A DNA stretch of 39,455 nt from Acetobacteraceae bacterium (GTDB lineage Bacteria; Pseudomonadota; Alphaproteobacteria; Acetobacterales; Acetobacteraceae): assembly GCA_009693865.1 (NCBI GenBank), contig SHWL01000025.1, forward strand, positions 1 through 39,455, given 5' to 3'. The notes beneath the pieces were generated by a model. The model did not search any database, was not told the origin of the DNA, and was given only the letters and a program-made list of their open reading frames with translations. Below, one piece after another: positions 1 through 39,455 of this stretch. A program made the position numbers and the translations under genes. Positions within the stretch are counted from its first letter, which is position 1. Every line of letters starts with the position of its first letter.

Positions 1-248
1 AGGCCTGAAAGGCCGGCTCACGCACTTTGCGCAAAAGTGTGGCCGATCAGACTCGGTCAGGCCTGAAACGACAGAGGACCAAATCGCGGGAACTGGCTCG
101 GGACGGCCGGTTCAGAGACCGATTTTCCATAATGAGAACTGCTGGATCGCGGGCCGCCACTGGAATTGCGGAACGACATCAGGCAGGCTACGCGTTCTCC
201 TGAGGCAGACGGTGGCGTCACGGCAGGGCGGCGAGGAACACATACCAA

Positions 249-1838
249 ATGCGACGACGCGATTTTCTGCGCACCACGGCGGGCGCGGCGGGCCTGATGG
301 CCGCGCCGCATATTGGACATGCGGCCGACGCCAAGGTTCTGCGCTTTGTCCCACAGGCGAATCTCGCGAACCTCGACCCGATCTGGACCACGCAATATGT
401 GGTCCGCAATGGCTCCTTGCTGATCTGGGACATGCTGTACGGGGTCAACGACAAGCTCGAACCGCAACCGCAGATGGTCGAGGCGCACGAGGTCTCGCCC
501 GACTTCAAGACCTGGACGTTTCGTCTTCGCCCAGGACTGAAGTTTCATGATAATGAGAAGGTAACGTCGAAGGATGTCGTCGCCAGCATCCTCAGGTGGA
601 TGGCTCGCGATGCGACGATGGGATTACCTATCAAAAGGCAATTGGATGCGCTGGAGGCAGTGGACGACCGCACCTTCCGCTTCCGGCTCAAAGCGCCTTA
701 TCCCAAAATGCTGTTCGCGCTTGGCAAAAGCAGCACGCCCTGCCTGTTCATCATGCCGGAGCGGATCGCCGCGACCGACCCATTCAAGCAGATTTCCGAG
801 TATGTGGGCTCCGGGCCCATGCGGTTCAACAAGAACGAGTGGGTCCCCGGCTCGGGCGCGATCTTCGAGCGTTTCGCGGGTTACGAGCCGCGCGCCGAAA
901 AGGCGAGTTGGCTGTCAGGCGGCAAGAAGATCAATTTCGACCGGATCGAGTGGAAGATCCTGCCGGATGGCGCCACCGCGTCCGCGGCCTTGCAGAATGG
1001 CGAGGTCGACTGGTGGGAAACTCCGCTCCCCGATCTCGTCCCTCTCCTGAAAAAATCCGCCGGAGTCGCCGTCGATATCGCCGATCCCCTGGGCAACATC
1101 GGGTCGTTCCGGATCAATCATTTGCACCCACCATTCAACGACATTCGTGCCCGCCGCGCGGTGCAACTCGCGCTCAGCCAGGCCGATTACATGCGCGCTG
1201 TCGTCGGCGACGATGAATCGCTGTGGAAGGAAGTGCCAGGGTTCTTCACGCCCGATACGCCGCTGTACACCGAACAGGGCGGCGAGGCACTCAAGGGCGA
1301 GCGCAAATACGACGCGGCGAAGAAACTGCTGGCCGACGCCGGGTACAATAACGAGCCGATCGTGCTGCTGGTCGCGACCGATGTTTCCATTACCAAGGCG
1401 CAGGGCGACGTGACCGCCGATCTGTTGAAGAAGATCGGCATGAACGTGCAATACACCGCGCTCGACTGGGGAACGGTAGGGCAGCGCCGCGCCAAAAAAG
1501 AAAAACCGTCCGAGGGCGGCTGGAACGTTTTTCATACATGGCACGCGGGCGCGGATTGCGTGAACCCGGCGCCTTACATCGCGCTCGACGCCAGCGGCGA
1601 CACCGCGTGGTTCGGCTGGCCGAAATCCGATGCGGTGCAAAGCAAGATCGCCGCGTGGTACGGCGCGCTTGACCTCGCGGCGGAAAAGCAAGTCATCGCG
1701 GAGTTGAACCAGGCCGCCATGGAACACGTCGTTTACGTCCCAACCGGATTTTTCAAAGGCTACCAGGCCTGGCGGAAAAACGTGTCGGGGATCGTCAAAG
1801 CACCCTTTCCCGTCTTCTGGGATGTGAGCAAAACCTGA
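249..1838 (+). CDS. Peptide-type ABC transporter substrate-binding protein (SBP_bac_5), Tat-exported
   Basis: This is the periplasmic solute receptor of a Dpp/Opp-type importer; it captures the substrate, probably a peptide or similar small molecule, and hands it to the two permeases encoded next. The N-terminus MRRRDFLRTTAGAAGLMAAP is a clear twin-arginine signal with an Ala-rich core and likely cleavage near residue 25 (GHA/AD). The 529-residue length and the body (PQANLANLDPIW early, TWTFRLRPGLKFHDN around residues 85-100, YVGSGPMRF near 190) fit extracytoplasmic solute-binding protein family 5. The ATG at 249 has a GAGGAA-like ribosome site about 10 bases upstream and gives the complete signal peptide. 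It is the first gene of a five-gene operon; the next ATG lies one base after its stop. Family and export are firm. The substrate cannot be read from sequence. Confidence 0.95.
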   Translation: MRRRDFLRTTAGAAGLMAAPHIGHAADAKVLRFVPQANLANLDPIWTTQYVVRNGSLLIWDMLYGVNDKLEPQPQMVEAHEVSPDFKTWTFRLRPGLKFHDNEKVTSKDVVASILRWMARDATMGLPIKRQLDALEAVDDRTFRFRLKAPYPKMLFALGKSSTPCLFIMPERIAATDPFKQISEYVGSGPMRFNKNEWVPGSGAIFERFAGYEPRAEKASWLSGGKKINFDRIEWKILPDGATASAALQNGEVDWWETPLPDLVPLLKKSAGVAVDIADPLGNIGSFRINHLHPPFNDIRARRAVQLALSQADYMRAVVGDDESLWKEVPGFFTPDTPLYTEQGGEALKGERKYDAAKKLLADAGYNNEPIVLLVATDVSITKAQGDVTADLLKKIGMNVQYTALDWGTVGQRRAKKEKPSEGGWNVFHTWHAGADCVNPAPYIALDASGDTAWFGWPKSDAVQSKIAAWYGALDLAAEKQVIAELNQAAMEHVVYVPTGFFKGYQAWRKNVSGIVKAPFPVFWDVSKT

Positions 1839-1839
1839 C

Positions 1840-2781
1840 ATGCTGGCTTATTTCCTCCGCCGGGTGCTCGCCACCATTCCCGTCGTTCTGATGGTGGCGC
1901 TGTTCGTGTTCAGCCTGCTGTATATCGCGCCCGGCGATCCGGCGGCGATCATCGCGGGCGATCAGGCGACGCCCGCGGATGTGGAACGGATTCGGGAATC
2001 GCTTGGCCTCGACCGGCCCTTCGTGGTGCGGTTCGTCGAGTGGCTTTGGAACGTGGTGCGGGGCGATCTCGGAACCTCGATCTTCACCAATCTGCCGGTC
2101 TCCCATATGATCCGTCAGCGGATCGAGCCGACCGTGTCGCTGATGGTGTTGACACTGATCCTGTCGCTGAGCACCGCCATTCCCATGGGCGTGATCGCGG
2201 CCTGGAAGCACGGCACGCTGATCGACCGGGGCGTGATGATGGTGGCGGTGTTCGGCTATTCCACGCCGGTCTTCGTCGTTGGGTATTTACTGGCCTACAT
2301 CTTCGCGCTGCAACTCGACTGGCTGCCGGTGCAGGGTTTCACGTCGATCAGCCAGGGGTTGGGACCGTTTCTGCGGAACCTGATCCTGCCCGCGGTCGCG
2401 CTTGGCCTGATCTACATGGCGCTGATCGCCCGCATCACGCGCGCGACGATGCTGGACGTGCTGTCGCAGGATTACGTCCGCACCGCCAAAGCGAAGGGCG
2501 TCGCGCAGAAAGGCATTCTGTTCGTCCATGCGTTGAAGAACGCCGCCGTGCCCATCGTCACCATCGTCGGCATCGGGTTCGCCGCGCTGATCGGCGGCGC
2601 CGTTGTGACAGAGAGCGTGTTCGCCATCCCCGGTCTCGGCCGCCTGACCGTGGACGCGATCCTGCGTCGCGATTACCCGGTCATCCAGGGCGTCGTGCTG
2701 CTGTTCAGCTTCATCTATGTCGTGGTGAACCTTGCCGTGGACCTTCTTTACACCGTGTTTGACCCGAGGATCAGATATTGA
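1840..2781 (+). CDS. ABC transporter permease, DppB/OppB type
   Basis: First integral-membrane subunit of the peptide-type importer. The 313-residue protein opens with the typical DppB start MLAYFLRRVLATIPVV followed by a hydrophobic first helix and the APGDPA periplasmic motif near residue 30. Several more hydrophobic segments follow. The cytoplasmic coupling (EAA) loop that contacts the ATPases is at about residues 211-240 (DYVRTAKAKG...HALKNAAVP). The end VFDPRIRY is characteristic of DppB proteins. It starts one base after the binding-protein stop, and its own stop overlaps the next start by four bases (TTGA at 2778-2781), so translation of both permeases is probably coupled. The assignment to the family is confident; substrate is unknown. 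Confidence 0.95.
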   Translation: MLAYFLRRVLATIPVVLMVALFVFSLLYIAPGDPAAIIAGDQATPADVERIRESLGLDRPFVVRFVEWLWNVVRGDLGTSIFTNLPVSHMIRQRIEPTVSLMVLTLILSLSTAIPMGVIAAWKHGTLIDRGVMMVAVFGYSTPVFVVGYLLAYIFALQLDWLPVQGFTSISQGLGPFLRNLILPAVALGLIYMALIARITRATMLDVLSQDYVRTAKAKGVAQKGILFVHALKNAAVPIVTIVGIGFAALIGGAVVTESVFAIPGLGRLTVDAILRRDYPVIQGVVLLFSFIYVVVNLAVDLLYTVFDPRIRY

Positions 2782-3689
2782 GCACCTCCGTTTTCGACAC
2801 CGGTGGATATACCGCCGCGCCTGAGTTGCCCGATGTGCTGCCCGAGCCGAAACAACGCGGCCGGATCATGGGCTTCGTCTACGGTCATCCCACCATCGTG
2901 TTGGGCGGGTCCGTGGTCGCGCTGATGGTCCTGATCGCCATTTTCGCGCCGTTCCTGTTCACCGTGGATCCGACGGCGCTGGCGCCCGCCCGCCGCACGC
3001 GCCCCCCATCCGAGTCATACTGGTTCGGCAGCGACATGCTGGGCCGCGACGTTTACTCGCGTGTGCTGTATGGCGCGCGGGTGTCGCTGACCGTCGGGTT
3101 CTCGGTCGCATTCCTCGCCGCCGTCATCGGCACCACGATCGGGCTGGTGGCCGGGTTCACCCGCTGGGTCGACACCATTGTCATGCGCATCATGGACGGG
3201 CTGATGTCGATCCCGGCGATCCTATTGGCGATCGCGTTGATGGCGCTGACCCGCGCGTCGATGAAAAACGTTATCATCGCGATCACGGTCGCGGAATTTC
3301 CTCGCGTCTGCCGCCTGGTACGCGGCGTCGTGCTGTCATTGCGCGAACAACCCTATGTGGAAGCCGCCATCGCTTCGGGCACCCGCGTACCTGTCATTAT
3401 CTGGAAGCACATTCTGCCAAACACGCTGGCCCCTTTGATGGTGCAGGCGACCTTCATCTGCGCCTCCGCCATGATCGCCGAAGCCACGCTTTCGTTCCTG
3501 GGTGCCGGCACGCCGCCGATCATCCCAAGCTGGGGCAACATCATGGCCGAGGGCCGCGCGCTGTGGCAGGTGAAACCCTATATCGTCTTCTTCCCCGCCG
3601 CGTTCCTGTGCGTCACCGTCCTCGCCGTTAACATGCTCGGTGACGGGCTGCGCGACGCGCTCGACCCCCGCCTCGCGAAACGGCTCTGA
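2778..3689 (+). CDS. ABC transporter permease, DppC/OppC type, TTG start
   Basis: Second membrane subunit of the importer, 303 residues. A cytoplasmic N-terminal tail of about 30 residues precedes the first hydrophobic helix, as usual for DppC. The motif [18 protein letters not shown] (near residue 82) is the conserved DppC segment ahead of the transmembrane core. The EAA coupling loop is at about 192-222 (YVEAAIASG...ILPNTLAP), and the C-terminus [11 protein letters not shown] is family-typical. The start is TTG at 2778, overlapping the TGA stop of the upstream permease as TTGA; no ATG fits the conserved N-terminus. The gene is followed by the ATPase gene after 5 bases. Family assignment is firm. 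Confidence 0.94.
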
Positions 3690-3694
3690 TCGCG

Positions 3695-4684
3695 ATGGCA
3701 TTACTTGAAGTCGAGAATCTGCAAACCCACTTCGCGACGCCGGGCGGGATAGTCCGCGCCGTGGACGGGATCTCGTTCCATGTCGACTCCGGCGAAACCG
3801 TGGCGGTCGTGGGCGAGTCCGGCTGCGGCAAGTCAGTCACGGCCATGTCCATCCTGCGGCTTATTCAGGAACCGCCGGGCAAAATCGAAGGCCGCATCAC
3901 CTTCGAAGGGCGCGAGCTGCTGTCGTTGCCCGAACCCGAAATGCGCGATATCCGCGGCAACGCGATTTCGATGATCTTCCAGGAGCCGATGACCAGCCTC
4001 AACCCGGTGCTGACCGTCGGCAAACAGATCGGCGAGACGGTGCAGTTGCACCAGGGTATGAACGCCGCCGAGGCGGAAAAGAAAGCGGTCGAGATGCTGA
4101 CCCTGGTGGGCATTCCCGCCCCGGCGCGGCGGGTGAAAGAATATCCGCACCAGCTTTCCGGCGGCATGCGTCAGCGGGTCATGATCGCCATGGCCCTGGC
4201 CTGCAATCCCAAGGTGCTGATCGCGGATGAGCCGACGACCGCGCTGGACGTCACCATTCAGGCCCAGATCCTGGACCTGATGCGCGACCTGAAAACGCGC
4301 CTTGGCTCCGCCATCATGCTGATCACCCACGACCTGGGCGTTGTCGCTGAAATGGCCGAGCGAGTGATCGTCATGTACGCCGGCCGCAAGGTGGAAGAGG
4401 CACATGTGAACGAGATTTTCGCTCGTCCGTTGCATCCCTATACGCGTGGGTTAATCGGTGCGGTGCCGAAACTTGGATCCTCGCTCGATCATGGTCCCCG
4501 CGAGAAACTCGCCGAAATTCCCGGGCTTGTTCCCAGTTTGCGGCAGCGGATCGTGGGGTGCGCCTTCGCGGGACGTTGCGAATTTGCCACGGATTTGTGC
4601 CATAAGGTCGCGCCCGCGATCGAAATGAAGGCGGACGGACACCTGGTTGCCTGCCATCACGCCGAACGCCGGATGGCCGCATGA
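3695..4684 (+). CDS. ABC transporter ATP-binding protein, DppD/OppD type
   Basis: First of two nucleotide-binding subunits that power the importer on the cytoplasmic face. In 329 residues it shows Walker A GESGCGKS (about 40-47), the ABC signature LSGGMRQR (about 154-161), Walker [13 protein letters not shown] (about 174-185) and the switch motif THDLGV. The C-terminal oligopeptide-transporter extension carries the usual cysteine pattern ([15 protein letters not shown] and a final ACHH), which in this family is often predicted to bind an iron-sulfur cluster. The stop TGA at 4682-4684 overlaps an ATG at 4681 (ATGA). That ATG now opens a junk-like 119-codon frame rather than the second ATPase, whose start lies 505 bases further on (see the staircase finding). 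Confidence 0.95.
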
Positions 4685-5040
4685 GCAACGCGCGTCCTTC
4701 GCTTCGCCTGCTCGTCATGGCCCTCCCCCGGCTTGACCGGGGGATTGACCGCATAGGCATCAGGATAAGGCCCTACGGGTGGGAGGCTCACTTCCAAAAC
4801 CGTCATGGCCCGGCTGGTCCGGGCCACCGGTCGCGTCACTGTGCTGGCATGGGTGGCCCGGACCAGCCGGGCCATGACGGTAAAAACGAGAACATCCATC
4901 TCCGAGCCAACGCGATCCCGATGCTTATGCGGCTTGTCCGGGCCATCCGTCGCGGCATACAGCTTAAACCTTTGGCGCGCATCGGCCATCCCGTGACACG
5001 CAATGAGCGCTCAGGTCAATTGTCAGGACTTTCTGTATGA
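4681..5040 (+). other. 119-codon linker frame inside the repeat region between the two ATPase genes
   Basis: This frame starts at an ATG overlapping the DppD stop (ATGA at 4681-4684). Its first codons read MSNARPSL, resembling the true start of the next ATPase (MSGVRPLL at 5186). The rest runs through palindromic repeat DNA, and its translation (RIRPYGWEAHFQNRHGPAG) is what such repeats give when read through, so it is unlikely to be a functional protein. It ends with TGA at 5038-5040, again overlapping an ATG at 5037 as ATGA. The plausible role is to carry ribosomes from dppD toward dppF by stop-start coupling. This is inference from frame structure only. Confidence 0.5.
4751..4881. repeat. 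Dispersed palindromic element with perfect 30-bp inverted arms
   Basis: A long inverted repeat has left arm 4799-4828 and right arm 4852-4881, which are perfect reverse complements (ACCGTCATGGCCCGGCTGGT... against its mirror), separated by 23 bases. Each arm is itself a smaller palindrome around GGCCCGG/CCGGGCC. The preceding segment 4751-4798 (GGCATCAGGATAAGGCCC, then GGGTGGGAGG, then CCAAAACC) recurs in reverse orientation at 8350-8404. It looks like a REP/BIME-like dispersed element, of the kind abundant between genes in high-GC alphaproteobacteria. Confidence 0.85.
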
Positions 5041-5209
5041 GCAGCGTGCGTCGTTTGACCCTTCTCGCCGTCATGGCCCGGCTCGACCGGGCCATCCGTC
5101 GCGGCACGTTGCTTAAAATCGTGGCACGAACACGCCATCCCGTGACATGCGACGAACGCGCAGGTCAATCATCAGGACTTCTAGTATGAGCGGCGTGCGT
5201 CCTTTACTC
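4931..5209 (+). repeat. Tandem duplication of about 149 bp ending in the DppF-type start codon
   Basis: Two adjacent units, about 4931-5060 and 5080-5209, align along their length with an offset of about 149-150 bases. Shared blocks in order are CCGGGCCATCCGTCGCGGCA, GCTTAAA, GCCATCCCGTGACA, CAGGTCAAT, TCAGGACT and ATGAGC-GCGTGCGTC. A partial third copy of the final block sits at 4681 (ATGAGCAACGCGCGTCCTT) at the end of dppD. The copies have diverged by scattered substitutions, so the duplication is not recent. Confidence 0.85.
5037..5189 (+). other. 50-codon linker frame, second duplicated start of the DppF-type gene
   Basis: A short frame beginning MSSVRRLTLLAVMARLD, clearly a copy of the DppF-type start region (ATGAGC-GCGTGCGTC is shared with 5186). 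It stays open for 50 codons through another palindrome and stops at TGA 5187-5189, overlapping the true DppF-type ATG at 5186 as ATGA. An AGGA ribosome-site core lies about ten bases upstream of the ATG, and the same feature (TCAGGACT) is repeated ahead of 5186. With the 4681 frame it makes a two-step bridge of four-base overlaps from dppD to dppF. A protein role is doubtful; a translational-coupling role is inferred. Confidence 0.45.
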
Positions 5210-6202
5210 GAGGTCAAGAACCTCAAGAAACATTTTCCCATTTATGGCGGCCTGTTGGGGCTGACCACCGGGCACGTCTTCGCCGTCGATGGTGTCAGTT
5301 TCGATATCGACAAAGGCGAGACATTGTCTCTGGTCGGTGAATCCGGTTGCGGCAAATCGACCGTCGGCAAAGCAATCCTGCGACTGTACCCGATCACCGG
5401 CGGTGAGGTGCATCTGGACGGCGAACGCATCGACAACATGTCCGCCAGCAAGCTGCGCCCGATGCGCCAGCGCGTGCAGGTTGTATTCCAGGATCCGTTC
5501 TCCAGCCTGAATCCGCGGATGAAAGTGCGGGATATTCTGGCCGAGCCGATCTTGAATTTTGGCCTGGCCAATGGCCGCCGCGAAGTCACCGAACGGGTCG
5601 AGGCGCTGATGGATAAGGTCCGCCTGCCCCGAGACTCGATCTGGCGGTTTCCGCATGAATTCTCGGGTGGTCAGAGGCAGCGCATCGGGATCGCGCGAGC
5701 ACTGGCGCCGGGGGCCGATCTGATCATTTGCGATGAGGCGGTGTCGGCGCTGGACGTGTCGGTGAAGGCGCAAATCATCAACCTGCTGGTCGATTTGCAG
5801 GATGAACTGGGCTTGGCTCTGCTGTTCATCAGTCACGATCTCGCGACCGTGGAGCATCTGACGCATCGCGTGGCGGTGATGTATCTTGGCAAGATTGTCG
5901 AGATATGCGACCGGCGGACTCTGTTCGCGACCTCGCACCATCCGTATACGCGAGCGTTATTATCAGCGGTCCCGGTCCCGGATCCAACAGCGAAACGAAA
6001 TCGAATCATTCTGACCGGGGATGTGCCGTCCCCGATCAATCCGCCATCCGGGTGCCGATTCCATACGCGGTGCCCTTTCGCGTTCGACCGGTGCCGCACC
6101 GAGGAGCCAATGTTGCGAGAGGTTGGCAGCGGGCATTCCTCAGCGTGTCATTTGACGCATGCGCCGGGGGAGGCGATCGAGGCGATGCGGGTGGCGGCCT
6201 GA
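5186..6202 (+). CDS. ABC transporter ATP-binding protein, DppF/OppF type
   Basis: Second ATPase of the peptide-type importer, 338 residues from the ATG at 5186. Motifs: Walker [10 protein letters not shown] (about 51-59), signature FSGGQRQR (about 159-166), Walker B LIICDEAVSALD (about 178-189), switch SHDLAT, then the C-terminal extension with GCRFHTRCPFAFDRC and ACH. I chose 5186 because its N-terminus (MSGVRPLLEVKNLKKHF) aligns with DppF proteins and an AGGA ribosome site lies at 5174-5177. An in-frame ATG at 5147 only adds repeat-derived residues. It should pair with the DppD-type subunit. It ends 9 bases before the stop of the convergent toxin gene. Confidence 0.95.
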   Translation: MSGVRPLLEVKNLKKHFPIYGGLLGLTTGHVFAVDGVSFDIDKGETLSLVGESGCGKSTVGKAILRLYPITGGEVHLDGERIDNMSASKLRPMRQRVQVVFQDPFSSLNPRMKVRDILAEPILNFGLANGRREVTERVEALMDKVRLPRDSIWRFPHEFSGGQRQRIGIARALAPGADLIICDEAVSALDVSVKAQIINLLVDLQDELGLALLFISHDLATVEHLTHRVAVMYLGKIVEICDRRTLFATSHHPYTRALLSAVPVPDPTAKRNRIILTGDVPSPINPPSGCRFHTRCPFAFDRCRTEEPMLREVGSGHSSACHLTHAPGEAIEAMRVAA

Positions 6203-6211
6203 GAGCATCAT

Positions 6212-6631
6212 TCACGACAACGCCCACGGATCGATCAACGGAACGCCACACCCCTCGAACCCACCGATATCCCGCGTCACCACGCTTGCGCCAAGCGATC
6301 GCGCGACCGAAGCAATCATCAGATCGAGCGTCGTCCCCGGCCGGCCCATCCGACGGCGATCCGCGAATATTACGGCATACGCCGTCGCGGCTTCGATATC
6401 GAACGGCAACAAACGCCCGTTGAATTCATCGAACATCGCGCGCGCCGCCTCTTCAAGATCGCGACGGCGCCGGCCTTCCGTCATCACCGCCAGCCCGGAA
6501 AATATCTCCGCGTGAGAGATGGTCGTCGTGAACAGGCGTCCCTCGTCCTGACCCGCGATCCATTCCGTTACCTCGGGCACCGGACGCACGTGCATCATCG
6601 CGGACAGGATGTTGGTATCGAGAACGAACAT
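6212..6631 (-). CDS. fitB: PIN-domain toxin, FitB/VapC type
   Basis: Predicted endoribonuclease toxin of a type II toxin-antitoxin pair, 139 residues. The PIN fold is marked by MFVLDTNILSAM at the N-terminus and by four acidic positions for metal binding: Asp5, Glu42 (SHAEIFSGL), Asp103 (TTLDLMIA) and Asp121 (VTRDIGGF). The PFD segment near residue 77 and the closing DPW motif match FitB. The ATG at 6631 overlaps the antitoxin stop by one base (TGATG); a TTG three bases upstream is a less likely start. The gene is convergent with the DppF-type gene. Known family members cleave RNA and are silenced by the partner antitoxin. No inactivating change is visible. Confidence 0.92.
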   Translation of the reverse strand: MFVLDTNILSAMMHVRPVPEVTEWIAGQDEGRLFTTTISHAEIFSGLAVMTEGRRRRDLEEAARAMFDEFNGRLLPFDIEAATAYAVIFADRRRMGRPGTTLDLMIASVARSLGASVVTRDIGGFEGCGVPLIDPWALS

Positions 6632-6882
6632 CAATCGAAGGCGGGCGGTTCACGTGAAGGCTCCCGCGGCGGCAGGTCAAGATCGACACCGCCAATCGCC
6701 GCGAACCGCGCATGAATGCGCTCGGCGAGGTTGCCTCTCGACGGGGCGTTCGTGCGCGTGAGCAGGACTGCCCGAAGGATATCTCTGGCTTCAGCCTCCA
6801 TTGAGCGCCCGTGCTCCGCGGCGCGAACGCGCAGCCGCTCCTTCACTGCGGAATCGAGATTGCGAATGGTCAACATGGCCAT
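6631..6882 (-). CDS. fitA: Ribbon-helix-helix antitoxin, FitA type
   Basis: Antitoxin of the pair, 83 residues. Residues 3-42 form the ribbon-helix-helix DNA-binding region: MLTIRNLDSAVKERLRVRAA then GRSMEAEARDILR. The C-terminal part (RIHARFAAIGGVDLDLPPRE) fits the FitA tail that wraps the toxin. I chose the ATG at 6882 because GGGAGG lies 11 bases upstream and the fold begins here; a longer frame back to 7005 has no support. FitA-type proteins repress their own operon together with the toxin, and a fitting promoter and palindrome are present just upstream (6910-6938). Confidence 0.9.
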   Translation of the reverse strand: MAMLTIRNLDSAVKERLRVRAAEHGRSMEAEARDILRAVLLTRTNAPSRGNLAERIHARFAAIGGVDLDLPPREPSREPPAFD

Positions 6883-6909
6883 CGGCGATGGGGCCTCCCG
6901 AGTGACTGC

Positions 6910-6938
6910 ATTGTACTCAATGAAAGCATTGACAGCAA
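6910..6938 (-). promoter_or_regulatory. fitAB promoter with operator-like palindrome in the spacer
   Basis: On the minus strand a -35 box TTGCTG (6933-6938) and a -10 box TACAAT (6910-6915) are separated by 17 bases. The palindrome TCAATG-CTTT-CATTGA occupies 6917-6932, nearly the whole spacer, with perfect six-base arms. A ribbon-helix-helix repressor bound there would block RNA polymerase. The match to sigma-70 consensus and the palindrome are seen directly; binding by FitA is inferred from family behaviour. Confidence 0.7.
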
Positions 6939-7246
6939 GGTTTATCGTACCAACACCATTTGCGCGGTCACGGCGACAGACGCTTCGTCGGGGCCCACGA
7001 TACACATCCTGGCCCCGAGCGACGCCACCCGGATCCCCGATGCCCAGGAGATCATGCCATCAGGAAACATTCCCCGCCCCGCGTGCCAGTACGGCAGCCC
7101 TCCAATATCCCGGCAAACCAGAACCGCCTCGCACCCTCGCTTGCCCTCTCAATGGTGCCGGGCCTAATCTGGGATCGCGACGGGATCCTCCCATCAGGTT
7201 CGAAGGGGACAACGCCGCCAATATCGTTCTGCGAAGGGAGGAGACC
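6939..7246. other. Intergenic stretch between fitAB promoter and the gluconolactonase-like gene
   Basis: About 300 bases without a gene I can support. Frames crossing it have no convincing protein character. The only recognisable signal is the strong ribosome site GGGAGGAGA at the right edge, serving the start at 7247. A promoter for that gene should lie here but no clear -35/-10 pair stands out. Confidence 0.5.
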
Positions 7247-8254
7247 ATGTGGGCTCAACACCGCATCTCCCTCCGGCACACGCTGAAATTGTCTGTCACG
7301 ACAGGAGATCTCGTCATGTCTGGTGGAAGCCAAGCCCAATCGTCGAAGCGGATCGAGCAACTGGATCCCGCGCTGGAAAAGATCATCTCTGTATCAGAAC
7401 CAATCCACGACCTGGCCGACGGGTTCGGCGGTGCGCAGGGCCCGGCGGAAGGCCCGGTCTGGTGGAAAGAAGGCGGCTATTTGCTGTTCAGCGATATTCA
7501 TAACAATAAGCGTATGAAATATCAGCCCGGCGCGGGCGTGTCATTATTCCACGAACCGACCAACCGCGCCAACGGATTGACCCGCGACCTCCAGGGGAGG
7601 TTGATCGCCTGCGAGCACGACTCAAGACGCGTCACCCGCCAGGAACTCGACGGCAGCATCACGGTGGTCGCGAACAGCTTCCAGGGTCGGCAACTTAACC
7701 GGCCCAACGATGTCGTGGTGAAGTCCGACGGCTGCATCTATTTCACCGATCCGTGGACCAGCCCCTTACCGGCCGAGCAATGGGACCTGACCTTTTCCGG
7801 CGTGTATCGTGTGACCCCCGATCTCGGCACGTTGACCCTGCTCATTGGCGACTTCGTGGTACCGAACGGTCTGGCGTTCTCTCCCGACGAGAATATCCTT
7901 TACATCAATGACTCTCGCCGCGCGCATATCAGGGCATTTGACCTGATGCCCAATGGCGCGCTCGCGAAGCAGACCGACCGGGTCTTCGCCGATTTGAGTG
8001 GGAGCGAACCCGGCGTTCCCGATGGCATGAAAGTCGACGCCGAAGGCAACGTTTATTGCGGCGGGGCCGGCGGGATATGGATCATGAATTCCGCGGGCAA
8101 GAAACTTGGCCGCATCGTGCATGGGGCGCCCGCCACCACCAACATCGCCTTCGGTGGCGATGACTGGAAGACCCTGTATTTTACCAGCCGTAACCACCTG
8201 GGCTCGGTCAATGTGAAAATCCCGGGCATCCCGGTGCCCGTCGGGAAAAAATGA
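7247..8254 (+). CDS. SMP-30/gluconolactonase-like six-bladed propeller protein with altered Tat signal
   Basis: Predicted calcium-dependent lactonase or related hydrolase of the SMP-30/gluconolactonase/LRE family, 335 residues. Family segments include GPAEGPVWWKEGGYLLFSDI (about 78-97), RPNDVVVKSDGCIYFTDP, FVVPNGLAFSPDENILYIND and GVPDGMKVDAEGNVYCGG, the repeated Asn/Asp-bearing loops that line the metal site. The N-terminus SLRHTLKLSVTTGDLVMSGG followed by SQAQS resembles Tat signals of relatives, but the twin arginine reads Arg-His and an Asp interrupts the core. I chose the ATG at 7247 (GGGAGGAGA just upstream) because it keeps this signal; a second ATG at 7316 also has a ribosome site (AGGAGA) and would give a cytoplasmic protein. 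Substrate is unknown. Confidence 0.87.
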   Translation: MWAQHRISLRHTLKLSVTTGDLVMSGGSQAQSSKRIEQLDPALEKIISVSEPIHDLADGFGGAQGPAEGPVWWKEGGYLLFSDIHNNKRMKYQPGAGVSLFHEPTNRANGLTRDLQGRLIACEHDSRRVTRQELDGSITVVANSFQGRQLNRPNDVVVKSDGCIYFTDPWTSPLPAEQWDLTFSGVYRVTPDLGTLTLLIGDFVVPNGLAFSPDENILYINDSRRAHIRAFDLMPNGALAKQTDRVFADLSGSEPGVPDGMKVDAEGNVYCGGAGGIWIMNSAGKKLGRIVHGAPATTNIAFGGDDWKTLYFTSRNHLGSVNVKIPGIPVPVGKK

Positions 8255-8319
8255 CTTTGCCGTGACCGGCCGGCCACGGCTTCCTCGTCGTGGACCGGAG
8301 ACGGATATTCTCTTCTCAT

Positions 8320-8404
8320 CGTCATGGCCCGGACGAGCCGGGCCATGACGGTTTTGGGAGAAATCCTCCCACCCCTTGGGCCTTATCCTGATGCCAATGC
8401 TGCT
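8320..8404 (-). repeat. Second copy of the dispersed palindromic element
   Basis: The hairpin 8320-8350 has 13-base arms CGTCATGGCCCGG and CCGGGCCATGACG around a 5-base loop. Read on the minus strand, the flank 8350-8404 repeats the 4751-4798 segment (GGCATCAGGATAAGGCCC, GGGTGGGAGG, CCAAAACC). It sits between two convergent genes (stops at 8254 and 8439) and may also serve as a bidirectional terminator, though no T-run follows. Confidence 0.8.
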
Positions 8405-8438
8405 CGTCCCGGCCACGACGAGGGACAGACCGCCACTT

Positions 8439-9209
8439 CTACTTCGGCGCCTCGGGCTGCTCCATCAGCGCCAGCCCTTCCATCGCCAATCCATACCCCA
8501 GCAAGTCCTGCATGCGTTTCTTCAGATATTCGGTGAACATCAACCGCGTGTAACGCAGCAGCAGCGTCGGCTTTTGAGCCAGCATCTCCGCGTGTTCCCA
8601 CGCCCGCGCCAGCACCTTGTCCGCCGGCAGGACTTCCGCGACCAAACCCAGATCCTTGGCCTCATGCGCCGAAAGCGTCTGACCGGTCAGCAGGAAATAA
8701 CGTCCGCGATTCAGGCCCAGCAGGATCGGCATGACGATATGCATCCCGTCCCCCGGCACCAGCCCATTCGGGAAATGCGCGGAATCCTGGAACGCCGCCG
8801 TATCGGACGCCAGAACGATGTCCGACAGCAACGGAATCTCGCCATGCCGCCAGGCCGGACCGTTGATCGCCGAGATCACCGGAACCTCGATATTCAGCAG
8901 GTTCATCAGCAACGCCCGGCCTTCCCAATGCACGCGGTCGAACGCATTGGCCGTCAGGCCCGCGCTGATCGTGCTCTGCCCGGGAGTGGCGCGCACACCG
9001 GACCATTCGTCGCCGGTGCCGGTCATGATCACCACGCGGTTGTCCCGGTCGCGTCCAACATCGGCGAATGCATCGGGCAACTCCCCGTGCGGCCCGAGGC
9101 CCCAACGCAACGGGCCATTATCGGTATGAAACCGCATCTCCAGGATGCCCCGCTCGCGGCGCATGTGGATGCAGCTGTATTTCTTCGCATAACTTTCGAA
9201 GCCGCTCAT
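8439..9209 (-). CDS. Crotonase-fold beta-diketone hydrolase, 6-oxocamphor hydrolase-like
   Basis: Crotonase-superfamily enzyme of 256 residues. It resembles 6-oxocamphor hydrolase, which cleaves the C-C bond of cyclic beta-diketones by a retro-Claisen reaction, more than ordinary enoyl-CoA hydratases. The five residues known to matter in that enzyme have counterparts here: His41 (GPHGEL), His122 (NGPAWRHGEIP), His145 (DSAHFPNG), Asp154 (VPGDG) and Glu244 (LAMEGL). SIEVPVI-type and GLNRGRYFLLTGQ-type segments also match. The ATG at 9209 has an AGGGAGG site upstream; the frame extends further but without support. It is the last gene of a minus-strand operon with the cupin and MFS genes. The true substrate is unknown and need not be camphor-derived. 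Confidence 0.85.
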   Translation of the reverse strand: MSGFESYAKKYSCIHMRRERGILEMRFHTDNGPLRWGLGPHGELPDAFADVGRDRDNRVVIMTGTGDEWSGVRATPGQSTISAGLTANAFDRVHWEGRALLMNLLNIEVPVISAINGPAWRHGEIPLLSDIVLASDTAAFQDSAHFPNGLVPGDGMHIVMPILLGLNRGRYFLLTGQTLSAHEAKDLGLVAEVLPADKVLARAWEHAEMLAQKPTLLLRYTRLMFTEYLKKRMQDLLGYGLAMEGLALMEQPEAPK

Positions 9210-9263
9210 GTCATGACCTCCCTGGGCCGCGATAGGTCGCGGCATTGCGCGTTCAAGGCAGTA

Positions 9264-9977
9264 TCAGCCCGGTGGACGGATCGCCGGAAGCCCCAGATGG
9301 CCCGTCTTGATCCACAAATCGCAGCCGTTGGGACCAGCGACCGCGTTCAGCGTCGCGCCGGGCGGCAGCCGCAGCCAGGACAAAGGCGCGAATGTCTCGC
9401 CATTTTCCACGCACGATCCCTTGAGAACCAGCAGTTCCGCCCCATTCCCAGGCACCAGATGGACCGCCGCGTTCGAAGCCCAGTGTTCCAGCCGGACGAT
9501 CTCACGCGCGTCGCGAAACAACAGCTGGGCCGAGACGCCATCCCGCCCGGGCACTGGCGCGAACGCCCGATCGCTGGTTTCGATCCGGACATCGGTTCGA
9601 TCCTGAAGGTCGAACTGCCACAGTTTCACGAACAGCACGCAGCCCGGCGCGGAACCCGGCGTATGCCGCGACGTGGGGGGATTGCGGATATAGGTGCCCG
9701 CCGGGAAATCGCCGTGCTCGTCGGAGAACACGCCCTCCAGCACCAGAAATTCCTCACCGCCGTCATGCGTGTGCGGAGAAAAATGCGATCCGGGCGCATA
9801 GCGGACGATGGAGGTCGCCCGCGCCACCTCCTCGCCGATGCGGTCCAGCATCCGGCGCTCCACCCCGGCCATCGGCGAGGGAACCCAGGGCATGCGCGCC
9901 GAATGAACCACGGCGCGTACGGAAAAATCGGCGTTCAGCTCCATGTCGGATAGCTCCGGCGGGGGTAACACAAGCAA
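9264..9977 (-). CDS. Two-domain cupin protein (ChrR-like), TTG start
   Basis: Cytoplasmic double-cupin protein of 237 residues. The first domain has the metal-binding pattern GSHFSPHTHDGGEEFLVLEG (about 63-82), giving His69, His71, Glu75/76 and a later His105 (TSRHTP). The second domain (about 165-230, ELLVLKGS then SWLRLPPGA) keeps the fold but lacks the histidines, so only one metal site is expected. The family includes ChrR anti-sigma cupins and is related to the small diketone dioxygenase Dke1. The TTG at 9977 is chosen because a perfect AAGGAGG lies 7 bases upstream; that site overlaps the MFS stop codon, so the two genes are coupled. The crotonase gene follows after 54 bases. Enzymatic role is unproven. 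Confidence 0.85.
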   Translation of the reverse strand: MLVLPPPELSDMELNADFSVRAVVHSARMPWVPSPMAGVERRMLDRIGEEVARATSIVRYAPGSHFSPHTHDGGEEFLVLEGVFSDEHGDFPAGTYIRNPPTSRHTPGSAPGCVLFVKLWQFDLQDRTDVRIETSDRAFAPVPGRDGVSAQLLFRDAREIVRLEHWASNAAVHLVPGNGAELLVLKGSCVENGETFAPLSWLRLPPGATLNAVAGPNGCDLWIKTGHLGLPAIRPPG

Positions 9978-9989
9978 TCCCGCGCCTCC

Positions 9990-11318
9990 TTACTTCGTGT
10001 TCCCCGGCGCATCCAGCGGCCAGAGCGCGTCGCGCCACCACAGCGCGATCCCGAGCGTCGCGGCGAGGCCGAAAATGCAATAGCCCGATGCCATGGCGAG
10101 GTAGCCGAACCACTCGATCAGGGCGCCGGACGCCAGCAGGCCAACCGGCAACCCGTAAATCGCGAGCATGCGCACACCCATGATCCGGCCGCGGTATCGA
10201 TCGCCCGCGACCCGCAGCAGCATCACCGACAGCGGCACCATGCTGAAGCTCTGCACAAGGCCCGTCAGCATCAGCATGATCGCTCCGGCGACCGGATTGG
10301 GCATCAGGACGAACACCTGCAACACGGCGTACCAACCCGCCGCCGCCACGATCATCATCCGCCCTGTCGGCATGGTCTGAGCGAACAGGCTGATCAAGAT
10401 GGAGCCCAGCAGGCCGCCAACGGCGAAGCTGGCGACCAACAGACCCAGGCCGGTCTGGTCGATGTGGTAGACCTCACGCGCGATGTAGGGCAGCAGGCTG
10501 CCGGTGATCGGAAACGCTGTCATGTTGACCAGGAACGCGAGCCACATCCCGGCGTGCAGGCAAGGCGTGCGCCAGACATGGACCAACCCTTCGAGGACCT
10601 CGCGCGCGAACGATGACCGCCCGACGCCCGCGGCCCGGCGATGGGCCAGTCCGGCGCCGCCCATCCCGGTCAGCACCAGGCCAGCGGCGTACAACGCGGT
10701 GACCGCGACATACACGGGGCCCATCCCGAACGCGGCGATCATGCCCGCGCCGAACAGCGGGCCCACGATACGGGCGAAGTCGGAGGTGGTACGCGCCACG
10801 CCCATGGCGCCCATCAATTGACGGCCCGGCATGATCGCCGCGATCAGGGCGTTGCGCATGGCGTTGTCGGACGGGCGAACCAGTCCCGACAGCGTCGCGA
10901 GCAACATGACATACAACGGCCGCAGCACACCGGTGAAAGCCAGCACGGTCATGGTCAGGGCAAGCAACGTGTAAATCGCCCGCATCGCGCACAACACGTT
11001 ACGATGGCCAAATTTATCCCCGGCCATCCCGAACATCGGCGCGATCAGCGTGCCAAGAAAGCGTAGCGCCCCAAACAGGGTCAGCAACAGCACCGATTCG
11101 GTCTCAACCAGAATGTACCAACCAAGGATCAGAAGCTCGATTTCGTTGCCCCAGTTGATCAGCAGATCGGCGGGCCACTGATACAGGAAGCCGCGTACCC
11201 TGAACGGATCGAGCAGCCGGAATCCCCGTATCGCGGTCACGAACCCATCCAACCGGCTGGCGCGACGGGTTCCCACGCGAACCTCGCGGCCAGGCGCGCA
11301 TGGCACCGGCGGCGGCAT
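9990..11318 (-). CDS. MFS transporter
   Basis: Integral membrane carrier of the major facilitator superfamily, about 442 residues from the ATG at 11318. About eleven to twelve hydrophobic segments alternate with short loops; the loop motif GDKFGHRNVL (after the second or third helix) is the MFS motif A, and DRYRGRIMGV in the second half is its counterpart. It resembles the MFS_3/enterobactin-exporter-like group. The start is uncertain: the frame stays open to a GTG at 11420, but the extra residues are Pro/Gly-rich and not family-like. Its TAA stop lies within the ribosome site of the cupin gene, indicating one operon. Direction of transport and substrate are not visible. Confidence 0.88.
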   Translation of the reverse strand: MPPPVPCAPGREVRVGTRRASRLDGFVTAIRGFRLLDPFRVRGFLYQWPADLLINWGNEIELLILGWYILVETESVLLLTLFGALRFLGTLIAPMFGMAGDKFGHRNVLCAMRAIYTLLALTMTVLAFTGVLRPLYVMLLATLSGLVRPSDNAMRNALIAAIMPGRQLMGAMGVARTTSDFARIVGPLFGAGMIAAFGMGPVYVAVTALYAAGLVLTGMGGAGLAHRRAAGVGRSSFAREVLEGLVHVWRTPCLHAGMWLAFLVNMTAFPITGSLLPYIAREVYHIDQTGLGLLVASFAVGGLLGSILISLFAQTMPTGRMMIVAAAGWYAVLQVFVLMPNPVAGAIMLMLTGLVQSFSMVPLSVMLLRVAGDRYRGRIMGVRMLAIYGLPVGLLASGALIEWFGYLAMASGYCIFGLAATLGIALWWRDALWPLDAPGNTK

Positions 11319-11423
11319 TTCACCCACACCAAACGACGTCCCCGGTCTCGCGGGCCAGATTGGCCCCTGGTGGGGAGTGTAAGGTATATCGGCCGCGACG
11401 GGAACGCCGCACCGGGGCACGCG

Positions 11424-13310
11424 TCAGTCGGCGCGCCCTCCCATTGAAATCATATCGACCCCAATGGTCCGGAGCAGCGCCGCGTCCTCCTCCGACGTGA
11501 CCTCTCGGATCAGGATCCTGGTCCGGCGGGCATGGAGCGAACCGATCAGCGTCATGAGCTTTTCCGGATCGTCGGCGTCGAGCACCGTGGCGGGCATCGA
11601 TACGATGGGATCCGCGGTGAAGGACATGTCGAGTGCCGCGAGACTCGCCATATCGTCGACATGATAACCCACGCCGCGGCAGAAGGGGCGCAGCCGGTTA
11701 ACGCATTCCAATTGACGCGTCTTCAGCAGGCCTCGCGGTATCGCGGACAACATCATGATCAGATGGCTCGAAACCCGTTGATCGACTTTGAGGCACGTCG
11801 CTAGATAACGTTCGGTCGCGGCGCGCGTCGCGAACACGTCAAACCGGACATTGACCAGAAACGGTATGGTATTGCCCCGCGCCATCCCGGCAATCGCCTG
11901 GTGCGCGGCGAGCCCGACCAGCAGCCCGTCCAGATCGAATGTCCTGGTTTCCGCCTCCGGAAGGATGGCGAGCGCGCCGATGACCCCACGCTCGAGTTCG
12001 CCAGGAAGATTGACCTGCATCGCCAGCGTCTCACGAGGGTTGTGCCCGGTGACCCGCTTCAGGTCGCAGGCAGTGCCGGCGGCGGCGGCCTTCAAAGCCT
12101 CCCGCGCCTCCCGTTCAAGCCGTGCGACCTGACCGTCCAGCCCGTCCAAAAGGGTCGCATGCAACGCGGTGGCCGTTTGCCCCTGGTCCTGAATCCGCGA
12201 TGACGCGGCGATCGAGCGTAGCTCGGCCGTGTCGGGTTCGCCGCCCTGACCGATCAGGCGCTCACGGATTTCACGTCCGATCATCGCCGCGCGAAACGAG
12301 GCATCCTGCTCGTTCAGGGTGCCAAAGCAGATCAGAAAACTCGTGTCGTCCACGCGCGAATAACTGTCTTGATCGCCACAGCGCCGCTTGACGATCGCTT
12401 CCGCCGTCGCCATGGCTCGCGCCGCGACCGCCTGCCATCGGTCCCCCATCGCCGCGCGCACCTCGTCCATGCCGACCAGCCTGGTCCGGCCAGCGGTTTC
12501 GCTCCGCGTTCCGGCCGCGCCTGCCACCTGGGCGCGTATCGTGAGAATACGGAATTGCTTCGCGTCGCCGGTCGAAACGAGCAACGACGTTATGCTGGCG
12601 ACAACCTGCGATCCGTCGGCTTTCAGCAGTGGGGCGACATAGGTCTCATCGGTCCCGTGCTCCATTTGCTTCTTTGCCGCTTCCGCGATCGACGCGCGTG
12701 ACCCGGGCGCGGCCAGATCCACCGATCGCCGCCCAACCAGTTCATTCGGTTTGTAGCCAAGCAACCGGTCGATGCGCGAGTTTGTCATCAAGATGCTGCC
12801 CGCCGCGTTGAGGATCACCACCCCTTCGTCGACCGACATGAAAACCTTCGCCAGCAAATGCTGCACCGAGTTCTGCATTTGCCGCGCCTCAAGCAGCGCC
12901 GTGATGTCGCGTCCAAGGACCGTGAAGCAGACGCGTCCGGGCGTCCATTCAGGAGCAGCCATCAGGTGAAACCCCAGCATGAACGTGCCGCCGCCCGCCC
13001 GCCCGCAGGCCAGCTCGGTGCGCAACGAGACCCGTTCCCGGATTGCATTCGTCAAGGTCTGGGCTTGAGCTCCGATCGGAAACAACTCGGCGGCCAGGCG
13101 CCCGACAATCTGATCGCCGGAAAATCCCGAAGCGCGGCGGAACGCGCCATTGACCGCGATCACGACGGCTTCGCCGGTTTTCGCCGCCGCGTCGGCTTCC
13201 AGCAGCACGACGATATCGTCGGATCGATCCAGTGCCTGATACGTCAGCCACGCCGCGTCGCCAGGCTGTATCGCCACAAGACCGGTCTGGTGAGGCGCGG
13301 GTGCCGGCAT
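11424..13310 (-). CDS. PAS-PAS sensor with degenerate GGDEF and EAL-like domains
   Basis: Cytoplasmic signalling protein of 628 residues without membrane helices. Two PAS domains lie at about 25-140 (ending CFTVLGRDITALLEARQ) and 150-262 (GVVILNAAGSILMTNSRIDR...GYKPNELVGR). A region at about 280-365 resembles a diguanylate cyclase fold but has no GG(D/E)EF: the corresponding stretch reads SYSRVDDTSFLICFG. The last 200 residues resemble an EAL fold without the EAL motif or the metal-binding acidic set. It is therefore more likely a sensor or scaffold than a c-di-GMP enzyme. The ATG at 13310 gives a sensible PAS start. Its stop is about 105 bases before the MFS start on the same strand, so it might be cotranscribed. 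Confidence 0.8.
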   Translation of the reverse strand: MPAPAPHQTGLVAIQPGDAAWLTYQALDRSDDIVVLLEADAAAKTGEAVVIAVNGAFRRASGFSGDQIVGRLAAELFPIGAQAQTLTNAIRERVSLRTELACGRAGGGTFMLGFHLMAAPEWTPGRVCFTVLGRDITALLEARQMQNSVQHLLAKVFMSVDEGVVILNAAGSILMTNSRIDRLLGYKPNELVGRRSVDLAAPGSRASIAEAAKKQMEHGTDETYVAPLLKADGSQVVASITSLLVSTGDAKQFRILTIRAQVAGAAGTRSETAGRTRLVGMDEVRAAMGDRWQAVAARAMATAEAIVKRRCGDQDSYSRVDDTSFLICFGTLNEQDASFRAAMIGREIRERLIGQGGEPDTAELRSIAASSRIQDQGQTATALHATLLDGLDGQVARLEREAREALKAAAAGTACDLKRVTGHNPRETLAMQVNLPGELERGVIGALAILPEAETRTFDLDGLLVGLAAHQAIAGMARGNTIPFLVNVRFDVFATRAATERYLATCLKVDQRVSSHLIMMLSAIPRGLLKTRQLECVNRLRPFCRGVGYHVDDMASLAALDMSFTADPIVSMPATVLDADDPEKLMTLIGSLHARRTRILIREVTSEEDAALLRTIGVDMISMGGRAD

Positions 13311-13619
13311 ATCCGTGACAATTCTCGCTTTTCACGCTCCGGCCAGGACGCGCCGCCGGAGCATTTGCCTTGTATGCGCGCGAATTGGTTAACAAGCCGT
13401 AAAGACAAACCTTTGCCGGCGATCGTCGTGGAAATGAGGTCACGGACTGCCATGCCCGCGTCACACCAACCGTCCGAACGCAGGACTCTTACCCATCGCG
13501 TCATGGCTCGGCTCGATCGGGCCATCTGGTCCGGCACAGTGCAGCTACGGATGGTCCGATCACGTCAGGCCATGACGTGGAGGGGCGCTGCCATGGGTCA
13601 AGCGTTCGGGCCGTTGGTG
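13311..13619. other. Intergenic region with an interrupted palindrome
   Basis: About 300 bases between the PAS regulator and the small conserved protein. It holds a diverged member of the dispersed palindrome family at about 13497-13577: GCGTCATGGCTCGGCTCGAT on the left and CAGGCCATGACGT on the right, around roughly 45 bases. No gene is supported; plus-strand frames crossing it are repeat read-through. Confidence 0.6.
13497..13577. repeat. Diverged copy of the dispersed palindromic element
   Basis: The outer arms GCGTCATGG and CCATGACGT are complementary except at the edges, with an inner GGCTCGATCGGGCCAT palindrome. The internal part differs from the copies at 4751 and 8320, and the GGCATCAGGATAAGG flank is absent, so this is a decayed or sub-type copy. 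Confidence 0.6.
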
Positions 13620-13829
13620 TCACACATCGTCAGGGCTCAGGGTCATCATCATTTCGGCTGAATGTTTATGAACCTCTGACTCGCGTTCCAGATTCTTCGG
13701 AAACCGGGAGCGCCTCGCCAGGACGAGGGTTTGTTTCGCCTTCCCTTCGTGCCAATCGCGGGCGGCGCGGATGGCCGCGTCCCAGCCCAGTTGGAATTCG
13801 GGGCTTTTTTCGCCGGTGGCCTTGGCCAT
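13620..13829 (-). CDS. Small conserved hypothetical protein (69 aa)
   Basis: A 69-residue soluble protein beginning MAKATGEKSPEFQLGWDAA and continuing with IRAARDWHEGKAKQTLVLAR and an acidic/His tail ending TLSPDDV. It has no signal peptide, membrane segment or recognised motif. Support for it being real: a CAGGAG ribosome site 8-9 bases before the ATG at 13829, and an amphipathic helical composition. I recall similar short proteins in other Rhodospirillales, but function is unknown. Frames on the other strand here look like shadows. Confidence 0.65.
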   Translation of the reverse strand: MAKATGEKSPEFQLGWDAAIRAARDWHEGKAKQTLVLARRSRFPKNLERESEVHKHSAEMMMTLSPDDV

Positions 13830-14093
13830 GGCAGACTCCTGTCATTTCAGATCCGGAAGGAGGCGACGAGCCAGCCGCCGGCCAGAATTGAAGATTTTTG
13901 CTGAAGCCGCGTCCGGGAACCAGGGTTTCAGCGATTTCCCATGGTGGGGTGGAATCGGACTCCTCGTAGCCTATGGTGACGGCATCGGGCAATGTCGCTC
14001 GCACAGCGGACTGCGTCACCCGGGGTCTGAGCGGGGAGTGACGCGCCCCAGGCCCAGTGACAGACCACCAGCGACAGACCAAACGAGGACCGC

Positions 14094-14780
14094 ATGATCA
14101 AATTCTATTACAATCTCGCGCCGAACCCGATGAAAGTCGCGCTGTGCCTGGAGGAGATGGGCCTGCCCTACGAACTCGTGCCGGTTGACGGCCGCAAGGG
14201 GGAGCAGCACGCGCCGGATTATCTCGCCATCAATCCCAACGCGAAGGTGCCTTCGATCGTCGATGACGGCGCCACCGTGTTCGATAGCAACGCGATCCTG
14301 CTGTATCTGGCGGAAAAGACCGGCAGGTTCCTGCCTGATCCGTCGCCGGCGGCGCGCGGGGAAATGCTCTCCTGGCTGATGTTCGTCGCGTCGGGCATTG
14401 GCCCATATTCCGGGCAGTCGGTACATTTTCGAAATGTGGCGCCAGAGCCGAAGGACTACGCCGTCAATCGCTATATGTTCGAGGCGCAGCGGCATTGGGG
14501 CATCCTGGACGCGCGCCTTGGCTCGCGCCGGTTCGTGCTGGGTGACCGCTACACCATCGTCGACATGGCGGTGTGGGGCTGGTCGCGATTGATCTCTGTC
14601 GTCCTGGGTCCGGACGGTCCCGCGCAATTCCCGAATGTTCAGCGGCATCTGGACGAGATCAACGCCCGCCCAGAGGCCGCGCGAGCTTTGGCTCTGAAGG
14701 ACCGGCACAGCTTCAAGACGGAGATGGACGAAGCCGCCCGCCTCGCGATGTTCCCGCATCTCGGCAAAAAGGTCGCCTGA
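14094..14780 (+). CDS. Glutathione S-transferase family protein (YghU/YfcG-like)
   Basis: Soluble 228-residue GST. The thioredoxin-like N-terminal domain (about 1-80) contains YYNLAPNPMKVALCLEEMGL, the cis-proline region NAKVPSIVDDG and FDSNAILLYLAEK, which together form the glutathione site. The helical C-terminal domain begins near 88; GIGPYSGQSVHF (about 101-112) is like the nu-class YghU/YfcG group. These enzymes often show disulfide-bond reductase activity. The start ATG at 14094 matches the family N-terminus; no strong ribosome site is seen (GAGGACCGC). It stands alone, with a possible promoter of the next gene beginning about 65 bases after its stop. Confidence 0.92.
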   Translation: MIKFYYNLAPNPMKVALCLEEMGLPYELVPVDGRKGEQHAPDYLAINPNAKVPSIVDDGATVFDSNAILLYLAEKTGRFLPDPSPAARGEMLSWLMFVASGIGPYSGQSVHFRNVAPEPKDYAVNRYMFEAQRHWGILDARLGSRRFVLGDRYTIVDMAVWGWSRLISVVLGPDGPAQFPNVQRHLDEINARPEAARALALKDRHSFKTEMDEAARLAMFPHLGKKVA

Positions 14781-14846
14781 TCGCCGTGCGTCATCTCGCC
14801 GGCGTGTCATCTGGCATGAAGACCGCTCCATGGCGTGAGACGTTCC

Positions 14847-14874
14847 TTGCGCGCCCGGACGGGGATGGTATAGC
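14847..14874 (+). promoter_or_regulatory. Candidate promoter of the metzincin cassette
   Basis: TTGCGC (14847-14852) and TATAGC (14869-14874) are spaced by 16 bases, 27 bases upstream of the start codon at 14901 and followed by the ribosome site GAGGAGA. It is the best sigma-70-like match in the short gap between the GST gene and the cassette. Confidence 0.35.
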
Positions 14875-14900
14875 CTGAGGGCGACGAGGAGAATGCCGAC

Positions 14901-15692
14901 ATGCTGGCGGTCCGGAACGACCAGTTAGAAGCGCTGCGGGCGCCCACGCAGGCTCGGTTCGAAGCGGATACGCTCTCGCATCTCGCCCGATTTTATCCGG
15001 TTGACGCGGCGTCCCTGGGCGAGGCCGGCCTGCTGGCGGTCATTCGCGAGGGCCAGCGGGATGCGGTCGCGCGCGCGTTCACCCTCGCCGGCGATGTGCG
15101 CCGTTTCATTACCTTGCGCATGGTCCTCGGCAGCGGTTTCCCCCGCGACCCTCTGCTACCCTGGGCAGCGCGGATCGTGGCGGAAGGCCAAGGTCAGCCA
15201 GGAACCGTTTCCCGCCTGGTCGTCGAGGCAGCCGATTATCTGGAACTCACCAGCGGCGAGGACGGGCAATACGCCCTGCGTGCCATGTTGCGCGCGGAGG
15301 CGGTGACCTTCGACCAGGCGACCGGGATTGGTCTTGAGACGACCAGCACTGGCGAGGCGGCGGACACAGCCCTCCTGGCGCTGTTGCGCCGGATCTGGCC
15401 ACAGAAATACCGTCTGACGCGGCCGGAACAACGGGCCGCCTTTCTTCGCGCCGCCGCCACGGCCGCCGCCGCGGACGGTCTCGATACCCCCGGAACGGCG
15501 CGGCTCTGCACTGTGCTCATGTTCCTCCTTGGCGCGGGCTTCGCGAACGATCCCGCGTTGCCCTGGGCCCGGGCCGCGCTGGCGGCGGTTCCGGACGACG
15601 CACCGGCGATAGACCGCGCCCGCGCGCTGTACGATGCCGGAATGGCCGCCATCGCCCGTCTCCGCGTCTTGCTACCCGCCGTGGGAGCCTGA
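14901..15692 (+). CDS. Helical protein of unknown function with an internal duplication
   Basis: First gene of a five-gene cassette; 263 residues, soluble, mainly Ala/Leu/Arg-rich helices, no signal peptide. Two related modules are visible: residues about 72-97 (FITLRMVLGSGFPRDPLLPW) and about 207-232 (CTVLMFLLGAGFANDPALPW), each in a similar helical context. The N-terminal part (NDQLEALRAPTQARFEADTL...HLARFYP) resembles short proteins I remember beside type VI secretion effectors and PAAR/VgrG genes, but no such structural gene is in this window. The ATG at 14901 follows GAGGAGA. The next gene starts 3 bases after its stop. Function unknown; an adaptor or chaperone for the following proteins is a guess. 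Confidence 0.75.
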   Translation: MLAVRNDQLEALRAPTQARFEADTLSHLARFYPVDAASLGEAGLLAVIREGQRDAVARAFTLAGDVRRFITLRMVLGSGFPRDPLLPWAARIVAEGQGQPGTVSRLVVEAADYLELTSGEDGQYALRAMLRAEAVTFDQATGIGLETTSTGEAADTALLALLRRIWPQKYRLTRPEQRAAFLRAAATAAAADGLDTPGTARLCTVLMFLLGAGFANDPALPWARAALAAVPDDAPAIDRARALYDAGMAAIARLRVLLPAVGA

Positions 15693-15695
15693 ATC

Positions 15696-16580
15696 ATGGG
15701 CAAGACAAGCGGCTCCAAGCAACTCAAGGACGCGACGGACGACTCCTTCGCGACCGACCCGGCCCCACTGACCCCGGTGATGCCATGCAAGAAGGGCAAG
15801 ACCCTGCTGAAGGTCTTCCTCAGGCGCATCGATACCGACGCCATTGTCGCCAATGAGCCGGTACGGGCCGGCCCAAAATCCCCCGGCGCTCCGAAAAACA
15901 CCGTCGCCGGGACCGGGTTGGCCGATTATGGCGAGGTCAAACCCGGGACGTATTTCTTCGACGTTCCCCTCGCCGGCGCCCTGAAGCCGAAATTCAAGCC
16001 GTACGCGACGAAGTCGGCCGGTGTTCCCAAGCAGGTGGATTTCCATGCCACGCTGAAGATCGTGCCGATCGCGCGCCTGCGCGTCGTCATCTTCGACCGC
16101 GAGGCCAAAAAGGTCAGTGGCGCCGTCTGGAAACTCACCGATCCGGTGGCGGCGAACGGCACGACGGGCGCCGACGGCCTGATCGATGTCGAGGTGCCCT
16201 GGAGTTCCGCGACTGCCACGCTCGCGGTCACGCTGCCAAAGGGCAAATTGATTGCCGCGCCCGCCGTCGTGCCCGCCGATCCCGTCGACGCGCCGCCTTA
16301 TCCGGTAACCGTTCGCTCCGAGCAGTGGGATCCCGCGCCGGTGAAGGCCAAGGATGCACCAGAATTCACCTGGACGGCCGAGATCGATCTCCTGCCGGAC
16401 TCCGATACCGACGACGGGCATAAGGCACGGCTGAACAATCTTGGCTTCCCGGTAGACGACGCCGGCCGCGTCACGCGCAGCGTCAAAGCCTATCAGCGGT
16501 TGCACAAGAAGGAGTACACCGGATCCGGCGTGCTCGCCGACATCAAGGCGCACCTGAAACCCTTGCACGACACGGTGTGA
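15696..16580 (+). CDS. Protein with Ig/carboxypeptidase-regulatory-like domain and C-terminal peptidoglycan-binding-like domain
   Basis: Second gene of the cassette, 294 residues, no signal peptide or membrane helix. The middle (about 123-190: ARLRVVIFDREAKKVSGAVW...NGTTGADGLIDVEVPW) looks like a beta-sandwich with a TGADG turn, as in carboxypeptidase-regulatory-like or Ig-like domains. The C-terminal 45 residues (ARLNNLGFPVDDAGRVTRSV, then KAYQRLHKKEY) follow the PG_binding_1 pattern of a helix, LGF and a paired AYQ helix. Such a domain would anchor the product to peptidoglycan, yet no export signal is present, so delivery by a dedicated secretion machine would be needed. The next gene starts after 4 bases. 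Domain calls are by eye. Confidence 0.72.
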   Translation: MGKTSGSKQLKDATDDSFATDPAPLTPVMPCKKGKTLLKVFLRRIDTDAIVANEPVRAGPKSPGAPKNTVAGTGLADYGEVKPGTYFFDVPLAGALKPKFKPYATKSAGVPKQVDFHATLKIVPIARLRVVIFDREAKKVSGAVWKLTDPVAANGTTGADGLIDVEVPWSSATATLAVTLPKGKLIAAPAVVPADPVDAPPYPVTVRSEQWDPAPVKAKDAPEFTWTAEIDLLPDSDTDDGHKARLNNLGFPVDDAGRVTRSVKAYQRLHKKEYTGSGVLADIKAHLKPLHDTV

Positions 16581-16584
16581 ACGG

Positions 16585-19083
16585 ATGCCCATCGACATCG
16601 CCAGCGGCCTCCTGATCACCCGCAAGCCCGAGGACGAGACGCACGGCAATCACCTGCGCGCGCCGCTGATCGGCATCCGCGATCTGCGGCTGAAAGCGGG
16701 AGGCAAAAGCAGCATTTTCCATTTGCCGGAGAACGCGCCCGACCCCTCGACGGCGGAAAGCGGCGTCGAGAGCTTTAACTTCCTGCCCGAGCACGACACC
16801 TGCGACCTCGTCTTCGATATCGACAACCCCTACGATATCGTCGATCGCGCCCGCATCGAGATCTCGAAACGATTCGAGAAAAAGATTCTGTGGACGCTCG
16901 ACCTGGTCAAACTCGGACCGACGTGGATCCGTCACGGCGTGCACACGGTGAAATGGCCGGGACAGATCATCGCTGGGGCCGCCGCGATCCCCGGCACGAT
17001 CAAGGACGAGGCGACCGACCACGATCTGACCGCCGAGCCGCCGAAGACCGATGCCGCCGCCGATGCGCCCTTCCCCGACGGCTGGCTGACGCTGGAGCAC
17101 ACGCCCTACAAGCTGCGTCTGGTGCTGGAGAGCGACAAGCTGCCCGATTACCCGGCCGAGGCCTGGACGTATTTCCACATCATGCTCGAGAAGATCGAGA
17201 TCAAGCTTGGCCCGGAGGAAGCGATCCCGAGCGGTGGGGTCAACCCGACGCTGGACATGGAAAAGGCGGTGCGTAAACAGTTCACCACCGCCGACGACGG
17301 CTTCGCGGGCGCGCTGCCGGCGGACGGGGCCTCGGCGAAAATCTTTCTGCTGAGCAACAACTTCAAGCAGTCGGATGCTGAGTTCGCGCCGTTGAGCGTC
17401 GCCGACTTCAACACTTACAAGGCGCTTTGGGGCGACGGGCCGCGCATTCCGCTGCTCGCCAAACTGTGGATGCGCGCCGCCGACGGCTCCGAGGTCGATC
17501 TGGAGACCGCCGCCAAGGGGGCAAAGACGCTTGGACGGGCGAAATTCATGTGGGACTGGAAGGACCCGGATGAAGTCGCCACCACGCCGGACGCCGAGGC
17601 GGTGACCGTCATCGCCAACTCCCGCGCCTATTACAAGGACGGCACCGACGCGACGCGTCCGGCTGACGATCATACCTACCCCGAGGGCGATAACTGTCAT
17701 GTCGATCGCGGCGGCGGGCGCGGGCCGGCGGCGGCGGCGATCTTCCCGCCGCAACCTGGTTACGCGCCGAAAACGCCGCTGGATGCCGGAAAATTCCCCT
17801 TCGCGGTCGGCGCCACCGTCGTCGATCCGAAGAAGCGCAAATGGGCCGCGTTCAGCACCGGCTGGACCGATGGCGCGTTAAAGGGCCACACCGGCGTGCT
17901 GTTCCGTCCGACCCGCATGGCCGGGGACAATTTCATCGTCTCCGTGCAACTCGCCTGGGACTGGGACAAGGACGGGAAGTTCGTCACCGACATCGCCGAC
18001 AAGGATTTGAAGATCCCGGCCAAGATCACGAAAAAAACCGGTACGTTCGAGATATGGCGGCGCATCCAATTGTCACGATATATCCGCAAGACCGCCACCG
18101 TGCCGGCCTTCGCGAGCCATGCCGCCGTCGCCGCGTACTATTCCAAAGCGAACATCGACGTGCAGAACAAGGTGGCCGCGGCCGACAACTACCTGATGGC
18201 GGTGCACCACGACACGCCCGGAGGTACGCTAACCGACTATAACACCCTCGCCCGCGCGGCGCTGACGACGGCCGGCTACGACCTGTATAACGAGGGCGTC
18301 CTGGCGACCGCGACGGAGGATCACTCGTCGGTCCCGGCCGCGTTCAAGGTCGCGCCGTATGCGACGTTCGTGCGCCGCGTGCACAGTATTCATAATGCCC
18401 ACCCCGACGCCGATTTCACCGATGAGGCTGCGCTGCAAGGCACGACCGCCGACGGCCTGGCGACGGCGTTGGGGACGATGGCCGCCCTCCCCGCCGCGCC
18501 TGCCGGCCCGACGAAGGTGGCGATCGACGCGCGCCGAACCCGGTTGAACCAAACACAAACCTATCTGACGACGCAGGGCTATAAAACGCTGCGGCTTTAT
18601 TCCGCGACCGTCGAGGGCAAAATCAAAAACACCGCGGCAATGGATCTCGCCGAGAAGTATCCCGCGATCGATGGCAGCGGCACATCCGGCGCGAAGGCCA
18701 ATCCGGGAATCGTTGTCGTTCACTGGGAGTATTTACATAGTGGAACGAAGGAGTACATCGACGCCGGCAACCCCGACGACGACGGCCTGCGCGGGGCGGC
18801 GATCGATGCGGTAGGCCACACGCGCGACACAGTGGTTTTCGTTTTGTGGCGGCCGCTGATCCCGACCTTCGCGCACGAAATCGGCCACCATATGTTTCTG
18901 CCCCACACGAAGCCCCCGCACAGCGACGCCAACGCGTTGAAAGTGCACGACACGCTCGATCCGAAATGCCTGATGTCCTACCAGCCGGACAGGCATAGTT
19001 TCTGCGGTCTTTGCCTGTTGCGCCTGCGCGGCTGGGATAGCACGAACCTCGACGCGGATTCGACGAAGAACAAGAAACCATGA
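16585..19083 (+). CDS. Large protein with C-terminal metzincin zinc-protease domain
   Basis: Centre of the cassette, 832 residues. A metzincin signature lies near the C-terminus: HEIGHHMFLPH at 764-774, giving zinc ligands His764, His768 and His774 with catalytic Glu765, and a Met-turn CLMSY with Met797. A Cys-rich tail follows (FCGLC, Cys807 and Cys810, then LRLRGWD). The first 700 residues have no motif I recognise; they are mixed alpha/beta with Asp/Lys-rich loops and no signal peptide. A zinc endopeptidase acting outside the producer, or on a partner protein, is likely. A similar HEIGHH...CLMSY...FCGLC arrangement occurs, from memory, in proteins near type VI secretion loci. The ATG at 16585 is the only sensible start, 4 bases after the previous stop; the ribosome site is weak. 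Confidence 0.82.
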   Translation: MPIDIASGLLITRKPEDETHGNHLRAPLIGIRDLRLKAGGKSSIFHLPENAPDPSTAESGVESFNFLPEHDTCDLVFDIDNPYDIVDRARIEISKRFEKKILWTLDLVKLGPTWIRHGVHTVKWPGQIIAGAAAIPGTIKDEATDHDLTAEPPKTDAAADAPFPDGWLTLEHTPYKLRLVLESDKLPDYPAEAWTYFHIMLEKIEIKLGPEEAIPSGGVNPTLDMEKAVRKQFTTADDGFAGALPADGASAKIFLLSNNFKQSDAEFAPLSVADFNTYKALWGDGPRIPLLAKLWMRAADGSEVDLETAAKGAKTLGRAKFMWDWKDPDEVATTPDAEAVTVIANSRAYYKDGTDATRPADDHTYPEGDNCHVDRGGGRGPAAAAIFPPQPGYAPKTPLDAGKFPFAVGATVVDPKKRKWAAFSTGWTDGALKGHTGVLFRPTRMAGDNFIVSVQLAWDWDKDGKFVTDIADKDLKIPAKITKKTGTFEIWRRIQLSRYIRKTATVPAFASHAAVAAYYSKANIDVQNKVAAADNYLMAVHHDTPGGTLTDYNTLARAALTTAGYDLYNEGVLATATEDHSSVPAAFKVAPYATFVRRVHSIHNAHPDADFTDEAALQGTTADGLATALGTMAALPAAPAGPTKVAIDARRTRLNQTQTYLTTQGYKTLRLYSATVEGKIKNTAAMDLAEKYPAIDGSGTSGAKANPGIVVVHWEYLHSGTKEYIDAGNPDDDGLRGAAIDAVGHTRDTVVFVLWRPLIPTFAHEIGHHMFLPHTKPPHSDANALKVHDTLDPKCLMSYQPDRHSFCGLCLLRLRGWDSTNLDADSTKNKKP

Positions 19084-19096
19084 ACGAAACCCCGCC

Positions 19097-20527
19097 ATGA
19101 TCGAGATCTCGCTGACCCCCGGACCCGACGCGCTGCCCGGCGGGATGTGCCCGGTCCATGTGACGATCCGTAATGACGGGCCCGAGGTGGAAATCGACAA
19201 CCCCGCGGCCCTGCTCCATTTGCCACGCTGGCGCGTGACCCGGCTTCCGGACGGCGTGCCTCAGGACTTAGGCAACTGGCAAAACTTCCTCCCGCCGGAG
19301 GGCCAGACGCCGCGAATCGTGCTCGCACCAGGCGCGTCGTGGGAAGCAACCGTGATGCTGCGCCTGCCCGCGCGCGATATCGTCCCGGACGAGTGGGAAG
19401 CCATCCTGGTGATCGACACTCCGGCCGGCGACGCCGAGAGTGAACCCTGCGTGCTGCGCATCCAGGACTGGCAAATCGTCGCCGGCCACGCCGGGTATGG
19501 CCGCTCGGCGGAGGGAAACGCGGAAGGCGACGTCCTGTTGCTGCAAGGGTGCGAAGGTGGCGCGATGCTCTACCGCATGCCCTGGGGCGAGGATGAGTCG
19601 GACCGCTCAGGCCATGGCGGCGAGATGCCGGTGCCACTTCAGGCCGTCGGCGCGGATGCGAGCGATCCGCTGGTACCGGTGCGCGACGCCCCGTTCTGGC
19701 GTGACCCGGCGCGCTGGCTGCTCTGGCGGGAGGGAGCCGCGATCCACGCGGTGGATACCGTGCTCCGTCAGCAATCTTTAACTTTTCCCGCACCGCCCGA
19801 GGCAGTACTCCGTCCGGCATTGCAACCCGAGGGCGGGCCGATCGAACTGGCGGTGCTGGCTGCTGGGCGGATGCGGATCGATCTGACGCGCTTTCCACGC
19901 GACGCGGACGGGACGCCGTCCATTTCTGGGCATATTGACCTGCCAATGCCCGTCGCCGGTGGCGTGGTGGGCTTCGCGCCCGAGGGTGGGATGCTGCTCG
20001 GGCTGAGCGCGGACAGCGCGGGCGGCGTCGAGCTGTTGCTGCGCCGCGCCGGCACATTGCAACGCGCGGCGCTCGCGGGCGCGACCTTGGTCCCAAACGC
20101 GCCACCCGCCCTGAGCGTGCTTTACGATGGCTCGGCCGTCGTGGGCGCCCTGGTGCTGACGTCCACGGGTGTCGCGATTGCTCGCGCGCGGTTCGACGGC
20201 GTCACGATGGAGCCGGTCGGGGTAACGCAAATCGGCTTGGTCGAGGGCTCGATCGCTGAGGCCGCTCTGCTGCTCATCGCACCCCACGAACCACCGGCAC
20301 CGGACGAGGACGGGCACGCCCACGACGACGGCGCCGAACCACGCGCCGCGGTCGCGGTGCTCCGTCTCGAGGACGGCACGCTGATGAGCCTGACCGCCGA
20401 GGGCACGCTGTCGGCAACGACATTCGAAGCACCGCCGGTCTCTCCGCTGACCCTGGCCCCCGGAGGGCACTCCGCTTTCATTCTGGCCTATGACCCGCGG
20501 CTGGGGCCCTTCATGGCCGAGGCATGA
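19097..20527 (+). CDS. Beta-rich hypothetical protein with N-terminal Ig-like domain, paralogous to the next gene
   Basis: Fourth gene of the cassette, 476 residues. Residues 1 to about 125 look like an Ig-like or CARDB-type sandwich (MIEISLTPGPDALPGGMCPV...PGASWEATVMLRLPARDI). The remaining 350 residues are short beta-strand repeats rich in Gly/Ala/Val and are probably a propeller. This part is clearly related to the next protein: DPLVPVRDAPFWRDPARWLL here against DPMVPVRDGAFWKDPARWLL there, each followed by WREGAAIHAVDT/WREEAAIHAVDT. There is no signal peptide. A His/Asp-rich loop (DEDGHAHDDG) near residue 405 might bind metal. The stop overlaps the next ATG by four bases. Function unknown; immunity or substrate-recognition partner of the metzincin is possible. 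Confidence 0.72.
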   Translation: MIEISLTPGPDALPGGMCPVHVTIRNDGPEVEIDNPAALLHLPRWRVTRLPDGVPQDLGNWQNFLPPEGQTPRIVLAPGASWEATVMLRLPARDIVPDEWEAILVIDTPAGDAESEPCVLRIQDWQIVAGHAGYGRSAEGNAEGDVLLLQGCEGGAMLYRMPWGEDESDRSGHGGEMPVPLQAVGADASDPLVPVRDAPFWRDPARWLLWREGAAIHAVDTVLRQQSLTFPAPPEAVLRPALQPEGGPIELAVLAAGRMRIDLTRFPRDADGTPSISGHIDLPMPVAGGVVGFAPEGGMLLGLSADSAGGVELLLRRAGTLQRAALAGATLVPNAPPALSVLYDGSAVVGALVLTSTGVAIARARFDGVTMEPVGVTQIGLVEGSIAEAALLLIAPHEPPAPDEDGHAHDDGAEPRAAVAVLRLEDGTLMSLTAEGTLSATTFEAPPVSPLTLAPGGHSAFILAYDPRLGPFMAEA

Positions 20528-21597
20528 CGCCCAGGAGGGCTTTGCTCGGGATGCCGGCCGCATGGCTGGTGGCGCCCGCGAAGGCCGCCGGTACGATTTG
20601 GAACGAGGTCACGGGCGATGCTGGTTATGGCCTGCCGGTGGCGGGCGTCCAGCAGGGCGACGCGCTGCTGTCGCGACGGGAGGCGGGAGGCGGGCGGGCT
20701 CTGCTGCGCTGGCCTTGGGGCGACACCCTGGGCGACAATGCGCGGCCAGCCTTCGACGAAACCGCCGCGATCGCCACGCTCCCGCCGAACGCGACCGACC
20801 CAATGGTGCCGGTCCGCGACGGGGCGTTCTGGAAGGATCCGGCCCGCTGGCTGCTCTGGCGCGAAGAGGCGGCGATCCATGCGGTCGATACGTCAGGGCG
20901 GCGCCAGAAGCTCGTGCTCGATGCGCCTCCGGCGTCGCTCCTCCGTCCGGCGCTGCAACGCGAGGGGGGACCGGTGGAGGTTTATATCCTCGCGCGTGAC
21001 CGCCTTCGCGTGCTGCGAGCGCGGTTGCCGAGAGACGGCCGGGCCGCGGCACGGATAGAGGTCGCGACTGACCTGCCGCTCGCCGCCGGAGCGGGTTGCG
21101 CGGGATTCGCGCGGGACGGCCGCCCCGCTGTGGGGCTTTGGGCCATGGCGGCCGAGGAACTGACTTTGTTGCTGTTTCACGACGGCCACCTCCATCGCGC
21201 GGCGATCGGCGGTGTGCGTCCCCTCTCACCGCCCGCGTTCCTGGCGGACTCGAACGGCCCTCTCGTGGGCGTGGTGGTACAGAGCGCCTCCGGGATCGGA
21301 CTGGCGGAGACGGTGTTCGTGCCTGGGCGAGGGATTACGCTGACGCCTTTGGCGCCGCTTCGAAACGGCCGGAAGGCAGCGCTGGTTTATCGTCCCTGGG
21401 GCGCCGGCGCGCCGCGAGCCCATGTGGTCCTCGCCACCGAGGACGGAAGTTTCCACAGCCTCTCCCCGGGCGTCGCCCCCAGCCGGTTAACGCCACCAGC
21501 CCCTCCCGTGCGCCCGCTGGTGCTGGTGCCGGGCGGCCTCGGCGCGTTCTTACTGTGCTGCGATCCGATGACGGGACCGGAGATGGCGTCGGTCTGA
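20524..21597 (+). CDS. Exported beta-rich protein, paralogue of the preceding gene
   Basis: Last gene of the cassette, 357 residues. The N-terminus MTPRRALLGMPAAWLVAPA ending AKA/AG is a signal peptide, Sec or weak Tat (RRALLG). The rest matches the C-terminal propeller-like part of the upstream protein without its Ig-like domain, including the shared DP-VPVRD--FW-DPARWLLW block near residues 97-117, LRPALQ-EGGP and the closing pattern PLVLVPGGLGAFLL. Translation is coupled to the upstream gene by an ATGA overlap at 20524-20527. A strong hairpin follows 21 bases after the stop. One paralogue exported and one not suggests they meet the same ligand on opposite sides of the membrane; that is inference. 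Confidence 0.72.
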   Translation: MTPRRALLGMPAAWLVAPAKAAGTIWNEVTGDAGYGLPVAGVQQGDALLSRREAGGGRALLRWPWGDTLGDNARPAFDETAAIATLPPNATDPMVPVRDGAFWKDPARWLLWREEAAIHAVDTSGRRQKLVLDAPPASLLRPALQREGGPVEVYILARDRLRVLRARLPRDGRAAARIEVATDLPLAAGAGCAGFARDGRPAVGLWAMAAEELTLLLFHDGHLHRAAIGGVRPLSPPAFLADSNGPLVGVVVQSASGIGLAETVFVPGRGITLTPLAPLRNGRKAALVYRPWGAGAPRAHVVLATEDGSFHSLSPGVAPSRLTPPAPPVRPLVLVPGGLGAFLLCCDPMTGPEMASV

Positions 21598-21618
21598 GCG
21601 CGCCTTCAGAAACAGCGA

Positions 21619-21654
21619 CGCCCCGCCTGCTCGTTGCCACGAGCAGGCGGGGCG
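21619..21654. terminator. Bidirectional terminator hairpin
   Basis: A perfect inverted repeat of 16-base arms (CGCCCCGCCTGCTCGT and its complement) surrounds a 4-base loop TGCC. It lies between the convergent stops at 21597 and 21711. There is no T-run on either side, so it may act as a Rho-assisted or structure-only terminator, common in high-GC genomes. Confidence 0.75.
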
Positions 21655-21710
21655 CGGAACCTTGGTGACGGCGATCGACTGACCGCCGCCTATGACACTC
21701 GGGCGGACTC

Positions 21711-22811
21711 TTACAGGTTCGCCTGGAAGTCGACGTAGTCGGTGACCTTGTTATAGACCTGCAAACGGTTCCGTTGGCTGTCCGCGACGATGATCTGGTT
21801 GGTCTTCGGGTTGAAGTCCACCGCCGTCGGGAAGCAGAAGCGCCACATCGGCTCCAGACTATGGACCCGGCGATACGCCTTCATCATATCTGGGTTCGCG
21901 TCGCAGCTCTGCTGGCCCCACTTCGACATCACCTGGGCGTCGCCCACGAGATGGGTCAGCGAGTTACCCTCGGAGTCGAAGATGCAAACCCGATGGTTGC
22001 CCCAATCGGTGATGTAGATATCGCCATCGGGATCGACAGCGACATCGGTGGGATGATTGAGCACACCGGCCTTGGGATACTCGGTCTCCGGCACGCTTGA
22101 GACAAACGGGCCCAGGTAGGTCACGGCGAAGGCATTCGGCGCCGCCGGAATCGTTCCGTATTCACCGATCGACGACAGATATTTGCCGGAAGGCGACAAC
22201 TTCTGCACGCGGTGGTTCTTCCAGTCCGCGACATAGATGTTGCTGTCCTTGTCGAGCGTGATGCCCCACGGCTTGTTGAACTCGCCGTCGCCGCTGCCGC
22301 TGCTGCCGCACTGCGCCAACACCTTACCGTCCGGCGAAAACACCTGCAGGCGATCGTTGCCGCTGTCGACAACGATGACGTTGCCATTGCTTTCGCAGAC
22401 GATGCCCGATGGCCCCTTCAACTGACCTGGGCCACTGCCCGTCGTGCCCCACTTGCGAATGAACTTGCCGTCCCCGTCGAACACCGAAACGGTGTTCTGC
22501 CACTCGTCCGTCACGAACACGTTATTGCTCTTGTCCACCGCGACGCCGAACGGCCAGACGCCATGTCCGTCCGTTTCGCCATAGGTGCAGAACTCGGACA
22601 GCAACTCTTCGTCGCCAGGCCCGCCAACCGTGATCCGGTTCACCCGCATTCCGAAATTGTTTTCGTTGCCCCGATTGGCCACGTACAGGTCGCCGTCGTT
22701 GCCAAGGCACATCGTCTGCGGATAGTTGAACCCTGTTCCATTCGCCGCGCCGCGCCCAATCGCATGGCTCCAGTCGTACGCACGTCCCTTGACTACCGTT
22801 GTTAGCGCCAT
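21711..22811 (-). CDS. NHL-repeat six-bladed beta-propeller protein
   Basis: A 366-residue NHL propeller. Repeats are visible as GHGVWPFGVAVDKSNNVFVT, GPSGIVCESNGNVIVVDSG, KPWGITLDKDSNIYVADW, HPTDVAVDPDGDIYITDWGN and FPTAVDFNPKTNQIIVADSQ, each followed by N/D-R-(L/V)-Q-(V/K)-type strands. There is no signal peptide or membrane segment, so either it is cytoplasmic or it leaves by an unusual route. NHL propellers usually bind proteins or nucleic acid, or form lyase folds. The start at 22811 has GGGAGGG upstream. It is the last gene after the DUF1800 and DUF1501 genes on the same strand, with 129 bases holding two hairpins before it. No enzymatic role is evident. Confidence 0.9.
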   Translation of the reverse strand: MALTTVVKGRAYDWSHAIGRGAANGTGFNYPQTMCLGNDGDLYVANRGNENNFGMRVNRITVGGPGDEELLSEFCTYGETDGHGVWPFGVAVDKSNNVFVTDEWQNTVSVFDGDGKFIRKWGTTGSGPGQLKGPSGIVCESNGNVIVVDSGNDRLQVFSPDGKVLAQCGSSGSGDGEFNKPWGITLDKDSNIYVADWKNHRVQKLSPSGKYLSSIGEYGTIPAAPNAFAVTYLGPFVSSVPETEYPKAGVLNHPTDVAVDPDGDIYITDWGNHRVCIFDSEGNSLTHLVGDAQVMSKWGQQSCDANPDMMKAYRRVHSLEPMWRFCFPTAVDFNPKTNQIIVADSQRNRLQVYNKVTDYVDFQANL

Positions 22812-22839
22812 GGCGCCCTCCCATCAGATCCGGGTGTCG

Positions 22840-22916
22840 CCTTCCGCATGCCGGAAGGTCGTTCGCTCATCTCACATCGGCGGCTCCCGCTCCCCGGGCG
22901 CGAAAGCCCAGGGAGC
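22840..22916 (-). promoter_or_regulatory. Two hairpins between the DUF1501 and NHL genes
   Basis: In transcription order the first stem is 22889-22916 (11-base arms with one G-U pair, loop of 6). The second is 22840-22858 (CCTTCCG against CGGAAGG, loop of 5), ending about 29 bases before the NHL start. They could stabilise the upstream message, attenuate read-through, or set different levels of the two products. No T-run follows either. Confidence 0.5.
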
Positions 22917-22940
22917 AAGGCAGCTTTACGTGTCCGCCGG

Positions 22941-24074
22941 TTAGTTCAGGAACGCCGGCTGCTGGTAGGTGCCGTTCAGGATCGGCGCCGGATTCAGGTG
23001 CAGCCACTTGTCGAGAATGGTCGAGTAGATCTCACGGAAGTCCATGTTCGGATTGAGATCGCCCTGCACCAGTTTCCCGGCGTCGAGGGACGGCATGTCA
23101 CCGTAATGGCCACCCTTGACCTTGTCGCCGAGCACGAACGTCGCGCCAGCGGCCCCGTGATCCGTACCCGACCCGTTATCGCGCACGCGGCGGCCGAATT
23201 CCGAGAACATCAGGACGATCACGTTGTCCGATTTGTTCTGCGCCCGAAGGTCGGCCATGAACGCTTCAAGGCCAGAATTCACGTTGGCCCACAGGCCGGA
23301 ATGCAGCCCGGCCTGCCCCGCATGCGTGTCGAAGCTCCCGTAGTCGCAGTAGAACACCCGTGTCCCCAGATCGGCGCAATGCACCTGAGCGATGCCCTTC
23401 AGTTTGCGGCCGATGATGGTATCCGGATACTTCACGTCGGACTTGTACTTGATCGGTGCCGCCTTCAGGATATCGGCACCCAGAAGCGAATCCTGACCCG
23501 TGGTGCCGAGGTACTCCATCACGCCACTGCCCGGCTCCGGCGTGTACATCCGCGAGAAGCGATCCAGGATCGCCTGCCGCTGCGCCTTCTCCTGAATACC
23601 AGGCAGGAAGCCGTAGGTTTCGAGCGGGCCGGCCACGCAGGCCACCGGAACGCCAGGCACCGACAACGCCCGGAACAGAGATGGGCCGAAGCTGACGCAG
23701 GTGACCACGTTTTCCTTCTTGGGATCGAACTCGCGCACGACGCGGCCCAGCCAACCTTCGGTGCCGACTTTGTCGGCCTCGCAGGTGTGCCAGATGTCCA
23801 TCGAGCGGAAATGCGACCTCGGTGAGTCGAGGTAACCCACGCCGTGCATGATGGCGAGACTGCCCTCGTCCCAGAACTTCTTCATCGGCGCGAGATACGT
23901 CGGGAAGCCAAAGTCCTTGTCGAGTTGCAGTATCTGGTTGTCGCCGATCCCGACCGCCTTCCGGTTATCCCGGTACAGCGGGTTGTTGTACGGGATCACC
24001 GTGTTGAGGTAGTCGTTGCCGCCCGTGAGCTGCAGAACGACCAACACAGGATCCTTTTGTATGGCAGCAGACAT
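22941..24074 (-). CDS. DUF1501 family protein
   Basis: A 377-residue member of the DUF1501 family, distantly related to the alkaline phosphatase/sulfatase fold. Typical segments: VLVVLQLTGGNDYLNTVIPY near the N-terminus, GYLDSPRSHFRSMDIWHT, YGSFDTHAGQ (about 270) and VLMFSEFGRRVRDNGSGTDH (about 308-327), with Asp/His residues placed like metal ligands. I chose the ATG at 24074 because GGAGGA lies 6 bases upstream; an ATG at 24080 directly abuts that site. Most relatives carry a Tat signal, but none is seen here. It follows the DUF1800 gene by 34 bases, the usual gene pair. Biochemical function of the family is not established. Confidence 0.92.
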   Translation of the reverse strand: MSAAIQKDPVLVVLQLTGGNDYLNTVIPYNNPLYRDNRKAVGIGDNQILQLDKDFGFPTYLAPMKKFWDEGSLAIMHGVGYLDSPRSHFRSMDIWHTCEADKVGTEGWLGRVVREFDPKKENVVTCVSFGPSLFRALSVPGVPVACVAGPLETYGFLPGIQEKAQRQAILDRFSRMYTPEPGSGVMEYLGTTGQDSLLGADILKAAPIKYKSDVKYPDTIIGRKLKGIAQVHCADLGTRVFYCDYGSFDTHAGQAGLHSGLWANVNSGLEAFMADLRAQNKSDNVIVLMFSEFGRRVRDNGSGTDHGAAGATFVLGDKVKGGHYGDMPSLDAGKLVQGDLNPNMDFREIYSTILDKWLHLNPAPILNGTYQQPAFLN

Positions 24075-24108
24075 ATTCATTCCTCCGTACCCGTCAGGGT
24101 TGTAGATG

Positions 24109-25515
24109 TCACGCGAATTGATACTCTCTTGTCGCAACGATCAGTTGCAACAGTTCACCGGTATGCTTGATGGCGGCCTGTTCGTTCGCCGGCGTATCCC
24201 AGCGGACCTGACCCCATTCCTTCACCTGATCCGTCAACTCCTTCATGGTGTCGGGGCCGACTTCAACCGGGCCCAACAGATCGAGGCAGGAATTGACCAT
24301 TTGTTCCGGCGCCAGCGAGCCTTGCGCCTTCAACCGGCTCACGATGGACTTCACACCAGGCATATCCGTATTGCCGACCTGCTCGGCGACGAAGTTGATC
24401 CGGGACATCAGCGCGCCACTGTTGATCCACTCCGCGCCGGTGTGCCAGCCTTCGACCGACGGCGGATTGAGCAGATCCTGCCCCATGTACGAGGGCTGCA
24501 TCGACAGTTCGCCATAGCCTGGCTTCGGGATTTCGAAACCGCCCATCAGGCGAAGCGTGCCCACGACAACCTCGGCGGGCGACTTCAGGTGCTTGTAGCG
24601 GGCGTTCTTGAAGAAGTCCGACATGAACATCGTGCGCAGTACGGACGTGATGTCGCCCTTCGTCGCCCGGAACACCGCCGCCATGGCGGCGACCGCGTCC
24701 GGATCGCGCGGTGGGTCGATCGGCCACGCGGGCACCTGTGCCTCATCGGCGACGAAGAAGTTGTACAGATGGCGGCAAATGAACTTCGCGCAGGCCGGTT
24801 GCGTCACGATGATGTCGATGATGTCTTCGCCGTTGAAGTTGCCGGTGTGACCCAGGAACGTCTTGATGCCGTCATCGTGATCTTCCGGACGATACTCGAA
24901 CTTCCAGGGGAAGCGGCCGTACGGCAGCCGCGGGATTTTGGTTTCGAATGTCCAGCCGGTGAAGGCGCGCGAGCACTCGCGCACGTCGACCTCGGTGTAG
25001 TTGCCGGCGCCGAGGCTGAACAGTTCGAGCAGTTCGCGGCCCCAGTTCTCGTTCACGGCGGTGCCGTGGTTCTGGTTGTTGTCCAGCCAGAACAGCATCG
25101 TGGGATTCTTCGCGGTCTTCAACAGCAGATCGCGATAATTGCCCATTCCCTCATTGCGGAACATATCGATTTGTTCGAGCAACTGATCGTAATTGTCCAC
25201 CTTTGAGTTGCCGGTCGCGAACACATGATGCCAGAACAGCGCCATCTTCTCCTGCAGCGGGCGCTTCGTGTTCACCAGGTAGTACATGTAATTGACGTTG
25301 CCCATGGGCGGCTGCCCACCCGGCAACAACGCGGCCGGCTGGTGGCGGAGCAGCACATAGGGATCGACCGCGGGCATCGTATTGGGGTTCAGCAATTCCT
25401 CCACGGTCGCGTCGTAGCCCTTCGCGACGCGCGTTTCGATTTCGTCCCGGCCGGCGCCGAATCCCGCGCGCCGCATCAGGTGTGCCATCAGGTTGATGTC
25501 GTCTTGGTGAGCCAT
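24109..25515 (-). CDS. DUF1800 family protein
   Basis: A 468-residue DUF1800 protein, nearly always encoded beside DUF1501. Family marks: LMRRAGFGAGRDEIE near the N-terminus, EKMALFWHHVFATG (about 90-103), NENWGRELLELFSLGAGNY (about 155-173), ECSRAFTGW and the C-terminal NPPSVEGWHTGAEWINS. The protein is largely helical and, as seen here, has no signal peptide. The ATG at 25515 has a perfect AAGGAGG 7 bases upstream, marking the start of a three-gene operon (DUF1800, DUF1501, NHL). Role unknown; the pair is often speculated to act on or assemble an extracellular polymer, which this sequence does not test. Confidence 0.93.
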   Translation of the reverse strand: MAHQDDINLMAHLMRRAGFGAGRDEIETRVAKGYDATVEELLNPNTMPAVDPYVLLRHQPAALLPGGQPPMGNVNYMYYLVNTKRPLQEKMALFWHHVFATGNSKVDNYDQLLEQIDMFRNEGMGNYRDLLLKTAKNPTMLFWLDNNQNHGTAVNENWGRELLELFSLGAGNYTEVDVRECSRAFTGWTFETKIPRLPYGRFPWKFEYRPEDHDDGIKTFLGHTGNFNGEDIIDIIVTQPACAKFICRHLYNFFVADEAQVPAWPIDPPRDPDAVAAMAAVFRATKGDITSVLRTMFMSDFFKNARYKHLKSPAEVVVGTLRLMGGFEIPKPGYGELSMQPSYMGQDLLNPPSVEGWHTGAEWINSGALMSRINFVAEQVGNTDMPGVKSIVSRLKAQGSLAPEQMVNSCLDLLGPVEVGPDTMKELTDQVKEWGQVRWDTPANEQAAIKHTGELLQLIVATREYQFA

Positions 25516-25646
25516 GGTCGAGCCTCCTTACTGTCTGTTGTAAACCGGTGTCGAACCACGATCGGCGTTCGACTTAGTGTTCCACTCGTCGCCGGCGCCG
25601 CCGGCGCCGTCTTCGCGCCTGACCTGGCGCGTGTGTGACTGGCCGC

Positions 25647-26048
25647 TCACGTTTTGGCCTTGTCCGTATTCGGGGCACGCCGCATCCGCCGCGCATGCGA
25701 ACGCCGGGCCTTGGCCAGAGTTTCAAACCAGCCCGCGAAATCCTCAAAACCTTCGGCATGCGCGGTGCGGGCCATGCCGGTATGCTCATCGATCATCGCG
25801 GCCGCCAACTGAGTGGCCGATGTCCGTGCGGGCGCGTCCGATTCGCGGTCCGCGATCGGATGGTCGAGGTGACCGCGGGCGTAGTACGCGCCGCTTCCAG
25901 CCGCCGCGCGCGCAACAGCTGCCAGACCGCGATAGCCCGCCGCGTCAGCCGTTTGTTCATGGCTCAGATAACGCCGGTCAAACCGGCCCTCATCCGAAAA
26001 CGCATGTTTCAGATTCACGTCGGTCCGGGTCCCATCCAAGGACACCAT
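25647..26048 (-). CDS. Rubrerythrin-like protein with degraded di-iron site
   Basis: A 133-residue protein that aligns by eye with short rubrerythrins along its length: MVSLDGTRTDVNLKHAF, RRYLSHEQTADAAGY, ARGHLDH, GMARTAHAEGFEDFAGWFET and LAKARRSHARR. True rubrerythrins reduce peroxide at a di-iron centre held by four-helix-bundle Glu/His ligands. Here the first Glu (SDEGRFDRRY) remains, but the usual E-x-x-H before RGHL reads SGAY, the last E-x-x-H reads RRSH, and the middle Glu-rich stretch (normally about eleven residues ahead of GMARTA) is shortened. Metal binding is probably lost or altered. The ATG at 26048 has GAGGGAGA upstream. It is divergent from oxyR. It could be a decaying gene or a repurposed one. 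Confidence 0.75.
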   Translation of the reverse strand: MVSLDGTRTDVNLKHAFSDEGRFDRRYLSHEQTADAAGYRGLAAVARAAAGSGAYYARGHLDHPIADRESDAPARTSATQLAAAMIDEHTGMARTAHAEGFEDFAGWFETLAKARRSHARRMRRAPNTDKAKT

Positions 26049-26318
26049 GGTTTTCTCCCTCGTTCCGCGGACGGCAATGTCACATTCGCGCGACCGCCAA
26101 CGCTTATCGTTCTATGACCAAACACACGCGCCGTCGATCAGGAAGCCACTGCCATAGGGCGAATCGGGCTCGCCTTCAAGGCCCTGACCCACGGGTCGCC
26201 AAGCTTATCGACGCCTGGTCCAGCCATCCGGAGCAATCGGGCCACGACAGTTTTCAACGGCACCGCATCCCCCGTCAACACATACGGACCGCCTTCGATC
26301 CTGCAAGTCTGCACCCAT
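26049..26318. other. Intergenic region between rubrerythrin-like gene and oxyR
   Basis: No confident gene. A minus-strand reading ending near 26141 contains CRIEGGPYVLTGDAVPL, reminiscent of the start of CDGSH iron-sulfur proteins, but no CxC...CDG-H motif follows in any frame. CTAT/ATAG half-sites occur near the oxyR promoter (26323-26346) but not with canonical OxyR spacing. The promoter of the rubrerythrin-like gene is not obvious. Confidence 0.4.
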
Positions 26319-26347
26319 TTGCCTATTTGTCTAATCCATAATATAGA
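26319..26347 (+). promoter_or_regulatory. oxyR promoter
   Basis: TTGCCT (26319-26324) and TATAGA (26342-26347) are spaced by 17 bases, about 38 bases upstream of the oxyR ATG with GGAGGGAGA between. The stretch 26317-26360 is markedly more AT-rich than its surroundings. CTAT at 26323 and ATAG at 26343 flank the spacer and could be half-sites for autoregulation. Confidence 0.55.
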
Positions 26348-26384
26348 TGATCTTGATCGATTTTGTCCATGGAGGGAGAAGCTC

Positions 26385-27335
26385 ATGACGCTCTCCGAGT
26401 TGCGATATCTTGTCGCGGTGGCCGATCTCCGACATTTCGGCCAGGCGGCCGAGAGATGCCACATCACGCAGTCCACCCTGAGCACGCAACTGCGCAAACT
26501 TGAGGATTTCCTGGGGGTCACACTGCTGGAGCGCATCGGCCGTCCGGTCACCGTCACGCCGATCGGCGAAAGCATCGTGATCCGGGCGCGCCGGATTATC
26601 GAAGAAGCCGATCAAATCTGCGATCTGGCACGGCAGGACGAAGGGTTGCTGTCGAGTGTCCTCAAGCTTGGCATCATTCCGACCCTGAGCCCGTACCTGC
26701 TCCCGATGTTTCTCGGAGAGCTGCACAAGGCCCACCCACAGCTCCGCGTGGTGCTGCGCGAGGACCTGACGGCCAATTTGATCGACGCGTTGGCGGCCTA
26801 CGAAGTGGACGTCCTGCTCCTCGCCCTCGCGGATGATGTTCCCGGGCTGCACGCCCAACCGTTGTTCAACGAGCCGTTCTGGTTCGCCTTCCCCGCCGGC
26901 GATCACCTTGGCGGCCAAACCACGATCGCCGAGCACGATATCCTTGACCGCAGGCTGCTGCTTCTCGCCGAAGGTCATTGTCTGCGCGAGCAGGCGCTCG
27001 CCGTATGCGGTCAACAGTCGCGCAAGAATCATTCGTCGCCGGATGTCCTGCGCGCGACCAGCCTTGAGACCATTTGCGCCATGGTCGCGGCCGGGCTTGG
27101 CTGCACGCTTTTGCCGGCGCTGGCCGTCCCGCGCCTCGCCGGACCCGGATCCGGGGTGGAAGCCCGGCCGTTCAAGGCATCCGGGGCGGACCGCCGCATT
27201 GGTCTCCTGTGGCGGGAGGCGTTCCCGCGCGGCGGCGATCTGATGACCCTTGGCAAATTCATTCAGGGGCATTTGCCAAAGGACCTCCAGCCGCCGGGCC
27301 GGGCCAGTCACCGCGAGAAGCAATCCGCGCACTGA
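26385..27335 (+). CDS. oxyR: OxyR, peroxide-sensing LysR-family regulator
   Basis: LysR-type transcription factor of 316 residues. The winged helix-turn-helix is at about 1-60 (MTLSELRYLVAVADLRHFGQ, then CHITQSTLSTQLRKLE). The two cysteines that form the peroxide-induced disulfide of OxyR fall at Cys199 and Cys208 (AEGHCLREQALAVC), the same numbers as in the E. coli protein, so a working redox switch is expected. I chose the ATG at 26385, which has GGAGGGAGA upstream and matches the OxyR N-terminus; the frame is open further upstream without support. It probably controls peroxide-defence genes; the divergent rubrerythrin-like gene is a candidate target. Confidence 0.96.
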   Translation: MTLSELRYLVAVADLRHFGQAAERCHITQSTLSTQLRKLEDFLGVTLLERIGRPVTVTPIGESIVIRARRIIEEADQICDLARQDEGLLSSVLKLGIIPTLSPYLLPMFLGELHKAHPQLRVVLREDLTANLIDALAAYEVDVLLLALADDVPGLHAQPLFNEPFWFAFPAGDHLGGQTTIAEHDILDRRLLLLAEGHCLREQALAVCGQQSRKNHSSPDVLRATSLETICAMVAAGLGCTLLPALAVPRLAGPGSGVEARPFKASGADRRIGLLWREAFPRGGDLMTLGKFIQGHLPKDLQPPGRASHREKQSAH

Positions 27336-27488
27336 TTTGCCGGCCCAGGTATGGGCGCGAACCTTGCTTTCACGGACCCCGGCACGCACGATGGATCTGG
27401 ACGAGACGCGGCGGATCGCTGTCTCGAACGTCCTGCCCGCCCACCAGATCCTTTCGCCATACCGTCGGTTCCAGTCCAGGAGACAGTG

Positions 27489-28571
27489 ATGCAAGTCGGC
27501 GTTTTCATGCCCATCGGGAACAATGGCTGGCTGGTCTCCACGACCTCGCCGCAATTCAAGCCGAGTTTCGGTCTCAATCGCGCGGTCGTCGAAATGGCGG
27601 AACGGTTTGGGTTCGATTTTGCTCTGTCGATGATCAAATTGCATGGGTTTGGCGGTCCATCGCAGTTCTGGGACTACAATCTCGAGTCCTTCACGCTCAT
27701 GGCCGGCCTGGCCGCGGTCACGACCCGCATCCATTTGTTCGCGACCTGCGCCGTGTTGACGATGCCGGCCGCGTTCGCGGCGCGCATGGCCGTCACGATC
27801 GATTCGATTTCGCACGGGCGATTCGGCATCAACATCGTCTCGGGATGGCAACGCCGCGAATATGCGCAAATGGGAATCTGGCCGGGCAGCGAGCACTACA
27901 AACGCCGATACGAATATTGCGCCGAGTATGTCTCGATCATGAAAGAACTCTGGGCGACCGGCCGGTCGGATTACAAGGGCGATTTCTTTCAGATGGACGA
28001 CTGCCGCTGCCTGCCGATGCCAACCGCGAAGGTGCCCATCATCAGCGCGGGTCAAAGCGACGCCGGCACGCGGTTCGCGGTGGAGCACGCGGATTACAAT
28101 TTCCGGTCAGGCGGTGGCATCAATGAACCGGCCCGTGTCGCCGAGAGCGTCGGGCGCCTGGTGACCGCCAACGAGGCCGCCGGAAGGAAGTGCGGCGCGC
28201 TCGTGCTGACCATGATCATCGCCGATGAAACCGATGCAGGCGCGATGGCGAAGTGGGAGCACTATAAGACCGGCACCGATCACGAAGCGATCGCATGGCG
28301 TGATTCCCAGTTCGCGGACGATCCGACCGGCGATCCATTGGCGGGTCCGAACAAGCGCCGCACGCTCGGTACTCAGGGATTGCCCACGCAAGGGGGCGTG
28401 TTGATTGGATCCTATGCCTCCGTCGCCCGCATGCTGGACGAGTTGGCGTCGGTCCCGGGCGTGCAAGGGGTGATGCTGACGTTCGACGATTTCATCATCG
28501 GCATGGAGCAGTTCGGCACGCGGATCCAGCCGCTGATGCGATCGCGCGCGGAGCTGAACCTTGTCGCGTGA
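27489..28571 (+). CDS. rutA: RutA-like pyrimidine monooxygenase (luciferase-like FMN enzyme)
   Basis: A 360-residue luciferase-like monooxygenase closely resembling RutA, which opens the uracil ring between N3 and C4 using reduced FMN and oxygen. Matching segments include MQVGVFMPIGNNGWLVSTTS at the start, LDFALSMIKL-type FDFALSMIKLHGFGG, NLESFTLMAGLAAVT, DSISHGRFGINIVSGWQ, EFF-type GDFFQMDDCR, SAGQSDAG and the end GMEQFGTRIQPLMRSR. The ATG at 27489 has CCAGGAGA upstream. No rutB, rutC, rutD, rutF or rutG lies nearby, so either the rest of the pathway is elsewhere or the enzyme acts on another heterocycle. A flavin reductase partner would be needed and is not seen. Confidence 0.88.
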   Translation: MQVGVFMPIGNNGWLVSTTSPQFKPSFGLNRAVVEMAERFGFDFALSMIKLHGFGGPSQFWDYNLESFTLMAGLAAVTTRIHLFATCAVLTMPAAFAARMAVTIDSISHGRFGINIVSGWQRREYAQMGIWPGSEHYKRRYEYCAEYVSIMKELWATGRSDYKGDFFQMDDCRCLPMPTAKVPIISAGQSDAGTRFAVEHADYNFRSGGGINEPARVAESVGRLVTANEAAGRKCGALVLTMIIADETDAGAMAKWEHYKTGTDHEAIAWRDSQFADDPTGDPLAGPNKRRTLGTQGLPTQGGVLIGSYASVARMLDELASVPGVQGVMLTFDDFIIGMEQFGTRIQPLMRSRAELNLVA

Positions 28572-28717
28572 GGCGGAACGACCTCTTGCGTCGGCTATCC
28601 CTCCGAAGCCGGTCGACGCCTGAGCACGCCTTCCGTCCCCAACCGCGTGCGCGAAGCGAAATCAAACGGCAGCCGCACGTCGCAGGCCGGCGCCGCTCCC
28701 CATGACCGGGCCTGGCC

Positions 28718-29644
28718 TCAACTTGCGTAAGCAGCGAATACGTCACGCAAAGCGGTTGTTTGCTTTCCGTCCGCCGAGAGTGGAACCAGAATCGGGTTCT
28801 TGATGCCCGCGGCGCGCCAGGCCTCAACTCCGTCGCGCACCTGACTGGGCGAACCGCGCAAAGTGGTGTCGTCCAGCAGCCGGTCGGAGATGCAGTTCAC
28901 CACATCATCCGGCCGGTTTTCCGCGACCGCCGCTGCCGCATCCCGCATTTCGTCGCCGTAACCCGCTTCGATCCAATAATTGCGGTAATTCGGCATCAGC
29001 GCGTAATGGGACATCGTTTTCCGCAGCACGGCCTTCGCGACGGCGGGGTCCGCATCGAAGCAGACCCGCACTCGATTGCCGATGAAGAACGCCGGGTCCT
29101 CGCGCTTCGCCGCCGGGACCACGTTCAGCGACTCCGCCATGTGCGACAGGCAGCCGCTGGAGAACAACATTCCGTCGCCGATCTCGCCCGCAAGGGCGGC
29201 CATCCGTTTCCGGAGGGTCGCGAGGATCACCGGGGGCAGTGGGCCGTACTCAGTGCAGGCGCGGAATTTACTCACGAAGGCGCGGACGTCGCCCAGAGGC
29301 TTGCCGGGTGTCACCCCCATCCGGACATAGGCCGGACCATGCGCGATGCCGATCCCGAACTGAAATCGACCCGCCGAGACTTCGTGCAAATAGGCCGCGC
29401 TTTGCGCGAACTCATCCACTGTCTCCGCGTAAATCGGCGCGATCGCGCTCGCGAAATCGATCCGCTGGGTCGCGAAGGCCAACCCCGCGCATTGACCGAT
29501 GGTTCCGAAGGGGCTGGCGACGGAAATCCCGGCGAACCCCCGCCGCTCGATTTCGCGCGCGAGTTCCAGCGTCGCCAGCCGTTGTCCCGGCATGGCGGCG
29601 AGATTGAGGGCGGGTAGCCCGTTGCCCGACGTCCCGTTGGTCAT
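28718..29644 (-). CDS. Luciferase-like (LLM class) flavin- or F420-dependent oxidoreductase
   Basis: A 308-residue TIM-barrel oxidoreductase of the bacterial luciferase-like family. Visible features: ELAREIERRGFAGISVASPF (about 27-46), THRIDFASAIAPIY-type QRIDFASAIAPIY, GRFQFGIGIAHGP (about 91-103) and the C-terminal GSPSQVRDGVEAWRAAGI, the substrate-independent signature of this family. The ATG at 29644 has AGGAG 8 bases upstream. It is convergent with rutA and read in the same direction as the tRNA gene upstream. Cofactor (FMN or F420) and substrate cannot be told from the sequence. Confidence 0.87.
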   Translation of the reverse strand: MTNGTSGNGLPALNLAAMPGQRLATLELAREIERRGFAGISVASPFGTIGQCAGLAFATQRIDFASAIAPIYAETVDEFAQSAAYLHEVSAGRFQFGIGIAHGPAYVRMGVTPGKPLGDVRAFVSKFRACTEYGPLPPVILATLRKRMAALAGEIGDGMLFSSGCLSHMAESLNVVPAAKREDPAFFIGNRVRVCFDADPAVAKAVLRKTMSHYALMPNYRNYWIEAGYGDEMRDAAAAVAENRPDDVVNCISDRLLDDTTLRGSPSQVRDGVEAWRAAGIKNPILVPLSADGKQTTALRDVFAAYAS

Positions 29645-29782
29645 GGTCGGCTCCTGTTGGCATCGGGGGGTACTTGTCCGGCGGCTGGCCGGTCCGGCAC
29701 GGGACACGATAGCTGTCACCCGGCGCGTCTGGCCATGGCGGTCCGGTATCCGTGTTGTCCCGGGGAACGTATCGCTTTGACG

Positions 29783-29858
29783 TGGTGAGCCCGGAGCGAC
29801 TCGAACGCTCGGCCCCAAGATTAAAAGTCTCGTGCTCTACCAACTGAGCTACGGGCTC
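29783..29858 (-). tRNA. tRNA-Lys (anticodon TTT), CCA encoded
   Basis: A complete 76-base cloverleaf on the minus strand. The acceptor stem GAGCCCG pairs with CGGGCTC; D arm GCTC-AGTTGGTA-GAGC; anticodon stem CGAGA/TCTTG with loop CTTTTAA placing TTT at positions 34-36; T arm GAGCG-TTCGAGT-CGCTC; discriminator A and encoded CCA (29783-29785). All stems pair. The gene stands alone. Confidence 0.98.
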
Positions 29859-29986
29859 ACGCGGGCGGGTTGAACGACAGGATGGGGCGTGGGTCAAGTG
29901 ATGATCGGCGCCGGGGTGCCATGCCGCGTCCGGACGGCGATCCGCGGCGCTTGACAGCGTTGGCGCCGCGCCGAACGATCCCTCGT

Positions 29987-31141
29987 ATGACACAACAAGT
30001 GACGGCCCTGTACGACGCGGCCCGCGCCATGGTTCCCGTCCTGGCCGCGCGGGAGGCGGCAACCGTGGTCGCGCGCCGTGTTCCGGACGAAACGATAGCG
30101 GACTACCACCGCTCCGGCATCCTTCGCATCATCCAACCAAGGCGCTTCGGTGGCGATCAGGCCAGCTTCGGCGTGTTTTCGCGGATCATCGATATCCTCG
30201 CCGAGGGCTGCGCGGCCAGCGCGTGGATCTACGCGGTACTGGGCGAGCACCAATGGATCCTCGCCTGCCTGCCGGAACAAGCCCAGGAGGATATCTGGGG
30301 CGGGGATCCGCTGGCGGTGGCGTGTTCGTCGCTTGCGCCCAGGGAAGCGGCGCGGGCGGTGGCGGGCGGGTGGCGATTGAGCGGACGGTTCCCGTTTTCC
30401 TCGGGTTGCCTGCATGCGCAATGGGCGATTATCGGCGCGCGCTGCGAGGGCGGGACGCGGTATCTGATCGTGCCCCTCACAGACATCGAAATCGCCGACG
30501 ACTGGGAGGTGCTGGGGCTGCGCGGCACCGGCAGCCGGTCGTTGCTGCTCGATGATGTGTTCGTGCCCACCCATCGGAGCATTTTGTTGCGTGATTTATA
30601 CGATGGCACCACGCCTGGCGCGGAGGTGCATCCCGATTATCATATGTTGCGCGCGCCTCGTGGGCTGCTGGTGCCGTTCTCCTTGCCTTGCGTCCTGTTT
30701 CCCCTGGCACGCCGGGCCCTGACGCTGGTCGCCGAAATGTTGCGTACCCGCCTGTCTCGCGGCGTGCGCGTCATGGGTGAGTCCGAGGTCGTGCAACAGC
30801 AACTCGGCGAGGCCGCGGCCGAGATCGAAACCGCTGAACTGGTCATGCGCACGCGGCGGAACGAAACGGTTGCCCTCGTCGACTCTGGAGCCGCCATTCC
30901 GGCCGATGCCGTGCCGCGAAACCGCCGCGACATCGCTTTCGCCGCGTGGCAGGCCCGGCGCGGCGTGGAGCGTCTGATGGAACTTTCCGGCGCCCGTACC
31001 GTCTACGATGTGGACCCGTTACAAGGTCTGTGGCGGGACGTGGTGACGATCACGACGCACACCGCGGTGTCGCGGTATGTGGGGATGGTGCCATACGGGC
31101 GGATGTTGCTCGGATTGCCGCCGCCACCCGGGGACGCGTAG
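29987..31141 (+). CDS. Acyl-CoA dehydrogenase-fold flavin monooxygenase (HsaA/DszC-like group)
   Basis: A 384-residue protein with the acyl-CoA dehydrogenase fold but of the flavin-dependent monooxygenase group: IIQPRRFGGDQASFGVFSRI (about 45-64), ASAWIYAVLGEHQW (about 76-89), a middle beta-domain GGWRLSGRFPFSSGCLHAQW (about 126-145), LGLRGTGSRSLLLDDVFVP (about 177-195) and a C-terminal helical domain. The catalytic glutamate of true dehydrogenases is not apparent, and the SSG segment is typical of hydroxylases. Such enzymes use reduced flavin supplied by a separate reductase, not seen here. The start at 29987 fits the family. A TTGACA at 29951 with a weak -10 (AACGAT) would put transcription close to the ATG, so the message may be nearly leaderless. 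Confidence 0.82.
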   Translation: MTQQVTALYDAARAMVPVLAAREAATVVARRVPDETIADYHRSGILRIIQPRRFGGDQASFGVFSRIIDILAEGCAASAWIYAVLGEHQWILACLPEQAQEDIWGGDPLAVACSSLAPREAARAVAGGWRLSGRFPFSSGCLHAQWAIIGARCEGGTRYLIVPLTDIEIADDWEVLGLRGTGSRSLLLDDVFVPTHRSILLRDLYDGTTPGAEVHPDYHMLRAPRGLLVPFSLPCVLFPLARRALTLVAEMLRTRLSRGVRVMGESEVVQQQLGEAAAEIETAELVMRTRRNETVALVDSGAAIPADAVPRNRRDIAFAAWQARRGVERLMELSGARTVYDVDPLQGLWRDVVTITTHTAVSRYVGMVPYGRMLLGLPPPPGDA

Positions 31142-31157
31142 CGCCGGCGGACCCGTT

Positions 31158-32144
31158 CTACCCTGGCATCTTCATGATTTCCATCGGTGTCGGCAAATAA
31201 CGGAACCCATCGTTGAACTTCGCCACATTGCCGATGCCGGGCCATGCGAAATGATACGCCAGCACCGGAACCCGATTGGACGCCAGCATCGACAACATGC
31301 GAACCCGCGATTGAGCGGATTGCTTGGGGTCGGTGTCATAGGCGAACTCGGTCAGCGGCTTCTCCATCAACAGCACCGGATGGTGCGTCAGATCTCCGAT
31401 GTAACACATCGATTTTCCGGCCGAGTTTATCATGTAGACGGTGTGCCCGACCGTATGTCCCGGCGCGGACAAGGCGGTGATGCCGGTGATGAATTCTTCG
31501 TTATCCTTCACAAAATGGAGACGGTCGAGATTCGGCGTTAAATTCTTACGCGCCTGATCGTAGAAACTCTTGAGTTTCGGGCCAACCGTCGACTCGTTCG
31601 TCCAGTAATCGTAATCCGCCTTGGCGATGAAAATTTGCGCGTTGGGAAAGTTCCGCCGGCCGGCGGCCGACATGATCCCGCCGCAATGATCGATATGCGC
31701 GTGGCTGAGAATGACCGCGTCCACCGCCGCGGGATCGATGCCGGCCGTTTTCAGGGTCGGCATCAATCGGCCGGTGGTTGGGCCAAAGGCCTTCACGCTC
31801 CCCATGCCGGTGTCGAACAGAACGGTTTTGTTGCCGATCGTGATCACCAGGATATTTTGTTCCAGCACCACATTGTTCGGCGGCAGGAAATTTTCCGTGA
31901 GCTGGCGGGTGATTTCCTCCTTGCTAAGCCCGAGGAACGATCCCGCGGGATCGCCCAGAGGAAACGGTCCGTCGGACACAACGGTCGCCCGCGCATCACC
32001 GAGGCTGAAACGATAAAAATAGGGCGCCTGGTTGGCGGGCATGTCCATCCGGGCAAGGCCTGGGCGCGAAATCGCCGCCGCGAGGCCGGCCGCCGCCGCG
32101 GTCAGCATGCCGCGGCGCGGAAGCGTCAGGTTAAGTTTATTCAC
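31158..32144 (-). CDS. Metallo-beta-lactamase-fold hydrolase, Tat-exported, GTG start
   Basis: Predicted periplasmic zinc hydrolase, 328 residues. The signal MNKLNLTLPRRGMLTAAAAG carries a twin arginine and ends near ARMD (about residue 32). The metal motif HAHIDH is at 148-153 (SHAHIDHCGG), followed by His230 (SAPGHTVGH) and Asp251 (CYIGDLTHHP), and AYHF near the C-terminus. It belongs to the broad MBL-fold group near lactonases and YflN/AttM-like proteins; substrate unknown. The GTG at 32144 is chosen since GGGGAG lies 8 bases upstream and it gives the complete Tat signal; longer readings run back into cobT. It follows cobT on the same strand after about 150 bases. Confidence 0.88.
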   Translation of the reverse strand: MNKLNLTLPRRGMLTAAAAGLAAAISRPGLARMDMPANQAPYFYRFSLGDARATVVSDGPFPLGDPAGSFLGLSKEEITRQLTENFLPPNNVVLEQNILVITIGNKTVLFDTGMGSVKAFGPTTGRLMPTLKTAGIDPAAVDAVILSHAHIDHCGGIMSAAGRRNFPNAQIFIAKADYDYWTNESTVGPKLKSFYDQARKNLTPNLDRLHFVKDNEEFITGITALSAPGHTVGHTVYMINSAGKSMCYIGDLTHHPVLLMEKPLTEFAYDTDPKQSAQSRVRMLSMLASNRVPVLAYHFAWPGIGNVAKFNDGFRYLPTPMEIMKMPG

Positions 32145-32292
32145 GGCATTCACTCCCCATTCAGGGGCCATTGCGAACAGGTCGACCGCTGTCCGGCGAT
32201 GACCGCCCGAAACCGTACAGCGTCGAGCGGCAGGGGACAAATCGCGCGGACACCGTGTTCGATCACGGCTCCAGCGCCCGGAGTTCCGGTCG

Positions 32293-34173
32293 TTAAACCA
32301 CGACCGCCGACCGCTCCGCCGACACCCGCGCCCATGCCGCCTGGGCGTCCTCATCGAACAGCTCGGTCAGCTTTTTCATCATCGTGCCGCCCAGTTCCTC
32401 GGCGTCGACGATGGTGACGGCGCGTTGGTAATAGCGCGTGACGTCGTGACCGATCCCGATCGCGATCAACTCAACCTGATCGCGGTTCTGAATGTCGCGG
32501 ATCACTTCGCGCAGATGCTTCTCCAGGTAGTTTCCCGGGTTCACCGACAGCGTCGAATCATCGACCGGCGCGCCGTCGGAAATGACCATCAGGATGCGGC
32601 GATGTTCCGGCCGCACCAGCAAACGGCGGTACGCCCACAGCAGCGCCTCGCCATCGATGTTTTCTTTAAGCAGGCCTTCGCGCAGCATCAGCCCCAGGTT
32701 TTTCCGAGCCCTCCGCCATGGCGAATCGGCGGCCTTGTAAACGATGTGCCGCAGGTCGTTCAGCCGGCCCGGGTTGCGAGGCTTGCCATCCTGCACCCAT
32801 TTCTCGCGGCTTTGGCCGCCCTTCCACGCGCGCGTCGTGAACCCAAGCACCTCGACCTTCACCGAGCAGCGTTCCAGCGTGCGCGCCAGAATATCGCCGC
32901 ACATCGCCGCCACCGTGATCGGCCGGCCTCGCATCGAGCCCGAATTATCGATCAGCAACGACACGACAGTGTCACGAAACTCCATTTCAAGTTCGCGCTT
33001 ATACGACAGCGCCAACAACGGGTTTATCACAACGCGAGATAAACGTCCGGCGTCGAGCATGCCTTCATCGAGATCGAATTCCCAGGCACGGGTTTGCTGC
33101 GCGAGCAACTTCCTTTGCAACCGGTTGGCGAGCTTCGAGATCACGCCTTGCAGATGTTGCAACTGTTGGTCGAGTTGCTGACGCAGGCGCGAGAGTTCGT
33201 CCGCGTCGCACAATTCTTCCGCGTCGATTTCCTCGTCGTGGCCGCGCGTATAGGCCCGGTATGCGCCTTCCGCGTCCGGACCGCCGCGGTCGCGGCGCGG
33301 TTGCGGCCCACCGGGACGGTCGTCGCCTTCCGCGACGGCGGCATCGTCGTCGGACTCCGAGCCATCGTCGTCCGCCGCCTCGCCTTCCATTTCTTCCGGA
33401 TTGGCACCCAGCATCGATTCCGATTCGGATTCCGACTGGCCGTCGCCCTGGTCGGAATTTTCCTGTTGTCCCGATTGCTCGCCGCCGTCTTCCCCGTCGT
33501 CGGTGTTGTCATCGGGTTCCGACTCGACCTCGGCCTCGGCAAGGTCCAGCGCGGCGAGCAATTTGCGCGCGGCGCGCGCGAACGCGGATTGATTTTCCCG
33601 TGTCTCCATCATTTCCGTGATCGCGGCTTCGGCGTTCTCACCCAACCCCTCGCGCCACATCGACAGGATACGCTGCGCCGATTCGGGAACCGGCTCGCCG
33701 GACAGGCGCTCGCGGGTCAGCAGGGCCAACGCCTTGTCGACCGGCAATTGGTCCTTCCGCGTCATGCGATCGTAGCCGTCCTGCTCGCACTCCTCGGCCA
33801 GTTTCGCGCGCAGGTTGGCGTTGATCCCCAACATATGTTTGGCGCCGACGACCTCGACCCGCACTTGTTCCAGCGCGTCGTAGGCGTCTTTGGCCTCCCG
33901 GCGCGCGGGCATGCGTTGCGCGTGGACGCGGTCGTCGTGATGGCGCAGCCGCAGGGCGATCGCGTCGGACTGTCCGCGCAGACGCGACATCTCAGCGGGC
34001 GGCAGCGCGCGGGTCGGCAGCGGCAGGCGCGCGCGTTTGCCCGACACGCCCGAGGGGCCGGGCTGGAACGCGACCTGCACGTCCGCCTGCTCGGCGATGG
34101 CGCGCAGCACGCCGGCTGTCGCGCGCTTGAATTCCTCGGCGCGCGCGTTGTCCTTCGATGCCGTCCCACTCAT
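32293..34173 (-). CDS. cobT: Cobaltochelatase subunit CobT
   Basis: CobT of the aerobic cobalamin pathway, 626 residues. With CobS it forms the AAA+ chaperone ring that drives cobalt insertion into hydrogenobyrinic acid a,c-diamide by CobN. The N-terminal helical domain (about 1-210) is followed by a very acidic linker (about 215-290, runs such as [17 protein letters not shown]) and a C-terminal von Willebrand A domain with the MIDAS motif DNSGSM (about 407-412) and ISDGAPVDD. These match CobT fully. It starts 51 bases after the cobS stop. CobN and the rest of the pathway are outside the window. Long frames on the opposite strand here are shadows of the GC-rich code. Confidence 0.97.
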
Positions 34174-34224
34174 GACGTTATTCCCGCTCCGCTCGCCGAC
34201 TTTATTCCCGTTCCACTCGCCGCC

Positions 34225-35229
34225 TTACGTGAACTTCCGGGTGGTGAAGCCGCCGTGAGGAATGTCCTCGTTGAAACAGCGCTGATAGTACTCAGCCACC
34301 GTGGACCGTTCCGCCTCGTCGCACTTGTTCATGAAGGTCACGCGGAAGGCGAATCCGACATCGCCGAAGATGCGGGAGTTTTCGGCCCAGGTAATGACGG
34401 TGCGAGGGGACATGACGGTGGAGATGTCGCCGTTGATGAAGCCGGCCCGCGTCAGGTCGGCCAGGGCCACCATGCTCTCGACGCGCTTTTTGGTGCCGGC
34501 GTCGTTCGGATCGATGCCCATCTTGGACAGCACGATGCCGGTTTCCATCGCATGCGGCAGGTAGTTCAGGGTCGCGACGATGTTCCACCGGTCCATCTGG
34601 CCCTGATTGATCTGCTGCGTGCCGTGATACAATCCCGTCGTGTCGCCCAGACCCACCGTATTGGCGGTGGAAAACAGGCGGAACGACCGGTGCGGCCGGA
34701 TCACGCGGTTCTGGTCGAGCAGGGTCAGCTTTCCCTCGACTTCCAGAACCCGCTGGATCACGAACATCACGTCGGGACGGCCGGCGTCGTATTCGTCGAA
34801 CACCAGGGCGCAGGCGTGCTGTAGCGTCCAGGGCAGGATACCCTCGCGGAATTCGGTGATCTGCTTGCCATCTTTCAGGACGATGGCATCCTTGCCAATC
34901 AGGTCGATACGGCTGATATGGCTGTCCAGATTGACCCGGATGCACGGCCAGTTGAGGCGCGAGGCAACCTGTTCGATATGGGTCGATTTACCCGTGCCGT
35001 GATAGCCCTGGATCATCACGCGGCGGTTGTGACTGAAGCCCGCGAGGATCGCGAGCGTGGTTTCGCGGTCGAATTTATAGGACGTATCCAGGTCGGGCAC
35101 GTGCTCGGTGCGGACCGAAAAGGCCGGCGCCTCCAAATCGATATCGATATCGAACTGCTCCCGGACAGACACTTTGGTGTCCGGGACGTCGATCGCGGAG
35201 GTCGGGCGAGTTTCCACGGCGTCATTCAT
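34225..35229 (-). CDS. cobS: Cobaltochelatase subunit CobS
   Basis: AAA+ ATPase partner of CobT, 334 residues. It has Walker [10 protein letters not shown] (75-83), Walker [11 protein letters not shown] (141-150), sensor region [14 protein letters not shown] and the CobS-typical [17 protein letters not shown]. The end [13 protein letters not shown] is diagnostic. The ATG at 35229 gives the usual CobS N-terminus; the ribosome site is poor (AGGA 12 bases upstream). It lies between the J-domain gene and cobT in the arrangement common to many alphaproteobacteria. Function is confident from family identity. Confidence 0.97.
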
Positions 35230-35418
35230 AGGCCAGAGTATCCTGTTGCGATGTGGTGAAAGTCTACGCCGTTCGCGCACCCGCGCAAGGCCAGCGGCGG
35301 CACGGTCCGGAAGTCGCGGTTGCCGCGAGGCTTTCCGCCACTGTTTTTCGTGACCAAGGCCCGCTTTATCCGTTACGAATTTCGACCAGTTCACGCCGTC
35401 CACTTAAACCCGGCGGCG

Positions 35419-36009
35419 TTATCCCGCGGCAGCCAGCCTCGGTTCCGCCACAAGGCGGGAGCGCAGGGCCGCATAAGCGAGGTTAATGGTTTTCAAACGC
35501 TCCTCGGCATCCCGGCTGCCCCCATTGGCGTCCGGATGATGGCGTTTCGCCAACTCCTTGTATCGGGTCTTAACGGCATCCAGCGTCGTTGGCCAGGTCA
35601 GGCCCAAAGTGGTCAATGGCTCGCGCAGATCGGTGGGCGTTTTCTCCCCGGCGGGGCCGCGGGATTTGTTGATGCCCGTGCTCGCCAGGATGTGCAGGGG
35701 ATCGCGCAACGCCCCTTCGTCCCACGCCGCCGGGCCAAGCCGGCCAAGCGGCCAGGAGGGGCGTTGCCAGGCGGTGTCTGAGCGGAGTTCCTGCTCCATT
35801 TCCGACGGCGACATGCCCTTATAATAGTCCCAGGAACTGTTGTAGGTGCGCACGTGCTCCAGGCAGAACCACCAGTAATCCCGTAGATTCCGGCGGTTCT
35901 TGGGGGCGCGGTACTCGCCGGGAGCGCCGCAATCGGGCAGGTCGCAACACCGGCCCGGCGCGGCCGGGTCGGGCGCGTAAGCCCTGGCTCGGACAGGTCG
36001 GCGCGTCAT
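35419..36009 (-). CDS. J-domain co-chaperone with N-terminal cysteine cluster
   Basis: A 196-residue DnaJ-type protein. The J domain is at the C-terminus (about 138-190) with KELAKRHHPDANGG and the essential HPD at 158-160; it would stimulate an Hsp70 ATPase. The N-terminal part has Cys21, Cys22, Cys27 and Cys49 (RCCDLPDCGAPGEY, WWFCLEH), which looks like a zinc-ribbon-type site, and a conserved DYYKGMS segment. The gene is regularly found next to cobS and bolA in alphaproteobacteria, suggesting a link to cobaltochelatase or Fe-S maturation. The ATG at 36009 is chosen as the start of the basic MTRRPVRARAY; the longer frame overlaps bolA. Confidence 0.9.
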   Translation of the reverse strand: MTRRPVRARAYAPDPAAPGRCCDLPDCGAPGEYRAPKNRRNLRDYWWFCLEHVRTYNSSWDYYKGMSPSEMEQELRSDTAWQRPSWPLGRLGPAAWDEGALRDPLHILASTGINKSRGPAGEKTPTDLREPLTTLGLTWPTTLDAVKTRYKELAKRHHPDANGGSRDAEERLKTINLAYAALRSRLVAEPRLAAAG

Positions 36010-36073
36010 GGGCCGACTATGACCGTCCGGGCGGGGGATTGGCAACAGGGAAGCCCACTGGTTCACTGCCACG

Positions 36074-36394
36074 ATGAAGACAGTCCCCAATCGCGCCGAT
36101 CGCCTGAACGCGGCACTGACCGCCGCCTTCGCGCCCTCGGTCCTGCACGTGACCGACGACAGCGCCCATCACGCCGGCCACGCGGGCGCCGCCGGTGGGG
36201 GCGGCCAAACCCATTACAGTGTCCTGGTGGTCAGCGCCGCCTTCCAGGGCATGAGCCGCGTGGCGCGCGAACGCGCGGTCCACGCCGCCGTCGCGGGGGA
36301 ATTCGGCCCGGTCGAAAACGGCGGCATGCACGCGCTCGCGGTGCGGCCGCGGACGCCGGACGAGCATGCGAAACAGGCGGGGACCGCCGCCTGA
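36074..36394 (+). CDS. bolA: BolA family protein
   Basis: A 106-residue BolA-like protein, likely a partner of a monothiol glutaredoxin in Fe-S cluster or iron-status handling. It shows the helix-strand BolA order: RLNAALTAAFAP, the variable His/Gly-rich loop DDSAHHAGHAGAAGGGGQTH (about 29-48), then YSVLVVSAAFQGMSRVARER and the conserved GGMHALAV. The long glycine/histidine insertion could supply metal ligands. It is divergent from the J-domain gene, with only 64 bases between starts, so the two promoters overlap. No clear ribosome site is seen. Confidence 0.93.
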   Translation: MKTVPNRADRLNAALTAAFAPSVLHVTDDSAHHAGHAGAAGGGGQTHYSVLVVSAAFQGMSRVARERAVHAAVAGEFGPVENGGMHALAVRPRTPDEHAKQAGTAA

Positions 36395-36454
36395 TGGTCC
36401 CCACCGACGATCGCTGAGCACAATACCTTGCGTCAGGGTTACAGGAAGACCACC

Positions 36455-37567
36455 ATGGGTAGTGACAAGGGGTGCGGAGTCGTCGACGCCCCAACAAACG
36501 GAGCAACGCCAGATGGGCCGTATAGCATGGACGGTATGACCCGCGCCGCCGACGAACATCCGGTTCGATTCGACCTGCTCACCGACAACCCCGTCTACAA
36601 GCCCTTCCGTTATCCCTGGGCTTACGAGGCCTGGCTCACCCAACAGCGAGTCCATTGGCTGCCCGAGGAAGTGCCCCTGGCCGACGACGTCAAGGACTGG
36701 CACCGCAATCTCCGCGATTCCGAGCGGAACCTGCTGACCCAGATTTTCCGCTTCTTCACGCAGGCGGATGTCGAGGTGAACAACTGCTACATGAAGCACT
36801 ACGCGCGGGTTTTCAAACCCACCGAAGTGTTGATGATGTTGTCCGCTTTTTCCAATACCGAAACCATTCATATCGCCGCGTACAGCCACTTGCTGGACAC
36901 CATCGGCATGCCGGAAATCGAATACCATGCCTTCATGAAATACAAGGAGATGAAGGCGAAATACGATTTCATGCAGGGGTTCAATGTCGATTCAAAATTC
37001 GACATCGCGCGCACCCTCGCCGCGTTTGGCGCCTTCACCGAAGGACTGCAATTGTTCGCGTCCTTCGCGATCCTGCTGAATTTCCCCCGTTTCGGTAAAA
37101 TGAAGGGCATGGGCCAGATCATTTCCTGGTCGGTGCGGGACGAATCCCTGCACTGCGATTCCATCATCCGGCTGTTCCGCGTTTTCGTGCACGAGAACCC
37201 GGAAATCTGGAACGAAGACCTGAAGCGGGAACTGTATCTGACTTGCGCCACCATCATCGAGCATGAGGACGCTTTCATCGACCTGGCGTTCGAACAGGGC
37301 CCGGCGGAGGGGCTGACGGCGCACGAGGTAAAAGAATATATTCGCTACATCGCCGATCGGCGTTTGGTTCAGCTGGGTCTGAACGCGTTGTTCCACGTGA
37401 AATCCAACCCGCTGCCCTGGCTGGATGAAATGCTGAACGCGGTGGAACACGCCAACTTCTTCGAGAACCGGGCCACGGAATACAGCAAGGCTTCAACCAC
37501 CGGAAGTTGGGAAGACGCGTTCAACGCGCCGCCCGCACAGTTGGAAGGCGCTGAAGCGAATCCGTAA
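36455..37567 (+). CDS. nrdB: Ribonucleotide reductase class I small subunit NrdB
   Basis: Radical-generating beta subunit of class I ribonucleotide reductase, 370 residues. The di-iron site is represented by FFTQADVEVNNCY (acidic ligand), SNTETIHIAAYSHLL (Glu, His, with the Tyr at the radical position), FTEGLQLF (Glu) and RDESLHCDSI (Glu, His). The sequence is of the alphaproteobacterial NrdB type (DLLTDNPVYKPFRYPWAYEA at the start). Three starts are possible; I prefer ATG 36455, with AGGAAG upstream, though MTRAADEH at 36536 begins the conserved part. The large subunit nrdA is not in the window. No terminator is obvious after the stop. Confidence 0.95.
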   Translation: MGSDKGCGVVDAPTNGATPDGPYSMDGMTRAADEHPVRFDLLTDNPVYKPFRYPWAYEAWLTQQRVHWLPEEVPLADDVKDWHRNLRDSERNLLTQIFRFFTQADVEVNNCYMKHYARVFKPTEVLMMLSAFSNTETIHIAAYSHLLDTIGMPEIEYHAFMKYKEMKAKYDFMQGFNVDSKFDIARTLAAFGAFTEGLQLFASFAILLNFPRFGKMKGMGQIISWSVRDESLHCDSIIRLFRVFVHENPEIWNEDLKRELYLTCATIIEHEDAFIDLAFEQGPAEGLTAHEVKEYIRYIADRRLVQLGLNALFHVKSNPLPWLDEMLNAVEHANFFENRATEYSKASTTGSWEDAFNAPPAQLEGAEANP

Positions 37568-38002
37568 TATATCCTGAAATCAGCAAAAATTCTCTTGAAT
37601 TGAGACGAATGGAAAAAGCGCCCGGACCGTGAGAATAACTCTTGGTTGGAGAGCGATTGGCTGTGTAGAATAAGCCAGTATCTGGGAATGGCATTGAGGC
37701 TTCGATCGTTGACTCTGTTCGCACCGCACCCAAATTCGATGGCATTGACCGCGACGGGCTCACGGGGCGATGCTGATGGCGGATGGAGTCGCGTGTCGCG
37801 GAGAACCGATCCGTGGCGTGACAAATGACGGTCTGGTCACGGATAAGTGACGGGCAACCGTCGTGCCATGCGATATCGTGGACGATGGCGCCGCGAGACG
37901 AACAGCCGGTTCATCGTACGTGGCCCATCTCGTATGACCGAACAGGCGATGCCAGCGGGCGCCAGGGTCGTCCGGCCCGGTCCTGGCACGGAGTGAGTTC
38001 TT
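37568..38002. other. Intergenic region after nrdB
   Basis: About 435 bases without a supportable gene. The first 110 bases are AT-richer than the rest. A loose promoter-like pair (TTGGTT at 37642, TAGAAT at 37666) is present but far from the next start. A ribosome site GGAG lies just before the small gene at 38003. No repeat or RNA structure stands out. Confidence 0.45.
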
Positions 38003-38335
38003 ATGGCGACGACAACGATTGAGACGTTTTTAACCGAGCAAACCAGAATGGGGACCGGGGTGAGCCAAACTGACGAGGACGTCGGTCGCGAAACAGGCCC
38101 AGGTGGCGCGCCGCGCTACAGCCGGCGCTTGTCCGATAAGATTTTGATCGCATTTCACCATGCCTGCGATCAGAGCGATTTCGAGGTCGCGGAGCAGCTT
38201 CTTCACATTCTGGAGATGATGCTGACGCGCCGGCCGCTGACCCCTGACGGCACGCGCCGCCGGAACATGGAAAGCCTTGTCGCGGCGCACGAGCGTCTTT
38301 GGCATCTGCGCCATCCCAATACCGACGATTACTGA
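38003..38335 (+). CDS. Small conserved hypothetical protein (110 aa)
   Basis: A 110-residue soluble protein. After a poorly structured N-terminus of about 38 residues comes a helical block: RRLSDKILIAFHHACDQSDF, EVAEQLLHILEMMLTRRPL and MESLVAAHERLWHLRHP. Helix pairs of this type resemble a half TPR. I recall similar proteins in Rhodospirillales, always unannotated. The ATG at 38003 has GGAG 8-9 bases upstream. It stands alone, convergent with the methyltransferase gene. No function is proposed. Confidence 0.78.
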   Translation: MATTTIETFLTEQTRMGTGVSQTDEDVGRETGPGGAPRYSRRLSDKILIAFHHACDQSDFEVAEQLLHILEMMLTRRPLTPDGTRRRNMESLVAAHERLWHLRHPNTDDY

Positions 38336-38399
38336 CACCACTCGCGCGGTGCGCCAGGCATGGATGGCGCGAACAGACAACGCTGAGATGCCCCGGCCG

Positions 38400-39152
38400 T
38401 CAGCCGCGTCCCAGGCACAGCGCGGCGCCACCGCGTAAGATCGCCTCCGCCTCGGGCCGGAAGGCGCCGGTGTCTGTATGCAATATAAGACCGGATGCGA
38501 ACCTCAGATGTGCGCGGCCATTCTTGCGCCCCCGCACCAGGATCAGGCGCGCCTCGCGCCCCTTCATCGGCCAGACCGGAAACACCGTCTCGACGGGCAC
38601 CTGGGCGTCCCGGAACGCCATCAGCGCGGCTTCCAGGAGCCACGGCGCCAGAATAAAGGTCAGCGTGCCGCGGTGACGCAGCGGGCGAGCCAGAGCCGCC
38701 GCCCAAATGGACAGGAGACCCGGGCTCGACCGCTTCGCCGCCTCACGCCCATCCGAGGGAGAGCGGGAGCCGCCGGGCGCGTGATACGGCGGGTTCGCGA
38801 AAGCATGGTCCATCGTTCCGCCAACCGGACAGGCGTTCAAATCGCCCACGGCAAAACCCAACCCGGGCCAGCCATTCGCGATCGCGTTCGCCCGGGCGAG
38901 GCGGACGAGCAACGGAGCACGGTCGATCCCGGTCCCCCTGAGCCCCTCAACCCGGGCGGCCAGGCATAACAAGGCCGCGCCGGCGCCAGTGCCACCCTCA
39001 AACACACGTTCCCCGGCCTTGGCCGGAATGGCGGCGGCCAGCAGAACCGGGTCGATCGCGGCGCGAAGACCATCTCTGGGCTGCGTGTATCGGACCCGGC
39101 CGCCCAGAAGGTGGTCCGCCGTGACAGCCCCGCGGTGGTCGTCTGACGGCAT
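38400..39152 (-). CDS. TrmN6-like tRNA adenine-N6 methyltransferase
   Basis: SAM-dependent methyltransferase of 250 residues, similar to TrmN6/YfiC, which methylates A37 of tRNA1(Val). The SAM-binding motif I is unusual (VFEGGTGAGAALLCLAARV, about 50-68, with Gly-Gly-Thr where relatives have GCG). Motif IV NPPYH at 120-124 is the N6-adenine methyltransferase signature. The opening DHLLGGRVRYTQPRDGLRAA, then IDPVLLAAA, is typical of the family. The ATG at 39152 has no strong ribosome site. Target RNA is inferred from family only. Confidence 0.87.
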   Translation of the reverse strand: MPSDDHRGAVTADHLLGGRVRYTQPRDGLRAAIDPVLLAAAIPAKAGERVFEGGTGAGAALLCLAARVEGLRGTGIDRAPLLVRLARANAIANGWPGLGFAVGDLNACPVGGTMDHAFANPPYHAPGGSRSPSDGREAAKRSSPGLLSIWAAALARPLRHRGTLTFILAPWLLEAALMAFRDAQVPVETVFPVWPMKGREARLILVRGRKNGRAHLRFASGLILHTDTGAFRPEAEAILRGGAALCLGRG

Positions 39153-39455
39153 GGCCCATGCTGACCGATCGGCCCACGTGCCTGCAAGCTCACATCACGT
39201 ACGAACGTACGGAAATCCGCCGCCGGCCCGGCCAGGAGCGGCGTCACGGGGAGATCCCGGGATACGAGCCCCTTGCCATGACGCGATAACCCTTATCGCG
39301 ATCGGTGGCTGTTAACAGCACCGATAGATGTCCGGTTTAGGTAGCAAGTTAATTGACCGCTTTTCCGGTTTCGTTCCCACAACCCCGACGGCGGCAATAC
39401 GTGGCAGGCCAGGTGCGGTTGGAGCCAGGCGCCAGGTCCGAAAGCGGCTTACGGA
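39153..39455. other. Palindrome-rich intergenic end of the window
   Basis: No gene is supported in the last 303 bases. Present are two CGTACG blocks separated by AA (39198-39211) and two adjoining palindromes at 39282-39325, described separately. The remaining sequence may hold the promoter of a gene beyond the window. Confidence 0.5.
39282..39325. promoter_or_regulatory. Two back-to-back palindromes, operator-like
   Basis: CGCGATAA-CCC-TTATCGCG (39282-39300) is a perfect inverted repeat with 8-base arms. It is immediately followed by ATCGGT-G-GCTGTTAACAGC-ACCGAT (39301-39325), a palindrome broken by one extra G, with a perfect 12-base centre. No T-run follows. They could be operators for a regulator, or RNA hairpins. 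Seen directly; role unknown. Confidence 0.5.

Follow-up and report, generated by a model that had tools for sequence, protein, structure and literature searches.

Staircases of ATGA stop-start overlaps span CGTC-REP inserts at dppD-dppF and other gene junctions in an Acetobacteraceae genome

Introduction

How can repeat DNA enter a tight operon junction and leave the genes on either side linked? The question is raised by a locus in the window studied here, the whole 39,455-nt stretch formed by positions 1 to 39,455 (forward strand) of contig SHWL01000025.1 from an Acetobacteraceae bacterium (GCA_009693865.1, a draft of 209 contigs; genome G000 below). It encodes a peptide-type ABC operon (solute-binding protein, two permeases, two ATPases) whose last two genes are of the dppD and dppF types. 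The -4 overlap is a known coupling device, enriched for the subunits of complexes (PMC6728339, PMC10666635), and the dpp genes, like ATGA termination-reinitiation pairs, carry such overlaps; unlike such pairs, they lie 501 nt apart and are linked by intervening frames through three ATGA stop-start overlaps (4681, 5037 and 5186).

An earlier note on this DNA had proposed that dppD and dppF once overlapped directly and that REP-like palindromic DNA expanded between them, each copy keeping the stop-start overlap. Of the known repeat families, the CGTC-REPs are characterised by a CGTC end, an 8-9 bp stem starting with AT and a 4-5 nt loop, and occur mainly as head-to-head dimers; they are mostly alphaproteobacterial and sit between co-oriented and convergent genes, and RAYTs are linked to GTAG repeats (PMC3733652).

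Results

The staircase is correct to the base as the earlier note had drawn it, with frames of 119 and 50 codons stepping across the three ATGAs (Table 1). The insert consists of two units, of 356 and 149 nt, which share a 127-nt direct repeat (79% identity), and in each unit the frame in use is the sole open frame of six. The claimed duplication of the start region is equally borne out: there are three copies of the dppF start, each with its ATGA kept, and over the 20 nt that follow the first four letters the first copy matches dppF at 14/20 and the second at 15/20, a likeness that exceeds chance (5,852 cross comparisons among other spacers give a mean of 5.5, sd 2.0). Elsewhere in the same operon, a stop-start TTGA overlap (2778-2781) also joins the two permease genes, and directly 3' of dppF, in the opposite direction, lie genes for a FitA-like antitoxin (PF22513) and then a PIN-domain protein (PF01850) (6212-6879, - strand).

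Table 1. Features of the dppD-dppF junction, in window coordinates.
Feature	Position	Strand	Remarks
DppD-type ABC ATPase gene	3695..4684	+	stop TGA inside ATGA 4681-4684; ABC_tran + oligo_HPY
Linker frame 1, 119 codons	4681..5040	+	from the dppD stop overlap to TGA 5038-5040 inside ATGA 5037-5040
dppF start region, copy 1 (MSNARPSL)	4681..4704	+	14/20 nt match
Intact CGTC-REP head-to-head dimer, 79 nt	4801..4879	+	within unit 1
AGGA, Shine-Dalgarno-like	5025..5028	+	8 nt 5' of ATG 5037
Linker frame 2, 50 codons	5037..5189	+	from ATGA 5037-5040 to TGA 5187-5189 inside ATGA 5186-5189
dppF start region, copy 2 (MSSVRRLT)	5037..5060	+	15/20 nt match
CGTC-REP forward arm: CGTC, 9-bp stem, 5-nt loop	5069..5097	+	unit 2
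REP dimer second arm, decayed	5103..5146	+	alignment score matched by 0/300 block shuffles
AGGA, Shine-Dalgarno-like	5174..5177	+	8 nt 5' of the dppF ATG
DppF-type ABC ATPase gene	5186..6202	+	start ATG inside ATGA 5186-5189; ABC_tran + oligo_HPY

The palindromic DNA can be assigned to a family. From 5069 onwards the sequence CGTC ATGGCCCGG CTCGA CCGGGCCAT agrees in its CGTC tag, stem and loop with the published description of CGTC-REPs, and the 30-nt arms of unit 1 (4799-4828 and 4852-4881) are perfectly complementary. What the earlier note called REP-like is a dimer of the CGTC-REP type. It is decayed in unit 2 but intact in unit 1 (4801-4879), where it is a portion of a longer element that is multicopy in the window's genome. 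The decay was assessed from the best alignment of 5103-5146 against 60 distinct intact REP dimers (from the window and 160 fetched stretches), compared with 300 block shuffles; a decayed second arm reached significance in dpp unit 2 alone, and in none of unit 1, G007 (a relative described below) and murB-ddl. In an Rfam scan of 3500-8600 the palindrome drew five microRNA matches, none of which reached the gathering score; we discarded them as hairpin artefacts.

Searches with the arm pattern (at most 2 mismatches) gave 160 forward and 153 reverse matches in G000, with 0 for the reversed control, and 38 and 35 in G007. Sites of the repeat are found in many contexts: in the first 40 stretches and the window, 52 REP site clusters comprise 25 between co-oriented, 14 between convergent and 9 between divergent genes, 2 within called genes and 2 at stretch ends. 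The window itself has further CGTC-REP arms at 8321-8349 and 13500-13576, one site being convergent and one co-oriented without a staircase. An associated RAYT transposase was sought through Y1_Tnp (PF01797): a single gene was found in G007 (G007:C60:30789-31145, L121) and none in G000 (81% complete), G030 or G022; G000, at that completeness, and G030 combine many REP matches with no PF01797 gene found.

If the repeat entered an existing overlap, relatives that lack it should retain the direct junction, as the earlier note predicted. Among 33 genomes of the genus, a dppF orthologue was present in 28 at the cut-off used, and with one locus from another genus of the same family 29 dpp loci could be compared: 25 are direct at -4, 1 is direct at -1, 2 (G000 and G007) carry an insert and 1 falls at a contig end, so that the prediction holds in 26/26 parsed relatives without an insert. 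G007, whose DppF is most similar to the window's, has a one-step version, a single 122-nt unit with ATGA at both ends, open for 41 codons and carrying the same REP arm as the window. The dpp junction exists, in other words, in empty, one-step and two-step states. The unit lengths of 122, 149 and 356 nt are each 2 mod 3, the phase needed for a -4/-4 chain. Of 21 more distant named junctions, scored by eye alone, 19 have an ATGA or GTGA that coincides with the matched start or shortly precedes it, the exceptions being L024 and L030.

The pattern recurs at other junctions of the window's genome, where the chain runs uninterrupted through REP inserts at murB-ddl, phnK-phnL and a GluRS-family junction; the cases of recurrence taken further were chosen for being staircases. 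At murB-ddl (names from NCBIfam; 30 loci, 27 parsed), 26 junctions are direct at -4 and G000 is the sole exception, with a 127-nt REP insert, ATGA at both ends, a 44-codon open linker and a duplicated ddl start (15/20 nt). Among the staircases, duplication of the start past the ATGA is clear at dpp and murB-ddl only. At the GluRS-family junction (L155), whose downstream gene belongs to the glutamyl-tRNA synthetase family and falls under the NCBIfam cut-off for GltX, a direct overlap was predicted beforehand and is found, at -4, in 24/24 parsed relatives (26 other loci found, one of which reads N at the junction).

The phnK-phnL junction is more varied. Its 29 loci yield 27 adjacent pairs, 13 direct at -4 and 14 spaced (11 direct and 13 spaced under a second filter set), and the spaced junctions keep the chain in 8/14 and lack it in 6/14; in five of these six, stops interrupt an insert that appears homologous. 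Chains are open in both G000 (616 nt) and G007 (223 nt), with GTG as the last start in both, and the G007 spacer contains no REP by the arm pattern. The broken spacers indicate that such a junction can do without its chain. In eight relatives (L344, L345, L349, L356, L357, L361, L362 and L363), inserts after the phnK ATGA begin MSMQ or MSIQ and appear homologous by eye, three forming open chains to phnL and five being broken by stops; they may be a single insert seen at several stages of decay, or what was once a small gene.

Two other candidates from G007 were dropped as further examples: among other parsed pairs, xseB-tlyA is direct at -4 in 2/24 and direct at -1 in 5, and the ureA junction is direct at -4 in 0/26. 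As these chains do not go back to ancestral ATGA overlaps, some chains arise otherwise. Two further staircases were noted in passing. In L181 (G007, about 1924-2123), a CobW-type gene is followed by TGATG, a 61-codon linker, ATGA, a 5-codon frame, ATGA and a WD40-type gene, and the sole relative found (L377) is direct at -4; in L261 (G030), a 76-codon staircase with a REP dimer runs from a permease gene to a DppD-type gene and ends in TGATG, paralogues blurring its ancestral state.

Staircases are enriched at REP spacers. Genes were called in 160 stretches around listed REP copies of G000, G007 and G030, a subset of all copies, by a caller whose codon usage was trained against the other five frames (an earlier caller had put dppF on the wrong strand), and staircases were defined in co-oriented spacers of 40-700 nt by ATG or GTG starts and steps of -4 or -1. 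Pairs with the upstream stop outside the stretch, repeats of one spacer and spacers beyond 40-700 nt were omitted, as were L155 (whose true start lies 39 nt 5' of the start called) and L181 (because of its 5-codon step). Among the listed copies, 11/77 spacers with REP are staircases vs 4/110 without (Fisher p 0.012), or 7/77 vs 2/110 when starts are restricted to ATG (p 0.034). Without the two dpp rows the counts among listed copies are 9/75 vs 4/110 (p 0.040), and the ATG-only comparison is not significant (5/75 vs 2/110, p 0.12). These figures supersede an earlier count of 16/58 vs 3/81, which permitted TTG, distant starts and very short links but overlooked downstream genes truncated at stretch ends, and an earlier single-step count (ATG 5/58 vs 2/81; all starts up to 9/58 vs 3/81).

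A second comparison asks what an ATGA at the upstream stop is worth. Among the listed copies, REP spacers with a natural ATGA there are staircases in 6/14 cases, L155 being scored among the 8/14 non-staircases, vs 4/63 when the motif is added in silico to the remaining REP spacers (Fisher p 0.0018), a control that sets the base rate of such chains at about 6%; without both dpp rows the natural class retains 4/12 among listed copies (p 0.0195). In the listed stretches no comparable difference is seen for spacers that lack a REP (1/11 natural vs 7/99 in silico).

The linker peptides themselves have no Pfam match at E 0.001, and mean codon scores are negative in the linker frames and positive in dppD and dppF. 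A third-position bias in the changes between units 1 and 2 was looked for and none was seen, which is consistent with a frame retained for the passage of ribosomes and not for its peptide. The peptides show no apparent sign of conservation and would be expendable in the model proposed below; since they appear unconserved, the likely benefit of the linker frames would be that ribosomes are kept on the message.

Discussion

The dpp staircase is real, better supported than its first reading could know, and belongs to a wider pattern. The earlier proposal is supported in part, by the direct overlap in relatives, the duplicated ATGA, the one-step version in G007 and similar inserts at other junctions; the passage of ribosomes along the chain would be its predicted consequence, and as a principle it is anticipated by mycobacterial MIRUs (PMC12548453).

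We hypothesize, and hold to be probable, that a CGTC-REP entered an ATGA junction, that the junction was thereby duplicated, and that open, in-phase inserts survived as relays of coupling. In the starting state the dppD stop and dppF start would overlap as ATGA; a CGTC-type REP dimer would insert there and duplicate the junction (the ATGA with some 20 nt from the beginning of dppF), leaving ATGA at both insert ends. In the window's lineage a tandem duplication of the unit may have followed, after which a second, longer REP-bearing element would have entered the first copy. Inserts would persist if their length and an open frame let every stop overlap the next start, and ribosomes would then cross the chain by termination-reinitiation, unfolding the hairpins on the way. 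Survivorship would be the simplest cause, inserts that break coupling at such junctions being mostly lost. Since coupling is reported to need an overlap or very short spacing, inserts of 120-600 nt would be expected to disrupt it; at a spacing of about 20 nt coupling is nearly abolished (PMC10666635), and an untranslated, stably folded insert of hundreds of nucleotides should therefore uncouple dppF. The weight of the evidence for this reading lies in four things taken together: the phase, the duplicated ATGA, the empty sites and the recurrence at other junctions.

The staircases could instead be neutral by-products: the ATGA would be copied along whenever a unit inserts or is duplicated in tandem, a stop-poor, GC-rich repeat is open by chance, and no use by ribosomes is needed. 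Several observations lend this substance. When the 37 observed substitutions are placed randomly on unit 2 the frame stays open in 55% of trials, for which reason an open linker frame taken alone is weak evidence; the REP forward arm is stop-free in all three frames and the reverse arm holds an ATGA within itself; and 6/14 spaced phnK-phnL junctions lack a chain. Against it, supplying an ATGA in silico yields chains in just 4/63 REP spacers, the phase is kept in dpp units of three different lengths, and the phnK-phnL spacers of G000 and G007 are both open despite a length difference of 393 nt. On balance we regard a purely neutral origin as unlikely.

Nor is it easy to hold, and we think it rather unlikely, that dppF simply starts on its own, the AGGA before ATG 5186 recruiting fresh ribosomes and the linker frames being leftovers or a Rho shield. 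AGGA does lie 8 nt 5' of both inner ATGs and of the second ATG of G007, the first dpp ATG having GGA only, at 7 nt, and independent initiation at 5186 is possible from this motif and would weaken the relay reading. It would leave unexplained, however, that both insert ends keep ATGA or GTGA, together with an open frame, at dpp, murB-ddl, the GluRS-family junction and phnK-phnL, and the predicted fold of the linker region (4640-5240; -284 kcal/mol, z -7.2 against 20 shuffles) is so stable that the RNA, if untranslated, should be a burden. Active targeting of ATGA sites by REPs, as proposed for MIRUs, with selection minor, would be compatible with the entry and survival of inserts favoured here and could account for ATGA or GTGA at both insert ends of the same four junctions, but is very improbable as the main cause given the many REP copies elsewhere (14 convergent and 9 divergent among the 52 clusters), an upstream-stop ATGA that is not clearly enriched (14/77 spacers with REP vs 11/110 without, among listed copies), a REP that in the staircases displayed is mostly tens of nucleotides away from the ATGA, and the PF01797 gene not found in G000 (81% complete).

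The closest known parallel comes from the mycobacteria, which belong to a phylum other than that of the window organism and whose MIRUs as a rule sit at stop-start overlap sites, with DTGA as their target. These short repeats appear to integrate at start codons, with an ORF of their own coupled at -4 nt (PMC12548453, citing Supply et al. 1997), an arrangement said to minimise the impact of insertion (PMC12548453), and the linker inserts described here share the feature of a repeat ORF that overlaps the downstream start by 4 nt. They differ in that the repeat is a palindromic CGTC-REP dimer with many copies outside coupled junctions, staircases making up 11/77 co-oriented REP spacers among the listed copies, and in that orthologous junctions display empty and one-step states. 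The principle is already in print for MIRUs; what sets these loci apart is a palindromic REP as its carrier, in a different phylum. The CGTC-REP families, as portrayed in the parts of PMC3733652 drawn on here, share the CGTC end, stem, loop and head-to-head dimers and are presented as intergenic and intragenic repeats, not as chains of overlapping frames, which likewise do not figure in the corresponding parts of PMC5082802. Rickettsia palindromic elements are also palindromic repeats read as peptide inside genes (PMC3733652), but each lies inside one protein, whereas here separate small frames join two genes. In a search that left most subscription journals outside, we found no paper joining REPs to translational coupling at start codons.

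CGTC-REP dimers could well have entered ATGA-coupled junctions repeatedly in this genus and persisted as translated spacers, a MIRU-like solution reached independently by what would be an unrelated palindromic repeat, and we put this wider proposal forward tentatively. The loci suggest a route by which repeats may come to live in tight operons: they would arrive with a duplicated overlap and stay readable. The natural empty, single and double states of one junction make a coupling relay through meaningless small frames open to experimental test, and they counsel caution in annotation, where such small ORFs may be bridges and not genes.
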